64,000 nt of DNA from Pseudomonas sp. ERMR1:02 (lineage in GTDB: Bacteria > Pseudomonadota > Gammaproteobacteria > Pseudomonadales > Pseudomonadaceae), in contig NZ_NKJI01000022.1 of the NCBI RefSeq assembly GCF_002277815.1, positions 1-64,000 on the forward strand, in the 5' to 3' direction. How positions within the stretch are numbered: position 1 is the stretch's first letter; each line of letters opens with the position of its first letter. Below the pieces are notes generated by a model. The model did not search any database and was not told the DNA's origin. It worked only from the letters and a program-made list of their open reading frames with translations. Made by a program: the position numbers and the translations under genes. Below are positions 1 to 64,000 of the stretch, piece after piece.

Positions 1-588
1 CGCACCGCAAAGGCATACGGGATCAGCAGCAGCGCTGGCAAAACCCCACCCCTTGGTGATCACGCCGATGCCCATGGCCGCGCAGCCGACGTAGAACCAG
101 CGCCAGGCTGGCCCGAGCAGCAGATGACGCGCCAGGCCGTACAGCCCCAGGGACGTGAACAGCACCAGGTAACTGTCAATCTGCCCGGTGCGCAGGATGC
201 TGTAGGTCTGATAGGTCGCCAGGTACAACAGCGCGGCGGTAAACCCGATGCGCTGGTTCCACAACCGTCGGCCCAGGTCATACACCATCGCCGTGACCGT
301 CACCGCCGAAAAAAGCCCCGGTATGTACAGGGCCAGGTTGGGCTTGCCGGTGAGCCAGGCGAAGAACGCCACCGTCCACATGAATACCGGCGGCTTGTCG
401 CCATAGATCTCGCCAGCACGGTGCGGAATCAGCCAGGAGCCGTGGTTCAGCATTTCCAGGGCCACACCGAGGAATCGCTCCTCATCGACGTTCTGTGCCT
501 GACGCAGCCCCAGACCGGCGCCGACCAACAGCAAGGCGAGCAGCATCAGGCCCAGGCATTCAACCCTGGGCGATAGCGATCGGCGCAT
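1..588 (-). CDS. ArnT-like lipid A / undecaprenyl-phosphate sugar glycosyltransferase, N-terminal part
   Basis: Only the first ~190 residues lie in the window. After a hydrophobic first helix come the motifs of the ArnT/PMT (GT39/GT83) family: VDEERF near residue 35, GEIYGDKPPVFMW in the first periplasmic loop and GQIDSYL further on. Such inner-membrane enzymes move a sugar from a polyprenyl-phosphate carrier to lipid A. The start at 588 is preceded by AAGGAA and lies 3 bp after the upstream LAB_N gene, so the two are probably co-transcribed. Near 40-57 the reading frame is lost; restoring one G and one T in two homopolymers gives the expected GVGFLPALLLIPYAFAV continuation, so this looks like a sequencing problem. 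No arnA/B/D gene lies upstream, so the sugar is probably not Ara4N. Confidence 0.8.
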   Translation of the reverse strand, partial: MRRSLSPRVECLGLMLLALLLVGAGLGLRQAQNVDEERFLGVALEMLNHGSWLIPHRAGEIYGDKPPVFMWTVAFFAWLTGKPNLALYIPGLFSAVTVTAMVYDLGRRLWNQRIGFTAALLYLATYQTYSILRTGQIDSYLVLFTSLGLYGLARHLLLGPAWRWFYVGCAAMGIGVITKGWGFASAAADPVCLCGA

Positions 589-591
589 GAT

Positions 592-870
592 TTATTCCTT
601 GAGATTTTTGCTTTTGGCAATCAATTGCAGGTTGCGCAGATACACGATCGAGCCAAAGGCCTGACCGGCAATGAACACCGGGTCCTGCCGGTAAATGGCA
701 TACGCCAGCAGCAAGGTGCTGCCGACGATGCTCAAGTACCAGAAGCTGGTCGGAATCACGCTGCGCTTTTTGTATTCGCTGTACAGCCACTGCAAGACAA
801 AACGGCCGGTGAAGGCGATCTGACCGACGAAACCGACTATCAGCCACAGGGTTTCACGGGTCAGGGTCAT
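592..870 (-). CDS. Small membrane protein, lipid-A-disaccharide synthase N-terminal-like (LAB_N) domain
   Basis: A 92-residue protein made mostly of three hydrophobic stretches (WLIVGFVGQIAFTGRFVLQW, then SFWYLSIVGSTLLLAYAIY, then a C-terminal segment). This matches stand-alone LAB_N proteins, which sit beside polyprenyl-phosphate glycosyltransferases. The start ATG overlaps the stop of the upstream glycosyltransferase (ATGA), and its own stop lies 3 bp before the ArnT-like start, indicating tight operon coupling. Its exact biochemical role is not known. By position it may assist transfer or flipping of the lipid-linked sugar. Confidence 0.8.
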   Translation of the reverse strand: MTLTRETLWLIVGFVGQIAFTGRFVLQWLYSEYKKRSVIPTSFWYLSIVGSTLLLAYAIYRQDPVFIAGQAFGSIVYLRNLQLIAKSKNLKE

Positions 871-1607
871 ACTTCGATCTCCTGGGCAGTGGTGTTCAAG
901 CGGGTGCGCTTGATCAGCCACCAGACGCCCATCAGGTCGAGAATGCCCACCAGCGCCCGGTCGAGGTTGCCGTACTTGGACACCCCGACGGTGCGAGGCC
1001 GGTGGTTGACCGGATGAACGATCATTCGGCCGTTGTGGCGCTGAATCAATGCGGGGATGTAGCGATGCATGTGGTCGAAATACGGCAGGCGCAAAAACGC
1101 CGCCCGTTCGATCAGCTTCAATCCGCAGCCGGTGTCCGGGGTGGCGTCCTTGAGCAGACGGCGACGCAGGTTGTTGGCAAACCGCGAGGCCCAGCGCTTG
1201 CTCGCCGTATCGCGGCGGTTGACCCGATGCCCGGCGACCAGTTGCACATCGACCATGCCCGCCTCGCCGCGCACCAGCGCGAGCATGCCGGGAATGTCCG
1301 CCGGATCGTTCTGGCCATCGCCATCGAGGGTGGCCAGCCATTTTCCGCGTGCCTCCTGCGCCGCGTGGTACAGCGAAGTGCTTTGCCCCAGCGAGCGCTC
1401 ATGGCGCAGGATCCGCAGGGTGCTCAGGCCGTCGTGCTTGATCTGCCGCAGCTCGTGCAAGGTGGCGTCGGTGCTGCCATCGTCGACCACGATGATTTCA
1501 TAGGATTCCTCGGCCAAGGCCACGCGAATTTCCTCGAGCAAGGGCTTGAGGTTGTTCGCTTCGTTCTTGGCTGGAATCAGTACCGATACAAAAATGTCAT
1601 GGCTCAT
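867..1607 (-). CDS. Family 2 glycosyltransferase, DPM1/ArnC-like
   Basis: A 246-residue GT-A protein with VSVLIPAKNEANNL at the N-terminus, the VVDDGSTD nucleotide-binding motif and the LDGDGQNDP metal-binding DxD-type motif, followed by the DTGCGLKLI region typical of dolichyl/undecaprenyl-phosphate sugar synthases. It lacks the two C-terminal membrane helices of ArnC and is probably peripheral, relying on the LAB_N partner for membrane contact. Predicted role: load a nucleotide-activated sugar onto undecaprenyl phosphate on the cytoplasmic face. The start at 1607 follows the epimerase gene by 46 bp. An apparent 638-residue fusion with the epimerase is an artefact of a frameshift near 1725. 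Confidence 0.85.
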   Translation of the reverse strand: MSHDIFVSVLIPAKNEANNLKPLLEEIRVALAEESYEIIVVDDGSTDATLHELRQIKHDGLSTLRILRHERSLGQSTSLYHAAQEARGKWLATLDGDGQNDPADIPGMLALVRGEAGMVDVQLVAGHRVNRRDTASKRWASRFANNLRRRLLKDATPDTGCGLKLIERAAFLRLPYFDHMHRYIPALIQRHNGRMIVHPVNHRPRTVGVSKYGNLDRALVGILDLMGVWWLIKRTRLNTTAQEIEV

Positions 1608-1653
1608 AGAGTTCCCTCGTATTTTTTGATTTCTGCTATCAGAGGCGAACGCT

Positions 1654-2630
1654 TCAAATCTGATAAAACTGGCGATACCACTTAACAAACTCCCCCACCC
1701 CGGTGGCAACAGCCACCTGCGGCGGAAATCGATCCACTCGGTCAGTGCCGATACGTCGGCCCAGGTCTTGACTACATCGCCGGCCTGCAGCGGCATGTAG
1801 TTGCGCTGGGCCGCAATGCCCAGGGCGGCTTCCAAACAGTCGACGAAGTCCAGCAAGGCCACAGGTTGACCGCGACCGATGTTGAACAGGCGGTTCACAC
1901 CCTCGGCTGGCTGGACCGGCACCGGTGGTTTCAGACGCAACCGGGCAATGCCTTCGACGATGTCGTCGATATACGTGAAGTCCCGCGCCATCTGCCCCTG
2001 GTTATAGATGTCGATGGGCAAGCCCTTGAGCATCGCCTCGGTGAACTTGAACAGCGCCATGTCCGGCCGGCCCCAGGGCCCATAAACGGTAAAGAAGCGC
2101 AGGCCGCTGGCCTTGAGGCCGTACAGATGGCAATAGCTTTGGGCCAGCAGCTCATTGGCGCGCTTGCTGGCGGCGTACAGCGAAATCGGATGTTCGACGG
2201 CATCTTCAACGCAAAACGGCATCTTGCTGTTGGTGCCATACACCGAGCTGCTCGACGCATAAATCAGATGCTCGGGGCGATGGTGCCGGCAGGCTTCCAG
2301 CATATTGAGGAAACCCACCAGGTTCGACTGGGCGTAGACATCAGGGTTGTCCAGCGAATAGCGCACTCCGGCCTGGGCGGCCAGGTGCACTACCTCAGTG
2401 AAGCGGTGTTCACCGAACAAGGCCATGAGCGCCGGTTTGTCGACGAGGTCGATTTTCCGGAAGCGAAAACCCGGCAAGGCTTCAAGTTCCTTGAGCCGTG
2501 CCTGCTTGAGCGTCACATCGTAGTAGTCGTTGAGGTTGTCGATCCCGACCACCTCAAGCCCTTCCTGACACAAGCGTTTGACCGTGTGAAAGCCAATGAA
2601 ACCGGCAGCGCCGGTGACCAGAACAGTCAT
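1654..2630 (-). CDS. NAD-dependent epimerase, UDP-glucuronate 4-epimerase-like (frameshift near 1725)
   Basis: Extended short-chain dehydrogenase fold. TGAAGFIG at residues ~6-13 binds NAD, SSSVYG with a following YAASK supplies the catalytic Ser/Tyr/Lys, and the VYGTNSKMPF sequence is characteristic of UDP-glucuronate 4-epimerases (CapI/LpsL type). One C is missing from a CCC run near 1725. With it restored the protein ends in a normal C-terminus at a TGA at 1654-1656, giving 325 residues, the usual length. The start overlaps the stop of a 19-residue leader ORF. It would supply UDP-galacturonate to the glycosyltransferases downstream. The substrate is inferred from the motif, so another UDP-sugar remains possible. 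Confidence 0.82.
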
Positions 2631-2686
2631 GACCCGTGCGCGCCCATCAGCGAATAGTAGCGGGTCAAAAACAGCGTCAGTTCCAT
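2627..2686 (-). CDS. Putative 19-residue leader peptide translationally coupled to the epimerase
   Basis: A short ORF encoding MELTLFLTRYYSLMGAHGS starts at 2686 after a GGAG site six bases upstream, and its TGA overlaps the epimerase ATG (tcATGA). Perfect start-stop overlap and its own ribosome binding site suggest real translation and coupling. I do not recognise a family. It could be a regulatory leader, a tiny membrane-associated peptide, or the remnant of a longer gene. Confidence 0.45.
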   Translation of the reverse strand: MELTLFLTRYYSLMGAHGS

Positions 2687-2834
2687 GCCTTGCTCCAAAT
2701 CTCAATGATAAAGCTGGTGACGTTGTCGAAGCGTCAAACACGCGGCACACTCTCTTGTTGAGCGGCCGCGCGCAGCCCCGCATACGGTGCCCGGCAAATT
2801 GTAAAAAATTTGTGAATGTTTTGTTCGTGTTTCA

Positions 2835-2851
2835 TTCAGGCTACGTTCAGG
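2835..2851. promoter_or_regulatory. Tandem direct repeat TTCAGG-N5-TTCAGG, candidate response-regulator site
   Basis: Two exact TTCAGG hexamers are separated by five bases, an 11-bp period typical of OmpR-family response-regulator binding sites. It lies in the divergent space between the envelope-sugar cassette (minus) and yceH (plus), 149 bp upstream of the leader ORF start. Which regulator binds is not shown. Confidence 0.3.
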
Positions 2852-2962
2852 TTTCAAATTTGTCGAGCAGATGACGCAACGATTTGTGTTGCCATTGGCG
2901 CGCGCCAATCTAAAGTGCATCCACGGCAGAGAAAAACATGAACCGGGTAGGGACGCAGAACC

Positions 2963-3610
2963 ATGAGCACTGAGCAAGAAACGACCTTTGACGAACCGCG
3001 CCTCAACAGCACGGAAATCCGCATCCTGGGTTCGTTGATCGAGAAACAGGCTACCAGCCCGGAAACCTATCCATTGACCCTCAATGCGCTGGTGATTGCC
3101 TGCAATCAGAAAACCAGCCGCGAACCGGTGATGAACCTGACCCAGGGTCAGGTCGGCCAGAGCCTGCGCGCCCTCGAAGGACGCGGTTTCACCAAACTGG
3201 TGATGGGCAGCCGCGCGGATCGCTGGGAGCATAAGGTCGACAAGGCACTGGAACTGGTCCCGGCCCAGGTGATTCTGATGGGGCTGCTGTATCTGCGCGG
3301 CCCGCAAACCGTCAACGAACTGCTGACCCGCAGCGGGCGCATGCATGACTTCGAAGATACCGAGCAGGTCGTGCATCAGCTTGAACGGTTGATTGCCCGA
3401 GACCTCGCGCTGTTGATTGCGCGCCAGGCCGGACAGCGCGAAGACCGCTACATGCATGCCATGGGCGATCCGGCGGACATTGAGGTGATCCTCGCCGCGC
3501 GGCAGAATCCGGTCGAACGTGGTGGCGGCAGCGGTGTTTCGGTCGAGCGCATTGAAGAGCTGGAGGCCCGGATCGCAGCGCTGGAAGAGCGCTTGGCGCG
3601 GCTGGAGTAG
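2963..3610 (+). CDS. YceH family protein (DUF480)
   Basis: A 215-residue intact protein of the YceH/DUF480 family. It opens with [30 protein letters not shown], the conserved first winged helix, followed by a second winged-helix module and a C-terminal Glu/Arg/Leu coiled coil (residues ~190-215, [18 protein letters not shown]). The cellular role is not established; a DNA-binding or regulatory role is suggested only by the fold. It stands alone between the divergent sugar cassette and a REP pair. Confidence 0.88.
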
Positions 3611-3614
3611 TCTT

Positions 3615-3714
3615 TGTAGGAGCGAGCTTGCTCGCGATGAACTCAAATGCAACGCGTTTATTCAGAAAGAACGCGTTATCGTTAACGCCCATCGCGAGCG
3701 AGCTTGCTCCTACA
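3615..3714. repeat. REP pair, GTAGGAGCGAGC type
   Basis: Two inverted arms ending in tgtaggagcgagcttgctcg flank a spacer containing cgttatcgttaacg. This is the commonest Pseudomonas REP doublet in the window. It lies just after the yceH stop and may act as a transcript 3' stabiliser or terminator. Confidence 0.9.
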
Positions 3715-3751
3715 GGGGATGCGCGATTCCGGAGGTTATTCACCCTCCCAA

Positions 3752-3877
3752 TCATCCACCCCAGCCGCCCGCCGGGCAGGCAATCACGTCACCGGCGCGG
3801 ATCGGAAAGCGTTCAGCGCCCAGACGCACTTCACCCTCTCCGGCCACGATATAGAACATACCGAGGTTTGCATGCAT
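3752..3877 (-). pseudogene. Cupin-domain gene remnant
   Basis: A 41-codon reading frame gives a typical cupin segment (HANLGMFYIVAGEGEVRLG then FPIRAGDVIACPAGG) ending at TGA. The N-terminal part expected upstream is missing and is replaced by a REP pair. It is a short 3' fragment of a cupin_2 protein, probably left after deletion. Homopolymer errors do not explain the missing half. Confidence 0.55.
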
Positions 3878-3923
3878 CCTGCGATTATAGGCAGGGGTTT
3901 ACTTGCAAGACCGAGTCGCCCCC

Positions 3924-4005
3924 TTCGCGAGCAAGCCCGCTCCCACAGTTGACCGCATTTCATCTGGAGGACTCGATCGAATGTGGGAGCGGGCTTGCTC
4001 GCGAA
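3924..4005. repeat. REP pair, GTGGGAGCGGGC type
   Basis: Inverted arms ttcgcgagcaagcccgctcc and its complement flank a 36-bp spacer. This is the GTGGGAGCGGGCTTGCTCGCGAA variety. It lies between the cupin remnant and the end of the shikimate dehydrogenase-like gene. Confidence 0.9.
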
Positions 4006-4039
4006 GAGGCCAGCACAGACAACTAAAAATTTGAGCTAA

Positions 4040-4858
4040 TCAAACCCGAGCAAAAGCCACCGCTGCCTGAAACTGCTCATCAGTCGGCCTCACGCCGGTA
4101 TAAAGCACAAACTGCTCCAGCGCCTGGATCGCAATCACTTCGAGCCCGGTAATCACCTTTTTACCCTCGGCCCGCCCAAATACGATCATCGGTGTTTCCG
4201 AGGGAATCGCCACCACATCGAAGACGATATCCGCATCTCTGATGACGTCGGCCTCGAACGCCAGTTGACCGGCTTCCGGACCGCCATCCATACCGACAGG
4301 GGTCACGTTGACCAGCATCTGCGGTCGCTGGGCACCGAGTTCCGCTTGCCATTCGTATCCCAGTGAATCGGCCAGCGTATGGCCGGCACGTTCGTTCCGT
4401 GCCACGATCAGTCCGTTTTTGTAACCGCCATCGCGCAAGGCGCTGGCTACGGCCTTGGCCATGCCGCCGCTGCCGCGCAGGGCAAAAGTCGCGTCCTTGG
4501 GCACATCGTGGGTCTCCAGCAACTGGGCAATGGCGATGTAATCGGTGTTGTAGGCCTTCAGATGGCCGTTGGTATTGACGATGGTGTTTATCGACTGGAT
4601 GGCGGCGGCAGACGCGTCAAGTTCGTCGACCAAGGCAATGCACGCTTCCTTGAACGGCATCGACACGCCACAGCCGCGAATGCCCAGGGCACGAATGCCA
4701 CCCACCGCCCCCGACAAGTCCTGACTGCTGAACGCCTTGTAGTAAAAATTCAGCCCCAATTGTTCATACAGATGATTGTGAAAACGCAGGCCAAAGTTAC
4801 CGGGGCGCCCGGAGAGGGACATGCACAGTTGGGTGTCTCTGTTCGGGTTCATCTGCAT
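4040..4858 (-). CDS. Shikimate 5-dehydrogenase-like protein (AroE superfamily)
   Basis: A 272-residue protein with the AroE architecture: an N-terminal substrate domain (SLSGRPGNFGLRFHN in place of the usual serine motif, then VSMPFKEA with the conserved Lys, and YNTDY with the conserved Asp) and a Rossmann domain (RGSGGMAKAV, then VARNERAG). The start at 4858 has a GGAG six bases upstream, preferred over a longer frame. The altered N-terminal motif places it in the AroE-like side family and not the housekeeping aroE, so the substrate may be quinate, shikimate or a related compound. It is monocistronic, flanked by REPs and a divergent small gene. Confidence 0.8.
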   Translation of the reverse strand: MQMNPNRDTQLCMSLSGRPGNFGLRFHNHLYEQLGLNFYYKAFSSQDLSGAVGGIRALGIRGCGVSMPFKEACIALVDELDASAAAIQSINTIVNTNGHLKAYNTDYIAIAQLLETHDVPKDATFALRGSGGMAKAVASALRDGGYKNGLIVARNERAGHTLADSLGYEWQAELGAQRPQMLVNVTPVGMDGGPEAGQLAFEADVIRDADIVFDVVAIPSETPMIVFGRAEGKKVITGLEVIAIQALEQFVLYTGVRPTDEQFQAAVAFARV

Positions 4859-5101
4859 GCGGATCTCCTTGCAATGCACTTTCAGATGGACGGGATAGCC
4901 GGCCCACCTGTTCTGATCGATCATATTCCCGTGCCTGCACGCGGAATTACGCGACCCTAAGCAGGCCGGTACAGACCTTACACAAAATTTACCTGGCGGC
5001 TGTGCTGATTTTCAAAAAAACGCTGTCTTAGAAGTATCCCCGCGACAATCCTTGGGTCTATTGCAGACGCAAGCGCCGGGTCGAAGAACCGAGGAATTAT
5101 C

Positions 5102-5467
5102 ATGATCCGTAAAATCCCCACAGTTGCCTTGCTCATTGGTGCTCTGGCTATCGCAGGGCAGGCGCAAGCCCATGGTGGTGGTGGTGGTAATGACGCGGCG
5201 GTATTTGGAGCGATTGTCGGTACGGCCATCGTCGGTTCGGCCCTGATCAATGCCAACCGGCCGGTGTATGTCGCGCCGCAACCGGTTTATGCCCAACCGG
5301 TCTACGCCCAACCCGCGCCGGTTTACTACGCGCCACCGCCACCGGTTTATTACCAACCGGCTCCGGTGTACGTGCAACAACCGATCTATTACAGCCCGGC
5401 ACCGGTTTATTACGGACCACCCCGTGGTTATTACTACGGCCATCCCCACGGTTATGGTCGCTGGTAA
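5102..5467 (+). CDS. Secreted Pro/Tyr/Val-rich small protein
   Basis: A 121-residue protein with a clear signal peptide (KIPTVALLIGALAIAGQAQA, cleavage after AQA), a short Gly-rich stretch, one hydrophobic segment (AAVFGAIVGTAIVGSALI) and a low-complexity tail of repeated PVYYxPPPVYxQP units with a Tyr/His/Gly-rich end. Such proteins are frequent in Pseudomonas but have no assigned function; a surface or periplasmic scaffold is possible. It is followed at once by a strong terminator and is therefore monocistronic. Confidence 0.75.
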   Translation: MIRKIPTVALLIGALAIAGQAQAHGGGGGNDAAVFGAIVGTAIVGSALINANRPVYVAPQPVYAQPVYAQPAPVYYAPPPPVYYQPAPVYVQQPIYYSPAPVYYGPPRGYYYGHPHGYGRW

Positions 5468-5480
5468 CAGCCCCATCAGG

Positions 5481-5505
5481 CCCCGCCCCATCGGCGGGGT
5501 TTTTT
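5481..5505 (+). terminator. Rho-independent terminator after the Pro/Tyr-rich gene
   Basis: A seven-base stem CCCCGCC / GGCGGGG with a five-base loop is followed by six T residues, 13 bp after the stop codon. Confidence 0.85.
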
Positions 5506-5645
5506 ATGGCCGTTCGTCGGCAGTGGTCTGGATAAATCTTGTCAGTGTCGTTCTCGGACAGTATCGACGGTTCAAGCGGGCAAGATTGATTCGCCTGTCC
5601 GCCAGCAACAGGTTGATCACAGGTTACAAAAACAAGGACGCCCTC

Positions 5646-5840
5646 ATGCCCACTCAGAACCCGCACCGCATTGTCGGCCTATGTACCTCCAGCAAGGTGT
5701 ACAACGCCCTGACCGAACTCAAGCACCTGGAAGGTCATCGCAGCGCCAAATTTCTCTCGCTGCTGACGCAAAACCTGGTGCGCAAAGGCCTGCTCAACGA
5801 GCAGGAAGTGGTCCATATGCTCGATCAGGTGGTCGACTGA
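5646..5840 (+). CDS. Small conserved-looking protein, unknown function
   Basis: A 64-residue protein with helical, non-secreted character (VGLCTSSKVYNALTELKHLE, then KFLSLLTQNLVRKGLLNEQEVVHMLDQ). AAGGAC precedes the ATG. I do not recognise the family. The C-terminal LLNEQEVVHMLDQ helix resembles short interaction helices. A GACAGAC palindrome begins right after the stop. Confidence 0.55.
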   Translation: MPTQNPHRIVGLCTSSKVYNALTELKHLEGHRSAKFLSLLTQNLVRKGLLNEQEVVHMLDQVVD

Positions 5841-5842
5841 CC

Positions 5843-5857
5843 GACAGACGGTCTGTC
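5843..5857. promoter_or_regulatory. GACAGAC-G-GTCTGTC palindrome
   Basis: A perfect 7-1-7 palindrome lies 3 bp after the stop of the 64-residue protein and ~95 bp before the next small gene. It has no following T run, so it looks more like a dimeric repressor operator than a terminator, but this is not certain. Confidence 0.3.
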
Positions 5858-5951
5858 TGGCCACAATCGCGTCAATGACCACTATCGAAAACGTTGATTG
5901 TCAGAAAATCGCCGGGCCTTAAGGTAGCTCCATAGATTGATGGAGGTACCT

Positions 5952-6146
5952 ATGATGTCTCAAGTTCAGATCATGTCCGTTATCGGCAGCGCCGTTCCCG
6001 CATCGCTCAGAGAGTCCGGATTGCTTGCCTGCTGGTATCTGATGCTGGACGGCGAACCGATCAGCGGTCCGCTCACCTCGCTGCCGGCCGCCAAGGCGAT
6101 GTCGCAACGTGTCAGCCCGGACCAGACCGGCAAACTCAGCGCTTAA
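5952..6146 (+). CDS. Small hypothetical protein
   Basis: A 64-residue protein (MMSQVQIMSVIGSAVPASLR...) preceded by GGAGG; the ATG at 5955 is equally possible. The middle segment LLACWYLMLDGEPISGPL may form a small beta-sheet. I do not recognise the family. Its stop codon overlaps the stop of the convergent permease gene. Confidence 0.5.
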   Translation: MMSQVQIMSVIGSAVPASLRESGLLACWYLMLDGEPISGPLTSLPAAKAMSQRVSPDQTGKLSA

Positions 6147-7204
6147 GGCAGCTGAACCCGCGGTTTGGTTTCAAGGAAAATGTCCCAGCTCGACATGAAT
6201 AGTGCCGCAATCAACGGGCCGATGACAAAACCGTTGATCCCGAAAACCGCCAGGCCACCGAGGGTCGAGATCAGGATCAGGTAGTCCGGCATTTTCGTGT
6301 CCTTGCCCACCAGGGTCGGGCGCAGCACGTTATCCACCAGCCCGATCACGAACACCCCGAACAACCCCAGCACCACGCCTTGCCAGATCGCGCCCGTGAA
6401 CAGCAAAAACGCTGCCACCGGCCCCCAGACGATTCCCGCCCCTACCGCTGGCAACAGCGACAAAAACGCCATCAGCACCGCCCAGAGCAACGCACTGGGG
6501 ATGTCCAGAAACCAGAAAATCAAACCACCCAATACGCCTTGCGTGATGGCCATCACCAGGTTGCCCTTAACGGTAGCCCTGACCACGCGATTGAACTTGA
6601 GCTGCAGACGACGTTTCTGCTGTTCTTCCAGCGGTATGGCGGCGCGCACCTTGCGTGCGAGATCCGCGCCGTCGCGCAGAAAAAAGAACAGCAAGTACAG
6701 CATGATGAAAAAGCTGACGATGAAGTCGAACGTCCCCTGGCCCAAACTGAATGCCTGAGTCGCCAGCACTTGCCCTCCGGCCACCGCGCTCTTGATAATT
6801 TTTTCCCGCATTCCGTCCAGCCCGCCCAAGCCGAAACGATCAAGTAAATGCTGGAAATACGGCGGCAGGCTGTGTTTGAACTGCGCCACGTAACCGGCAA
6901 TGTCCAGTTCACCGCTTTCAATGCGCTGGTACACCGCCGCGCCCTCCTGCACCAGCAAGATGCTGAGGATGATCACCGGCAGGATCGCAATCACCAGACA
7001 GATGCCCAGGGTGAGCAACGACGTGAGATTGCGTTGCCTGCCGAACTTCAATTGCAGCCGGCGCTGCATGGGCGCAAAGAGGATGCCGAGGATCACGGCC
7101 CAGAACACCGCGCCGTAAAACGGCAGCAGAATCCAGACAAAAGCGATGCTCACCACACCCAGCAGAACCATCAGCGATTTGTCTTGCAGAGTCTCTTCGT
7201 TCAT
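6143..7204 (-). CDS. AI-2E family transporter (PF01594)
   Basis: A 353-residue polytopic membrane protein with about eight helices. The family-typical layout is present: N-terminal helices, a soluble amphipathic segment (residues ~70-150), and the C-terminal block DNVLRPTLVGKDTKMPDYLILIS, then GGLAVFGINGFVIGPLIAALF. Members export varied small molecules or act as Na+/H+ antiporters. The AI-2 link is historical and no substrate can be assigned here. The start MNEETLQDKS is chosen from the ATG after GGATCGGAC. Confidence 0.85.
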   Translation of the reverse strand: MNEETLQDKSLMVLLGVVSIAFVWILLPFYGAVFWAVILGILFAPMQRRLQLKFGRQRNLTSLLTLGICLVIAILPVIILSILLVQEGAAVYQRIESGELDIAGYVAQFKHSLPPYFQHLLDRFGLGGLDGMREKIIKSAVAGGQVLATQAFSLGQGTFDFIVSFFIMLYLLFFFLRDGADLARKVRAAIPLEEQQKRRLQLKFNRVVRATVKGNLVMAITQGVLGGLIFWFLDIPSALLWAVLMAFLSLLPAVGAGIVWGPVAAFLLFTGAIWQGVVLGLFGVFVIGLVDNVLRPTLVGKDTKMPDYLILISTLGGLAVFGINGFVIGPLIAALFMSSWDIFLETKPRVQLP

Positions 7205-7376
7205 GTCCGATCCATGCCAGTGCGCCGGGACGCCCAAATGCGCCCAGGTTACGCCCTGATGCTTAGGCCGCAACGGCTCGCGCGAGTGCCATCCGTTTGT
7301 TCAAAAACATAGATCCAGATCAATAAACCCTCGGGGCAAGCCGTTTACCCTCGACGGCTTTTGCGATCGAGCCGCC

Positions 7377-8701
7377 ATGAACCTCATTGCTCCAGAACTG
7401 CTCGCCCCCGCCGGCACCCTGAAAACATGCGTTATGCCTTCGCCTATGGCGCCGATGCCGTGTACGCCGGCCAGCCGCGCTACAGCCTGCGGGTGCGCAA
7501 CAACGAATTTGATCATGCCAACCTGGCCCTCGGCATTGACGAGGCACAGGCTCAGGGCAAGCGCTTCTATGTGGTGGTGAACATCGCACCGCACAACGCC
7601 AAGCTGAAAACCTTCCTCAAGGACCTGGCGCCCGTCATCGCCATGGCGCCTGACGCCCTGATCATGTCCGACCCCGGTCTGATCATGCTGGTGCGTCGGC
7701 ACTATCCGCAGATGCCGATTCACCTCTCGGTGCAGGCCAACACAGTGAACTGGGCAAGCGTGGAGTTCTGGCAACAACAGGGCTTGAGCCGGATCATCCT
7801 CTCGCGGGAACTGTCCCTGGAAGAAATCGCCGAAATCCGTCAACAGGTCCCGGCGATGGAGCTGGAGGTGTTCGTTCATGGCGCGTTGTGCATGGCCTAC
7901 TCAGGTCGCTGCCTGCTGTCGGGCTACATGAACAAGCGCGATGCCAACCAGGGTAGCTGCACCAATGCCTGTCGCTGGAAGTACTCGGCGCAGGAGGCCA
8001 CGGAAAATCAGTCAGGCGAGATCGTCCAGCTCTGTCAGCCGGAACCAACCCTGGGCATCGGCGCGCCCACCGGGCAAGTGTTCCTGTTGCAGGAAGCCAA
8101 TCGTCCGGGCGAGCTGATGCCGGCATTCGAAGATGAACACGGCACCTACATCATGAACGCCAAGGATCTGCGCGCGGTTCAGCATGTCGAGCGCCTGACG
8201 CAGATGGGCGTGCATTCATTGAAGATCGAAGGGCGGACCAAATCGCACTTCTATTGCGCACGCACCACTCAGGTCTATCGCCGGGCGATCGACGACGCGG
8301 TGGCGGGACGGGCGTTTGACCGCAGCCTCATGACCGACCTGGAATCCCTCGCCCAGCGCGGCTACACAGAGGGTTTCCTGCGTCGGCATGTGCATGACGA
8401 ATACCAGAACTACCAGAACGGCAGCTCGGTGTCGGAACGCCAACAGTTTGTCGGCGAACTGACTGGCGAGCGGCGGGATCGGCTTGCAGAGGTGAAGGTA
8501 AAAAACCGCTTTGTGCTGGGCGATCACATGGAACTGATGACCCCCAAGGGCAACTTCCACTTCGACCTGCATCAGTTGCATAACGTCAAAGGCGAGCCCA
8601 TCAACGTGGCGCCAGGGGATGGGCATACGGTGTACTTGCCGATACCGGATGCAGTGGATTTGCGGTTTGGGTTGTTGATGCGGGATGTGGGCGGTATTTG
8701 A
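7377..8701 (+). CDS. trhP: tRNA hydroxylation protein TrhP, peptidase U32 family (frameshift near 7420)
   Basis: A U32-family protein of ~441 residues matching E. coli YegQ/TrhP, needed for prephenate-dependent 5-hydroxyuridine formation at the tRNA wobble position. Visible features: PELLAPAGTLKNMRYAFAYGADAVY at the N-terminus (after repair), HLSVQANTVNW, and the cysteine cluster region VHGALCMAYSGRCLLSGYMN followed by GSCTNACRW, which would hold an Fe-S cluster. The N-terminus loses frame at an AAAA run near 7420; five A restore it and join the ATG at 7377 to the rest. Confidence 0.85.
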
Positions 8702-8749
8702 AAATACTACGGCCAAGACACATCGCTTTTTGTAGGAGCAAGGCCGCTC

Positions 8750-9619
8750 TCAGGCGAATTCTTCGCGCAACATCGCCACAAACGCTTCCCGCGCCGGGTG
8801 CACCCCGGCGTTTTCATGCCAGTAAAACAAGTTATCGATGGCAGTCAGCTCAGGGAATTCGTACCCCACGCAACCAGCACCCTTGGCGTATTGATCAAAC
8901 ACACCCTTGGGCACCAGTGCCACACCAGCCCCGGCACTGACGCATCCGACAATCGCGCCGTAACTGGCCAGGCTGACAATCGGCAGCGCCTGCCCCTGGC
9001 GTAATAACCAATGCTCCAGCGCCGCCCGATACGGACAGCCCTGGGGCCACATGAATACGGTTTTGTCGTGCAAATCCGCCATGTCGCGCACCGGTCCTAG
9101 CGATGTCGAGGCAATCAGCAACAAGTCTTCGCGGTACATCGGTGTGCGTTTGAGGTGCGAGCGCTCGACATCTACTGCGACGATGGCGCCGTCGAGCCGA
9201 TGGCTCAGCGTGTCATCCAGCAACTGGCCCCAGGTGCCGGTGGTCAGTTCAAGCGCCACCGCTGGATATCGCTTGTGGAATTTCGCCAGCAAGCGCGGCA
9301 GGCGACCGGTGGCCGAAGACTCGATGGCACCAATGCGCAACGGACCGGACGGTTCGGCGGATGGGTCCACCGCACGCTTGGCTTCTGCCGTCAAAGCCAG
9401 AATCTTCGAGGCATAGGCCAGAAAAGTCTGGCCCGACGGGCTGATGCGCAGACCGCGACCCTCGCGCAGAAACAGCGCGACACCCAACTCGGCTTCCAGC
9501 GATTTGATGCGTGCCGTGATGTTCGACGGCACGCAATGCAGCACCTCGGCCGCGCGGGCGATGCTGCCGACCTCGGCCACGGTCTTGAACATGCGGATCT
9601 GCGCCAGCTCCATATACAT
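8750..9619 (-). CDS. LysR family transcriptional regulator
   Basis: About 289 residues with an N-terminal winged helix-turn-helix (FKTVAEVGSIARAAEVLHCVPSNITARIKSLEAELG) and a C-terminal periplasmic-binding-like effector domain. Alternative starts are the ATG at 9613 and a GTG at 9622. It is divergent from the EamA permease, with 92 bp between them, so the usual inference is that it controls that exporter. Confidence 0.85.
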   Translation of the reverse strand: MYMELAQIRMFKTVAEVGSIARAAEVLHCVPSNITARIKSLEAELGVALFLREGRGLRISPSGQTFLAYASKILALTAEAKRAVDPSAEPSGPLRIGAIESSATGRLPRLLAKFHKRYPAVALELTTGTWGQLLDDTLSHRLDGAIVAVDVERSHLKRTPMYREDLLLIASTSLGPVRDMADLHDKTVFMWPQGCPYRAALEHWLLRQGQALPIVSLASYGAIVGCVSAGAGVALVPKGVFDQYAKGAGCVGYEFPELTAIDNLFYWHENAGVHPAREAFVAMLREEFA

Positions 9620-9711
9620 CACTCAAAGTGAATGGTTCGCGCAGTATAAGTCAGTTGTGGCGAATGATCCCGGTTCAGATACTAAGTGCATCTGCCTCTC
9701 GGTGCACAACC

Positions 9712-10619
9712 ATGAATGTACTCACGCCCTCCTCCAGCTCCCCCTTGAAAATCATTTTGGCCATGGCCTTCGTCGTGGCCTGCTGGGGTTATTCTCCGAC
9801 CGGCATTCACATTGGCTTGCAGGCCTACAACCCTGGACATCTGGCGTTGTCGCGCTTTCTGCTGGCGTCGTTGTTCATGGCCGTGGTCGCGGTGTTCAGA
9901 GGCATTCATCGGCCAAAACTTCGCGATGTACCACTGCTGATGGCGCTGGGTTTCTTTGCGGTGAGCCTGCATCACGTGGCGATCAATTTCGGCCAGCAGG
10001 GTGTCAGCGCCGGCGCGTCGAGTGTGCTGGCGCAGTCGACGCCATTGTTCAGCACCATGCTGGCGCGCTTTGTGTTCAAGGACCGAGTGAGCCTCTGGCG
10101 CTGGGGTTGCGTGGTTTTGGGATTGATCGGCGTGGTGATTGTGGTGGCGGGCGATCACGGCTTGGGCAGCATTGACGCCCATGGCTTGTTGATCCTGTTG
10201 GCGGCGTTGTCCTGGAGTCTTTACTTTGCCCTGCAAAAGCACCACACCGGGCGTTATGACGGGTTGACGCTGGTGTGCTACACGGTCTGGTCGGGGACGG
10301 CGCTGCTGCTGATTTTCCTGCCGGGGCTGGCGGATCAAGTCGTCAAGGCCCCATTGCGCGTGCAGTTCGCAGTGCTTGCCTTGGGATTTTCCCGAGTGCC
10401 CTGGCGTATCTGGCGTGGGCCTATGTGCTGGCGCATGTAGACCTTAGCCGGGCGACGATGACGCTGTACCTGGTGCCGCCGATGGCGATGGCAATTGCGT
10501 CCGTGGCGTTGGGCGAGCAGCCGACGTTGATGGTGGCGATTGGTGCGATGGTGGTGTTGATCAGTGTGCTGGCTTTGAATCTGGAGCGGCGGACGGTGGT
10601 TCAGGTGGCTCGTGCCTGA
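9712..10619 (+). CDS. EamA/DMT family exporter (frameshift near 10384)
   Basis: A ten-helix drug/metabolite transporter of ~302 residues after repair, with two EamA halves (first beginning IILAMAFVVACWGYSPTGIH, second DAHGLLILLAALSWSLYFALQ). A missing G in a run near 10384 splits it; with GGGG the frame continues into IFPSALAYLAWAYVLAHVD. It is likely to export an amino acid or small metabolite under control of the divergent LysR protein. Confidence 0.82.
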
Positions 10620-10633
10620 TCACCGTAGATACC

Positions 10634-10735
10634 CTGTAGGAGCGAGCCTGCTCGCGATGAGCCCGGGCCCACCGCGGGGAGTCAGGTACCCAACGTTATC
10701 GTTAACGACCATCGCGAGCAGGCTCGCTCCTACAG
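10634..10735. repeat. REP pair, GTAGGAGCGAGC type
   Basis: Inverted arms flank a spacer with cgttatcgttaacg. The right arm overlaps the stop codon of the GntR gene, so the regulator's TAG lies within the REP. Confidence 0.9.
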
Positions 10736-11436
10736 CGAAAACCGGTCCCGGCTATTGGTCAAGTGCAACCACATCGCCGCCCGCGCCGCGTCCGGGTCCT
10801 CGCGTTTAATGGCGTTAAGGACCGCTTCGTGTTCCAGGTTGGCCAACTGCCCGAGCTTGCTCAAGTCCACCGCGCCGCGTTCGGCCGCGTTGACCCGGGT
10901 TCGCGGAATCATGGCGCTGCCCAGATGCTGCATGATTTCGGTGAAGCACACATTGCCGGTGGCTTCGGCAATCAGCAGATGAAAGCGCCGGTCTGCTTCG
11001 ACGCAACTGTCGTTGTTGGCCAGCAGGTTTTGATAGTCATCGAGCGCTTGGCGCATCTGCGCCAATTGCTGATCGGTTCTACGAATCGCGGCCAGCGCCG
11101 CCGCCTGGGTTTCCAGGCCCATGCGTAACTCCAGAATGCTGCGCACCCCAGCGCGGTATCGACATTGAGCCGCAGCCCCTGCTCCGGCGCCCGCTCCAGC
11201 ACAAAGGTGCCGATACCGTGACGGGTTTCCACCAACCCTGAAGCCTGCAATTTCGAAATGGCCTCGCGCACCACCGTGCGACTGACACCGTGCTCAAGAA
11301 CAATGCTGTTCTCCGACGGCAACTTGTCGCCAGGCAGCATCTGCCCGAGCAGGATGCTCTGGGTCAGCTTGGCCACCAGGTCGTGGGCCAGATTGTGGCT
11401 GCGTTTGCGGGCAGGCGCGTCGAGGTCTTCTTGCAT
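10730..11436 (-). CDS. GntR/FadR family regulator next to the glucarate genes (frameshift near 11147)
   Basis: About 235 residues. The N-terminal winged helix (LPGDKLPSENSIVLEHGVSR, then VVREAISKLQASGLVETRHG) is followed by an FCD all-helical effector domain (ADRRFHLLIAEATGN, then NLEHEAVLNAIKREDPDAAR). One G is missing from a run near 11147. It is divergent from gudP-gudD, and TTGTATGACAA-type palindromes lie in between, so it is the likely local repressor responding to a glucarate-pathway intermediate. An alternative start is 11445. The stop falls inside the neighbouring REP. Confidence 0.82.
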
Positions 11437-11511
11437 GGCGATCATCCAAAAGCAGAACTGATGGAATCGTAGCACCGCGCTCGTTTGCAATCTCGAGAAA
11501 ACAACTTCAAC

Positions 11512-11522
11512 TTGTATGACAA
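11512..11522. promoter_or_regulatory. GntR-type operator TTGTATGACAA
   Basis: An imperfect palindrome TTGT-ATG-ACAA lies 76 bp upstream of the GntR gene start, in the divergent gap before gudP. It matches the general FadR-subfamily pattern. A related site occurs at 11645 and two more groups upstream of the hexuronate transporter. Confidence 0.5.
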
Positions 11523-11644
11523 CACTCAACAACCATCACGATAACGACCATTTCAGCCCCCATACAAAACCGCAAAAAGAATAACAACCACCCGATTCAA
11601 CGCGATTTCGTTGGACAAAATCTGTTGCGGACCGAAAAAACCTA

Positions 11645-11655
11645 GTTGTATGATG
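11645..11655. promoter_or_regulatory. GntR-type operator half-match TTGTATGATGT
   Basis: This is a second copy of the TTGTATGA core, 63 bp upstream of the gudP GTG start, placed where a repressor could block the gudP promoter. Confidence 0.45.
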
Positions 11656-11717
11656 TCTATCAACAGCGCAGCACTTGGTTGCACCCCGCATAAAAATAAC
11701 GAGTGGGAGAAAACGCA

Positions 11718-13090
11718 GTGAATACATCCATCTCAGGGATGGACAGTGGCGCCAATTCGGCCTTGCAGTCCGCGATCTCGAAAGTCAAACGTCACGTCTT
11801 GCCGCTGTTCGTCATCATGTTCATCGTCAACTACATTGACCGCGTGAACATCGGCTTCGTCCGCGCCCACATGGAACACGACCTGGGCATTGGCGCTGCC
11901 GCCTACGGCCTCGGTGCCGGTCTGTTCTTCATCGGTTACGCACTGTTCGAAGTACCCTCCAACATCCTTCTGCAAAAGGTCGGCGCACGCATCTGGCTGA
12001 CCCGCATCATGCTGACCTGGGGCCTGGTGGCCGCGGGCATGGCGTTCATCCAGAACGAAACCCACTTCTATATCCTGCGATTTCTGCTGGGCGTGGCCGA
12101 AGCCGGATTCTTTCCCGGGTGATCTACTACTTCACCCGCTGGTTGCCCGGCGTAGAGCGCGGCAAGGCGATTGCGATTTTTCTCAGCGGCTCGGCGATTG
12201 CCTCGCTAATCTCCGGTCCGCTGTCCGGCCTGCTACTGCAAGTCAGCGGTTTTGGCCTGCACGGCTGGCAATGGATGTACTTCATCGAGGGGATGTTCTC
12301 GGTGGGCCTGTGCTTCTTTGTCTGGTTTTGGCTGGACTCCAAACCCCACGACGCCAAATGGCTGACTCGTGATGAGCAGGACGCACTGGTCAAGGCCATC
12401 GACGACGAACAGCTTGCCCGTGAGGCTGCGACGCCGATCAAACCGTCCTTGGGCAAACTGCTAAAGGACCGGCAGATCATCCTGTTCTGCGTGATTTACT
12501 TCTTCATCCAGCTGACCATCTACGCCGCGACCTTCTGGCTGCCGAGCATCATCAAGAAGATGGGCGACATGAGCGACTTCCAGGTCGGGATGTTCAACTC
12601 GATTCCGTGGCTGCTGTCGATTATCGGCATGTACGCCTTCGCTTCGCTGTCGGCCAAATGGAAGCACCAGCAAGCCTGGGTTGCCACCGCTTTGCTGATC
12701 GCTGCCGCCGGGATGTTCATGTCCACCACTGGCGGGCCGGTCTTCGCCTTTGTTGCGATTTGCTTTGCCGCGCTGGGCTTCAAATCGGCATCGTCGCTGT
12801 TCTGGCCGATTCCCCAGGCCTATCTGGATGCACGCATCGCCGCTGGCGTCATCGCGCTGATCAACTCGGTGGGTAACCTCGGCGGCTTCGTCGCGCCAAC
12901 CACTTTCGGTCTGCTGGAAGAACGCACCGGATCCATCCAGGGCGGGCTGTATGGCCTGGCCGCGACCTCGATCATCGCCGCGATCATCGTCTTCGCCGCA
13001 CGCAACAAACCCAAAGCGGCACCCATTACTGCACCGGGCAAACCATCGCCCAATCACGCCCGAAGCATCACGCCTGAACACAAGTTTTAA
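11718..13090 (+). CDS. gudP: D-glucarate/galactarate MFS transporter (frameshift near 12117)
   Basis: An anion:cation symporter-type MFS protein of 457 residues after repair. The N-terminal VNYIDRVNIGFVRAHM and AYGLGAGLFFIGYALFEVPSN motifs are typical of the ACS family, and the distal half carries GSIQGGLYGLA. A GGGG run has lost one G near 12117, breaking FFPGVIYYFTRW. The GTG start at 11718 has GGAG nine bases upstream. It lies 12 bp before gudD, is co-transcribed with it, and brings in the aldarate that GudD dehydrates. Confidence 0.85.
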
Positions 13091-13102
13091 AAGGATAAGA
13101 AA

Positions 13103-14446
13103 ATGACCGCACACGAAACCGCCAAAGCCCCGATCATCACCAGCATGCAAGTCGTTCCAGTGGCCGGCCACGATGGCATGCTGCTCAACCTGAGCGGCGC
13201 CCACGGGCCGTTTTTCACCCGCAACATCGTGATCCTCAAGGACAACGCCGGCCACACCGGCGTCGGCGAAGTACCGGGTGGCGAGCGCATTCGCCAGACC
13301 CTCGAAGACGCACGCAGCCTGGTGGTCGGTAGCCCGATCGGCACTTATCAGAAAATCCTCAACCAGGTGCGCCAGACCTTCGCCGACCGCGATGCCGGCG
13401 GTCGCGGTTTGCAGACTTTCGACCTGCGCATCACCATTCACGCCGTGACCGGCCTGGAAGCCGCGCTGCTCGACTTGCTCGGCCAGCATCTGGACGTACC
13501 GGTCGCCGCTCTGCTCGGCGAAGGCCAGCAGCGCGATGAAGTGAAGATGCTCGGTTATCTGTTTTATGTCGGTGATCGCAACGAAACCGACCTCGCCTAT
13601 CGCGACGAGCCCGACGCCGACAACGACTGGTTCCGCGTGCGTCACGAAAAAGCCATGACCGCGGATGCGGTGGTGCGTCTGGCGGTCGCCGCCCACGCGC
13701 GCTATGGCTTCAAGGATTTCAAGCTCAAAGGCGGCGTGCTCAGCGGCGATGCCGAAATCGAAGCGGTCACCGCTCTGGCCGAACGCTTCCCCGATGCGCG
13801 CATCACCCTCGATCCGAATGGCGCGTGGTCACTCAAGGAAGCGATCCGTTTGTGCCGTGATCAGCATCACGTGCTGGCTTATGCGGAAGATCCTTGCGGC
13901 GCGGAAAACGGTTACTCGGGCCGCGAAGTCATGGCTGAATTCCGCCGCGCAACGGGCCTGAAAACCGCAACCAACATGATTGCCACCGACTGGCGGGAAA
14001 TGGGTCATGCGATCCAGTTGCAATCGGTCGATATCCCGCTGGCCGATCCGCACTTCTGGACCATGCAGGGTTCGGTACGTGTCGCCCAGATGTGCCACGA
14101 ATGGGGCCTGACCTGGGGCTCGCATTCCAACAACCACTTCGACATTTCCCTGGCGATGTTCACCCACGTCGCGGCGGCCGCGCCGGGTGAAATCACCGCC
14201 ATCGACACCCACTGGATCTGGCAGGACGGCCAGCGCCTGACCAAAGCCCCGCTGCAAATCGTCGACGGCTGCGTGCAGGTGCCGCAGAAACCGGGACTGG
14301 GCGTGGAGCTGGACCTGGATCAACTGGCCAAGGCCCATGAGCTATATAAAGGCATGGGCCTGGGTGCGCGGGATGACAGCGTGGCCATGCAGTTTTTGAT
14401 TCCGGGCTGGAAGTTCGATAACAAGCGGCCGTGTCTGGTGCGCTAG
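13103..14446 (+). CDS. gudD: Glucarate dehydratase
   Basis: A 447-residue intact enolase-superfamily enzyme. It carries the KDFKLKG lysine motif, metal ligands in DPNGAW and [20 protein letters not shown], and the catalytic His region [14 protein letters not shown]. It converts D-glucarate (and L-idarate) to 5-keto-4-deoxy-D-glucarate in the cytosol. Length and motifs match GudD closely. The later pathway genes (kdgD, dehydrogenase) are not adjacent; a REP pair follows immediately. Confidence 0.93.
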
Positions 14447-14457
14447 CACCCTACTCC

Positions 14458-14559
14458 CTGTAGGAGCGAGCACGCTCGCGATGGTCGTGAACGATAACGC
14501 GGGAAACCAGATGCCCCGAGGCGCCTTCTGGTTTTTCGCGAGCATGCTCGCTCCTACAG
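14458..14559. repeat. REP pair, GTAGGAGCGAGC type
   Basis: Inverted arms (gtaggagcgagcacgctcgc and its counterpart) lie between convergent gudD and ampR and could separate their transcripts. Confidence 0.9.
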
Positions 14560-14566
14560 AAGACGG

Positions 14567-15433
14567 TCATTGCATCAGCAACCAGCTCTTGAACGCCGCC
14601 ATCGCCGACGTTTCAGGCCGCGACTGCAACCGGGTCAGCCAGTAGCTTCCGGTGGTAATGTGAATCGGGAAAGGCTGCTGAATCACATCCGCCGCCAATT
14701 GCCGCGAGAACATCAGCGGCGGCGCCAACGCCACGCCCGCTCCTTGCAAGGCAGCCTCCATCATTGCTAATGACGAGTCGAAAACAATGCTTCTGGGCGA
14801 TGCCGCCAAGGTCGACAGTCCGGCAGCCTGGAACCACTCGGGCCACTCGTCCGCGCGGTAGGAGCGCAGCAGCGTTTGCTGCAAAAGGTCGGTCGGTGAT
14901 TTCAATTGCCGGGCAATCTCGGGCACACACAACACCGACAACGGCGCCTCGATCAACCGCACCGCTTCGATGCCGTGCCACGCCCCTGCGCCAAATCGTA
15001 TGGCGTAATCCAGTCCTTCAGCGGCGACATCCACCCGATTATTGTTGGTCGACAGCCGCAAATCTATGAACGGATGTTTCGCATGGAAGTCCGCCAGTCG
15101 CGGCAACAACCACCCGATGGCAAACGTCCCCACCGCCCCGACCGTCAGCACCTCACGAAAATGCCCGCCCTCAAAGCACTCAAGGGTTTCGGCAATACGG
15201 TCGAAACACTCGCGCAACACCGGCAGCAGGGTTTCCCCTTCACGGGTCAGCATCAGCCCGCGGGGCAAGCGCTTGAACAGGGTCACGCCGAGTTGGGACT
15301 CAAGGCTTTTGACCTGATGACTCACCGCCGCCTGCGTGACGCACAACTCCACCGCTGCCCGGGTAAAACTCAAGTGTCGAGCCGAAGCCTCGAAGGCGCG
15401 CAATGCATTGAGCGGTAATTGAGGCCGGATCAT
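14567..15433 (-). CDS. ampR: AmpR-type LysR regulator of the class C beta-lactamase
   Basis: A 288-residue LysR protein with the GcvA/AmpR signature LPLNALRAFEASARHLSFTR, then AAVELCVTQAAVSHQVKSLE at the DNA-binding domain. The effector domain should bind muropeptides from cell-wall recycling. It lies divergent from the ampC gene, the classical arrangement, 159 bp apart. AmpR represses ampC with UDP-MurNAc-pentapeptide and activates it with anhydro-muropeptides. The gene is intact. Confidence 0.85.
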   Translation of the reverse strand: MIRPQLPLNALRAFEASARHLSFTRAAVELCVTQAAVSHQVKSLESQLGVTLFKRLPRGLMLTREGETLLPVLRECFDRIAETLECFEGGHFREVLTVGAVGTFAIGWLLPRLADFHAKHPFIDLRLSTNNNRVDVAAEGLDYAIRFGAGAWHGIEAVRLIEAPLSVLCVPEIARQLKSPTDLLQQTLLRSYRADEWPEWFQAAGLSTLAASPRSIVFDSSLAMMEAALQGAGVALAPPLMFSRQLAADVIQQPFPIHITTGSYWLTRLQSRPETSAMAAFKSWLLMQ

Positions 15434-15464
15434 GCCAACTCCATAATTTTTCTAATGGCTCATC

Positions 15465-15474
15465 CGAAATTTCG
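15465..15474. promoter_or_regulatory. Palindrome CGAAATTTCG in the ampR-ampC gap
   Basis: A ten-base palindrome lies 31 bp from the ampR start and ~118 bp before the ampC start, in the position where AmpR binds in related genomes. Assignment is by position and by similarity to the AAATTT core of AmpR operators. Confidence 0.35.
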
Positions 15475-15592
15475 TCGTTTGTCTATGATCGGCAGAATGA
15501 ATAGATTGGGCACGCTCATCGGCGACCCGATCCAGGAACCGCTCGGAGTGTAGCGGGTTAAACCATATAACTTCATGGACAGCAGCTCAATC

Positions 15593-16758
<1,166 letters not shown>

Positions 16759-16774
16759 CTGAGAGACGCGATTC

Positions 16775-16876
16775 CCTGTAGGAGCTGGCTTGCCAGCGAA
16801 GGACTCAAGAGAGACGGTTAACCAATCTATGCGCGTAATCGTTAACGACCATCGCTGGCAAGCCAGCTCCCACAGG
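16775..16876. repeat. REP pair, GTAGGAGCTGGC type
   Basis: Inverted arms cctgtaggagctggcttgcc and a reverse arm ending ctcccacagg flank a spacer with cgtaatcgttaacg. It lies between convergent ampC and the DUF4174 gene. Confidence 0.88.
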
Positions 16877-16908
16877 TAAGTCACTGGCCACAAAGGCTGC
16901 GCACCGAT

Positions 16909-17459
16909 TCAATCATCCGGCATTTCAGGCGGCTTGGTGGGTTTCGCCGGTTTGCCGTTTTTTGCGCCCTTGACGCCCTTGACCGCCGGTTCGGGTTCGG
17001 CAGCGGGCACTATCGTTGGCGGTGGGGTTTCCTTTTCGGCTGCCGGGAGTTGGTCGACAGCGGCGAATACTTCTTTCAGCTCAATTGGGCCTGCCTGATC
17101 AAGTTTCTTTTCACCGTCCTTGCCGACCAGAATCACCTTGGTCCTGGCCCCGGCACCCAGTTTCAGTGAGCGGATCAAGGCCGCAGTGTCTTGCGGCCCC
17201 AGGTCCTTGCCGTCGCGCTGCCCCATCAGATTGAGTACGGTGTACAGCACCATGTTCCGCTCGGTAAAACCCTTGCGATTTTCCGGCTCATCCAGCGATT
17301 TTTTAAGGCTGACCCACGTCGGGTCGACCGTGCTGGGTGCGATGACAATCAGTGGTCGGGCCCTGCCCTTGTCCATATCCAGCGGTGAGTCGCCATCGGC
17401 GGCGAACAGGGGCCGGCGACGGCCAGCAGGGTAGCCAGGGTCAGTAACCTGATGAGCAT
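16909..17459 (-). CDS. DUF4174 domain secreted protein (frameshift near 17410)
   Basis: After restoring one C in a CCCC run near 17410, a signal peptide (LIRLLTLATLLAVAGPLFAA) joins a DUF4174 domain (ARPLIVIAPSTVDPTW, then KVILVGKDGEKKL) and ends in a Lys/Pro/Ala-rich tail, 183 residues in all. The domain looks like a thioredoxin-like fold without the CxxC. GGAG six bases before the 17459 ATG supports the start. The function is unknown. Confidence 0.75.
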
Positions 17460-17639
17460 GCGCATCTCCTTTTGATATCCACGCTCTAATGATTGCGCAT
17501 CGCGGCGAACGTTCCGGGTGACGCTCCGCAAATGTTCTTTGCCTTGACCCAAGCTTAGGTCAGGGCGGTCATTGCGCAATAGGCTGGGCTAATCTCAGGT
17601 CTCATACAGACACTTCTGATACGCCCTGAGGACCACGCC

Positions 17640-18008
17640 ATGAGCGCCCGGTTGAACCACACCATCGTCTGGTGCCGCGACAAGCAGGCCTCGGCCAGTT
17701 TTCTCGCCGACCTGCTCGGTTTGCCCACCCCACAACCTTTCGGGCCAATGCTGGTGGTCAAATTCGATAACGGTGTATCGCTGGACTTTTACGACAACGA
17801 CCCGCCGATAGCCTCGCAGCATTACGCGTTTTTGCTCGACGATGACGACTTCGACAATGCCTTCGCGCGGCTACAAGCGAGCGGGCTGCCGTGGTGGGCC
17901 GATCCCGGTAAGCAGCGGCCGAAGGAGGTCAATGATTATGCGGGTGGGCAGCGGGTGTATTTCGATGATCCGGACGGACATCTGCTGGAAATCTTCACCC
18001 GCGAATGA
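17640..18008 (+). CDS. VOC (glyoxalase/bleomycin-resistance-like) family protein
   Basis: A 122-residue single-domain VOC protein with two beta-alpha-beta-beta-beta units. HTIVWCRDKQASASFLADLLG at the start and VYFDDPDGHLLEIFTRE at the end carry the usual metal-ligand positions (His near the start, Glu in LLEIF). Such proteins bind a metal and act as isomerases, dioxygenases or binding proteins; no substrate can be assigned. It stands alone and is intact. Confidence 0.82.
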   Translation: MSARLNHTIVWCRDKQASASFLADLLGLPTPQPFGPMLVVKFDNGVSLDFYDNDPPIASQHYAFLLDDDDFDNAFARLQASGLPWWADPGKQRPKEVNDYAGGQRVYFDDPDGHLLEIFTRE

Positions 18009-18028
18009 AGCTGGCGTCCTGTATTGCA

Positions 18029-18813
18029 TTAGAACGCCAGTTTGTAACCGATCAATACCAGCATGGTTGCCAGGCAAGGACGCAACAGTTCGTCAGAGAT
18101 GCGCCCGGTCAGGTGGCTACCCAGGTAAATCCCCGGCAGCGAACCGACCAGCAAGTAACCCAGCACGTGCCAATCCATGTTGCCCATGCTTGCATGGCCA
18201 AGACCGGCGACCAGGGTCAGGGGACGGCGTGGGCGATTTCCGTGCCCACCAGGCGGCGGGTCGGCAGCAGCGGATAGAGAATGAACAACGCCACAGTGCC
18301 CAGGGCGCCGGCGCCGATAGAAGTCAGCGCAACCATGGTGCCCAGGACCAGACCGGTGATCACTGTCATCACATTCAAGCGCTTACCGCTCGGCTTGTAG
18401 TTGCCACCGGCGCGTTTGTGAGCGAAATCGAGCAGGCGTTTCTTGAACAGGATCGCCAGCGCCGTGGCAAACAGGACGAAGCCCAGCGCCTGTTTGATGA
18501 TCGCGTTCATCGCATCGGGCGCTTCGTTCAGACTGCTCAGGAACCACAACGTCAATGCCACCGCCGGCACACTGCCGAGGGTCAGCCAACCGGTAATCGC
18601 CCAGTCGATGTTGTTGTTCTTTTTGTGAACCAGCACGCCGCTGGACTTGGTGATGGCCGCGTACAGCAGATCGGTGCCGACCGCCGTTGCCGGGTTGATG
18701 CCGAAGCCCAGAAGGATAGGCGTCATCAACGACCCGCCACCCACGCCCGTCATGCCGACGATGAAGCCCACGACCAGCCCGGCAACAACCAACCCGATGT
18801 TCACTAAATCCAT
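18029..18813 (-). CDS. TauE/SafE family sulfite exporter-like permease (frameshift near 18222)
   Basis: About 261 residues with eight helices in two repeats, the first beginning LVVAGLVVGFIVGMTGVGGG and the second VITGLVLGTMVALTSIGAGA. One C is missing near 18222; with it the protein continues LTLVAGLGHASMGNMDWHVL to GYKLAF. The family exports sulfite, sulfoacetate or similar anions; the substrate here is unknown. Convergent with the VOC gene, with 20 bp between stops. Confidence 0.83.
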
Positions 18814-18921
18814 TGATACGTCCACATAGACCGCAGGGAAAATATGGCCCGCAGCATAGCGATTTTTCTTATAACCACTTATATCGATGCGATCTATCTT
18901 TATGCCTAAATACCAAATCAC

Positions 18922-19016
18922 CCTGTGGGAGCGGGCTTGCTCGCGAAAGCGGTGTGTCAGCCAATACATGTGCCGACTGATATGCCGCTTTTCGCGAGCA
19001 AGCCCGCTCCCACAGG
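18922..19016. repeat. REP pair, GTGGGAGCGGGC type
   Basis: Inverted arms enclose a spacer with gcggtgtgtcag and its near complement, so the whole unit can fold into one long hairpin. Confidence 0.9.
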
Positions 19017-19030
19017 GATTTGTGGCGTTC

Positions 19031-19767
19031 TCATTGCACCGGCAAGAAATTCAGGAACAACAGGCTCTGCGCGTAATTCAGGCCGATCCTCCGGTAGCGC
19101 TCATCGAGCATCTGGGTCAGAAGGTCCAGCCGCGCGACGATCTTGCCGAACTCCACGGCAAAACTCAGGTTGCTGCCCTCCTCCGAGATTTCGTTGGAGA
19201 ACAGCATGGGCTGGCCTTCCTTGTTCTGCCGCTGGCTCAATATCCAGGTGGCGATTTCGATGTTGCGCGCCGCGTTGCTGACGAACGTCGGGTTGATCGC
19301 GTCCGTCATATAGAACTCCAGGCGATTGCCGTGGGCGGTGACCAGCATGCTGCCGATGGCATAAATGAACGCACCGATCCGGTCGCCAAGAAACTCTGGA
19401 CTCATGGCAAAACGAAGCGCCGCCAGGTCCTTTTTGCCGCCCAAGGTGGGTAACGGCTGTTGCTGTTCAATCGCCATGCGCACTTGCTTGCCAGCGGTAC
19501 GGGCGTCGAGGAAACCGGACTTTTTCAATTCGTCCGGGTTGCGCAGGTAGAGCTTACTCATCAGCAAATAGAGGCTGTCGAGGTTGTCGCGCATGGTCAG
19601 CGTGGCCATGCGGTCGACGCTGGTTTGCAGGAACTCCTGGGGTTTTGCGTCGCGCAACTGGGTGACCAAATCGTTTCCGGGCTGCTGGCTGCAACCGCTG
19701 GCACAAAGCAGTAACAGACCGGCTAACAGGTGAATTCGGGCAGGGTTAAGGGCAACACTCGAACCAT
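19031..19767 (-). CDS. Putative outer lipoprotein of unknown function (frameshift near 19741)
   Basis: About 245 residues. Restoring one C near 19741 joins a Met start to LLAGLLLLCASGC, a lipoprotein signal with Cys, then a helical domain (TLTMRDNLDSLYLLMSKLYL, later NAARNIEIATWILSQRQNKE). I do not recognise the family. A GTG at 19785 is an alternative start. The gene stands alone between REP elements. Confidence 0.6.
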
Positions 19768-19954
19768 AAGGGATTGGGCAGACACATTCCTGTGCGGCGG
19801 GATTCGCCGCAACGGCTATGGATAGAGCCGGTCATTTTGGAAAAGTGCAGTGTTGGCGGTGATCAATCGATCATCGGCATGGGAAAGGATCGACAAAGTG
19901 TAGTGTTTGAGGATTGGGTACAGCCGAAAAGGATTGGTCGACTGAAAGGTCGCT

Positions 19955-20049
19955 ATCGCGAGCAGGCTCACTCCTACAGTTGGATCGGGGACATCTGCAA
20001 GAAATTGGTCGGCTGTCAGGCCGCCTTCGCGGGCAAGCCTCGCTCCTAC
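19955..20049. repeat. Two REP copies in direct orientation
   Basis: Two single REP arms, atcgcgagcaggctcactcc and ttcgcgggcaagcctcgctc, point the same way, unlike the inverted pairs elsewhere. They sit inside the long gene-poor stretch before the aldo/keto reductase. Confidence 0.75.
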
Positions 20050-20059
20050 AAAAGCTGAT

Positions 20060-20460
20060 TGGCGTGCCCACGCTTTTCACCACTCAACAGGCCGAGCGTT
20101 AGCTCGCCTGCAGCTCTTGATCTTGATCCACCCGCCCCTCGGGAGGCTGAGTGGAGGTGTTCATCCGGGGATTGGCGCGCAGCGCCGTTCGACGCAGTCG
20201 AACACGCTGCATGTAGGTGCAGCGAAGCCAACCGGAGGGCAGTGTCCCCGGATGGATGCCGGAGCGAAGGAACGCCGAGCCCCAGCGAGGGGCCGGACGC
20301 CTGGGCGAGACCTTTTGGTTCCTTTTGGGGCGTTTGCCAAAAGGGACTCGACCGTCAGGGCGAAACCATAAGTGGCCGTTACCTCAGCAACGGATATGTA
20401 CACACCCCAAAAAACAGTTTGGTCGGCTATAAGGCCGCCAAGACGGAACCCGAGGGCTAT
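20060..20460. repeat. Probable dispersed Pseudomonas intergenic element, gene-free
   Basis: This is about 400 bases without a convincing gene although several frames stay open. It contains GC-rich inverted segments (gcagcgccgttcgacgcagt) and the distinctive block ttttggttccttttggggcg followed by ggccgttacctcagcaacgg. From memory, similar blocks recur in fluorescens-group genomes and are often mis-annotated as small ORFs; that recollection needs a database check. The strong nearly all-frame openness is typical of GC-rich non-coding DNA. Confidence 0.4.
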
Positions 20461-20499
20461 CCTGATGCCAACCACAATACTGAGTAAAGGGATTCAACC

Positions 20500-21321
20500 A
20501 TGCGAACTCTGCAACTGGCCGGCACCCAGGTGCCCGTCATCGGCCAAGGCACCTGGCAAATGGGCGAAGACCAATCCCGCCACAAAGAAGAAGTCGCAGC
20601 CTTACGCCAAGGCATCGAACTGGGCATGACCCTCATCGACACCGCCGAAATGTACGCCGAAGGCGGCGCCGAGGAAGTCGTGGCCCAAGCCATCGCCGGC
20701 CAGCGCGACGAGGTCTTCCTGGTCAGCAAGGTCTACCCGCACAACGCCAGCCGCCAAGGCATCCCCCAGGCCTGCGAACGCAGCCTGAAGCGGCTCGGTA
20801 CCGATCACATCGACCTGTACCTGCTGCACTGGCGCGGCCAATATCCGCTGGAAGAAACCGTCGAAGCCTTCGAACGCCTGCGCGAAACCGGCAAGATCGG
20901 CCGTTGGGGCGTGTCCAATTTCGACGTCGACGATTTGCAGGAACTGAGCACCCCGGCCTGCGCCACCAATCAGGTGCTCTACAACCTGGAGGAACGGGGG
21001 ATAGAATTTGATTTGCTGCCCTGGTGCCAGCAACACATGATGCCCGTTATGGCCTACTGCCCAATCGGCCAGGGTGGGCAGATGCTGGTCAATGCCACGC
21101 TAAAGCAGGTGGCCGCACGCCATGGCGTGACGCCTGCGCAGGTATCGCTGGCCTGGCTGCTGCGCCACAATGGTGTGATCGCCATCCCCAAAGCGGTTCT
21201 TCCTGCGCATGTGCGACTTAACGCCCAAGCCGCCGGATTGCAGCTTGAAGCCGGGGATCTGGAGGCGCTGGACCAAGCGTTTCACGCGCCCAAACGCAAG
21301 CAGCGGTTGGCCATGGTCTGA
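20500..21321 (+). CDS. Aldo/keto reductase
   Basis: A 273-residue intact (alpha/beta)8 NADPH-dependent oxidoreductase. The catalytic tetrad is visible: Asp in LIDTAEMYAEGG, Tyr in the same segment, Lys in LVSKVYPHNAS and His in LYLLHWRGQYPLEE. The C-terminal phosphate-binding segment is IPKAVLPAHVRLNAQAAGL. It resembles E. coli YeaE-type methylglyoxal/aldehyde reductases, with physiological substrate unknown. It lies 27 bp before the DUF1810 gene, with which it may be co-transcribed. Confidence 0.9.
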   Translation: MRTLQLAGTQVPVIGQGTWQMGEDQSRHKEEVAALRQGIELGMTLIDTAEMYAEGGAEEVVAQAIAGQRDEVFLVSKVYPHNASRQGIPQACERSLKRLGTDHIDLYLLHWRGQYPLEETVEAFERLRETGKIGRWGVSNFDVDDLQELSTPACATNQVLYNLEERGIEFDLLPWCQQHMMPVMAYCPIGQGGQMLVNATLKQVAARHGVTPAQVSLAWLLRHNGVIAIPKAVLPAHVRLNAQAAGLQLEAGDLEALDQAFHAPKRKQRLAMV

Positions 21322-21348
21322 GCCATCACGCTGTCAGAGGGCTTCGTC

Positions 21349-21819
21349 ATGAGAAGCACCGATCAACCGGACGCCTTTAACCTGCAACGCTTTATCCAGG
21401 CGCAAGACGCGGTGTTCGACCGTGTTCAGGCCGAACTCAATGCCGGCCACAAGCGCAGTCACTGGATGTGGTTCGTCTTTCCACAGTTCGCCGGGCTGGG
21501 TGACAGCGAAATGTCCCGACGGTACGCGATCCGCACCCGCGAAGAAGCACAGGCCTACCTTGAGCACCCCTTGTTGGGTGCCCGGTTGCGCACCTGCACC
21601 CAGGAAGTGCTGAACACCCAGCAGCGTTCGGTGGCGGCGATTTTCGGCCATCCGGACGACCTGAAATTTCATTCATCGATGACCCTGTTCGCCCAGGTCG
21701 CCTCGGACGACAGTCCATTTCATCAAGCCCTGAACCGGTATTTTCACGGCATTCTGGACGACTGGACGTTGTCGCTGCTGGACTCAAAACAAGCCCAGTT
21801 GCCCCCCAATCAGCGTTGA
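21349..21819 (+). CDS. DUF1810 family protein
   Basis: A 156-residue protein with the DUF1810 core: FNLQRFIQAQDAVFDRVQAE, then HWMWFVFPQFAGLG, and a C-terminal HQALNRYFHGILDDWTLSLL. The family is mainly helical with no established role. Its 3' end overlaps the 3' end of the convergent polB gene by 36 bp. Confidence 0.87.
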   Translation: MRSTDQPDAFNLQRFIQAQDAVFDRVQAELNAGHKRSHWMWFVFPQFAGLGDSEMSRRYAIRTREEAQAYLEHPLLGARLRTCTQEVLNTQQRSVAAIFGHPDDLKFHSSMTLFAQVASDDSPFHQALNRYFHGILDDWTLSLLDSKQAQLPPNQR

Positions 21820-24142
21820 GAAGTCGTCATCGACAAACGGCAGGATCGCATCCGCCACCGGTTGCAGTTGCTTGGTGATGTAGTGATCGTAATCGATGGT
21901 GCGCTACGGGTTTCCAGCGGCTCGGGGCCGGCGACGCTGATCACGTAGCTGATCCAGCCACCGTTCTGGTACTGCCGCGGACGGCCCTGCCGGTCGTTGT
22001 AATCGTCGGCGATGCGCGCCGCCCGCACATGAGGCGGGACGTTGCGCTGGTAGTCGTCGAGCGTGCGGCGAAGGCGCTTGCGGTAAATCAGGCGCTCGTC
22101 GAATTCGCCGGCCAGGGTCTTGGCCACGTAGTCGCGCACGTAGTCTTGATAAGGCTTGCGCTGGAAGATTCGCAGGTACAGCTCCTGCTGGAATTGCCGG
22201 GCCAGTGGCGACCAGTCGGTACGCACGGTTTCCAGGCCTTTGTAGATCATCTCGTCAGTGCCATCGGCGCGAGTGACCAGCCCCGCATAACGCTTCTTGC
22301 TGCCCTCCTCCGCACCGCGAATGGTCGGCATCAGGAAACGCTTGTAGTGAGTTTCGTACTGCAACTCCAAGGCACTCTCCAGCCCATACTCTTGACGCAC
22401 GTGCTCGCGCCACCACTGGTTGACGTGATCCACCAAAGCTTTGCCGATCTGCGCGGCTTCCTGTTGGCCGTGGCGCGACGCAGCCAGACGAAGGTCGAGT
22501 CGGTGTCGCCATAAATCACTGTGTGTCCCTGAGCCTCGATCAACTGGCGGGTGCGCAGCATGATTTCATGGCCGCGCAAGGTAATGGACGACGCCAGACG
22601 CGTATCGAAAAAACGGCAGCCGCTGGAGCCGAGGACACCGTAGAACGCGTTCATGATGATCTTCAGTGCCTGGGACAGCGGCGCATTGTGCTCGCGCTTG
22701 GCGGTTTCCCGGCCTTCGGCGACCCGGGCAACGATGGAGGGCAGGCAATGCCGGGTGCGGGAAAACCGTGCCCCGCGAAAGCCCGGCACCGAGTCGGCGT
22801 TGTCTGGATGCCTGAGACCTTCGATCAGGCCCACCGGGTCGATGAGGAACGTGCGGATGATCGAGGGGTAGAGGCTCTTGTAGTCGAACACCAGCACCGA
22901 TTCGTACAGCCCCGGTTGCGAATCCATGACAAAACCGCCAGGGCTGGCTTGCGGCGGACGCCCGCCGAGGTTTGGCGCGACGAAACCCTGACGATGCATT
23001 AACGGCATGTAGAGGTGAGTGAACGCCGCCACCGAACCGCCCATGCGATCGGCCGGCAGACCGGTGACACTGGCCCGCTCAAGTAAAAAAGTCAGCAACT
23101 GGGTCTGGGCGAAGATCCGCGTGACCAGCTCACAGTCCTTGAGGTTGTACTTGGCCAGCGCCGGTTTGTCCTCGGCGAACATACGGTTGATTTCGTCCAT
23201 GCGCTGGTAGGGTTGTCGATGGACTTGCCCTCGCCGAGCAGGGTTTGCGCGACGTTTTCCAGGCTGAACGAGGGAAGCTCCAGGTCGCCGAACGCAGGGC
23301 TTCGATGCCGTCGATGATCAGCCGGCCGGCGGCGGATGCAAAGTAATGGTTGCCGTTACCATGTTCACGCCACTGCATTTCCTCACCGCCACGCCCCAGT
23401 TTCAACGGCACGCCCAGGCGCCGGGCGTGTTCGTGCAACACCCGCAGGTCGAACTGCACAACGTTCCAGCCGATGAGCGCGTCGGGGTCATGCCGGGCGA
23501 ACCAGTCGTTGAGTTTTTTCAGCAGCAGGGTTCGCGACTCGCAGTATTCGAGCTGGAAATCCACCTGGCTGTCGTCGCCATTAGGCGGCCCGAGCATATA
23601 CACCTGACGCTCGCCGCAGCCTTCGAGCGCGATGGAGTACAAATCGCCCTGGGCAGTGGTTTCGATGTCCAGCGACACCAGTCTTAGGTTCGGCCGATAG
23701 TCAGGGTCGGGTTTCATCTGCGCGTCGAGCAACAGCCCTCGGCACCCGGCGTGCCGCCAAAACGCACCGGCGCGGTGATGAAGCGCTCCATCATGTAGCG
23801 TTCCGGCGGGCGCACGTCGGCTTCGTACACTTCGACACCGGCCCGGCGCAGCGCGCTCTCAAGACGCATCAACTGGCCGTGCTGCCGGCAATACAGACCG
23901 AGCACCGGGCGGTGCTCGAAATCCTCAAGGGCCAGGGTGCGCAGCTCGACGTTTTTTTCGTCGTGCAACAGCGTCTCGGCCTGCTCGCGCTGACAGGCCG
24001 GAATGAACGCCACCGACGGCTGATGAGGCAGGCGAATGCGCCGGGGACCGCTGTCGGTCGCCAGCCAGAACTCGACTTCCGTACCCGCCGGGGTATCGCG
24101 CCAATGCCGGGTCAGGACGAAGCCCTGGGGTAAATCCACCAC
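21784..24142 (-). CDS. polB: DNA polymerase II, family B (five frameshifts)
   Basis: 787 residues after repair, close to the 783 of E. coli Pol II. The exonuclease domain holds VSLDIETT (ExoI) and GWNVVQFDL (ExoII). The polymerase domain holds FDYKSLYPSII (motif A), KIIMNAFYGVLGSSGCRFFD (motif B) and VIYGDTDSTFVWL (motif C). Frame is lost near 23737, 23272, 23213, 22482 and 21902, each time at a C or G run that is one base short. The stop is TGA at 21784-21786 after IGGQLGLF. Tandem GTG starts at 24142/24139. The enzyme is an SOS-induced repair polymerase that restarts stalled forks; no LexA box was verified here. Confidence 0.92.
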
Positions 24143-24211
24143 TGCAAACCTCGGATTTGATTCAGGCTGTTGATTCTACGCGTGATCCCATAGAGATAGA
24201 GTCGAACCTCT

Positions 24212-24287
24212 AAAAGATCGCAGCCTTCGGCAGCTCCTACAGGGGTATGCGTTCTACTGTAGGAGCTGCCGAAGGCTGCGATCTTTT
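24212..24287. repeat. REP-like pair, GTAGGAGCTGCCGAAGGCTGCGAT type
   Basis: Inverted arms aaaagatcgcagccttcggc and its complement flank a 20-bp spacer. This is a different palindrome family from the GAGCGAGC type and recurs as a single copy near 36274. Confidence 0.88.
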
Positions 24288-24409
24288 GAGGGTTAAGCAA
24301 GAAAACCGCCGAATGGCGTTTTTTGCGTGTTATCTGCCGCTTTCGCCCTTGCCCTGCGCGCTTGGGTCTACGATCCTTCAAGGACAACGACAATACCCGG
24401 GAAACCGCC

Positions 24410-24850
24410 ATGAAAACCGTCGCGCAACTGCTCAAGCTCAAAGATCAGAAAAACCAGGAAGTGCACCAGATCAAACCTGATCATATGGTGCTCGAAGCGC
24501 TGATGAAGATGGCCGAAAAGAACGTCGGCGCCTTGCTGGTGGTGGAGAATGACGAGGTAGTGGGCATCATCAGCGAACGCGATTACGCGCGCAAACTGGT
24601 GCTGCATGGCCTTTCTTCCGTGGGTACACCAGTGAGCAAAATCATGGTGTCGCCGGTGATCACCGTGGATACCCATCAAACCGTCGATACCTGCCTTGGC
24701 ATCATGTCCGACAGGCGCCTGCGTCACCTGCCGGTGGTGGAAGACGGCAAGTTGATCGGCTTGTTGTCGATCGGTGACCTGGTCAAGGAAGCCATCGCCG
24801 AACAGGCCGAGCTGATTCGCCAGTTGGAGCAGTACATTCGCGGGGAGTAA
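24410..24850 (+). CDS. Tandem CBS-domain protein
   Basis: A 146-residue intact protein made of two CBS motifs, residues ~10-70 (MVLEALMKMAEKNVGALLVV, then VVGIISERDYARKL) and ~75-135 (TVDTCLGIMSDRRLRHLPVV, then LIGLLSIGDLVKEAI). Stand-alone CBS pairs bind adenine nucleotides and sense energy charge; the partner protein is unknown. A REP pair follows its stop. Confidence 0.88.
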   Translation: MKTVAQLLKLKDQKNQEVHQIKPDHMVLEALMKMAEKNVGALLVVENDEVVGIISERDYARKLVLHGLSSVGTPVSKIMVSPVITVDTHQTVDTCLGIMSDRRLRHLPVVEDGKLIGLLSIGDLVKEAIAEQAELIRQLEQYIRGE

Positions 24851-24865
24851 CTCCAAGTCCTCCCT

Positions 24866-24955
24866 TGTAGGAGCCGGCTTGCTGGCGAAGGCGGTGTATC
24901 AGTCGACACATGTATTGACTGATACACCGCCTTCGCCAGCAAGCCGGCTCCTACA
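24866..24955. repeat. REP pair, GTAGGAGCCGGC type, near-perfect long hairpin
   Basis: The arms and the spacer (gcggtgtatcag / ctgatacaccgc) pair almost end to end, giving a stem of roughly 40 bp. Confidence 0.9.
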
Positions 24956-24996
24956 GGGTTTGGGGTGTTCCGCCGGGACAGTGCCATTTTGGGTGT

Positions 24997-25620
24997 TCAG
25001 GCGGGCCAATGCCGGGCAAAGACCGGTGCCAGTGTCGGATGTCGGTCGATGCGTTCCAGCCAAGCGGAAAAGCCCGGTCGGGTGCGGCGCAAATGCTCCC
25101 GGCTCCCCGCCCACCGCGTGATCACCGCCGCCAGAACGTCCAGCGCGCCTGGTGTCTCGTCATCCAGATACAGCTCTGCCGAAAACTGATCGGCAAACAC
25201 TTCCCAACTCCAATGCAGCCGCGCTCGGCTGCCGGCCATGAGGTTTTGCCGCGAAGCTTCATCCCCTTCGGCCAGCCAGCGTTCCGGGTAATCGATGACG
25301 CCAATGGCGCTGTAACAATTGCTGACGATATAGACCAGGCCGCGTATGGCCTGGTCGCGGTCGGCAGGGTTGTCCGGCAGCAGGTTCGACTCGGGAAACG
25401 TCAGCCCGAGGTGAATCAGGATTGCCGCGCTCTCGGTCAGGATGCTGCCGTCAGGCAATTGCAGCGTCGGGATCTGCTTGAGTGGATTGAGCTTGTGTAA
25501 ATCCTGAGCCGCTTCGGCAGACGCCTCGACATCGATGAAGCGAAAGGGAACCGCGCACAGCACAAGTGCAGCCTCAATCGCCGCGGCGCCAGAGTTTTGA
25601 TAACCGTAAAGCTGGTACAT
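24997..25620 (-). CDS. Glutathione S-transferase
   Basis: A 207-residue cytosolic GST. The N-terminal thioredoxin-like domain is YQLYGYQNSGAAAIEAALVL, with NPLKQIPTLQLPDGSILTES as the glutathione-contact cis-Pro and TES region, and a helical C-terminal domain follows. The start after GGAGG at 25620 is clear. The substrate is unknown. The gene stands alone. Confidence 0.87.
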   Translation of the reverse strand: MYQLYGYQNSGAAAIEAALVLCAVPFRFIDVEASAEAAQDLHKLNPLKQIPTLQLPDGSILTESAAILIHLGLTFPESNLLPDNPADRDQAIRGLVYIVSNCYSAIGVIDYPERWLAEGDEASRQNLMAGSRARLHWSWEVFADQFSAELYLDDETPGALDVLAAVITRWAGSREHLRRTRPGFSAWLERIDRHPTLAPVFARHWPA

Positions 25621-25838
25621 GCACACCTCCTTGCTGACTGCGCAGCTAACCAGTGTAGAAGCAGCCACCGACCGCGCCTTGGCGATCCGACGACCGCATC
25701 ATTACGCTCACTATGCGTAGGCCACGCGCCCTATCAATGCCGTCGATGTTCACAATCACGTCAATGAAGTTCTCTTAAAAATCCTGCGGCGTAACATCTG
25801 CTCCATACCAACTGATAACACCCCCGGAGCACATGATC

Positions 25839-26243
25839 ATGAAACGCCAAACCATCCTCAGCATCGCTTTCTCGGTTTTCGCAGTTAACGCTTTCGCCGC
25901 TACCTCTGCTCAACCAGTAGTCGCTGAAGGCGGCTCGGATCGTCTGATCGAAAGCCGTGTGGCTGAAGGTGGTTCGGATCGTCTGATCCAGAATCGTGTG
26001 GCTGAAGGCGGTTCTGATCGCCTGCTCGAAAAACGCGCTGTTGCTGCTGATGGTTCTGATCACCTGCAAGGCAACACCGTTGCTGCCGATGGTTCTGACC
26101 ACCTGAAAGGCAACACCGTTGCATCTGATGGTTCTGACCACCTGCAAGGCAACACCGTCGCTGCCGATGGCTCCGACCACCTGCAAGGCAACACCGTCGC
26201 TGCCGATGGCTCCGACCACCTGCACGGCAACACCGTCGCATAA
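25839..26243 (+). CDS. Secreted protein of eight 13-residue tandem repeats
   Basis: A 134-residue protein with a signal peptide (KRQTILSIAFSVFAVNAFAA) and then almost nothing but repeats: three copies of VAEGGSDRLIxxR and five copies of VAADGSDHLQGNT, ending VA. Each unit has an Asp/Glu-Gly-Ser-Asp core, which could form calcium-binding or amyloid-like turns; that is inference. GGAG nine bases before the 25839 ATG supports this start over 25833. It is monocistronic with a shared terminator after it. I do not know a function for this family. Confidence 0.75.
   Translation: MKRQTILSIAFSVFAVNAFAATSAQPVVAEGGSDRLIESRVAEGGSDRLIQNRVAEGGSDRLLEKRAVAADGSDHLQGNTVAADGSDHLKGNTVASDGSDHLQGNTVAADGSDHLQGNTVAADGSDHLHGNTVA
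25920..26234 (+). repeat. Eight in-frame 39-bp tandem repeats
   Basis: Repeats start at 25920, 25959, 25998, 26040, 26079, 26118, 26157 and 26196; one extra codon separates copies 3 and 4. Copies 7 and 8 differ by one base. The first three form one sequence class and the last five another, which points to separate expansions. The array lies inside the secreted repeat protein. Confidence 0.92.
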
Positions 26244-26270
26244 ACAAATCGCTTTAGCGCAGCACCCAAC

Positions 26271-26301
26271 AAAAAGCCCGGCCTGATCAGCCGGGCTTTT
26301 T
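26271..26301. terminator. Bidirectional terminator between the repeat protein and the DUF1615 gene
   Basis: AAAAAGCCCGGC / GCCGGGCTTTTT with a seven-base loop works for both convergent genes, with T runs on each strand. Confidence 0.9.
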
Positions 26302-26321
26302 CATGCTTGATTCAGGTCCGT

Positions 26322-27407
26322 TCAACGCGCCATGCAGCGCTGATAACGCTCATCGACCCGTTTGGCAAACCACGCTGTGGTGAGTTTTCGGGTGATTTTC
26401 GGGCTTTGCAGCACGATCCCCGGCAGCACCGCACGGGGCAGTGGCCGGCCTTCAGCCTGTTCGGCCAGGGCGAAGACCCGCTCATAGAGCCTGGTGTTCT
26501 CGAAACCCAGCGTATTGCCCTCCTCCAATTGATCCCTGATCGTCGAGTTGCGCATCTCCAATTGCTTGCCAAGGGTGCGCACGGCCAGTTCCGTGGTGCC
26601 AGGCATGATCGAGTCATAGCGGACCAGATCGCCATCCAGCGCCAACGCAATGCCCGAGGCCCGGCTCACGGCGTTCTGGAACGCGGCATTGCGACTGGCG
26701 TACCAACCGGCATTGAAATCGGCGAAGCGATACAGCGGTTGTTGGTAGCTCACCGGATATCCCAGCAAGTGCGCGATGCCGAAGTACATGCCGCCGCGGC
26801 GGGTAAAGACTTCATGGCGGATCGAACCCTCCACCGGGTAGGGATAGTTCTTCGCCTGTTTCTGCGCAAAGTCGATGCTGACCTGCATCGGCCCCCCGGT
26901 GTGCACCGGGTTGAAGCCTGCAAATAACGTCTGGCCCATGGGCACCATGCCGATGAAGTCGTCGAAAATCGCGCTCAGTTCCTTTTCGCTGCGTGCCGCA
27001 TTCAGCCGGTCGCTGTAGCTTTTGCCATTGGGTGAGCGAACCTGCAATGCACCGCTGACCAACAGGCCGGGGATGTGCGCCTTGGCTGCGCGCCGGTCGA
27101 TTTCGTCACGGGCGATCTTGCCCAGGCCCGGCACGGAGGGATCTGCCTGAAAGGTCGACTCCTGCTCGGTGACGGCCAGTACCGAACAGAGATTTTGCGT
27201 GGTTGGCGCAATCTTCTGCGCGGCAAACGCGGCATAGATGTCCGTGGCCCAGCCCTGGCGGTCGACGGCTTTGGCCGGCAGCAGGCGCACGATTTCGGCC
27301 TTGACCTCGGCGGGCGTGCGCGCCGGTGGTTCACGGGTCCGTTGGCTGCTGCAACCGGCCAGCACCAGCAAGGCGGCAATGCTCATGATTAATGGGTGGG
27401 TTGGCAT
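26322..27407 (-). CDS. DUF1615 domain lipoprotein
   Basis: A 361-residue protein with a lipobox (IAALLVLAGC) and a long DUF1615 domain (GWATDIYAAFAAQKIAPTTQ, VTEQESTFQADPSVPGLGKI, then GGMYFGIAHLLGYPVSYQQP). The EQESTFQ segment resembles a lysozyme-like active-site glutamate, so a peptidoglycan-acting role is possible but unproven. GGAGCAAC before the ATG at 27407 supports the start. The protein is probably outer-membrane anchored. Confidence 0.82.
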   Translation of the reverse strand: MPTHPLIMSIAALLVLAGCSSQRTREPPARTPAEVKAEIVRLLPAKAVDRQGWATDIYAAFAAQKIAPTTQNLCSVLAVTEQESTFQADPSVPGLGKIARDEIDRRAAKAHIPGLLVSGALQVRSPNGKSYSDRLNAARSEKELSAIFDDFIGMVPMGQTLFAGFNPVHTGGPMQVSIDFAQKQAKNYPYPVEGSIRHEVFTRRGGMYFGIAHLLGYPVSYQQPLYRFADFNAGWYASRNAAFQNAVSRASGIALALDGDLVRYDSIMPGTTELAVRTLGKQLEMRNSTIRDQLEEGNTLGFENTRLYERVFALAEQAEGRPLPRAVLPGIVLQSPKITRKLTTAWFAKRVDERYQRCMAR

Positions 27408-27475
27408 GTTGCTCCTGGTCATTCGATGCGCCGAATCAACCATACGGCCGATGGCATGACGCTGGCTATGACTGT

Positions 27476-27576
27476 CTGTAGGAGCGAGCTCGCTCGCGAT
27501 GGGCGTCAACGATAACGCGCCCTCCCTGACTGGGCGCGGCGCTTTCAATTGCATCGCGAGCAAGCTCGCTCCTACG
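27476..27576. repeat. REP pair, GTAGGAGCGAGC type
   Basis: Inverted arms flank a spacer with aacgataacgcg. It separates the divergent DUF1615 and monooxygenase genes, an unusual place because promoters are expected here. Confidence 0.88.
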
Positions 27577-27655
27577 GGGTTTGCCCTTGGGCAAACAGCC
27601 TGGCTGCCCGGCATGTTTGGACCATACTTGATCCACTCAACAAGGAGGAAGGCTC

Positions 27656-29191
27656 ATGCAACGTAGCGACGTGTTGATCATCGGCGCCGGCCCGACCGGG
27701 CTGGTACTGGCGCTGTGGCTGAGCAAACAGGGCATTCGCGTACGCATTGTCGACAAGGCTTCAGCCCCCGGTACCACGTCGCGGGCGCTGGCCGTGCAGG
27801 CGCGGACGCTGGAGTTGTATCGTCAGCTCGACCTCGCCGACGCCGTCGTCAAGAACGGCCATCGAGTGGCCGCGGCCAATTTCTGGGTCAAGGGCGAGCC
27901 GGTGGCACGCTTGCCGCTGAGCCGCGTCGGCGAAGGCCTGACGCCTTACGCGTTCCTCGAAATCTATCCGCAGGACGAACACGAACGGCTGTTGATCGAT
28001 CGCCTCGAAACTTTCGGCATTACCGTAGAACGCGACACCGAACTAACTGGTTTCGAGGAAATCGGCAATGGCATCAGCGCGACGCTGCGCCTGCCCGACG
28101 GTCAGCAGGAAAACTGCGAGGCCTGTTACCTGGCCGGTTGCGACGGCGCCCGTTCGGTCGTGCGCAAGACCTTGGACACCGGATTCCCCGGCGGCACGTA
28201 TCAGCAGATTTTCTATGTCGCCGATGTGCAGGCCAGCGGTCCGACGTTCAACGGTGAACTGCATGTGGACCTCGACGAAGCGGATTTCCTCGCGGTGTTC
28301 CCGCTGGCAAGCAAGGGTCGTGCACGCTTGATCGGCACGGTACGCGACGAGCGCGCCAAACAGGCCGAAACCCTGCGATTCGAAGACGTCAGCGGCCGGG
28401 CCATCGAGCATATGAACGTCAAGATTGAGCAACTGAACTGGTTCTCGACCTACCGCGTGCATCATCGGGTGGCGGATCACTTCCGCACCGGGCGTGCGTT
28501 TTTACTGGGCGACGCCGCTCATGTGCACAGTCCCGCCGGTGGTCAGGGCATGAACACCGGGATTGGCGATGCAATCAACCTGGCGTGGAAACTCGCGGCA
28601 GTACTGAGCGGTGGCGCCGAGGCACAATTGCTCGCCACCTATGAAACCGAACGCATCGCGTTTGCCCGCAAACTGGTGGCCACCACCGATCGGGTCTTCA
28701 CGTTCGTCACCGCCGAAGGACGCATGGCCGACTTGTTGCGCACACGCCTGGCGCCATTCCTGATTCCGAAAATGGCCTCGTTTGAAACATCCCGCGAATT
28801 TCTCTTCCGCACAGTGTCGCAGATCACCCTGAACTACCGTGGGATGCCCCTGAGCACTGGCGTTGCCGGGCACGTTCATGGCGGCGACCGCCTGCCCTGG
28901 GCGCATGATGGCGAGGGGGACAATTTCGAACCGCTGAAGTGTCCGACCTGGCAGGTGCATGTGTATGGCGACACCAGTGACGAAATGATCGCCTGGTGCC
29001 ACGAGCATCATCTGCCGCTGCATGTGTTCGACTGGCGACCGGCGTTTGAATCGGCAGGCCTGGGGCGCAATGGTTTTTATCTGTTGCGGCCGGATACATA
29101 TGTGGCTATTGCCGAAACGTGCTCCGATCCGAAGGTGATCGAGCGGTATTTCCGGGATCACGGGATCCGGCCGTTTTTCGGCAAGTCCTGA
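27656..29191 (+). CDS. FAD-dependent aromatic-ring monooxygenase (PheA/TfdB/UbiH superfamily)
   Basis: A 511-residue intact protein with the class A flavoprotein monooxygenase motifs: VLIIGAGPTGLVLALWLSKQ (dinucleotide fold), a DG motif in AGCDGARSVVRKTL and GDAAHVHSPAGGQGMNTGIG (FAD ribityl contact). It uses NAD(P)H and O2 to hydroxylate an aromatic or related substrate. Substrate and partners are not revealed by the context. AAGGAGGA before the ATG supports the start. Confidence 0.88.
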   Translation: MQRSDVLIIGAGPTGLVLALWLSKQGIRVRIVDKASAPGTTSRALAVQARTLELYRQLDLADAVVKNGHRVAAANFWVKGEPVARLPLSRVGEGLTPYAFLEIYPQDEHERLLIDRLETFGITVERDTELTGFEEIGNGISATLRLPDGQQENCEACYLAGCDGARSVVRKTLDTGFPGGTYQQIFYVADVQASGPTFNGELHVDLDEADFLAVFPLASKGRARLIGTVRDERAKQAETLRFEDVSGRAIEHMNVKIEQLNWFSTYRVHHRVADHFRTGRAFLLGDAAHVHSPAGGQGMNTGIGDAINLAWKLAAVLSGGAEAQLLATYETERIAFARKLVATTDRVFTFVTAEGRMADLLRTRLAPFLIPKMASFETSREFLFRTVSQITLNYRGMPLSTGVAGHVHGGDRLPWAHDGEGDNFEPLKCPTWQVHVYGDTSDEMIAWCHEHHLPLHVFDWRPAFESAGLGRNGFYLLRPDTYVAIAETCSDPKVIERYFRDHGIRPFFGKS

Positions 29192-29205
29192 AAACACCAG
29201 TCCAT

Positions 29206-29320
29206 TGTAGGAGCGAGCCTGCTCGCGATGGTCGTCAACGATAACGCGGCTAGCCTGATACCCCGCGGCGATCTCGGGTTTTTCGTCGGAACGCCGCCCG
29301 GAGCAGGCTCGCTCCTACAG
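29206..29320. repeat. Asymmetric REP pair with a CGTCGGAACGCCGCCCGGAG insert
   Basis: The left arm is the GTAGGAGCGAGC type; the right arm has the usual tcgcgagc replaced by tcggaacgccgcccggagca. The same variant occurs at 59450-59564, so it is a distinct subfamily. Confidence 0.8.
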
Positions 29321-29333
29321 GGTTTTGCGTAAA

Positions 29334-30043
29334 TCAGTTAGAGAGGGGTTTCGGGATTTCCAGCCCGCGCTTCACCGCCGGTCGCTCCAGGAAACGTTCC
29401 AGTACCCGCGTGACGTTAGGAAAGTTCTGGATACCCACCAGATCGCCGGCCTCATAGAAGCCGATCAGGTTGCGCACCCACGGAAGGGTGGCGATATCGG
29501 CAATGGTGTAGCGCTCGCCCATGATCCAGTCCCGACCTTCCAGGCGTTTATCGAGCACACCCAGCAAACGCTTGCTTTCTTCAACGTAGCGATCTCGGGG
29601 ACGCTTGTCTTCGTAGTCCTTGCCGGCGAATTTGTTGAAGAACCCGAGCTGGCCGAACATCGGACCTATCCCGCCCATCTGAAACATCAGCCACTGGATG
29701 GTTTCGTAGCGTGCTGCCGACTCCTGGGCCAGCAGTTGCCCACTCTTGTCGGCCAGGTAAATCAGAATCGCCCCGGACTCGAACAGCGGTAACGGCTGGC
29801 CCCCGGGCCGTGGGGATCGAGGATGGCGGGGATCTTGTTGTTGGGGCTCAACGACAGGAATTCGGGGGACATCTGATCGTTGGTGTCAAAACCTACGCGG
29901 TGAGGCTCATAGGGCAGACCGATCTCTTCGAGCATGATCGAGACCTTGACGCCGTTGGGGGTCGGCAAGGAGTACAGCTGAATCCACTCCGGATACTGGG
30001 CCGGCCATTTTTGGGTGATGGGGAACGCAGACAAATCGGTCAT
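29334..30043 (-). CDS. Nu-class glutathione S-transferase / disulfide-bond oxidoreductase, YfcG-like (frameshift near 29803)
   Basis: About 236 residues after restoring one G in a GGGGG run near 29803. It begins [20 protein letters not shown], the signature of nu-class GSTs (YfcG, YghU), and continues [12 protein letters not shown] and [12 protein letters not shown] (ES glutathione contact) into a helical domain. These enzymes reduce disulfides such as 2-hydroxyethyl disulfide with glutathione. The start at 30043 has only a weak ribosome binding site. The gene stands alone. Confidence 0.83.
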
Positions 30044-30410
30044 GGGGAGGATCCACGAGAAATTGAGAATGCCGATCATAATGTAGATGACGCGGGGTGC
30101 GACGTCCGGCGCCATCAATATCGCTGATGGTCAAGATCGAAAGAGATCACAGCGCTCTTTCGCGCCATTGCGTGTAATGTGTCCACAATTTCGCAATATC
30201 CTGTCGATAACCTTTACACCAACCGTTTAAGGTTACCGGTACATTGCTTCGCCCGTGGCCGGAATAGAACCAAATGGGCGTCAGAGGACTCTGAGCACTG
30301 CCCCTTTGAAAACGGACTGGCTTAATGACATGGAAAACACCCGACGCAGGAAATTCGCGGTGTCAAGGTATGTCAGCCTTAACCCAACACGCTGAAGAAC
30401 TCATTTGTCC
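30044..30410. other. Gene-free interval with one short inverted repeat
   Basis: I see no supported gene in these 367 bases. GAAAGAG (30139-30145) and CTCTTTC (30155-30161) form an inverted repeat with a nine-base spacer. The divergent promoters of the GST and the histidine phosphatase gene must lie here. Confidence 0.5.
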
Positions 30411-31085
30411 ATGACGAATTTTCTGAAACTCGCCAAACGCTTTAAACATCGCGCCTATATTTTCCTGCCCGCCTTGCTGGCGGCCGGCGCGTTGTTCATG
30501 TTGATGGAGTCGCGCGAAAGTCGCGCGCAGCCGGCGGACGGCACCCAGACGCTGGTGTTCCTGCGCCACGCGGAAAAGCCGGCCGGCGGCCTGGGCCAGC
30601 TCAATTGCCAGGGCCTGAACCGCGCAATCGATCTGGCTACCCTGCTGCCGGAAAAATTCGGCAAGGCCAATTATGTATTTGCCGCCAACCCGACGCGTAA
30701 TGTCGAGGAAGGCGAACTGGACAACTCCTACAGTTACCTGCGTCCATTGCTGACAATCAGCCCCAGCGCGATCAAGCTCGGCTTGCCGGTGAACATCGAG
30801 TTCTCGGCCAACGACACCGACGACCTGGCCGAAGAACTGCTCCACGACAAGTATCACAACTCGGTCATCTACACCGCCTGGTCCCATGGTTATTTGCCGG
30901 CACTGATCAACAAGGTCGCCGGGGAAGCCGTCGGCCAGAAGCAGACGATCACCGAGGATTGGGAATCGAACGACTACGACTCGCTATACGTGCTGACTCT
31001 GACCTGGCACAACGGCAAGGCCAGCCTGGTGAGCCGCAGTTACAAGCAAGGGCTGGATAACGGGCCGCAGACTTGCCCGATCTGA
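30411..31085 (+). CDS. Histidine phosphatase superfamily protein, membrane-anchored
   Basis: A 224-residue protein with an N-terminal hydrophobic anchor or uncleaved signal (AYIFLPALLAAGALFMLME) and then the phosphohistidine motif LVFLRHAEKP, with Glu/Lys in place of the usual Gly. The second active-site region is AWSHGYLPALI. The domain is likely periplasmic. Related proteins act as phosphatases on small phosphate esters, but the substrate here is unknown. Confidence 0.8.
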   Translation: MTNFLKLAKRFKHRAYIFLPALLAAGALFMLMESRESRAQPADGTQTLVFLRHAEKPAGGLGQLNCQGLNRAIDLATLLPEKFGKANYVFAANPTRNVEEGELDNSYSYLRPLLTISPSAIKLGLPVNIEFSANDTDDLAEELLHDKYHNSVIYTAWSHGYLPALINKVAGEAVGQKQTITEDWESNDYDSLYVLTLTWHNGKASLVSRSYKQGLDNGPQTCPI

Positions 31086-31110
31086 GTTTTGTGGTGGCTG
31101 TTCCGGCCCC

Positions 31111-31193
31111 TTCGCGAGCAAGCCCGCTCCCACATTAAACCGCATTCATTCTGGAAAAATGCGATCAAATGTGGGAGCGGGCTTGCTCGCGAA
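31111..31193. repeat. REP pair, GTGGGAGCGGGC type
   Basis: Inverted arms ttcgcgagcaagcccgctcc and complement flank a spacer with cgcattcattctggaaaaatgcg-like pairing. It lies between convergent genes. Confidence 0.9.
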
Positions 31194-31212
31194 GAGGCCG
31201 GCAAAACCAACC

Positions 31213-32315
31213 TCACTCTCGCTGACTCACCCTCTCGCGCAAATACTCGATAACCGCCCCCGCTCCCCCGCAAACTCGATCCGCACCCCTTTCTTCTCCC
31301 GCTGAAACGCGTACATCGGGTCGTAATACTCAACCAGCAACCCCTCGATCCAGCCCCGGTGCAAATCCACCGCGCCGCTGCGTCCTTGCTCCGCCAATGC
31401 CTCTTCCATCAATACCAGCATCCGTCGATGGCGCTCGCCGCCCAGGCGCTTCTGTACGTTGTCCAGGCTCGCGAGCATGCGTTCGCAAAACAGCACAAAG
31501 CCTTCATCGCCATGCACATGGATGAACTCGGCACACAAGTCCACCACGTAATCACGCAGGATCCGTTCGACCCGCCCTTGCAGGCTGTCTTCGAGCCAGA
31601 CCATCGCAAACTGCTGCATGCCCTGATACAGCGGCAATGGCAATGCGCAACGGCCGATCGCACGGTTCTCGTCTTCCAGCACGAATTGTTCGATGCCGTG
31701 GGCGCGCTTCTTCAGCAGGTCCACCGCCAGGCGATTCTCAAAGTCGATATTGGACGGTTGGCCGGTGGCACGTTTGCCGAAACTGGAGCCGCGATGATTG
31801 GCGTGACCTTCAAGGTCCAGCCCGTTGTGCAATTGCGTGAGCACTTCGGTTTTCCCGGTGCCGGTCATGCCGCCGAGCAACACGAAATCGCACTGGGCAA
31901 TGGCTTGGTCGACCGTCTCCAGCAGGAAATTACGCATAGCCTTATAGCCGCCAGCGACTCGGGGATAATCGATGCCCGCCTCGGCCTTGAGCCACTGCTG
32001 GACGATCTGCGAACGCAAGCCGCCGCGAAAACAATACAAAAACCCATCGGGATGCGCCCTGGCGAAGTCCGCCCAGGCCTGGAGGCGTTCGACCTTGACG
32101 GCGCCGGACACCAGTTGATGACCCAGCTCGAGAGCGGCTTGCTGACCCTGTTGCTTGAAGCAGGTGCCGACCCGTTGCCGCTCGTGATCGTTCATCAGCG
32201 GCAGGTTGACCACACCGGGGAAAGCGCCCTTGGAAAACTCGACTGGCGCGCGGACATCCATCATCGGCCGGTCGTTGAGGAAGATGTTGCGGTAGTCGGC
32301 GCATTCGACAGACAT
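31213..32315 (-). CDS. mnmH: tRNA 2-selenouridine synthase (frameshift near 31271)
   Basis: 367 residues after repair. An N-terminal rhodanese domain carries the catalytic Cys in [12 protein letters not shown], and a P-loop domain carries [12 protein letters not shown] (Walker A). MnmH (SelU/YbbB) geranylates 2-thiouridine in tRNA and then replaces it with selenium from selenophosphate. A G run near 31271 is one base short; restored, the C-terminus reads [15 protein letters not shown] and stops at 31213-31215. The ATG overlaps the selD stop (TGATG), so the selenophosphate maker and user are translationally coupled. Confidence 0.92.
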
Positions 32316-33349
32316 CAGGACACCTCGACGGCGTGGCTCTGTCGTTCGACCAGTTCGCCGATGGGTTCAAGGTTCAGGCCCAGTTCGGCGGCCACTTCAA
32401 GGAACTGTTGATTGCCCTCGGGAGTGACCGCAACCAGCAGACCTCCACTGGTCTGCGGGTCGCACAGCACGCGTTTGTGCAGTTCCTGAAGTCGCCCCAA
32501 CTTGCTGGCATAGCTGTCGAAGTTGCGTAAGGTGCCGCCGGGAATGCAGCCCTGTTCGAGGTAATACTCGACACCCGGCAGACGCGGCACCCGGTCGTAT
32601 CGGATACGCGCGGTCAGCTTGCTGCCATCAGCCATTTCCACCAGATGCCCAAGCAGCCCGAAACCGGTAACGTCGGTCATCGCCGTCACGCCGTCGAGCT
32701 TGCCGAAGCGGCTGCCGGGTTTGTTCAGGGTGCACATCCAGTCGCGCGCCAGGCCGATGTCGGCGGTGCGCAACTTGCCCTTCTTTTCGGCGGTGGTAAG
32801 GATGCCGATGCCCAGGGGCTTGGTCAGGTAAAGCAAGCAGCCAGCGGTGGCGGTGTCGTTGCGCTTCATGTGGCGTTTTTCCACCAGGCCGGTGACGGCC
32901 AGCCCGAAGATCGGTTCCGGCGCGTCGATGGAGTGTCCGCCAGCCAGTGGAATGCCCGCCTCGTCGCACACCGAACGGCCGCCACGAATCACTTCGCGGG
33001 CAATCTCCGGCGCCAGCACATTGACCGGCCAACCGAGAATCGCAATCGCCATCAACGGGTCGCCGCCCATGGCGTAGATATCGCTGATGGCATTGGTCGC
33101 GGCGATGCGGCCGAAATCGAAGGGATCGTCGACGATCGGCATGAAAAAGTCGGTGGTCGAGACCACGCCGCGCTCTGCGTCAATCGAATAGACCGCCGCG
33201 TCATCGCGCGAGGCGTTGCCGACCCAGAGCTTCGGGTCCAGATTCTGCGCGCCGCTGCCGGCCAGAATCACTTCCAGAACCTGAGGGGAAATCTTGCAAC
33301 CGCAACCAGCGCCATGGCTGTACTGGGTCAGGCGAATCGGCTCGCTCAT
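32315..33349 (-). CDS. selD: Selenide, water dikinase (selenophosphate synthetase)
   Basis: A 344-residue intact enzyme. The N-terminal [16 protein letters not shown] carries the catalytic Cys and Lys; SRDDAAVY and [20 protein letters not shown] form the ATP/Mg site. It makes selenophosphate from selenide and ATP. The active-site residue is Cys, not selenocysteine. It is first in a two-gene operon with mnmH. Selenoprotein genes selA/selB are not in the window. Confidence 0.94.
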
Positions 33350-33390
33350 CGCATGGATCTCTTGGGATAGGTGCGACCGATTCTAGCCCT

Positions 33391-33480
33391 GTGGGAGCGG
33401 GCTTGCTCGCGAAAGCGGTGTGTCAGTCAATGCATGTGCCGATTGATACACCGCTTTCGCGAGCAAGCCCGGCTCCCACA
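33391..33480. repeat. REP pair, GTGGGAGCGGGC type
   Basis: Inverted arms have the gcggtgtgtcag / ttgatacaccgc inner pairing. It lies between selD (upstream of its start) and the end of the quinone-reductase-like gene. Confidence 0.88.
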
Positions 33481-33490
33481 TTGATCAGGG

Positions 33491-34446
33491 TTACGGCAGC
33501 AGAATCACTTTATCGCCGCTACCCTGATTCACCTGCGCATAGCGCTCCAACCCCTCGGCCAATGGCGACTCGAACAATCCTTGTGGCAATGGCAGCAAAT
33601 CCTGATCGAAGAATTTGCCGAACTGATCGAGCATCGCCGCGCAGGCTTGTACGCCGTACAGCAACGAGTTGATACCCACCACCGATCCGCCTTTGCGATA
33701 CAGCGCCAGTGCCGGCAACTGCACCATGCCATCTACCGGTGCGGCGATGATGGCGATGCGCCCGAACGCGGCAAGTGCCGCGACGGAGGCCGGCAGCCAG
33801 AAGCCGGTGGTGTCGAAAATCACGTCAGCGCCACCGCTGAAAACGGCATTTACCTGTGCACCCAAATCCTCGGGCTTATCGAGTTGCAGTGTCTGATAAC
33901 CCTGGGCCTGCAAGTCCTTGACCTGCTCCGGCCGGCGCGCCGCCGCCAGCACCTGGGCGCCACGCACTTTCGCCAAGGCCAGCGCGGCATTGCCTACCGC
34001 CCCGCCGCCGATCACCAGCAACCGGGTTTGTGCCGTCACCAGGCTGCGCTCCAACGCATCCCACGCCGTGGTGTAGGGCACGCCAAGGCTGGCAGCTTGA
34101 GCGAAGCTCAAATGTGTGGGTTTAAGGGCCACGCCATTGGCCGGCAGTTTGACGAATTGCGCATGGGAGCCGTCGGCGAAAAAGCCCAGCTCACGGCCAG
34201 TGCCCCAGACCTGCTGGCCGATCAGCGCTTGCGGGCCCTCAACGACGATGCCGGCGAAGTCACGACCGGGAATGCGCGGCAAGGTGGTGTAGGGAAAGCG
34301 TCCCAGTACGTTTTTCACATCGCTGGGTTAAGGCCGGCCGCCTTGATCTCGACCAGCACTTCATCGGCGCCGGGAACGGGGGTTGGCACCTCGACATAGC
34401 GCAGGGCCGAGAGATCGCCGGTTTTATCGAACTGTAGTGCTTTCAT
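33491..34446 (-). CDS. Zinc-independent MDR/quinone oxidoreductase-like protein (frameshift near 34327)
   Basis: 318 residues after restoring one C in a CCC run near 34327 (GLNPSDVKNVLGRFPYTT). GroES-like N-terminal domain (RFPYTTLPRIPGRDFAGIVV) and Rossmann domain (LLVIGGGAVGNAALALAKV). The catalytic zinc ligands of alcohol dehydrogenases are missing, as in quinone reductases. Reaction: NADPH-dependent reduction of a quinone or enone, not further specified. It starts 31 bp after the XapX gene and is co-directional with it. Confidence 0.83.
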
Positions 34447-34476
34447 GGGGGGTTCCATCGAGTAGATAAACAGGGT

Positions 34477-34650
34477 TCAGGAGACCCAGCCCGCAACCAG
34501 TTGCCGGCCCATCGGCCAGAGCTTTTCCCCGGCCAGCATGCCGAGCAGGCCTATCAGCGCGATGGCCGGAGGTGCGGGTGAACGAAAATCCAGGGCGCCG
34601 TAGAGCAGACCGACGCTCAGACCGATAACCAGCGAAATGAAGTAGCTCAT
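34477..34650 (-). CDS. XapX domain small membrane protein
   Basis: A 57-residue protein with two hydrophobic segments (YFISLVIGLSVGLLYGALDF and PPAIALIGLLGMLAGEKLWP), matching the XapX family (DUF1427). Members have no proven function and often sit near redox enzymes or hydrolases. GGAG precedes the ATG at 34650, and the quinone-reductase-like gene follows in the same direction. Confidence 0.8.
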   Translation of the reverse strand: MSYFISLVIGLSVGLLYGALDFRSPAPPAIALIGLLGMLAGEKLWPMGRQLVAGWVS

Positions 34651-34753
34651 GGCAGACTCCGTAGGCAATTGAGGTATGCCTGAAAGTCTAAATCGTGGTC
34701 CCGGCGAGCAACGGTCAAGCGCTTCTGAATTCCGGCCAATTTACCGCAAGACC

Positions 34754-34853
34754 TGTAGGAGCGAGCCTGCTCGCGATGGACTACAAAACACCGCGTTTAA
34801 CCAGAAAATACGCGTTATCGTTAACGTCCATCGCGAGCGAGCTCGCTCCTACA
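34754..34853. repeat. REP pair, GTAGGAGCGAGC type, overlapping the AraC gene end
   Basis: Inverted arms flank a spacer with cgttatcgttaacg. The right arm forms part of the apparent C-terminal coding end of the AraC gene. Confidence 0.9.
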
Positions 34854-35621
34854 AGGGCCAGCGGCAAATTGCGAAGGCGCGACACCCAGTTCGCGGCGGA
34901 ACATGTCGCTGAAGCTGCTGGGGGAATAACCCAACTCCCGCGCGATGGCACTGACCGGCACACCCTGGATCAACTCGGCCGCCGCCGTCGCCAGTTGTAC
35001 CTGGCGCCGCCACTCGGCGAAACCCATACCCAGGCCATCCTTGAACAACCGCGCCAAGGTACGCACGCTGGCACCGGCATTTTCGGCGTGTTGTTCGAAG
35101 GGAATGTCCAGCGAGGGCTGGGCCATGACCGCCTGACACAGGTTCATCAGACGCCGGTCGGAATCGTCCGGTAGCGCGATTCTCATCAGCGAACGCCTGG
35201 CCCGCTTCAGCTCCAGCAGCGCCAGCCCCACCAATGCCTCGTAATACTCCGGGGCACCGTCGTTGCCCTGCTCCACCAGACCCACGATCAACTCGCGCAA
35301 CAGCCCGCCCACTTCAATTACCTGCACATTGTCATCAAGCGTTGCAGCCAGTGAGGGTCGCAGGTAGATGTTGCGCATCTGCAGGTCGGAAACCACGCGA
35401 ATCCCGTGGGGCACGCCCGGCGGCAACCAAACGGCCCGTTGCGGCGGCACCACCAGTGCCTCGTGGGGCGTCTCGACCCACATCACCCCGCTCATCGCAT
35501 ACAGTAACTGCCCCCAGACATGCTCGTGCGGCTCGATGAACAACCCGCGCGGATAGGTACGCGCCAACGGTTGCACGGGCACATCGGTGTCACTCAAATC
35601 GGGTGGCGCGGCAAGAGCCAT
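34821..35621 (-). CDS. AraC family transcriptional regulator with cupin N-terminal domain
   Basis: About 266 residues. An N-terminal cupin-like sensor (RGLFIEPHEHVWGQLLYAMS, then RAVWLPPGVPHGIRVVSDLQ) and a C-terminal pair of helix-turn-helix motifs (NAGASVRTLARLFKDGLGMG, then VSAIARELGYSPSSFSDMFR). The last 12 residues (GPCRSELARDGR) are encoded by a REP. One more C in the CCC run just before it would give a stop at the REP TAG, so the true end may be AAGPL. Target genes are unknown; the divergent 75-residue gene is nearest. Confidence 0.83.
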   Translation of the reverse strand: MALAAPPDLSDTDVPVQPLARTYPRGLFIEPHEHVWGQLLYAMSGVMWVETPHEALVVPPQRAVWLPPGVPHGIRVVSDLQMRNIYLRPSLAATLDDNVQVIEVGGLLRELIVGLVEQGNDGAPEYYEALVGLALLELKRARRSLMRIALPDDSDRRLMNLCQAVMAQPSLDIPFEQHAENAGASVRTLARLFKDGLGMGFAEWRRQVQLATAAAELIQGVPVSAIARELGYSPSSFSDMFRRELGVAPSQFAAGPCRSELARDGR

Positions 35622-35769
35622 GGGCAATAATCATTGGGGTTGGGGGGGAAGCTACATGTTAACCAGACGCTACACCTGCCGCCAGCGAACGCAACCGTCT
35701 GCCAATCCGACTGAATTTTCCGCGAGGCCAGCGATCCGTTTATTTACGACAGGGAGGAATACAGGCCAA

Positions 35770-35997
35770 ATGAACAATGCAAAACTCTTCGTCATCGAAT
35801 ACACCCTTCATGGCGCCCCCAAATCGTTCATTATCCGCCTGGATAAAATGGACAACGCCGAGGCTTGGCATTGGGCGAGTTGCGACGCGGGAATCGGCAG
35901 GATTCCACGCTTTGGCCGGGAAAAGGTGCAAAAGACCAGCAAGCCGATGGCAGAGAAGTTCGGCGTGGAAAACGTCAAATGGCGGCCGGCGAACTGA
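35770..35997 (+). CDS. Small conserved hypothetical protein (possibly DUF6555)
   Basis: A 75-residue soluble protein (KLFVIEYTLHGAPKSFIIRL, then MDNAEAWHWASCDAGIGRIP, then a Lys-rich tail). It looks like a conserved Pseudomonas small protein; the DUF6555 label is from memory and needs a search. GGAGG lies about 12 bases upstream of the ATG. Divergent from the AraC regulator. Confidence 0.6.
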   Translation: MNNAKLFVIEYTLHGAPKSFIIRLDKMDNAEAWHWASCDAGIGRIPRFGREKVQKTSKPMAEKFGVENVKWRPAN

Positions 35998-36056
35998 CGC
36001 CTCGCAGCCTGGAGATGGAGCCCGACCGGGCTCCGTTGTTCTGTGCGTGATCCCTA

Positions 36057-36218
36057 TCAGCCATGGGCGCACTTGCAACCTTGATGGGCGCATTCTTCAC
36101 CGTGCTCGTGGTGCTTGGCACAAGCCTCACAGCAAAAGTGCTTGCCGTGACGCACGATCGGATGTTCACCGAGCTTGCAGTTGCATTTAGGACAGTCACA
36201 TTTACGGTCATCGGTCAT
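36057..36218 (-). CDS. Bacterial metallothionein
   Basis: A 53-residue protein with ten Cys: CDCPKCNC near the N-terminus, FCCEAC in the middle, and EEC then GCKC at the C-terminus, together with a His-rich stretch (HHEHGEECAH). This matches the Pseudomonas BmtA/SmtA metallothionein pattern, binding Zn2+ or Cd2+ through Cys and His in the cytosol. A GGAG precedes the ATG at 36218. No metal-regulator gene is adjacent. Confidence 0.92.
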   Translation of the reverse strand: MTDDRKCDCPKCNCKLGEHPIVRHGKHFCCEACAKHHEHGEECAHQGCKCAHG

Positions 36219-36273
36219 GGAGCTGACTCCTTGTGTAGTGGTCGTCGGGGCTGGACAACAACCCGTGTTAACA

Positions 36274-36420
36274 GTGTAGGAGCTGCCGCAGGCTGCGATC
36301 TTTTGAAGTTGAAGATCAACTGTAGGAGCGAGCCTGCTCGCGATGGACGCAAGGACACCGCGGGCTTTCAGGATGCCCGCGTCATCGTTGACGTCCATCG
36401 CGAGCAGGCTCGCTCCTACA
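36274..36420. repeat. Single REP of the GCTGCCGCAGGCTGCGATC type followed by a GTAGGAGCGAGC pair
   Basis: gtaggagctgccgcaggctg with a following cgatctttt stands alone at 36274-36304; a normal inverted pair follows at 36321-36420 with the spacer cgtcatcgttgacg. Confidence 0.88.
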
Positions 36421-36436
36421 GGTCAGGCAGTGTCTG

Positions 36437-38119
36437 TCAGATCCGGAATTGCCCGACCAGACTGCCCAACCGCTGCCCCAGATCAGCCAGGCTTCGCGAT
36501 GTCTGCGCACCCAGTTGAGTCTCGCCGGCAACGTTATCCACCGCCACCGCAATCTGATGCACGCTGCGATTGATCTCTTCAGCCACAGCGGTCTGCTCTT
36601 CAGCGGCACTGGCGATCTGTGCGTTCATCGAATTGATGGTGGCAATCAGTTGCGCCATGGTGTCCAGGGACGCGCCGGCTTCGTTGGCCTGGGCCGAAGT
36701 GCCGTCACCGGCCTCGCTGGAACGGCGCATGGCTTCCACCGCTGACTGGGTGCCGGCCTGCAAGCGGTCGATCATGCCCTGGATTTCCTGGGTGCTGATT
36801 TGCGTGCGACTGGCCAGTGCCCGGACTTCATCGGCCACCACCGCAAAACCACGCCCGGCTTCACCGGCGCGGGCCGCTTCGATGGCCGCGTTGAGCGCCA
36901 GCAGGTTGGTTTGATCGGCGATCGAGCGGATCACCCCGAGCACGCTGACAATCGACGACACGTCTTTTTGCAGACTGTCCAACGACACGCCACTGCTGCG
37001 AATATCATCCACCAGCGCATGAATCTTCACGATGCTGCCGGCCACCACACGCTTGGCGGCCTGGCCTTCTTCATCGGTCTGCTGGGCGGCCACCGCGGCG
37101 TTTTGCGCGCTCTTGGCCACTTCCTGGGCGGCGGCCGACATTTCATTGATCGCCGTGGCGACCTGATCGGTCTCGTGCCGCTGACGCTCCATGGCCTGGT
37201 CCGAGCGGTGGGCCTGGTCGGAGACCTGATTCACCAGCCCGGTCAGTTGCGAGGTCATTTCGGTGATCTGGCGCACTAGGCCGTGGATCTTGTCGACAAA
37301 GCGGTTGAACGAACCGGCCAGCTCGCCCAGCTCATCCTGGCTGGTGATGGTCAGACGCCGGGTCAGGTCGCCCTCGCCCGCCGCGATGTCGTCGAGGTTG
37401 GCTTTCATCAGGTTCAGCGGACGCAAAATGGTATTGGCCAACAGCATCCCCGCCGCGGCAATCAGCAACAGCACCACCACGGCCACGCCGACAATACTCA
37501 GCACCACGCCTTGCATGCGCTCCTGAACCTTGTCTTGGACCACGGCCACTTGCGCCTCAATGCCATCGAGATTGACCGAGGTACCCACCGCCATGTCCCA
37601 CTTCGGCAGGTATTCGGTGTAGCCGAGCTTGGGCACCAATACCTGGTTATTGCCCGGCAGCGTCGATGTGTATTGCAGGTAATGTGTTCCGTCTTTGGCG
37701 ACTTTCACCAGGTCGCGGTTGTAGTAGACCCCGTTCGGATCGCGGTTGTCCCTGAAGCTCTGGCCCACGCCTTCGGGACTGTTGGCCTTGAACAGGCGCA
37801 CGGTGTTGGAATCGTAGCCGAAGAAGTAGCCTTCCTTGCCATAGGCGATGCTCGACAGCAACTTGATCGCCTGGGCGCGCGCTGCGTCGTCGCCCTGAGC
37901 GGCGGCGTCGTACAGCGGTTTGATCGTGGTCATGGCGACGGCAACGTAGCTTTGCAGGGTAGCCTTGGCATCGCTGAGCAGGCGCTCGCGGGTTTCCTCG
38001 ACTTCGTGACGAGCCTGGCCCTGGAGGATGAACAACGTCGTCAGGCTGATGACCAGAGCAAAGAGCAACACCGGGAGGACGGCAAGGGACAGGACTTTAG
38101 CCTTCAGGCTCATGCGCAT
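36437..38119 (-). CDS. Methyl-accepting chemotaxis protein with single-Cache (Cache_2) sensor
   Basis: A 560-residue receptor. TM1 at residues ~10-32, a periplasmic single-Cache domain ([16 protein letters not shown] at its core), TM2 at ~205-225, HAMP ([20 protein letters not shown]), and a signalling domain with the hairpin tip [20 protein letters not shown]. It lacks a C-terminal pentapeptide for CheR. Cache_2 receptors bind small carboxylates such as C2/C3 acids; the ligand is not assigned. Monocistronic, flanked by REPs. The ATG at 38113 is an alternative start. Confidence 0.92.
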
Positions 38120-38182
38120 GACGTTCACTCTTTTGATTTTATTGTCGTGGTTAAAGGCTTTAACGGCACGCCAACAAAAAAC

Positions 38183-38274
38183 TGTAGGAGCACGGCTTGC
38201 CGGCGATGGCGTCCTGAGATTCAACATTGATGTCGACTGGTACACCGCTATCGCGAGCAAGCTTTGCTCCTACA
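38183..38274. repeat. Degenerate REP pair
   Basis: The left arm gtaggagcacggcttgccgg and the right arm atcgcgagcaagctttgctc are related but mismatched, so this is an older or chimeric copy. Confidence 0.75.
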
Positions 38275-38285
38275 GGGTTCCCTGG

Positions 38286-39602
38286 TTAGAGGACCATCGC
38301 CGCCAACCAGCCAAACGCCAGCAGCGGCAGGTTGTAGTGCAGGAAGGTCGGGACCACGGTGTCCCAGATGTGGTGATGCTGGCCGTCGATGTTCAGACCG
38401 GAGGTCGGGCCGAGAGTGGAATCCGAGGCAGGCGAACCGGCGTCACCGAGGGCGCCTGCGGTGCCGACGATGCACACGATGGCGATCGGGCTGAAGCCAA
38501 GCTGCATGCACAACGGCACGAAAATCACCGCCAGGATCGGTACCGTGGAAAACGACGAGCCGATGCCCATGGTCACCAGCAGCCCCACCAGCAACATCAT
38601 CAGCGCGCCAATGGCTTTACTGTGATCGATCCACGCGGCCGACGCTTCGACCAGTGTCTGCACTTCTCCAGTGGCCTTGATCACTTCGCCGAACCCGGAA
38701 GCGGCGATCATGATGAAACCGATCATCGCCATCATCTTCATGCCTTCGGTGAACAGGTCATCGGTATCACGCCACTTGACGATGCCCGACAGCGAAAAAA
38801 TCAGGAAGCCCACCAGCGCGCCGATGATCATCGAATCCAGCAGCAACTGAACAATGAACGCCGCCGCGATGGCCAGGCCTGCGACCATCAGACTCAACGG
38901 GTTGTATTGCACTGCGACCTGTTCCACTTGCTCGATCTTTTCCAGGTCGTAGACACGTTTTTTGCGATAGCTGATAAACGCCACCCCGAGCCCGACCAGC
39001 ATGCCCAGCGCCGGAATGCCCATGGCATGGGTGACGTTGATGTCGCTGATGTCCACGCCGCTGCGGGCGACGTTGGCCAGCAGGATTTCATTGAGGAAGA
39101 TGTTGCCGAAGCCCACCGGCAGGAACATGTAAGGGGTGATCAGGCCGAAGGTCATGACGCAGGCGATCAACCGGCGGTCCAGTTGCAACTTGGTCAGCAC
39201 GTATAAAAGTGGCGGCACCAGCAACGGAATGAACGCGATATGTATCGGCAAGATGTTCTGCGAGGCAATGGCCACCACCCAGAGCAGGCCGATCAGCAGC
39301 CATTTGACCTGACCGCCACCGGTGGCGTGCTGGCGGTCGACCATCGCCAGCGCCTTGTCGGCCAGGGCGTGGGCCAGGCCGGACTTGGCAATGGCCACGG
39401 CGAAAGCACCGAGCAACGCGTACGACAATGCCACCGTCGCCCCGCCGCCCAGGCCGCTGTTGAAGGCCTTGAGCGTCGCCTCGATGCCCAGGCCTCCGGT
39501 CAGGCCGCCCACCAGCGCGCCGACGATCAGCGCGATGACCACATGCACGCGCGACAAACTGAGTATCAGCATGATGCCGACCGCGGCAATCACTGCATTC
39601 AT
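38286..39602 (-). CDS. Na+/H+ antiporter family protein (YuiF-like)
   Basis: A 438-residue intact membrane protein with about 11-12 helices: [20 protein letters not shown] at the start, [18 protein letters not shown] with the Ser-rich re-entrant segment, and [20 protein letters not shown] near the C-terminus. It fits the YuiF/COG2056 branch of the NhaC-type transporters. The substrate could be Na+/H+ or an amino acid or carboxylate and is not proven. Confidence 0.82.
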
Positions 39603-39738
39603 TTCGTTACCTCAAGACAAACGGAAAGACTCCGTCCGGCAGTCTGCGAGAGCCGCCAGCGGATTTAAGGAATGGGTTTTATTAGAGGGCGCGCACTGTG
39701 CCGCAGCATCACCGCCTTGTCAAAGCGAACGCGGTCCC

Positions 39739-39833
39739 CTGTAGGAGCTGGCTTGCCAGCGAAGACGGCCTTGAAAATGGCGCACTTCCCGAAGGCCCCT
39801 TCGCTGGCAAGCCAGCTCCTACAGTGTGTTTGA
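39739..39833. repeat. REP pair, GTAGGAGCTGGC type
   Basis: Inverted arms gtaggagctggcttgccagc and complement flank a 36-bp spacer. It lies between the divergent antiporter and chemoreceptor genes. Confidence 0.9.
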
Positions 39834-39918
39834 TATTCGACGGGAGGGATAAAGAAAGCCAAATCCCGGCCGCTACAGTGCAAAGTCTCAGATATTTATC
39901 GAATAAAAGGACGTCTCC

Positions 39919-42066
39919 ATGTCGCTCAGACAACTTTCCATTCAATGGAAAATCACCCTACTGGCCGGGTTGTGCCTGGCGGGCATCGTGACCCTGCTGG
40001 TGGGTCTTTCGCTTTATCGCATGGAGCACAGCTCCGAACTGGTGAAAGCCTCGAGCATGGAGATGTTGACCGAAGCCGCCCAGGCGCGGATCGAGTCCCA
40101 GGGTGAAAACCAGGCGCTGGGCATTCGCCAGCAGTTCATGGACGCCTATCAATATGGCCATGGTTTTTCGCGGCAGGTGCTGTTTCTGCGTGATCAGGCC
40201 GAGAAGCGCTTTCTCGATGCCTTCGACCTGCGCGAAGACCTGACGCGCCAGGTCAAGTCGGCCCTGCAAGCCAACCCGGATTTACTTGGGCTGTCCCTGG
40301 TGTTCGAACCCAACGGGCTAGACGGCAAGGACGAGCTATTCGCCGGCCAGAGTGACGTCGGCAGCAATGAAAATGGGCGCTTTGCCTTGTACTGGTCGCA
40401 ACCGACGCCAGGAAAGCTGACCTCCATGCCACTGCCGGAAAAAGACATCGCCGATACCAGCACCGGCCCCAGCGGCGAAGCGGCCAATGCCTGGTTCACC
40501 TGCCCACGCACCCGCCTCAAGCCCTGCGTGATCGAACCGTACTTCTATGTGATTGACGGCCAGAACGTGCTGATGACCAGCATCGTTTTCCCGTTGATGG
40601 TCAACGGCAAGGTCATCGCTTCGCTGTCGGTGGACATCAACCTCAACAGCCTGCAAGCGGTCAGCCAGAGCGCGAGCAAGAAACTCTATGACGGCCAGAC
40701 CAGCGTCAGCATCGTCAGCCCGGCCGGTCTGCTCGCCGGCTACAGCCCGGATGCCAGCAAGCTCAGCCAGCGCCTGGAGGCCGTGGACCAGCGCAGCGGT
40801 GCCGAGCTGATGCGCATGCTCGCCGCCGCCAGCAAAATCACCAGCCTGCACAGCGATCATCAACTCAAGGTGTTGGCGCCGTTCCAGCCGATTCCCGGCG
40901 GTAAAGCCTGGGGCGTGTTGCTCGATGTGCCGGAGAAAGTCCTGGTCGGCCCTGCCGAAGCACTGAAGAAGCAACTGGATGAAAGCAACACCGCCGGCAC
41001 CCTGACCGAACTCGGCCTGGGTGTGCTGGCCGCGTTGATCGGCCTGTTGCTGGTGTGGTTGATGGCCCGCAGCGTGACCAAACCAATCCTCGGCGTGGCG
41101 CATATGCTTGAAGACATCGCCAGCGGCGAAGGTGACCTGACCCGACGCCTGGCCTACGACAAAAAGGATGAACTGGGCCAGTTGGCCGGCTGGTTCAACC
41201 GTTTCCTCGACAAGCTGCAACCGATCATCGCCGAGGTCAAACGCTCGGTGCAGGATGCGCGCAGTACAGCGGATCAGTCATCCGCCATCGCCACCCAGAC
41301 CAGTGCCGGCATGGAGCAGCAATACCGTCAGGTGGATCAGGTCGCCACCGCTTCACACGAAATGAGCGCCACAGCGCAGGACGTCGCTCGCGGCGCAGCC
41401 CAGGCAGCCCAGGCCGCGCGCGACGCCGATCAGGCAACCCGTCAGGGCCTGACCGTGATCGACCGCACCACCACCAGCATCGATAACCTTGCCGCCGATA
41501 TGAGCGCGGCGATGGTCCAGGTCGAAGGTCTGGCCGCCAACAGCGAGAAGATCGGTTCGGTACTGGAAGTGATCCGCGCCATCGCCGAACAGACCAACCT
41601 GCTGGCGCTCAACGCCGCGATCGAAGCGGCCCGTGCCGGTGAGGCCGGGCGCGGCTTTGCCGTGGTGGCCGATGAAGTGCGCAATCTGGCGCGGCGCACT
41701 CAGGAGTCGGTCGAAGAAACCCGACTGGTGATCGAACAATTGCAGAGCGGTACCCAGGATGTGGTGGGTTCGATGGGCAACAGCCATCGCCTGGCCCAGG
41801 GCAGCGTCGAGCAGGTCGGCCAGGCCGTGACGGCGCTGCGACAGATCGGCGACGCGGTCACCGTGATCAGTGACATGAACCTGCAGATCGCCAGTGCCGC
41901 CGAAGAACAAAGTGCTGTGGCCGAAGAGATCAATAACAACGTGGCGACCATTCGCGATGTGACCGAGTCGCTGTCGGGACAGGCCAATGAATCGGCGCGG
42001 GTCAGTCAGTCGCTCAACAGCCTGGCCAATCAACAGCAGAGGTTGATGGACCAGTTCCGCGTGTAA
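39919..42066 (+). CDS. Methyl-accepting chemotaxis protein with double-Cache sensor
   Basis: A 715-residue intact receptor. TM1 at residues ~12-32, a long periplasmic dCache domain (~35-355; [20 protein letters not shown] and [20 protein letters not shown] inside), TM2 at ~368-390, HAMP ([20 protein letters not shown]) and the signalling domain with [20 protein letters not shown]. No C-terminal pentapeptide. Amino acid or amine ligands are common for this type, but no motif decides it here. It is preceded by a clear AAAGGA ribosome site. Confidence 0.93.
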
Positions 42067-42080
42067 CCCACACCCTCCCC

Positions 42081-42182
42081 CTGTAGGAGCGAGCATGCTC
42101 GCGATGGACGATCTGGCACCGCGGGCATTCAGGTTCCCCGCGTTATCGTTGACGACCATCGCGAGCATGCTCGCTCCTACAG
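42081..42182. repeat. REP pair, GTAGGAGCGAGC type
   Basis: Inverted arms flank a spacer with cgttatcgttgacg; located just after the chemoreceptor stop. Confidence 0.9.
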
Positions 42183-42303
42183 GTTCTGCGTCTGCCGTGA
42201 TGGCGAGTGGATATCTACCCAAAGCCGATTATGCTTTTAGAGACCTTGCAGCGATGTGAGGCCGTCAGTTCGTGTCCAAAAACAAGAACAACGGAGAATT
42301 CTA

Positions 42304-43978
42304 ATGGCGGTTATCGACGGCACAACCTCGGGCAGCGCGCCCCACTACGGGGTCTCCAGGGAAGAGCGCAAGGTTATTTTCGCTTCCTCCCTGGGCACCG
42401 TGTTCGAATGGTACGACTTCTACCTCTACGGCTCGCTCGCCGCGATCATCGCCAAGCACTTCTTTGCCGGTGTCAACGAGACCACTTCCTTCATCTTCGC
42501 CCTGCTCGCGTTTGCCGCAGGCTTTGCCGTGCGGCCCTTCGGGGCGATTGTGTTCGGCCGGCTGGGTGACATGATCGGGCGCAAACACACCTTTCTTATC
42601 ACCATTGTGATCATGGGTATTTCAACGGCGGTGGTGGGTTTTCTGCCCGGCTACGCAACCATTGGCGTGGCGGCGCCGATCATCCTGATCAGCCTGCGCC
42701 TGTTGCAAGGCCTGGCCCTGGGCGGTGAGTACGGCGGTGCGGCGACCTACGTGGCCGAACACGCGCCGAAAGGCAAGCGCGGCTACTTCACCTCGTGGAT
42801 TCAGACCACTGCGACCCTCGGCCTGTTCTTTCGCTGCTGGTGATCCTCGCCTGTCGCACTGTACTCGGTACTGAAGCTTTCGAGGCGTGGGGCTGGCGCA
42901 TTCCGTTCCTGCTGTCGATCCTGCTGCTGATCGTCTCGGTGTACATCCGCCTGCAACTGAGCGAGTCACCGGTGTTCCTGAAAATGAAGGCCGAAGGCAA
43001 GGCTTCCAAGGCGCCGCTGACCGAGTCCTTCGCCCGCTGGGACAACCTCAAGATAGTGATCATGGCCCTGCTGGGCGGTACCGCCGGCCAAGCCGTGGTT
43101 TGGTACACCGGGCAGTTCTACGCGCTGTTCTTCTTGCTGCAGACGCTGAAGATCGACCCGCAGACCGCCAACCTGCTGATCGCCGGTTCGCTGCTGATCG
43201 GCACGCCGTTCTTCGTCATATTCGGCAGCCTGTCGGACCGCATCGGTCGCAAGGGCATCATCATGGCCGGCTGCATCCTCGCGGCGGTCACGTATTTCCC
43301 GATCTTTCATGCGCTGACCCAATACGGTAACCCCGACGTGTTCATCGCGCAGGAGAAGAATCCGGTCACGGTGATTGCCAATCCCGACCAGTGTTCGTTC
43401 CAGTTCGACCCGGTAGGCAAGGCCAAATTCACCAGCTCCTGCGACCTGGCCAAAACCGTGTTGGCGAAGCGGGCCATCCCCTATAAGAATCTGAAGGCCG
43501 AGCCCGGCACCGTTGCGCAGGTGCGCATCGGCGAGAAAGTGATCGAGAGCTTCGAGGGCACCGGCATGCCGGCCGCCGACTTCAAGACGAAGAACGACGC
43601 TTTCACCGCCACGCTCGCCACCGCTCTCAAGGATGCCGGCTACCCCGAGAAGGCCGACCCGGCCAAGACCAACTACCCGATGGTGCTGCTGCTCCTGACG
43701 ATCCTGGTGATCTACGTGACCATGGTCTACGGCCCGATCGCCGCCTGGCTGGTGGAACTGTTCCCGGCGCGCATTCGCTACACCTCAATGTCCCTGCCCT
43801 ACCACATCGGCAACGGCTGGTTCGGCGGCTTCCTGCCGACGGTGGCATTCGCCATGGTCGCGGCCACGGGGATATCTACTACGGGCTGTGGTACCCGATT
43901 GTCATCGCGGTGATGACGGCCGTTCTGGGGATTTTCTTCATGCCGGAAACCAAGGATCGGGAGATTCATCACACGTGA
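42304..43978 (+). CDS. MHS-family metabolite:H+ symporter (ShiA/ProP-like; frameshifts near 42828 and 43868)
   Basis: 558 residues after two repairs. It begins with the family motif VFEWYDFYLYGSLAAIIAKH, has GRLGDMIGRKHTFLITIVIM (loop 2-3) and LRLLQGLALGGEYGGAATYV, and ends FFMPETKDREIHHT. An inserted hydrophilic domain of ~110 residues (43340-43670, two Cys within QCSFQFDPVGKAKFTSSCDL) splits the second half. The family moves shikimate, alpha-ketoglutarate, proline/betaine or related solutes with protons; the substrate is not assigned. A single C and a single G are missing at the two breaks. Confidence 0.85.
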
Positions 43979-44011
43979 CTGCCCACTCTCTTAAGGGTTA
44001 ACACAATCCAA

Positions 44012-44101
44012 TGTGGGAGCGGGCTTGCTCGCGAATGCGGTGTGTCAGACAACATCTTCATTGACTGATACACCGCATTCGCGAGCAAGCCCGCTCCCAC
44101 A
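44012..44101. repeat. REP pair, GTGGGAGCGGGC type, long hairpin
   Basis: Arms and spacer (gcggtgtgtcag / ctgatacaccgc) can pair over most of the unit. Confidence 0.9.
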
Positions 44102-44126
44102 GGTTCGGTGTCCCGTCAGTTAGATC

Positions 44127-45442
44127 TCAGGTGCGCTTGGGCAGTTTGATCAACACTCTCAACCCGCCCCAATCGCTCCCCTGCAACCGCAAAACCCCGC
44201 CCCAGGTGTCGACGATGTCACGCACGATGCCCAGGCCCAGACCATGACCATCGGTCTGTTCATCCAGCCGTGTGCCGCGGCTGAACACTTGATCACGGGA
44301 ATCTTCGGGAATGCCCGGCCCGTCGTCCTCCACACTCAGCTCAAACCCTTCTGCGGTCTCACTCACACCCAAGCGAACCTCGGCATCCGCCCATTTGCAG
44401 GCGTTGTCCAGCAGATTGCCTAGTAATTCCAGCAAATCTTCGCGATCCCACGGCAACTGCAGGCCGGCCGGCGCCCGATAACTCAAGTCCAGGTGTTGGC
44501 CGTGGATCATGTTCAGCGTCGCCAGCAAACCCGGCAATTCGGCGTCGCAGTCAAACAGTGCGCCGGGCAGTGCGTCGCCGGATAACCGGGCGCGGTTGAG
44601 TTCGCGGTTGAGGCGCTGCTGGACCTGTTCCAGTTGCGTCTTGAGGATCTTGCGCAGCTGCGGATGCGCGTCGAGTTGCTCGCTTGAAGCCAGGCTTAAA
44701 AGCACCGCCAAAGGGGTTTTCAAGGCATGACCAAGATTGCCCAGGGCATTGCGCGAACGCTTGAGGCTGTCTTCGGTATGGGCCAGCAAATGGTTGATTT
44801 GCGCCACCAGCGGTTCCAGCTCCACCGGCACCTGATCATCGAGTTGCGAGCGCTGGCCCTGTTGCAACTGCGCGATCTGTTCGCGGGCCTTTTCCAGTGG
44901 CCGCAAGGCGCGACGCACGGTGATCCGTTGCAGCAGCAGAATCAGCAGCAACCCCGTCACCCCAGTCCGAGACCGACCTGCCGCATCCGCTGGAAGCTCT
45001 CTCGCACCGGGGTGTAATCCTGCGCCACGCTGATGGAGATCGACTGACCCAGGCGACGATAGTCCGAACGCAACACCAGCAGCTGCTGACCCTCGGGGCC
45101 TAGTTGCAAGTTGCTGTGCAGACCGGGATGGTCGAGGGGCGGCAATTCCTGATCCCACAGTGAACGGGAGCGCCAATGGCTGTCGGCAAAATCGATACGG
45201 AAGTAATGCCCGGAAAACGGTCGTTGATAGGCCGGCGCCAGGTGTCGTTCATCCAGCTGCAAACCCTGCGGGCCGCGCACGAGCGCCACCAGCAAGTTCT
45301 CGCTGTCGTTGCGCAGCCCGGCTTCGAGATAGCGCTGCAAGCCCAGTTCGAACAGCCACAGGCTGGTTTGCGCCAGCACCAGGCCGACGACCACCATTAC
45401 GCTGATCAGGCCCAGGCTCAAGCGGCGCTGGATCGACCTCAC
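44127..45442 (-). CDS. Sensor histidine kinase (frameshift near 44963)
   Basis: 438 residues after restoring one G in a GGGG run near 44963. TM1 ([20 protein letters not shown]), a short periplasmic domain of ~130 residues, TM2 ([15 protein letters not shown]), then a HAMP-like linker, the phospho-acceptor box [17 protein letters not shown], and ATPase motifs [10 protein letters not shown] (N box), [10 protein letters not shown] and [11 protein letters not shown]. The GTG start overlaps the stop of the response regulator (GTGA). The signal is unknown; PepSY proteins upstream hint at metal or envelope stress. Confidence 0.9.
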
Positions 45443-46107
45443 CGTGCCTGCCCACCAAACAGATAACCCTGGCCGCGACGGGTTTCGATCACGCTGCGCC
45501 CCAGTTTGCGTCGCAGGTGATTGACGTGGACTTCCAGCACGTTGGAGTCGCGCTCGGTTTCACCGTCGTAGAGATGTTCGGCGAGGTGGCTTTTGGAGAG
45601 GATTTGTTCCGGGTGCAGCATGAAGTAACGCAGCAAGCGAAATTCGGCGGCGGTCAGCTGAATGTCCGCGCCATCGCGGACCACGCACTGGCGCCCCTCA
45701 TCCAGGTGCAGCCCCGCAGCCTTGAGCGTGGGTTGATTGACCTGGCCATGGGAGCGGCGCAGCAGCGCCTGGACCCGCAGGTGCAGCTCTTCAGGATGAA
45801 AAGGCTTGGTCAGATAGTCGTCGGCACCGGCCTTCAGCCCTTCGATGCGTTCGGCCCAGGAATCGCGCGCCGTGAGGATCAGCACCGGCGTGGCCAGCCC
45901 GCCCGCACGCCACTGCGCCAGCACCTCGAGCCCCGGCAAACCTGGCAGGCCGAGGTCGAGGATGATCAGGTCATAGGGTTCGCTGCTGCCCTGATACACC
46001 GCGTCACGACCGTCGGCCAGCCAGTCCACGGCGTACCCTTGGCGATTGAGGCCGGCCATCAGTTCGTCGGCCAAGGGCACATGGTCTTCCACCAGGAGCA
46101 AGCGCAT
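45439..46107 (-). CDS. OmpR-family response regulator
   Basis: A 222-residue regulator with the receiver acidic pair at the N-terminus (LLVEDH), phospho-acceptor Asp in [10 protein letters not shown], and Lys in [10 protein letters not shown], followed by a winged-helix output domain ending [20 protein letters not shown]. It belongs to the QseB/PmrA/TctD side of the family. Start 3 bp after the PepSY gene and stop overlapping the kinase start, so PepSY-regulator-kinase form one operon. Confidence 0.93.
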
Positions 46108-46110
46108 CGG

Positions 46111-46434
46111 TCAATCTTCCTTGTCTTTGAGTAAACGGCCGGTGGAGGCATCGAGTTCAAGCTCACGGACCACGCCTTCTGCGGTCAGCAATTCGACTTC
46201 GTAAATGTAGACGTCGTGCTTCTCTTCAAGCTCCGCTTCCAGCAGTTTGGCGCCCGGATAGCGGTCCAGCGCCTGTTGCAGCAATTGTTCGAGCGGCAGG
46301 ATCACCCCTCGCTGGCGCAGGCGCAGGGCTTCGTCCTGGTCCAGGCCACGGGCCATGACCACCGAGCAGACAGCCAGAAGCGCCAGCACCAGCCAACGGC
46401 TAGCGCGTCGATGAGTAAAAGAAAGCAGCGTCAT
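46111..46434 (-). CDS. PepSY domain protein, exported
   Basis: A 107-residue protein with a signal sequence (WLVLALLAVCSVVMARGLDQ) and a PepSY domain at the C-terminus (YEVELLTAEGVVRELELDAS, then TGRLLKDKED). PepSY domains inhibit peptidases or bind cations in the periplasm; next to a two-component system they often tune its signal. Its ATG overlaps the stop of an upstream PepSY remnant (TAATG). Confidence 0.87.
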   Translation of the reverse strand: MTLLSFTHRRASRWLVLALLAVCSVVMARGLDQDEALRLRQRGVILPLEQLLQQALDRYPGAKLLEAELEEKHDVYIYEVELLTAEGVVRELELDASTGRLLKDKED

Positions 46435-46505
46435 TACGAATCCTGATGATCCTTGAGAATCTGCCCGCTGACAGCGTCTAATTCCATGTCCATGTATTTT
46501 CCACG
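46434..46505 (-). pseudogene. C-terminal remnant of a second PepSY protein
   Basis: The frame RGKYMDMELDAVSGQILKDH QDS ends at a TAA overlapping the next PepSY ATG. The MDMELDAVSGQILKD segment matches the end of PepSY domains (compare LELDASTGRLLKD in the intact neighbour). No upstream domain is present; sequence beyond 46510 is non-coding and leads into a REP. A 5' deletion of a tandem PepSY gene is the simplest reading. Confidence 0.6.
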
Positions 46506-46612
46506 TGTTGCCTGCGAAGGGCACCATAGCGATATGAACTTAATTGAAACTGAATGGCCATCATCGGACAGGGTTTTGTGGTCGCCATCAATGGTTGTGG
46601 CAACAAAAAACC

Positions 46613-46703
46613 CTGTGGGAGCGGGCTTGCTCGCGAAGGCGGTGTGTCAGTCACCATTAATGCCGATTGATACACCGCCTTCGCGAGCAAGCCCGCTCCC
46701 ACA
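46613..46703. repeat. REP pair, GTGGGAGCGGGC type
   Basis: Long hairpin-forming unit with gcggtgtgtcag inside; it lies between the PepSY remnant and the divergent patatin gene. Confidence 0.9.
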
Positions 46704-46751
46704 TTAGAACGCGTTTACAATTCTGCCTGCGTGCCAATATTCGAGACCCGC

Positions 46752-47829
46752 ATGACCGCCATCCACATCAAATTCCCTTCCCTGACGATCAAGGCCGGTC
46801 CGCGTGCTTTTGCGCGCATTCGTGAACACGGACTCAGCGCCGTCGATGTCGGTACGCTGCCGGGCGCCGCGGGTGGGCCGAAGGCGCTGGGGATTCAGGG
46901 GCTGGACCTGGCGTTGTTCGGCGAATGGCTGCCAGCGGCGCCACGGGAGCGCTCGCTGATTGGTGCATCGGTCGGTTCCTGGCGTTTCGCCAGCGCCTGC
47001 CTGCCGGACGCCGCCGAAGGCATACGCCGTCTTGGCCGGCTCTACACCGAGCAGAACTTCGCCAAGGGCGTGACCATGGCGCAAATCAGCCAGAGCTCGC
47101 GGCGCATGCTCGATGACTTGCTCGACGGCCGTGATGCCGCCTCCTCGACAACGCCCATTACCGCCTGAACATCATGGTGGTCAAAAGCCAAGGCCTGCTG
47201 GCGGACGATCATCGCGGCCGACTGGGCCTGGGCCTGTCGTCGGTAATCGCCGATAACTTGCGCGGTCGCGCGCGGCTGTCGCGGCACTTCGAACGGCTGA
47301 TCATCCACGATCCGCGCCTGGCGCCGCCGGTCAATGCGCTGAACGACTTCCCGTCGCGCTTCGTGCCACTGGATGCTGGCAACCTGCGCCAGGCCCTGCT
47401 CGCCTCGGGATCGATCCCCATGGTGATGGAAGGCGTGCGCGACCTGCCGGGTGCCGGCGCCGGCACGTTCCGCGACGGCGGCCTGCTGGACTATCACCTC
47501 GATCTGCCCTACAGCGGCAACGACATCGTGCTCTACCCGCATTTCACCGACCGGGTAATTCCGGGTGGTTCGACAAGACCCTGTTATGGCGTCGCGCCTG
47601 CCCGACACGCTTGCAGGATGTGCTGCTGTTGGCGCCGTCAAAGGAATACCTGTCGCGCCTGCCCTACGGCAAACTGCCGGACCGCAACGACTTCAAGCGC
47701 TTTATGGGCGACGCCCCGAGCCGGCAGAAATACTGGCGCACGACGATGGATGAAAGCCGCCGGCTGGGGGATGAGTTTCTCGAACTGGCCGCCAACGGTC
47801 GCCTTGGCGAACGCTTGCTGACCCTTTAG
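46752..47829 (+). CDS. Patatin-like phospholipase (frameshifts near 47143 and 47566)
   Basis: 359 residues after two repairs. The oxyanion motif AGGPKALG and the nucleophile motif GASVGS lie near the N-terminus, and the catalytic Asp is in RDGGLLDYHLDLPY, the Ser-Asp dyad of patatins. A cytosolic acyl hydrolase acting on lipids is expected; some family members are secreted effectors but no secretion signal is visible. One C (near 47143) and one G (near 47566) are missing. The frame before repair ends early at both points. Confidence 0.83.
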
Positions 47830-47915
47830 TCAGGACAAACTGGTAAACTCGTCGCCTGTCAAAATTGCCCCAGCGTCGCCACGGCGATCGCCACCTGAAC
47901 AGAGCTGAAACCACT

Positions 47916-48272
47916 GTGGAAATTTTCAAAGAATTCACCTTCGAATCCGCCCACCGCCTGCCCCACGTCCCGGACGGCCACAAGTGCGGGCGCCTGCACG
48001 GCCACTCGTTCAAAGTGGCGATTCACCTGAGTGGCGATATCGATCCGCATACCGGCTGGATCCGCGACTTCTCGGAGATCAAGGCGATCTTCAAGCCGCT
48101 GTATGAGCGCCTGGACCATAACTACCTGAACGATATTCCCGGTTTGGAAAACCCGACCAGTGAAGTGCTGGCCAAATTCATCTGGGCTGAACTCAAGCCG
48201 CTGCTGCCAGAGCTGAGTGCAATCCGGATTCACGAGACCTGCACCAGCGGCTGCATCTATCGCGGCGAATAA
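47916..48272 (+). CDS. queD: 6-carboxy-5,6,7,8-tetrahydropterin synthase
   Basis: A 118-residue intact enzyme of the QueD/PTPS family. The zinc ligands are in [10 protein letters not shown] and CGRLHGHSF, the catalytic Cys is in [14 protein letters not shown] is conserved, and the Glu and Cys are in [11 protein letters not shown]. It converts dihydroneopterin triphosphate to carboxy-tetrahydropterin in queuosine biosynthesis. The GTG start at 47916 gives the usual length. queE and queC are not in the window. Confidence 0.92.
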
Positions 48273-48290
48273 ACCAGACAACACTGCCCC

Positions 48291-48392
48291 CTGTAGGAGC
48301 GAGCCTGCTCGCGATGGACGTCAGAACACCGCGGATTGCCAGATACCCCGCGTTATCGTTGACGCTTTTCGCGAGCAGGCTCGCTCCTACAG
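48291..48392. repeat. REP pair, GTAGGAGCGAGC type
   Basis: Inverted arms flank a spacer with cgttatcgttgacg, between queD and its terminator. Confidence 0.9.
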
Positions 48393-48410
48393 TTTGTCAG
48401 GGAAATAGAG

Positions 48411-48435
48411 AACAGCCTTCAACGGCTGTTTTTTT
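48411..48435 (+). terminator. Rho-independent terminator
   Basis: AACAGCC / GGCTGTT with a six-base loop and a T run sits after the queD REP pair. Confidence 0.85.
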
Positions 48436-48477
48436 ATGCCTATGCTTTTTGGCTCTCCCCGCCAAGAGGACACAACC

Positions 48478-49304
48478 ATGACTGACTGGCCATTGGCTCA
48501 AACCTACCGCTTCAACGGACAATCCGTTCGCTACGCAGTACGGGTGACGGCCCGCCCTTGGTGTTCGTGCATGGCACGCCCTTCTCTTCTTATGTCTGGC
48601 ACCGAATCGCCCCGCACTTCATCACCACGCACCGGGTGCATTACTTCGATCTGCTGGGCTATGGGCAATCGGAAAAACCCGACGGCGATGTCTCGCTCGG
48701 GTGCAGAATCAACTGTTGGCGCAGCTGCTGGAGCACTGGGGCCTGGATCGCCCCGACGTGGTGGCCCACGATTTTGGCGGCGCAACGGCCCTGCGTACCC
48801 ACCTGCTCAACGGCAAGGATTACCGCAGCCTGACACTGATCGACCCGGTGGCGCTGACGCCCTGGGGCTCGCCGTTCGTGCAGCATGTGCGTCAGCATGA
48901 GGCCGCGTTCAGCGGCTTGCCCGACTACATCCAGCGGGCGATCGTGCCGGCTTACATTCGCGGGGCGATCCAGCGTGAAATCCCGGACGATGAACTTGCC
49001 CCGTACGTGCAACCGTGGCTGGGAGATCCGGGGCAGGCGGCGTTCTATCGGCAGATCGCACAGATGGACGAGCGCTACACCCGCGAAGCCGCGGTGTTGT
49101 ATCCGACGATCCGCTGCCCGGTGCAGATTCTCTGGGGCGAGGACGATCAGTGGATTCCCATCGAACGCGGGCGCGCCTTGCAGGGCATGATTCCCGGGCG
49201 CAATTTCACGCCATTGCCAACGCCGGTCACCTGGTTCAGGAAGACGCGCCGAGGCCATTGTCGCTGCGCTAATCCGATTTCTACCCGAACCAAAATCCCC
49301 CTGA
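48478..49304 (+). CDS. Alpha/beta hydrolase, haloalkane dehalogenase-like (four frameshifts)
   Basis: 276 residues after restoring four bases (near 48547, 48701, 49217 and 49248). Core motifs: VFVHGTPFSSYVWHRIAPHF (oxyanion loop HGTP), the nucleophile elbow VAHDFGGATAL with Asp in place of Ser, a lid, an acid region (ILWGEDDQWIP) and a C-terminal His in NAGHLVQEDAP. Asp nucleophiles are typical of haloalkane/haloacetate dehalogenases and epoxide hydrolases. The true substrate is not evident. The four breaks are at runs one base short. Confidence 0.82.
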
Positions 49305-49317
49305 CGAAACAGAATCC

Positions 49318-49408
49318 CTGTGGGAGCTGGCTTGCTCGCGAAGGCGGTCTGGCATTCAACAATGATTGTGACTGACACGGCCTCTTCGCGAGCAAGCCCG
49401 CTCCCACA
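49318..49408. repeat. Mixed REP pair (GCTGGC left arm, GCGGGC right arm)
   Basis: The left arm tgggagctggcttgctcgcg pairs imperfectly with the right arm ttcgcgagcaagcccgctcc, so it is a hybrid of two subfamilies. Confidence 0.82.
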
Positions 49409-49502
49409 TTTGGTCTGTGTACATCAATGCCACTGGCGGGGATTGCCACCACCGAGCTAACGTAGGAGTACTGACCACCAGCTTTATAAAAGGACTCTCC
49501 CG

Positions 49503-50746
49503 ATGCACATCATCAACGCCCGGCTGCGCAACCAGGAAGGCCTGCATGAGTTGCACCTGGAAAACGGCCTGATCACCAGCATCGCCCGGCAAACCGAGGC
49601 CCCGACCCTGGGGCCTGAAGATCTGGACGCCGGGGCAACCTGGTGGTGCCACCCTTCGTCGAGCCGCATATCCACCTCGACGCCACCCTGACCGCCGGCG
49701 AGCCGCGCTGGAACATGAGCGGCACACTGTTCGAAGGCATCGAGTGCTGGGGCGAGCGCAAGGCGACCATTACCCTGGAAGACACCAAAACCCGGACGAA
49801 GAAGACCATTCAGAGCCTCGCCGCCCACGGCATCCAGCACGTGCGTACCCACGTCGACGTCACCGACCCGCAGCTGACCGCCCTGAAAGCGATGCTCGAA
49901 GTGCGCGAGGAAAGCCGCCACCTGATCGATATGCAAATCGTCGCCTTCCCCCAGGAAGGCATCGAGTCGTACCGCAACGGCCGGGACTTGATGGAAGAGG
50001 CGATCCACATGGGCGCCGATGTGGTGGGGGGCATCCCGCATTTCGAATACACCCGCGATCAGGGCGTCAGCTCGGTGAAGTTCCTGATGGACCTGGCCGA
50101 GCGCACCGGTTGCCTGGTGGATGTGCATTGCGATGAAACCGACGACCCGCACTCACGCTTTCTCGAAGTACTGGCCGAAGAAGCTCGCAGCCGCGACATG
50201 GGTTCGCGGGTTACCGCCAGCCACACCACGGCGATGGGCTCCTACGACAACGCCTACTGCGCCAAACTGTTTCGCCTGCTCGGGCATTCGGGGATCAGTT
50301 TTGTTTCCTGCCCCACCGAAAGCATTCACCTGCAAGGGCGCTTCGATAACTTTCCGAAACGTCGGGGTGTGACCCGAGTCAACGAGTTGCTCGAAGCCGG
50401 CATGAACGTGTGTTTCGGCCAGGACTCGATCGTCGACCCGTGGTATCCGCTGGGCAACGGCAACATCTTGCGGGTGCTCGAAGCCGGTCTGCATATCTGT
50501 CACATGCTCGGTTATCGCAACCTGCAAAGCGCGCTGGACCTGGTCACCGACAACAGCGCCAAGGCCCTGGCCCTGGGTGATCGCTACGGCCTTGTCGCGG
50601 GACGGCCGGCGAATTTGCTGATCCTTTCGGCGCAGAGCGACTACGAGGTAATCCGCAGTCAGGGTTTGCCGCTGTACTCGGTGCGCGGCGGCAAGGTGCT
50701 GATGAAGCGCACGATGCCGGTGGTGGAGTTCAGTGATCTGAGCTGA
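49503..50746 (+). CDS. codA: Cytosine deaminase-like amidohydrolase (frameshift near 49634)
   Basis: 414 residues after restoring one G. Close to E. coli CodA over its whole length. Metal ligands are in [13 protein letters not shown], the Glu in [13 protein letters not shown], the His in [10 protein letters not shown] and the Asp in [14 protein letters not shown]. CodA has FGHDDVFDPW at the last motif; here the residue after the catalytic Asp is Ser, and the neighbouring [14 protein letters not shown] also differs. The fold and mechanism (hydrolytic removal of ammonia from a pyrimidine-like ring) are clear, but the substrate range may not be cytosine. No codB permease adjoins. Confidence 0.87.
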
Positions 50747-50768
50747 GATTTGCATTGGCTGGGCTGAC

Positions 50769-50840
50769 GCCTTCGCGGGCAAGCCTCGCTCCTACAGAAT
50801 TAACACACCTCCCGTAGGAGCGAGGCTTGCCCGCGAAGGC
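50769..50840. repeat. REP pair, GTAGGAGCGAGGC type
   Basis: Inverted arms ttcgcgggcaagcctcgctc and complement flank a 22-bp AT-richer spacer. It lies between convergent codA and the DapF-like gene. Confidence 0.88.
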
Positions 50841-50850
50841 GATCTTAAAT

Positions 50851-51842
50851 TTAACCCACCAACCGAGCCGTACCAAACAGGCTGACCCGACTCAACTCCC
50901 CCTGCTCCTCTTCCAGCAAAATCGGCGCCGTCCCCCCGGCATCACCACCTTCACTTCCCCGGCACTGACCCAACCGACCCGCCACGCGGCACAAGCCACC
51001 GCCGTGGCGCTGGTGCCCGAAGACGCGGTCGGCCCTTCGCCGCGTTCGAACACCCGCGCGACCACTCGCTGCCCGGACTCATGCATCGCCCATTGCAGGT
51101 TGATCCCGGCCTGACACGGTCGCCCCGCGCCCGCCGGCATGGCGTAAGCGATACGCATCAGCCCTTCGGACAATACCGATTCACGCATCTGCTCATTGCT
51201 CGGCAAGGCATCCGCGCTATCCACAAGGGTCACGCAGTGCGGATTGCCGACACGCGCAAACTGACTGCGCGACCATGCAGCATCAAGTGAAGCCAACGGC
51301 TGCACATGACTGAGTTCTCGACCATTGAACACCACGCTTTCAACACCGTGAGCACTGACCGCTTGCGGCCCGAATCCTGGCTTGCCCAAATCCAGCCAGA
51401 ACCCATTCACGCCTTCGACCTGCGCCGCTTTCACCGACGTCTCCCCCGGTGAAAGCACATCGGCCTTGTCGTGATGAACCCTGAGAACACATGCCTCGTC
51501 CCTCGGCAAAAGCCCCTGATCGCTGAGCGCCTGGGAGAAAATCGTCAGCCCGTTGCCGCTGCGCTCGGCCAAGGTGCCGTCGGTGTTAACGATCAATAGA
51601 TCAAAGGGAGGGGACGACTGGAACGGGCCGACCAACAAACCATCACTGCGATGATCCTTGCTGCCGGGCGGTTGCGTGCCTGGGGCCCAGGAACAGCATG
51701 CCTCGATGGCCGCCAACGCCCATGTTTCGAGGGTTTGCGCAGCGTCGCTGGCCTGATCGGGCAAGGCGATTGCGTTGCGGCGCAAGTCTTCTGGCGCCAC
51801 AACTATGTAGATATTGCCCCGTGCATCGTACATCTGCGCCAT
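50851..51842 (-). CDS. Diaminopimelate epimerase-like protein without the catalytic cysteines (frameshift near 50937)
   Basis: 330 residues after restoring one G. The DapF double fold is recognisable (VNTDGTLAERSGNGLTIFSQ, RVGNPHCVTLVD, FERGEGPTASSGTSATAVAC). In DapF, two cysteines (in CGNG and ACGSG) are the acid/base pair; here both are Ser (S95 in RSGNG, S275 in SSGTS). A housekeeping dapF must therefore be elsewhere, and this protein may be a different isomerase or a non-catalytic binder. GGAGGG before the ATG at 51842 supports the start. Divergent from the MFS gene. Confidence 0.75.
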
Positions 51843-51986
51843 GGCGCCCTCCCTGCTGGAATGATCGGTCTGGCTCAACATATCGCGAAACACGCTCTGG
51901 CTGTGCAAGGATGTACGGACGCTGATCGAACCCTCGCCGCTCGATCACTGTCCTTAAGGGACGCGACTTTTTTGCCAAGGATTGAT

Positions 51987-53137
51987 ATGACCAACCTCAA
52001 CAACCAGAGCTCATTCGTTCCGGGGCGCCTGGAACAAATGTCCACGCGCATCGCCTTTTTCATCGCAGGCTTAGGCATTGCCGCGTGGGCACCACTGGTG
52101 CCATACGCCAAGGCGCGGGCCGGGCTGGATGAAGGCACGCTCGGTCTGTTGCTGCTGTGTTTGGGGGTGGGCTCGATTCTGGCGATGCCCATGGCCGGGC
52201 TTCTGGCAACGCGCTTCGGTTGCCGCAAAGTGGCGACCGGCGGGACGTTGTTGATCTGTGTGGCACTGCCGTTGTTGGCGACGGTGTCGTCGATCCCGGC
52301 GCTGATCGCGGCGTTGTTTCTGTTTGGCGCGGGCCTGGGCACCGTGGATTCGACGGTGAACCTGCAAGCGGTGATCGTCGAGCGGGCCAGTGGCAAGAAC
52401 ATGATGTCGGGCTTCCATGGCATGTTCAGCCTGGGCGGGATCGTCGGCGCGGCGGGCGTCAGCGCGCTGCTCGGCCTCGGGCTTTCGCCGCTGGGTGCCA
52501 CGCTGGTGGTGATCATCTTGCTGCTGGTCGCACTGGCGAAAGCGGCTCCTCACCTGCTGCCTTATGGCAGTGAACGTTCGGGGCCGGCGTTCGCCGTTCC
52601 CCATGGCATCGTGCTGTTCATCGGCGGGATGTGCTTCATCGTATTCCTCACCGAAGGCGCGGCGCTCGACTGGAGCGCGGTATTCCTGGCGCAGGAACGC
52701 GGGATCGATAAGGCCTATGCCGGATTGGGTTACGCGGCGTTTGCGCTGACCATGACCGTGGGCCGCTTGACCGGTGATTCGATCGTGCATCGTCTTGGCG
52801 CGACGCGAGTGATTGTCTTCGGTGGGGTGACGGCTGCAATCGGGCTGTTTCTGGCGACATTCGCCCGAGCTGGGAAGCGGCGCTGCTGGGCTATGCACTG
52901 CTGGGCGTCGGCTGCTCGAACATTGTGCCGGTGCTGTACACCGCCGTGGGCAAGCAGACGGTCATGCCAGAGAGCATCGCTGTGCCGGCCATTACCACTC
53001 TCGGCTACGCGGGGATACTTGCGGGACCTGCAGTGATCGGGTTTATCGCCCATGGCAGCAGCTTGAGTTTTGCCTTCGGTCTGATGGCGGTGTTGCTGCT
53101 GGCGGTGGCTATCGGTGGGAAAGTGTTGAAGGTCTGA
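51987..53137 (+). CDS. MFS transporter, YbjJ-like (frameshift near 52867)
   Basis: About 383 residues in 12 helices after restoring one C. The N-terminal MSTRIAFFIAGLGIAAWAPL and LDEGTLGLLLLCLGVGSILA are characteristic of the YbjJ/FucP-like branch, and NMMSGFHGMFSLGGIVGAAG and LGATRVIVFGGVTAAIGLFL follow. The substrate is unknown; an export role is common. It is divergent from the DapF-like gene with ~144 bp between starts, so the two may share regulation. Confidence 0.83.
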
Positions 53138-53145
53138 AAGCATCG

Positions 53146-53298
53146 CTGTAGGAGCGAGCATGCTCGCGATGGTGGTCGACGATGACGCGGGCTGCCTGAT
53201 TAACCGCAGTGCTCTCAGGTGTTTCGCGAGCATGCTCGCTCCTACAGTTGACCCGTATCGAACACAAATCTGCTGTGGGAGCGAGCCTGCTCGCGAAA
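53146..53298. repeat. REP pair followed by a single REP
   Basis: A GTAGGAGCGAGC-type pair lies at 53146-53247 and a single tgtgggagcgagcctgctcg unit at 53274-53298. This cluster marks the edge of the truncated TonB receptor. Confidence 0.85.
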
Positions 53299-53312
53299 GC
53301 GGCCAACCCGAT

Positions 53313-53440
53313 CTATCGGAACCCGACGCTGGCCTGTACGAAGAACGTGCGCGGCGCCCCGACATACATGCCTGAGTTGTTATCGCTGGAGCGGGTGAAG
53401 TACTGCTTGTCGAAGATTTTTTTCAGCCCGCGTCGTTGCA
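53313..53440 (-). pseudogene. C-terminal stump of a TonB-dependent receptor
   Basis: The minus frame FDKQYFTRSSDNNSGMYVGA PRTFFVQASVGFR ends at TAG (53313-53315). This is the normal last beta-strand of a TonB-dependent siderophore receptor, ending in the required Phe-Arg. Upstream of FDKQYF the frame breaks off within a few codons and runs straight into the 3' end of the amidohydrolase gene, so the rest of the receptor is missing. A recombination or insertion junction lies near 53440. Confidence 0.7.
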
Positions 53441-53446
53441 GTCGCG

Positions 53447-54936
53447 CTACTCATGCCACGCAGCGTGATAGCGTGCCGCCCGCCAGAGGTTTTTCGATTC
53501 TTCTGTCAGATGGCGCAAGCCGCTACGGTCCAGCATGCGTTCCGACTCCTCTTGCACCGCAGCCAGCACAGCAGCCTCGTCGACGGCGCCTACGACGTAG
53601 TCTTCCATCAGGATCTTGCCATCGACAATGGTCGTACACACGTCCCCGCCGTTGGCGAAACAAGTGACACGGTGGATCGGCATGTTCATCGGCATCAGGT
53701 GAGGTTTGAACAGGTCGATCAGAATGATGTCAGCTTTCTTGCCGACTTCCAGCGAGCCGATCTCATGTTCCATCGACAGTGCCTTGGCGGCGTCGATAGT
53801 GACCATTTCCAGCACTTTGCCCTGCGGCAGGATGTCCGGGTCTCGGAAATGGCGGCGGTGGTAGTGCATGCATTGGAACATGTGGCGGAACATGTCATAA
53901 CCGCGGTCTGGGGCGGCGCCGTCGGAACCGAGGGCGACGGTTACATTGGCCTCGATCAGTTCCGGTACCGGGCAGCGACCCAGAATCGACATGATGGCGC
54001 TCGGGTTATGCACGATCTTGGTCTGTGTCTCGCGGCACAGGGCGATGTCTTCCGAGGTCAGGTCAATGCAATGCGACATGAAGGATGTCGGGCCGAGCAG
54101 GCCCAGTTCGCGGTGGGCCAGCGCCAGCGTACCGGCGCGGTGGCCATCCTGGGTAAACGTAAGGCCGTAGCGGTGGGCCAGCGCCAGATAATCCTGTGCT
54201 TGCTGGCGGAACAGAGGTGCCAGCTCCCGATGGCTGGGCTCGTATTGCGGCGCGTACACCGGCAACGTGATGGCAATGCGCACCCGGCCGTCCCCATACC
54301 GTCGCAGCTCCTGGCGATTTCTTCGCAGGCCTCGAACATGGTCTCAAAATTGACGTCGCGCCGGGTGGGCGGTTCGGTCGACCAGTCCAGGTAAGTGCGC
54401 GGCGCTGGCGGCCGGGACGGCCCAACGGCCACCACCGAGCGGGTACCGATTTCGGCGATAGCCTGGGCGTGGCGTTGCGCGTAAATCGGGTCGTCGACGC
54501 GCATGATCGAATCGCCGCCGCCCAATAGCGACACGCCGGTGGTGGTGCCGCATTTCAGCCGCTCCAGTGCCGACAACCTGGCCTCAACCTCCCAGAACTC
54601 GACTCCGGAGGCCGAGGTGTAGATGGTCTGGCAAGCCTGCGTCCAGGCATCGCCCTCCCCGCCGCCGATGGTTTTGAGCATCGCGTGGCCGGCATGGGCG
54701 TGGCTGTCGATCAAGCCTGGCAGCACCGCCTTGTTGCGTGCATCAATGATTTTTTCAGCAGTGAAGCGCGCCCGCAGTTCATCCGTGCGCCCCACCGCTA
54801 CGATGCGGTTGCCAAGCACGGCCACTGCGCCGTCCTGAATTACCCGCCGTTGGTCGTCCACGGTGATGACCACGCCGTGCTCGATCAGCAGGTCTGCTTT
54901 GTTGAGGGGGGCGTTCGCGTCGTACTGATGTGTCAT
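53447..54936 (-). CDS. Amidohydrolase family deaminase, AtzB/TrzA-like (frameshift near 54293)
   Basis: 496 residues after restoring one G. It carries VLPGLIDSHAHAGHAM (metal-binding HxH), a middle His in SFMSHCIDLT, and VALGSDGAAPDRGYDMFRHM with the catalytic Asp, then ALSMEHEIGSLEVGKKADII. This is the Zn-dependent chlorohydrolase/deaminase branch that includes AtzB, TrzA and 8-oxoguanine deaminases. It is last in the transporter-hydrolase operon, 62 bp after the second amidohydrolase. The substrate is not assigned. Confidence 0.84.
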
Positions 54937-54998
54937 ACAAGGCATCCGATTCAGGCTGGGGGGCAGTTTGAGAAACATCTGTGGGCACGTGTTTTGAG

Positions 54999-56195
54999 TC
55001 ACAAGCGGCTCTGGAGCAGACTGCCATTTTTCGCCACGACGATTCCGCGGCTGATCACCGTCCGCGCTAGCGGACGAGCCACAACCGCTTCACTGAGTGT
55101 CTCTGCAGGCAGCAACAATAGGTTGGCTGTTTGCCCCGTTGCCAATCCGTAATCACTTCGCCCAAGTGCCCGAGCCCCATTGCTGGCAGCCGCTTCGAAC
55201 GCTGCGCAGATTTCAGCGTCCGTTCTCATGCCGCAGCGAAACGCGAGCAGCATCGCGCGTTCAAGCATGTCGCCATTGCCCATCGGGGTCCATGCGTCCC
55301 GGATGCCATCTGAACCGAGGCAGACGTTTACCCCAGCGCAGAGCAGTTCGGCAAAGGGTGGTATGGCAATATCAGCTGGCGCCGTGGTCATGAGTGAAAT
55401 TCGATTGGCAGCCAACCGTTCAGCCAACGGGAGCACTTGAGCCCAGTTCTTCATGCCCAGGCAAAAGGCATGGCTGATCATGACTCGCCCCTGACGCTGA
55501 TAGCGCTCTGTGAAGTCGATGATGCGAGCAATCTGCCAGAGCCCTAGCTCCCCACTGTCATGCAGGTGGATATCGATACCGCGATCAAACTTGTCCGCGA
55601 GCTCGAACAGGATGGAGAGGTGCGCGATTGGGTCGTTGTCTATGCCGCAAGGGTCCAACCCCCCCACTACCTCCACCCCAACTCCAAGGCTTCTCGCATC
55701 AATGCCTCTACCCAGGGCGGTTGACCAGGCCGACTTGAGGGAAGGTGACGAACTCGATATCAACCAGGTCGGCGTAGCGTTCGCGCAGCTCCAACATGGC
55801 TTGCACATGCTTGATACCCAACTCCGGATCGGCATCTACATGACAACGAAACATCAGTGAGCCGCGAGCGATGCATTGCTCCAGCAGAGCACCCCCGCGC
55901 TCTGCAATGGGTGATTTGAGCTCTCGCAGGATTTGGCGCTCATTCGATATGCGCGCTTTAAGCGTTGGGCCTGCACTGTGCGGCCGCCACGGTTGTCCCC
56001 ATAGGGTCTTATCCAGATGAATGTGGCTTTCTACCAGGGACGGAACGAGTAATTGACCTTGCCCATCAAGGTCAGAGTCATCGACTGGATTGCCACTGGC
56101 TGGCTGACGATCGCCGATACGACTATCAATAATCTGTATGTCTTCAACTTCGCCGCCATAGGGCGGACATTACGCAACCAGAACGATTTGATCAT
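54999..56195 (-). CDS. Cytosine deaminase/AtzC-like amidohydrolase (three frameshifts)
   Basis: 399 residues after three repairs (near 56158, 55716 and 55683). The metal motif is in LVESHIHLDKTLWGQ; DIHLHDSGELGLWQIARI carries the active-site Glu region, ISHAFCLG the His, and CLGSDGIRDAWTPMGNGDML the catalytic Asp. The family removes amino groups from cytosine, N-isopropylammelide and similar rings. It lies 78 bp after the ABC ATPase and is transcribed with it and with the following amidohydrolase, so one compound may be imported and attacked twice. Confidence 0.82.
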
Positions 56196-56273
56196 TTGTG
56201 TCTCATCACTGTTTGGGCGAGCCCCTGCCGCCAGATAAGCAACGGGGGCACCGTTTACGGAGTCACTAAAGGG

Positions 56274-57041
56274 CTACTTCAAGTTACCGGCAAGGAACTG
56301 CTTGAGGCGCTCACTTTTGGTGTGCTTGAACAGTTGCTCCGGGCTGCCTTCTTCCTCGATTTTGCCCTGGTGCAGGAAGATCACATGGTTGGACACCTCG
56401 CGGGCAAAGGCCATCTCGTGCGTCACCACCACCATGGTCCGACCCTCTTCGGCCAAGGCCTGCATCACCTTCAGCACCTCGCCGACTAGCTCGGGGTCGA
56501 GCGCCGAGGTCGGCTCGTCGAACAGCATCACTTGCGGTTCCATCGCCAAGGCCCGGGCGATTGCCACACGCTGTTGCTGGCCGCCGGACAGGTGCGACGG
56601 GTACTTTGCTTCCATGCTGGCCGGCAGGCCGACTTTGGCCAGGTACTTGCGTGCGCGGGACACCGCCTCATCCCGGCTGAGGCCAAGCGCATGCATCGGC
56701 GCCTCGATAACGTTTTCCAGCACTGACATGTGCGCCCACAGGTTGAAGTGCTGAAACACCATGGACAGCTTGGTGCGCATACTTTGCAGCTGCTTCTGGT
56801 TGGCCACGCGCAGCCCACCGTTCTTATCCTTCTCGGTTCGGATTTCCTCGGCGTTCACCGTAATTCGCCCGGCGCATGGCTGCTCAAGGAAGTTGATGCA
56901 ACGCAAGAAGGTACTCTTGCCCGAACCGGAGGAGCCGATGATGCTGATCACATCGCCTGCCTTGGCCTTGATCGACACGCCCTTGAGCACCTCGTGGTTG
57001 CCATAGTTTTTGTACAGATCGTCTACGGTCAGTTTGTACAT
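56274..57041 (-). CDS. ABC transporter ATP-binding protein, polar amino acid type
   Basis: A 255-residue intact ATPase. Walker A in [19 protein letters not shown] loop in VFQHFNLW, signature [20 protein letters not shown], Walker B in [15 protein letters not shown], and H loop [12 protein letters not shown]. Typical of HisP/OccP/AotP transporters. Third in the order permease-permease-ATPase of the operon. RNA-level coupling is suggested by the 25-bp gap to the preceding permease. Confidence 0.92.
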
Positions 57042-57066
57042 GGTGTTGACCCTGCGTATGCGGCCT

Positions 57067-57780
57067 TCAGGCGGCCTGGGGTTTCAGGAAAGCCAGCCAG
57101 CGGGTTTCACCGCGACGAAATAGCCAGACAAGTGACAGCGCTATTACCGCGTACAGCAGTGCGGCGATGAAGAAGGCCTCGAACGACGCGTAGGTCGCCG
57201 AGTTGACGTCGCGGGCAACCTTCAGAAGGTCGGGGACCGTGGCGGTAAACGCCACCGAGGTCGAATGCAGCATCATGATCACTTCGTTGCTGTAGTACGG
57301 CAGTGCGCGACGCAGCGCCGAGGGCAGGATGATGCGGCGGTACAGATTGAACTTCGACAGGCCGAAGGCTCGGGCCGCCTCTACCTCGCCGTACGGCACC
57401 GACTTGATCGCACCTGCGAAGACTTCCGTGGTGTAGGCGCAGGTATTGAGCGCGAACGCCAGCACCGTACAATTGAAGCCCTCGCGAAAGAACATGTCGA
57501 GGAATTCGTGCTCGCGCACCACGCTCAGGCTGTATACACCGGTGTAGATGATCAACAGCTGTATATAGAGCGGCGTGCCACGAAACACATAGGTGTAAAA
57601 CCAGACCGGAAGTCGGACAAACCGGTTTTTTGACACGCGAGCCACGGCCAGCGGCACCGAAAGCACGAAGCCAATCGCGATCGACAGCACCAGCAGCCAC
57701 AAGGTTATTGCCAGACCGGAAAAGTTACCGCCGTCGGACCACAAATACGCTTGCCAATATTCCTGGATAATAGCTATCAC
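57067..57780 (-). CDS. ABC transporter permease, HisM-like
   Basis: A 237-residue intact permease with about five helices and the EAA loop [20 protein letters not shown]. The opening [20 protein letters not shown] and [20 protein letters not shown] match HisM/OccM. The start overlaps the stop of the first permease (ATGA), so the two permeases are translationally coupled. Confidence 0.9.
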
Positions 57781-58465
57781 AATTCAGCCTCCCGAATTCC
57801 GACAGAGTAATGACGCTTAAGCCATATCAAGACGCCGTTTGAGACAGTGGTAATGACCAGATAAATCAGCGCACCGATCACGGTAAAATAGAACAGTTGC
57901 ATAGAGCTCTTGCCGGCATCCTGGGTAACCCTGACGATATCGGACAGACCGATGATGGACACCAGTGCGGTCGCCTTGATCATGACCTGCCAGTTGTTGG
58001 CAATACCAGGCAAGGCAAAACGCATCATTTGCGGGAATAGAACACGATAGAACCCCTGCCATGGGCTGAGGCCGTAGGCCATGGCCGCCTCTATCTGACC
58101 GCGCGGGACTGCCTGGAAAGAACCGCGGAAGGTCTCGGTGAAATAAGCACCGTAGATAAACGCGAGCGTCGCTACACCCGCGACGAAGGGATCAATATCA
58201 ATTTGATCCATTCCTAGCCTTCGGTGACGTGATTGAGCAGTATCTGAATGCTGTAGAACAGCAACAGCATGGTCACTAGATCAGGAACACTGCGGATCAG
58301 CGTGGTATAGAGGGTCGCAATATTGCGCAGCCCCCGGTTAGCTGACAACTTGGAACTGGCGCCTGCCAAACCAATCACTACTGAGGCCAGCAGCGATAAT
58401 ATGGCCAGCTTTAGTGTCATCCAGGTGCCACTCGCGATCAGCGGCCCATAGTCTACCAAGGACAT
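57777..58465 (-). CDS. ABC transporter permease, HisQ-like (frameshift near 58213)
   Basis: 229 residues after restoring one C (GAAGGCCTAGGA expected). Membrane helices and the EAA loop GQIEAAMAYGLSPWQGFYRV match HisQ/OccQ. The first 83 residues read MSLVDYGPLIASGTWMTLKL and continue to NHVTEG before the break. It is the first permease after the binding-protein gene. Confidence 0.86.
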
Positions 58466-58611
58466 TACATTCTCCTTGAATACGAAAGCTCAGCCGAAGC
58501 TGCCTATCTTATTCAGTCTTGTTTTTCTTGTTATTGAATGCCGCAAAAGCATGGATTCGCAAATGACTCGAATACATTCAGGCCGAATGACTGCCTAGAA
58601 CTTGAGATCCC

Positions 58612-59381
58612 TTAGTTGTAAACATCAAAGGAGAAATATTTATCGGAGATCGCCTGGTAAGTTCCGTCCTTGATAATCTCGGCGAGCGCCCCATTGATCT
58701 GTTCGCGAAGAACATTGTCTTCCTTGCGCAAACCAATCCCCGCACCACACCGAGCGTTTTTGGGTCGCGCAACTCCGGGCCGGCAAAAGCAAAATCACGT
58801 CCGTTCTCGGTTTTTAAAAAACCTAGATCGGCCTGGACTGAAGATTGCAGCGATGCATCCAGGCGGCCTGCAATCAAGTCCTGGTAAACCAGGTCCTGGT
58901 TCTGGTAGGTCGTGATGGTGACGCCTTTCGACGCCCAATAAGTCTTGGCGTAGGTTTCCTGCGTGGAGCCCTGCTCGATCCCGACACGCTTCCCTTGAAG
59001 TGACTCGGCTGTTGGCAGAAGAACGGAGCCTTTTTTCGCAATGAGACGGGGCAGGACATTACTGATCTTGTCGGAGAAGGCTATTTGCGCCTGACGTTTC
59101 TCAGTCACACTCATGGAGGAAAGAATGCCGTCGAACTTCTTGGCTTTCAGCGCGGGGATGATTCCGTCGAAGGAGTTCTCGACCCATACACATTTGACCT
59201 TCAGCTCTTCGCAGATCGCGTTGCCAAGATCGATATCGAAGCCTACAAGCGTGCCATCGGGCGCCTTCGACTCGAAAGGGGCGTAAGTGGGGTCAACGCC
59301 GAAGCGAATGACTTGCAAGTCTTTCGCGTAGACGCCGCTGGCGGCCAAGGCCAGAACAACTGAAACTGCGAGCTTCTTCAT
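58612..59381 (-). CDS. Periplasmic binding protein, ABC polar amino acid type (frameshift near 58751)
   Basis: 256 residues after restoring one G. A signal peptide (LAVSVVLALAASGVYA) is followed by IRFGVDPTYAPFESKAPDGT, VGFDIDLGNAICEEL, FDGIIPALKAKKFDGILSSM and MSVTEKRQAQIAFSDK, the pattern of lysine/arginine/ornithine/histidine binding proteins. The restored end is DGTYQAISDKYFSFDVYN. ACGGAGAATAAT before the ATG supports 59381. It heads the importer-amidohydrolase operon. The ligand is unproven; a cationic amine or heterocycle is possible. Confidence 0.88.
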
Positions 59382-59449
59382 ATTATTCTCCGTAAGCACG
59401 TGGGTATTGTGGGTTTAAAAATGGCTGATCCTGTATGTAACACCGGTCC

Positions 59450-59564
59450 CTGTAGGAGCGAGCTCGCTCGCGATGTACTTGAGAGCACCGTGTTTAACCA
59501 GTAAACACGCGTAATCGTTAACGACCATCGTCGGAACGCCGCCCGGAGCAAGCTTGCTCCTACA
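59450..59564. repeat. Asymmetric REP pair with a CGTCGGAACGCCGCCCGGAG insert
   Basis: The same variant as at 29206-29320: a normal left arm, and a right arm in which tcgcgagc is replaced by tcggaacgccgcccggagca. It lies between the two MFS/ABC blocks. Confidence 0.8.
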
Positions 59565-59596
59565 AAAGACCTCGGTCCTGCACTGTCTGACATTCA

Positions 59597-60820
59597 TCAC
59601 ACCCCTTGCATGCTGCGTCGGTAAGTCGCCGGGGCGAACTTGACCGTCAGCACCGCCATCGCCGCGAGCACCCCGACGTGCAACCACCAGCCAGTGATGA
59701 AGCTTGCGCCGGAGTCGCGCAGCCAGCCGATTAACCAGGGAGCACTCGATGCGAGCAAGAAACCAATACCCTGAACGAAGGCCGCCAAGGCGCCGGCCGC
59801 TTGCGCGCCGGACAAGTGATCGAGGCTGACAATCAGGCTGAGCGAGAAGAACCCGCCGAGGCCGAAACCGGCAAGTGCGACCCACAACCACGGCGCTGCG
59901 TTGGGGGCAAGCGCGAAGCCGGCGAAGCCCGCTGCCTGCAGTGCTATCGTCAGCCATAAGGCACCGCGCCTGTCAGCGCTACGGCGGGCCAGCATCGGCA
60001 TCGCGAACGCCGCTGTCGCCTGGAACATTGCCAACCACGCGAGCAAATTGCCCGAGGCCTGCAGGCCCATGTTCTGCTGTTGGTAGAAAGAAGGCAGCCA
60101 TGCCACCAGGCTTGAGTAGCCGCTATTGGTGAATCCAAAGTATGCGGCCAACTGCCACGCACGCCGATTCTTGAAGAAGCTGCCGGTCAGGACGGGTGCC
60201 GGTCCGCAAGTTGCTATCGGCGATGTGCGTGGCGCGCACACCAGCCAAAGCAAAAGCACAGCCAGCGCTGGCAACGCCCATATGGAAAGCCCTAACCTCC
60301 AGCCACCATATGAATGGAGCCACATGCTTGCCAGCGAACCAAGCGCCCCGCCGCCGACCAATGCTGCCGAGTAGAGCCCCATCACCATCGCTATCCGTTC
60401 AGGAAACCAACGTTTGGCGACACCCGGTATCAAGGCCTGGATCAGGGCCACGCCGGTGCCGGCGATACCGGCGCCGGCGATCAACTGCGCTCCATCCTTG
60501 ACCATGGCGCGTGACGCGCACCCGAGCATCAAGAGCAACAATGCGCCGGCCAGTGCCTGCCTCTCGCCGAAGCGACGTGCGACACCGATACCAATGAAGG
60601 CAATCAGGCCCATCAGCACGAAGGGCAAGGTGGTCAGCATCGCGGCGGCACGAAAATTGAGGCCAATGTCGGCGCGAACCAGATCAAGCACTGGCCCTAC
60701 CGAAGTCAGGAATGGCCGCAAATTCAAGCCGAGTAGCACCAGGAGCGCCAGTGCAGCCAGTGACACCTCGCCCGTGCGCGACATGCCCGTCGCGACGCAA
60801 ACCGAACCGCGGTCAGTCAT
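59597..60820 (-). CDS. MFS transporter, CynX/NimT-like
   Basis: About 407 residues in 12 helices, intact. LAALALLVLLGLNLRPFLTS near the N-terminus and the VGPVLDLVRADIGLN segment match the CynX cyanate/nitroimidazole transporter family. The substrate could be cyanate, a nitro compound or another small anion; no cynS lies nearby. A GTG at 60829 is an alternative start. Divergent from the LysR gene. Confidence 0.8.
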   Translation of the reverse strand: MTDRGSVCVATGMSRTGEVSLAALALLVLLGLNLRPFLTSVGPVLDLVRADIGLNFRAAAMLTTLPFVLMGLIAFIGIGVARRFGERQALAGALLLLMLGCASRAMVKDGAQLIAGAGIAGTGVALIQALIPGVAKRWFPERIAMVMGLYSAALVGGGALGSLASMWLHSYGGWRLGLSIWALPALAVLLLWLVCAPRTSPIATCGPAPVLTGSFFKNRRAWQLAAYFGFTNSGYSSLVAWLPSFYQQQNMGLQASGNLLAWLAMFQATAAFAMPMLARRSADRRGALWLTIALQAAGFAGFALAPNAAPWLWVALAGFGLGGFFSLSLIVSLDHLSGAQAAGALAAFVQGIGFLLASSAPWLIGWLRDSGASFITGWWLHVGVLAAMAVLTVKFAPATYRRSMQGV

Positions 60821-61012
60821 GGCGCGCACTTCTATCCCGCCGGTGCGGCTTCGGGATTGGCAGCATCTCCTGCGCCTGCGTCACGTCACTTGTCATCACA
60901 TTTACCTTGGGGATTGTGGTCAATAGGCCGCATCAGCGGCTTTCTGCAAGATTAAGAGCCAGTGTTATTATTCGGAAATTAAATGTTCGAATGACAATTA
61001 GTGGAGAATGTA

Positions 61013-61885
61013 ATGACTTCGACGCTTATCGATCCGTTGCTGCTCAAGAGTTTCGTCGCGGTAGTAGAGAGCGGTAGCTTCACGCGTGCCGGTGAACGCG
61101 TGCATCTGAGCCAGTCGACCATCAGCCAACAGTTGAAGCGACTTGAGGAGCAACTCGGCTGCGAGTTGCTCAACCGCAGCGGGCGCTACGTTGTCACCAC
61201 CGAGGACGGCGAGCGCTTGCTCGGCTATGCGCGGCGCCTTCTGGGGCTGATGGAAGAGGTGGTGGAAGATTTACGCAAGGGCCACGCACAGGGCGAGGTG
61301 CATATCGGCGTGCCAGAAGACTTCGCGTCAGACTTGCTGACACCGACGCTTGCCGCCTTCGCGCGCGCGCACCCGACGATAAGGCTTGAGATCAGCAGTG
61401 GGCTGAGCAACACGCTCTGGCAGCAGTTTTGTGCAGGTGACTACGACCTGGTACTGATCAAACAGCGCCCGGGACAGGTTGTGGGGCACGCCGCCTGGCC
61501 CGAACCGCTCGCCTGGTTCGACAGCCTCAGCGAGCCGACCTATGAGCGCGACCCGTTGCCACTGGTGGTGTTTCCGGTCGGCGGTTTGTATCGCGATGAA
61601 ATGATCCACGCGCTCGAGAGCGCCGGCCGACGCTGGCGCATCGGCTACAGCAGCGCGAGCCTGGCGAGTGTCCGCTCGGCAGTCGCCGATGGTCTTGGCG
61701 TCAGCGTGCTCCCCTCGCGACTTGCACTGCCCGGTCACCGACGGTTGAGCGTGGCCGAATCCTTCGCCGAATTGTCGGCACTGGAAATCGCGCTACACCT
61801 GCGCCCCGATGCACCACGCCGCGTAATCGATCTGGCCGAACAACTGACAAGGCTATGCGCCCAGGTAACCGGCCACGTCGGCTGA
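61013..61885 (+). CDS. LysR family transcriptional regulator
   Basis: A 290-residue intact regulator. Its DNA-binding helix region is FVAVVESGSFTRAGERVHLS then QSTISQQLKRLEEQLG, with the usual effector domain behind it. GGAG with a seven-base spacer picks the ATG at 61013 over the GTG at 61001. Divergent from the CynX-like gene (193 bp), so probably its regulator. Confidence 0.87.
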   Translation: MTSTLIDPLLLKSFVAVVESGSFTRAGERVHLSQSTISQQLKRLEEQLGCELLNRSGRYVVTTEDGERLLGYARRLLGLMEEVVEDLRKGHAQGEVHIGVPEDFASDLLTPTLAAFARAHPTIRLEISSGLSNTLWQQFCAGDYDLVLIKQRPGQVVGHAAWPEPLAWFDSLSEPTYERDPLPLVVFPVGGLYRDEMIHALESAGRRWRIGYSSASLASVRSAVADGLGVSVLPSRLALPGHRRLSVAESFAELSALEIALHLRPDAPRRVIDLAEQLTRLCAQVTGHVG

Positions 61886-61947
61886 CGTCCCCAAAAAACA
61901 CATTGGGGTGCGAGGTGCGGGGGTGCGGTGTTCGTAACACAGGGCGC

Positions 61948-61977
61948 AAACAAAAGGCCGCTGATTGCTCAGCGGCC
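61948..61977 (-). terminator. Rho-independent terminator of the hexuronate transporter gene
   Basis: On the minus strand GGCCGCTG / CAGCGGCC with a six-base loop is followed by TTTTGTTT, 65 bp after the ExuT-like stop. Confidence 0.75.
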
Positions 61978-62042
61978 TCGTTCAATCCGAAAGGTTACAG
62001 ACAAGTCCGGCTACAGCCTGGACACGCCATGAAAGCCGTCAC

Positions 62043-63437
62043 TCACAAATCAGTAATTTCCTTGTGACGCGGCACCAACATCTTCATCACGCTCCACGCC
62101 AGCAGATACGCCACTGCGCAGATAGCGAACATGATCATGTAGCCGGTGCGGATTTCGCCGACCGCTTTGTAGTAGTCAAACACCCAGCCCCCGAGCTTGG
62201 TCAGCAGCACGCCGCCCAATCCGCCGGCCATACCGCCGATGCCGACCACGGAAGCGACGCTTTTTTGCGGGAACATGTCCGATACGGTGGTGAAGATGTT
62301 GCATGACCAGGCCTGATGCGCCGACGCGCCGATCCCGATCAGCAATACCGGTACCCAGTAGCTGATGTGGCCCAATGGCTGCGCCAACAGCACCAGTAGC
62401 GGGAATACCGCGATCACCAGCATGGCTTTCATGCGACCGTCATACGGTGCGTCGCCACGTGCCATGAAGTAGCTGGGGAACCAGCCGCCGCCGATGCTAC
62501 CCACCATGGTCATGCTGTACAGAACGGTCAGTGGCAGGACGATGGCTGCGCCTTTCAGGCCGTACTGCTCCGACAGGTAAGTCGGCAGCCAGAACAGAAA
62601 GAACCACCACACACCATCGGTCATGAATTTACCGAAGGCGAACGCCCAGGTCTGACGGTATTTGAGCAGTTTGAACCACGATACCTTTTTGCCAACACCG
62701 GTCGACACGGCGGCGCTGGCGTCCAGATCACTGCGGATGTGCGCCAGTTCGCTTGCCGACAGGCGTTTCTGCCGTTCCGGCTTTTCGTACAACGCAAGCC
62801 ATACACCCATCCAGATGAAGCCCAGCATGCCGATCACGATGAATGCAGCTTGCCAGCCCCACATGGCAGCGATCAGGGGCACGGAAATCGGCGCCAGGAT
62901 CGCCCCGACGTTGGCGCCGGAGTTGAAGATACCGGTGGCGAAGGAGCGCTCCTTCTTCGGGAAATACTCAGCGGTGACCTTGATCGCGGTCGGGAAGTTA
63001 GCCGACTCACCCACCGCCAGCACGGCGCGCGCCAGCATGAAGCCGGCGATCGAGACCGGGATGACCGCGATGCCGAGCGCGCCGGATATGGCCGCAATGC
63101 CCTCGCCCATGGGTTCGGCAAAAGCGTGCATTACCGCGCCGGTCGACCAGATGCAGATCGCCGCCACAAATGCTGCCTTGGTGCCGATCTTGTCGACTAC
63201 CCGGCCAGCGAACAGCATGGAAATCGCGTACGTGAACTGGAAGACCGCGGCGATGTTGGCGTAGTCGGTATTGCTCCAGCCAAATTGCCTCGACAGATCC
63301 GGCGCCAACAGGCTGAGTACCTGGCGGTCCAGGTAGTTGACGGTGGTCGCAAAAAACAACAACGCACAAATGGTCCATCGATATTTACCGACAGACTGGC
63401 CGACGCGTTGCGCGGTGATGGGCTCGTTCAGATTCAT
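62043..63437 (-). CDS. Hexuronate MFS transporter, ExuT-like
   Basis: A 464-residue intact ACS-family transporter. ALLFFATTVNYLDRQVLSLL (TM1 with the YLDRQ motif), GRVVDKIGTKAAFVAAICIW, ARAVLAVGESANFPTAIKVT and AEYFPKKERSFATGIFNSGA are classical for hexuronate and aldohexuronate permeases. It probably imports galacturonate or glucuronate. Its upstream region has the same GTCATA/TCGTACGAC-type operators as the glucarate regulator gene, fitting a uronate-aldarate regulon. A LysR-type control is not implied. Confidence 0.85.
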   Translation of the reverse strand: MNLNEPITAQRVGQSVGKYRWTICALLFFATTVNYLDRQVLSLLAPDLSRQFGWSNTDYANIAAVFQFTYAISMLFAGRVVDKIGTKAAFVAAICIWSTGAVMHAFAEPMGEGIAAISGALGIAVIPVSIAGFMLARAVLAVGESANFPTAIKVTAEYFPKKERSFATGIFNSGANVGAILAPISVPLIAAMWGWQAAFIVIGMLGFIWMGVWLALYEKPERQKRLSASELAHIRSDLDASAAVSTGVGKKVSWFKLLKYRQTWAFAFGKFMTDGVWWFFLFWLPTYLSEQYGLKGAAIVLPLTVLYSMTMVGSIGGGWFPSYFMARGDAPYDGRMKAMLVIAVFPLLVLLAQPLGHISYWVPVLLIGIGASAHQAWSCNIFTTVSDMFPQKSVASVVGIGGMAGGLGGVLLTKLGGWVFDYYKAVGEIRTGYMIMFAICAVAYLLAWSVMKMLVPRHKEITDL

Positions 63438-63482
63438 GGTGGGGTCGACGCTCTTTTTATTTTTAGAAGTTCAATCTCTTTC

Positions 63483-63502
63483 GTCATACGTCGTCATATG
63501 AC
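63483..63502. promoter_or_regulatory. Paired GTCATA-type operator cores upstream of the hexuronate transporter
   Basis: GTCATAC (63483-63489) and the palindrome GTCATATGAC (63493-63502) lie 46-65 bp upstream of the ExuT-like start. The GTCATAC core is the complement of the GTATGAC core of the site at 11512. Confidence 0.45.
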
Positions 63503-63687
63503 TTGTTGAATTTATAGCTATCTCCGTACGGCACGTCAATAAAAAACCCTTTTTACCTGATCAGCTTTACCGCTCGAAAAATGCGGGATCTCGTTGAATA
63601 ACGTAACCAACAGGCAAAAATTCAAGAAAATTTGCCTAATTACGCTTATTTGCCAGCGCTTGAAACTGAGTGATGAGCAAAAAATAG

Positions 63688-63698
63688 TCGTACGACAA
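63688..63698. promoter_or_regulatory. Operator-like palindrome TCGTACGACAA
   Basis: GTCGTACGAC is a perfect palindrome and TCGTACGACAA differs from TTGTATGACAA at 11512 at two positions. It is 250 bp from the transporter start and 144 bp from the exported-protein start. Confidence 0.45.
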
Positions 63699-63841
63699 CT
63701 AGCAAAATCAGCAACAACATCGCTCCACTACGTCAATCAGGCACAGATGCAAAGGATTTTGGCAGCAATTCCAATGCAGCCATTCACCGGCTGTAGCAAA
63801 GTGCGGGTATGCCAGTCACCGGCTTTTCGAAGGAACCCAGA

Positions 63842-64000
63842 ATGTCCACCTCCCCTGCATCAACAAACAGAAAGGCACGTTACAGAAAACCCCTTGCCCG
63901 GCTCGCGCTGGCCATCACCCTGGGCACACTCGGCCTGCCTTACTGGGCGGGCAATGCCCAGGCCCACGGCGGTCACGCCGAGATGGTGCCGCTGCAAGCG
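63842..64000 (+). CDS. Exported protein, N-terminal part only
   Basis: 53 residues before the window ends. MSTSPASTNRKARYRKPLAR precedes a hydrophobic segment (LALAITLGTLGLPYWAGNAQA) with a likely cleavage after AQA, then HGGHAEMVPLQA. AAGGAA lies 10 bases before the ATG. It is divergent from the hexuronate transporter and shares its operator region. Too little is visible to name a family. Confidence 0.6.
   Translation, partial: MSTSPASTNRKARYRKPLARLALAITLGTLGLPYWAGNAQAHGGHAEMVPLQA

Follow-up and report, generated by a model that had tools for sequence, protein, structure and literature searches.

The gene at 25833/25839-26243 on the forward strand of the window, by which we mean the whole 64,000-nucleotide stretch of Pseudomonas sp. 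ERMR1:02 DNA analysed here, encodes a small secreted protein made of 13-residue repeats, and belongs to a many-copy family that we call family A. The promoters of this family make control by a LysR-type activator a well-supported prediction, with MexT as the best candidate for that activator. In P. aeruginosa, MexEF-OprN, a pump for electrophile and redox stress, is under the control of MexT. We lean towards the reading that the product is a MexT-type, electrophile- or redox-stress-inducible secreted protein whose interchangeable units act additively. In a literature search run mostly without subscription papers, we recognised no description of this family; a search for the unit motif returned one unrelated cyanobacterial paper, and a search for 'PtrA N-terminal domain' returned none.

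The coding sequence of 134 amino acids (25839..26243, +) was defined from the open reading frame, its translation and the family alignments. The ATG at 25839 (MKRQ...) is the likely start codon, since GGAG lies 9 nt ahead of it and the ATG at 25833 is absent from most of the other copies compared. This Shine-Dalgarno GGAG (25826..25829, +) is conserved in the upstream alignment. The signal peptide MKRQTILSIAFSVFAVNAFA (25839..25898, +), read by eye and conserved across the family copies, is probably cleaved by signal peptidase I after AFA. The translated sequence continues with three E-type units of the VAEGGSDRL type, VAEGGSDRLIESR, VAEGGSDRLIQNR and VAEGGSDRLLEKR (25920..26036, +), one additional Ala codon between the unit types (26037-26039, +), and five D-type units VA(A/S)DGSDHL(Q/K/H)GNT (26040..26234, +), and the protein ends with Val-Ala. 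The first-pass annotation had correctly described a signal peptide and eight 13-residue units in two types, three and five in number; its statement that nothing but repeats follows the signal peptide holds for most of the protein, the exceptions being ATSAQPV before the first unit and the single Ala between the types. Tandem Repeats Finder gave a period of 39 with zero indels and scored the two arrays 157 and 303. The identity of adjacent units is, in order, 32, 31, 26, 36, 35, 33 and 38 of 39 bases, so that the last two units are indeed nearly identical (38/39), and the expansion by 39 bp in frame with a recent duplication, as first proposed, is supported.

The mature protein is hydrophilic and acidic, and the complete absence of Cys, Met and aromatic residues makes it no obvious thiol scavenger. 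By charge and hydropathy it lies near the order/disorder line, with family members on either side. Behind the gene stands an intrinsic terminator, AAAAAGCCCGGC-CTGATCA-GCCGGGCTTTTT (26271..26301, +); the end first assigned to the feature, 26301, is that of this hairpin, and the coding sequence stops at 26243. A glutathione S-transferase (GST) gene and a DUF1615 gene flank the repeat gene. Both are on the opposite strand, and the repeat gene thus appears to be transcribed alone. An Rfam search of the locus gave zero matches at the gathering score.

The source genome holds four near-identical family A copies, namely the window gene with 8 units and three paralogues on contig C18 with 3, 5 and 9 (the motif counter scores the second of these 4 instead of 5, as one unit reads EGCAD). 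It also holds two other forms: subfamily B on contig C24, a divergent relative, and subfamily C on contig C6, an array at a greater distance. Of 199 genus genomes, the source genome counted, 191 carry a relative of some subfamily. Matches came from 54 of the 148 genomes of a family-level draw, spread over 10 of its 19 genera, and from 7 of the 299 genomes of a phylum-level draw, all within the own genus. Among the matches listed in a scan of named records, all 78 best loci retained carry Pseudomonas titles. A plasmid-borne nature of the gene was rejected, a single record, of P. asturiensis, giving a distant match. We parsed 116 repeat genes and excluded two of subfamily B, which left 114 family A copies. 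Comparison of their flanks placed the copies at 15 shared sites and 35 single ones. Insertion by a mobile element was rejected as an explanation, from the flank comparison only, as sites are common to different species.

The unit is conserved and the number of units is not. At the window's own site, 21 flank-matched copies from across species carry between 3 and 10 units; over the 109 family A copies without X among the 114, arrays range from 3 to 21 units with a median of 8, by a motif count that misses a few degenerate units. This agrees with the expectation that repeat number varies, seen also in the 3, 5, 8 and 9 units of the four copies of this genome, the comparison being one of different species and paralogues. 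Array length may be misread in some short-read assemblies; variation is seen in near-complete genomes too, however, and the copies on a 6.5-Mb contig of G128 carry 9 or 10 units. The spacing between units is exactly 13 residues in 754 of 779 cases. Exactly one acidic residue occupies positions 3 and 4 in 921 of 925 units, position 7 is Asp in 922 and position 8 is basic in 924. The last two figures are partly required by the search motif, yet both positions are genuinely conserved, since only 3 of the 779 spacings skip a unit. Within arrays, pN/pS is 0.25, the value for the window array being 0.41; first units compared between genes give 0.11. The 13-residue unit is under purifying selection; selection preserves the unit and leaves array length free.

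Sequence exchange between paralogues is likely, and only partly shown by the comparisons. Central-unit identity averages 86% for 60 pairs of copies at separate sites in a single genome, against 74% at the same site in different genomes (290 pairs) and 71% for all other pairs, and none of 2000 label shuffles reached 86%, the means being uncontrolled for species distance. These averages cover the 100 of 114 family A copies with at least 5 readable units and no X; genome labels were assigned by hand in the exchange comparisons, and in a few cases a numbered genome and a named one may be identical. In a matched test of 44 copies, the nearest paralogue was more similar than the nearest orthologue at the same site for 22, and less similar for the other 22. 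The window array itself has an identity of 0.897 to its P. moorei orthologue and 0.894 to a paralogue. Given a sample of close species, orthologues would be expected to come out ahead almost every time if no exchange took place, which makes exchange likely but partial. Strong homogenisation between paralogues was rejected, as the averages are not decisive and the matched comparison splits evenly. The copy of G088 at the window's site is one clear case of exchange: its promoter is of the type found in its three paralogues, and not of the type carried by 18 of the site's 21 copies, two others being unclassified.

Upstream of the start codon, conservation extends over about 105 bp and little farther out, as seen in the 107 upstream regions left after removal of near-duplicates. 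In the window, this stretch holds a consensus match to a LysR-type (MexT-like) operator, ATCA-N5-GTCGAT-N4-ACAAT (25733..25756, +). The available part of a published account, which purified MexT from P. poae, gives ATYA-N7-YGAT as the MexT nod-box consensus (PMC11432991), and ATCA-ATGCCGT-CGAT (25733-25747, +) fits it exactly. The block TCAATGAAGTTCTCTTAAAA that follows (25761..25780, +) is strongly conserved in the 107-region alignment and is probably the activation site and a weak -35; at up to 3 mismatches, it has 6 sites in the genome, 4 of them in family A. Farther on lies the -10-like TAACAT (25792..25797, +), whose hexamer we infer from the upstream alignment. The distance from the centre of the nod-box dyad to the first base of this hexamer is 52 nt in 102 of the 103 copies measured, which would place the dyad centre about 64 bp upstream of the predicted transcription start. 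LysR activators usually bind about 64 bp before the transcription start. A sigma-70 scan of the locus gave zero promoters on the + strand, and this absence fits an activator-dependent promoter.

Operator counts were made on 110 copies with 150 clean upstream bases, whose promoters are related by descent and are not independent. A relaxed operator (at most 1 mismatch) begins 102-107 nt before the ATG in 105 of them and 114 nt before it in two more. The nod box fits exactly in 49 copies, with one mismatch in 39 and with two in 22, compared with 2, 40 and 355 among 2200 shuffled controls; the two-mismatch class, to which copy L002 of the source genome belongs, means little, as so many shuffled sequences reach the same level. 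A CCGGC..GCCGG hairpin lies 3' of 100 of the 114 family A copies. As read from these alignments, every copy is predicted to have its own operator and promoter, and usually its own terminator. We also observed two forms of the distal operator, variant I resembling CATTGACTGCGTCAATAG and variant II resembling CTATCAATGCCGTCGATG (for example L053 and L084), which are mostly fixed by site and look roughly reverse-complementary.

Several findings count against MexT as the regulator. In the source genome, the strict extended pattern (at most 1 mismatch) occurs at only four sites, three of which are family A promoters. The relaxed pattern occurs at 16 sites outside the family; 14 of these, under open frames of at least 215 residues, are probably due to chance, and a relaxed site at window position 53783 falls within a coding stretch. 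One non-family locus, L160 on contig C8, counts in favour of this regulator, with an operator-matrix score of 37.6, as high as in family A. A hydrophobic ORF of 30 residues follows this operator at 107 nt, and TAGGAT stands at a distance of exactly 52 nt from the centre of the dyad; the ORF overlaps an 89-residue ORF without a Pfam match, and a LysR gene adjoins, facing it. The gene (L160 1059-1524, -), with the same operator and geometry, is a candidate member of the regulon. Scoring was done with 32 non-redundant blocks (31 in a second run with a different picking order). The null of random 320-bp pieces reached 6.5 at the 95th percentile and 12.4 at the 99th, and is slightly too strict, its maximum of 38.3 coming from a pool that contained the strong L160 site.

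The same box is found before other genes as well. Subfamily B has an exact nod box in a promoter otherwise unlike that of family A. In genus g3, another genus of the Pseudomonadaceae, 3 of 6 genomes have a secreted repeat gene preceded at 110-111 nt by an exact nod box, and the encoded proteins carry 18-residue VAENGSSQ.VDRL units. The g3 repeat gene is divergent from AsmA, with TetR, ureE, ureF and ureG about 5 kb off on the other side (AsmA, TetR, UreE and UreG were identified with Pfam), and subfamily B sits directly between AsmA and TetR in the source genome. Identity between the g3 proteins and subfamily B is 28-32% by BLASTP, a weak resemblance, with uncorrected E-values of 1e-9 to 5e-13 in a five-sequence comparison; the L209 protein of G585, beside the g3 repeat gene, links the two forms. 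Also, an exact extended box stands ahead of an MFS gene (Pfam) in 4 of the 6 g3 genomes, with an ArsR-type gene between box and MFS gene in L190 (Pfam) and L195 (by eye). The subfamily B, L160 and g3 sites are the cases that depend less on common descent.

By gene order we take the place of the g3 repeat gene, near AsmA, TetR and the urease genes, to be that of PA4881, and the g3 MFS locus is presumably the PA4354 locus. In the available part of one published study, PA4881 shows a log2 change of -6.5 in a mexT mutant, the largest drop in the portion of its Table 1 at hand, and PA4354 falls by log2 3.8 (PMC12607905). The window promoter resembles those of the MexT regulon of P. aeruginosa (e.g. 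PA4881, mexEF-oprN, PA4354) in its exact nod box at the position typical for LysR regulators. It differs in that family A is a many-copy expansion, and in the family A block TCAATGAAGTTCTC, which has no near-exact match elsewhere in the source genome.

On the reading that we favour, a LysR-type activator, most likely MexT, would switch the copies on from a nod box about 64 bp upstream of the predicted transcription start, and the product would be exported by its signal peptide into the periplasm or farther. In the envelope, the units may add up to a polyvalent binder or protectant against stress; selection keeps the unit, with a single acid at position 3 or 4 followed by G-S-D-basic-L, and not the number of units. 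A constant unit whose number is left free suits a polyvalent and additive function more than a specific, enzyme-like one, and we have moderate confidence that the product is a stress-induced secreted protectant or binder. LEA-type proteins and hydrophilins are a comparison class of hydrophilic stress proteins. The family proteins resemble them in their hydrophilic short tandem units, with no Cys or aromatic residue in those checked, but the window protein has no Pfam LEA match. A wider picture, which we put forward tentatively and would not yet bet on, is that of Pseudomonas species with a genome-wide set of secreted repeat proteins under one electrophile-sensing LysR regulator, in which the unit would be kept and exchanged between sites, array length would drift or be tuned, and the product would be an additive bulk stress protein whose dose would depend both on how many gene copies there are and on how many units each holds.

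Among the genes of P. aeruginosa that depend most strongly on MexT, several are known solely by locus number. If the family is the secreted arm of this regulon, it offers work on electrophile and redox stress a concrete, many-copy product, which would also be relevant to encounters between bacteria and fungi and to strains with altered MexT. In any case, the family is a natural example of a constant repeat unit with a floating repeat number and exchange among dispersed copies.

Expression reported in other strains bears on this through a gene name. The label 'phage infection protein' denotes, as we assume, this repeat family. According to the available parts of the published accounts, a 'phage infection protein' with a predicted signal peptide is InvF-dependent in the P. 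fluorescens 2P24 transcriptome, and one in P. fluorescens In5 is up 32-fold with Rhizoctonia, together with azoreductases, pirins and a glutathionyl-hydroquinone reductase; the In5 table, in the part at hand, names no mexE, mexF or oprN. Operator scoring upstream of 6 pirin and 11 flavodoxin/azoreductase-type genes of our genome gave nothing clear, with best scores of 11.2 and 9.3 over 610 bp, which also speaks against MexT. For phage sensitivity, which the first-pass annotation named as something to check, the searches gave no support, with zero matches in 50,697 phage records and, in a scan of viral contigs, 51 candidate stretches of which 0 were confirmed.

A periplasmic metal-handling protein, in which the PtrA N-terminal motif (AEGG(S/G)DR..E..) would be tandemly expanded and would buffer copper or zinc, is the rival that fares best, and we consider it unlikely. 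NCBIfam NF041599 (PtrA N-terminal domain) scores 35.8 bits (E 5.4e-9), above the cut-off of 31, and the PtrA-type pair of the source genome (AEGGGDRTFEKM...) stands directly behind an RND transporter gene (ACR_tran by Pfam, of metal type by eye). In P. aeruginosa, PtrA is described as periplasmic and copper/zinc-induced in the accessible parts of three papers (PMC8872213, PMC8531726, PMC7744410). Yet the NF041599 score is a sum of three partial matches, the best of which covers model positions 7-30 of 46 with no full-length match among them, and the best single stretch reaches 17.4 bits in a whole-genome scan. Thus the idea that a known domain with an ordinary function might account for the protein is only half borne out: a model is matched above its cut-off, but in pieces and with no settled function. 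Seven mature proteins that we checked contain neither Cys nor Met, His stands at position 8 in only 52 of 880 units, and the two flanking genes, GST and DUF1615, are not a metal-resistance neighbourhood. The window protein shares with PtrA (NF041599, PA2808) a signal peptide followed by AEGG(S/G)DR..E; it differs in having many motif copies where each of the two PtrA-type proteins of the source genome has one, in units that each match only part of the model, and in its surroundings, the PtrA pair adjoining an RND transporter. Common ancestry of the PtrA-like motif is plausible, and we would describe the family as secreted, probably MexT-controlled proteins with a PtrA-like motif expanded into arrays. 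The PtrA-type genes in question (L049 4625-5236) are in tandem behind the transporter, and in the second of them DUF2790 is joined to a PtrA N-terminus.

We judge it improbable that the protein is an extracellular beta-solenoid, self-assembling or cation-binding, of the fibre or adhesin-like surface type. The acid-G-S-D turn is conserved, as the single acid at positions 3 and 4 shows, and AlphaFold2 predicted for a 13-unit relative strands running through the D-type units with pLDDT up to 96 per ten-residue block; four Foldseek matches have E < 0.001. However, only one of the five models of this relative is confident (75.9 vs 31-52), and AlphaFold2 confidence for the window protein itself is 46, so that the structure prediction first suggested as a check yields a beta-solenoid, and an artefact-prone one, for the relative and not for the window protein. 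Confident false beta-solenoids from perfect repeats are a known AlphaFold2 artefact, according to the available part of one report (PMC11795689), and the solenoid of this longer, near-perfect array is the sole basis for the fibres once envisaged. No Pfam family passed its cut-off with the window protein, the search leaving two sub-threshold lines at E up to 10. Likeness to left-handed beta-helix enzymes was considered and rejected: Foldseek E-values go down to 3e-4, and TM to the query is at most 0.37 among the 50 matches listed. Calcium binding by RTX-type repeats was likewise rejected. The G-S-D-x-L of the units resembles, we presume, the G-x-D-x-L half of an RTX unit, but the period is 13 and not 9, the D-type units lack the GG start, and neither nine-residue GGxGxDxLx units nor, at E up to 10, a Pfam RTX hit was found.

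Least of all do we credit the idea that the protein is a precursor yielding 13-residue peptides, or is secreted as an antimicrobial or antifungal. Of 880 units, 585 do have Arg at their boundary, and the authors of the In5 study suggest, in the available part of their paper, that small secreted proteins co-induced facing Rhizoctonia are possible antagonists (PMC5557065). But the boundary residue is Thr in 249 of the 880 units, including all five D-type units of the window, so that no common cleavage site is kept, and the flanking GST and DUF1615 genes suggest neither processing nor immunity. The MexT-type reading is the one that we retain.

Several minor observations were made on the way. A B-family DNA polymerase (by eye) at window 21810-24142 (-) is spread over four overlapping ORFs in different frames, as frameshifts or errors of assembly would cause. 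An amidohydrolase-like gene (by eye) at window 53447-55002 (-) and the AsmA gene in L010 are each split between two overlapping frames, and small indel errors in the source assembly are therefore possible. Window 24959-25013 is intergenic and holds a 28-bp sequence in two tandem copies. A third array type, at L011 3517-4356, has 13 GADHVGAK units and 15 GAD(H/R) in all, with no operator match and with neighbours resembling, by eye, chemoreceptor and histidine kinase genes. In the family A gene at L064 5498-5824, the signal peptide and first unit are duplicated within the reading frame, possibly through a failed exchange or an assembly join. In genus g3, L209 7630-8962 carries two adjacent secreted repeat genes with different units and a common C-terminal end, VAESGGDxVFDAHLKA.
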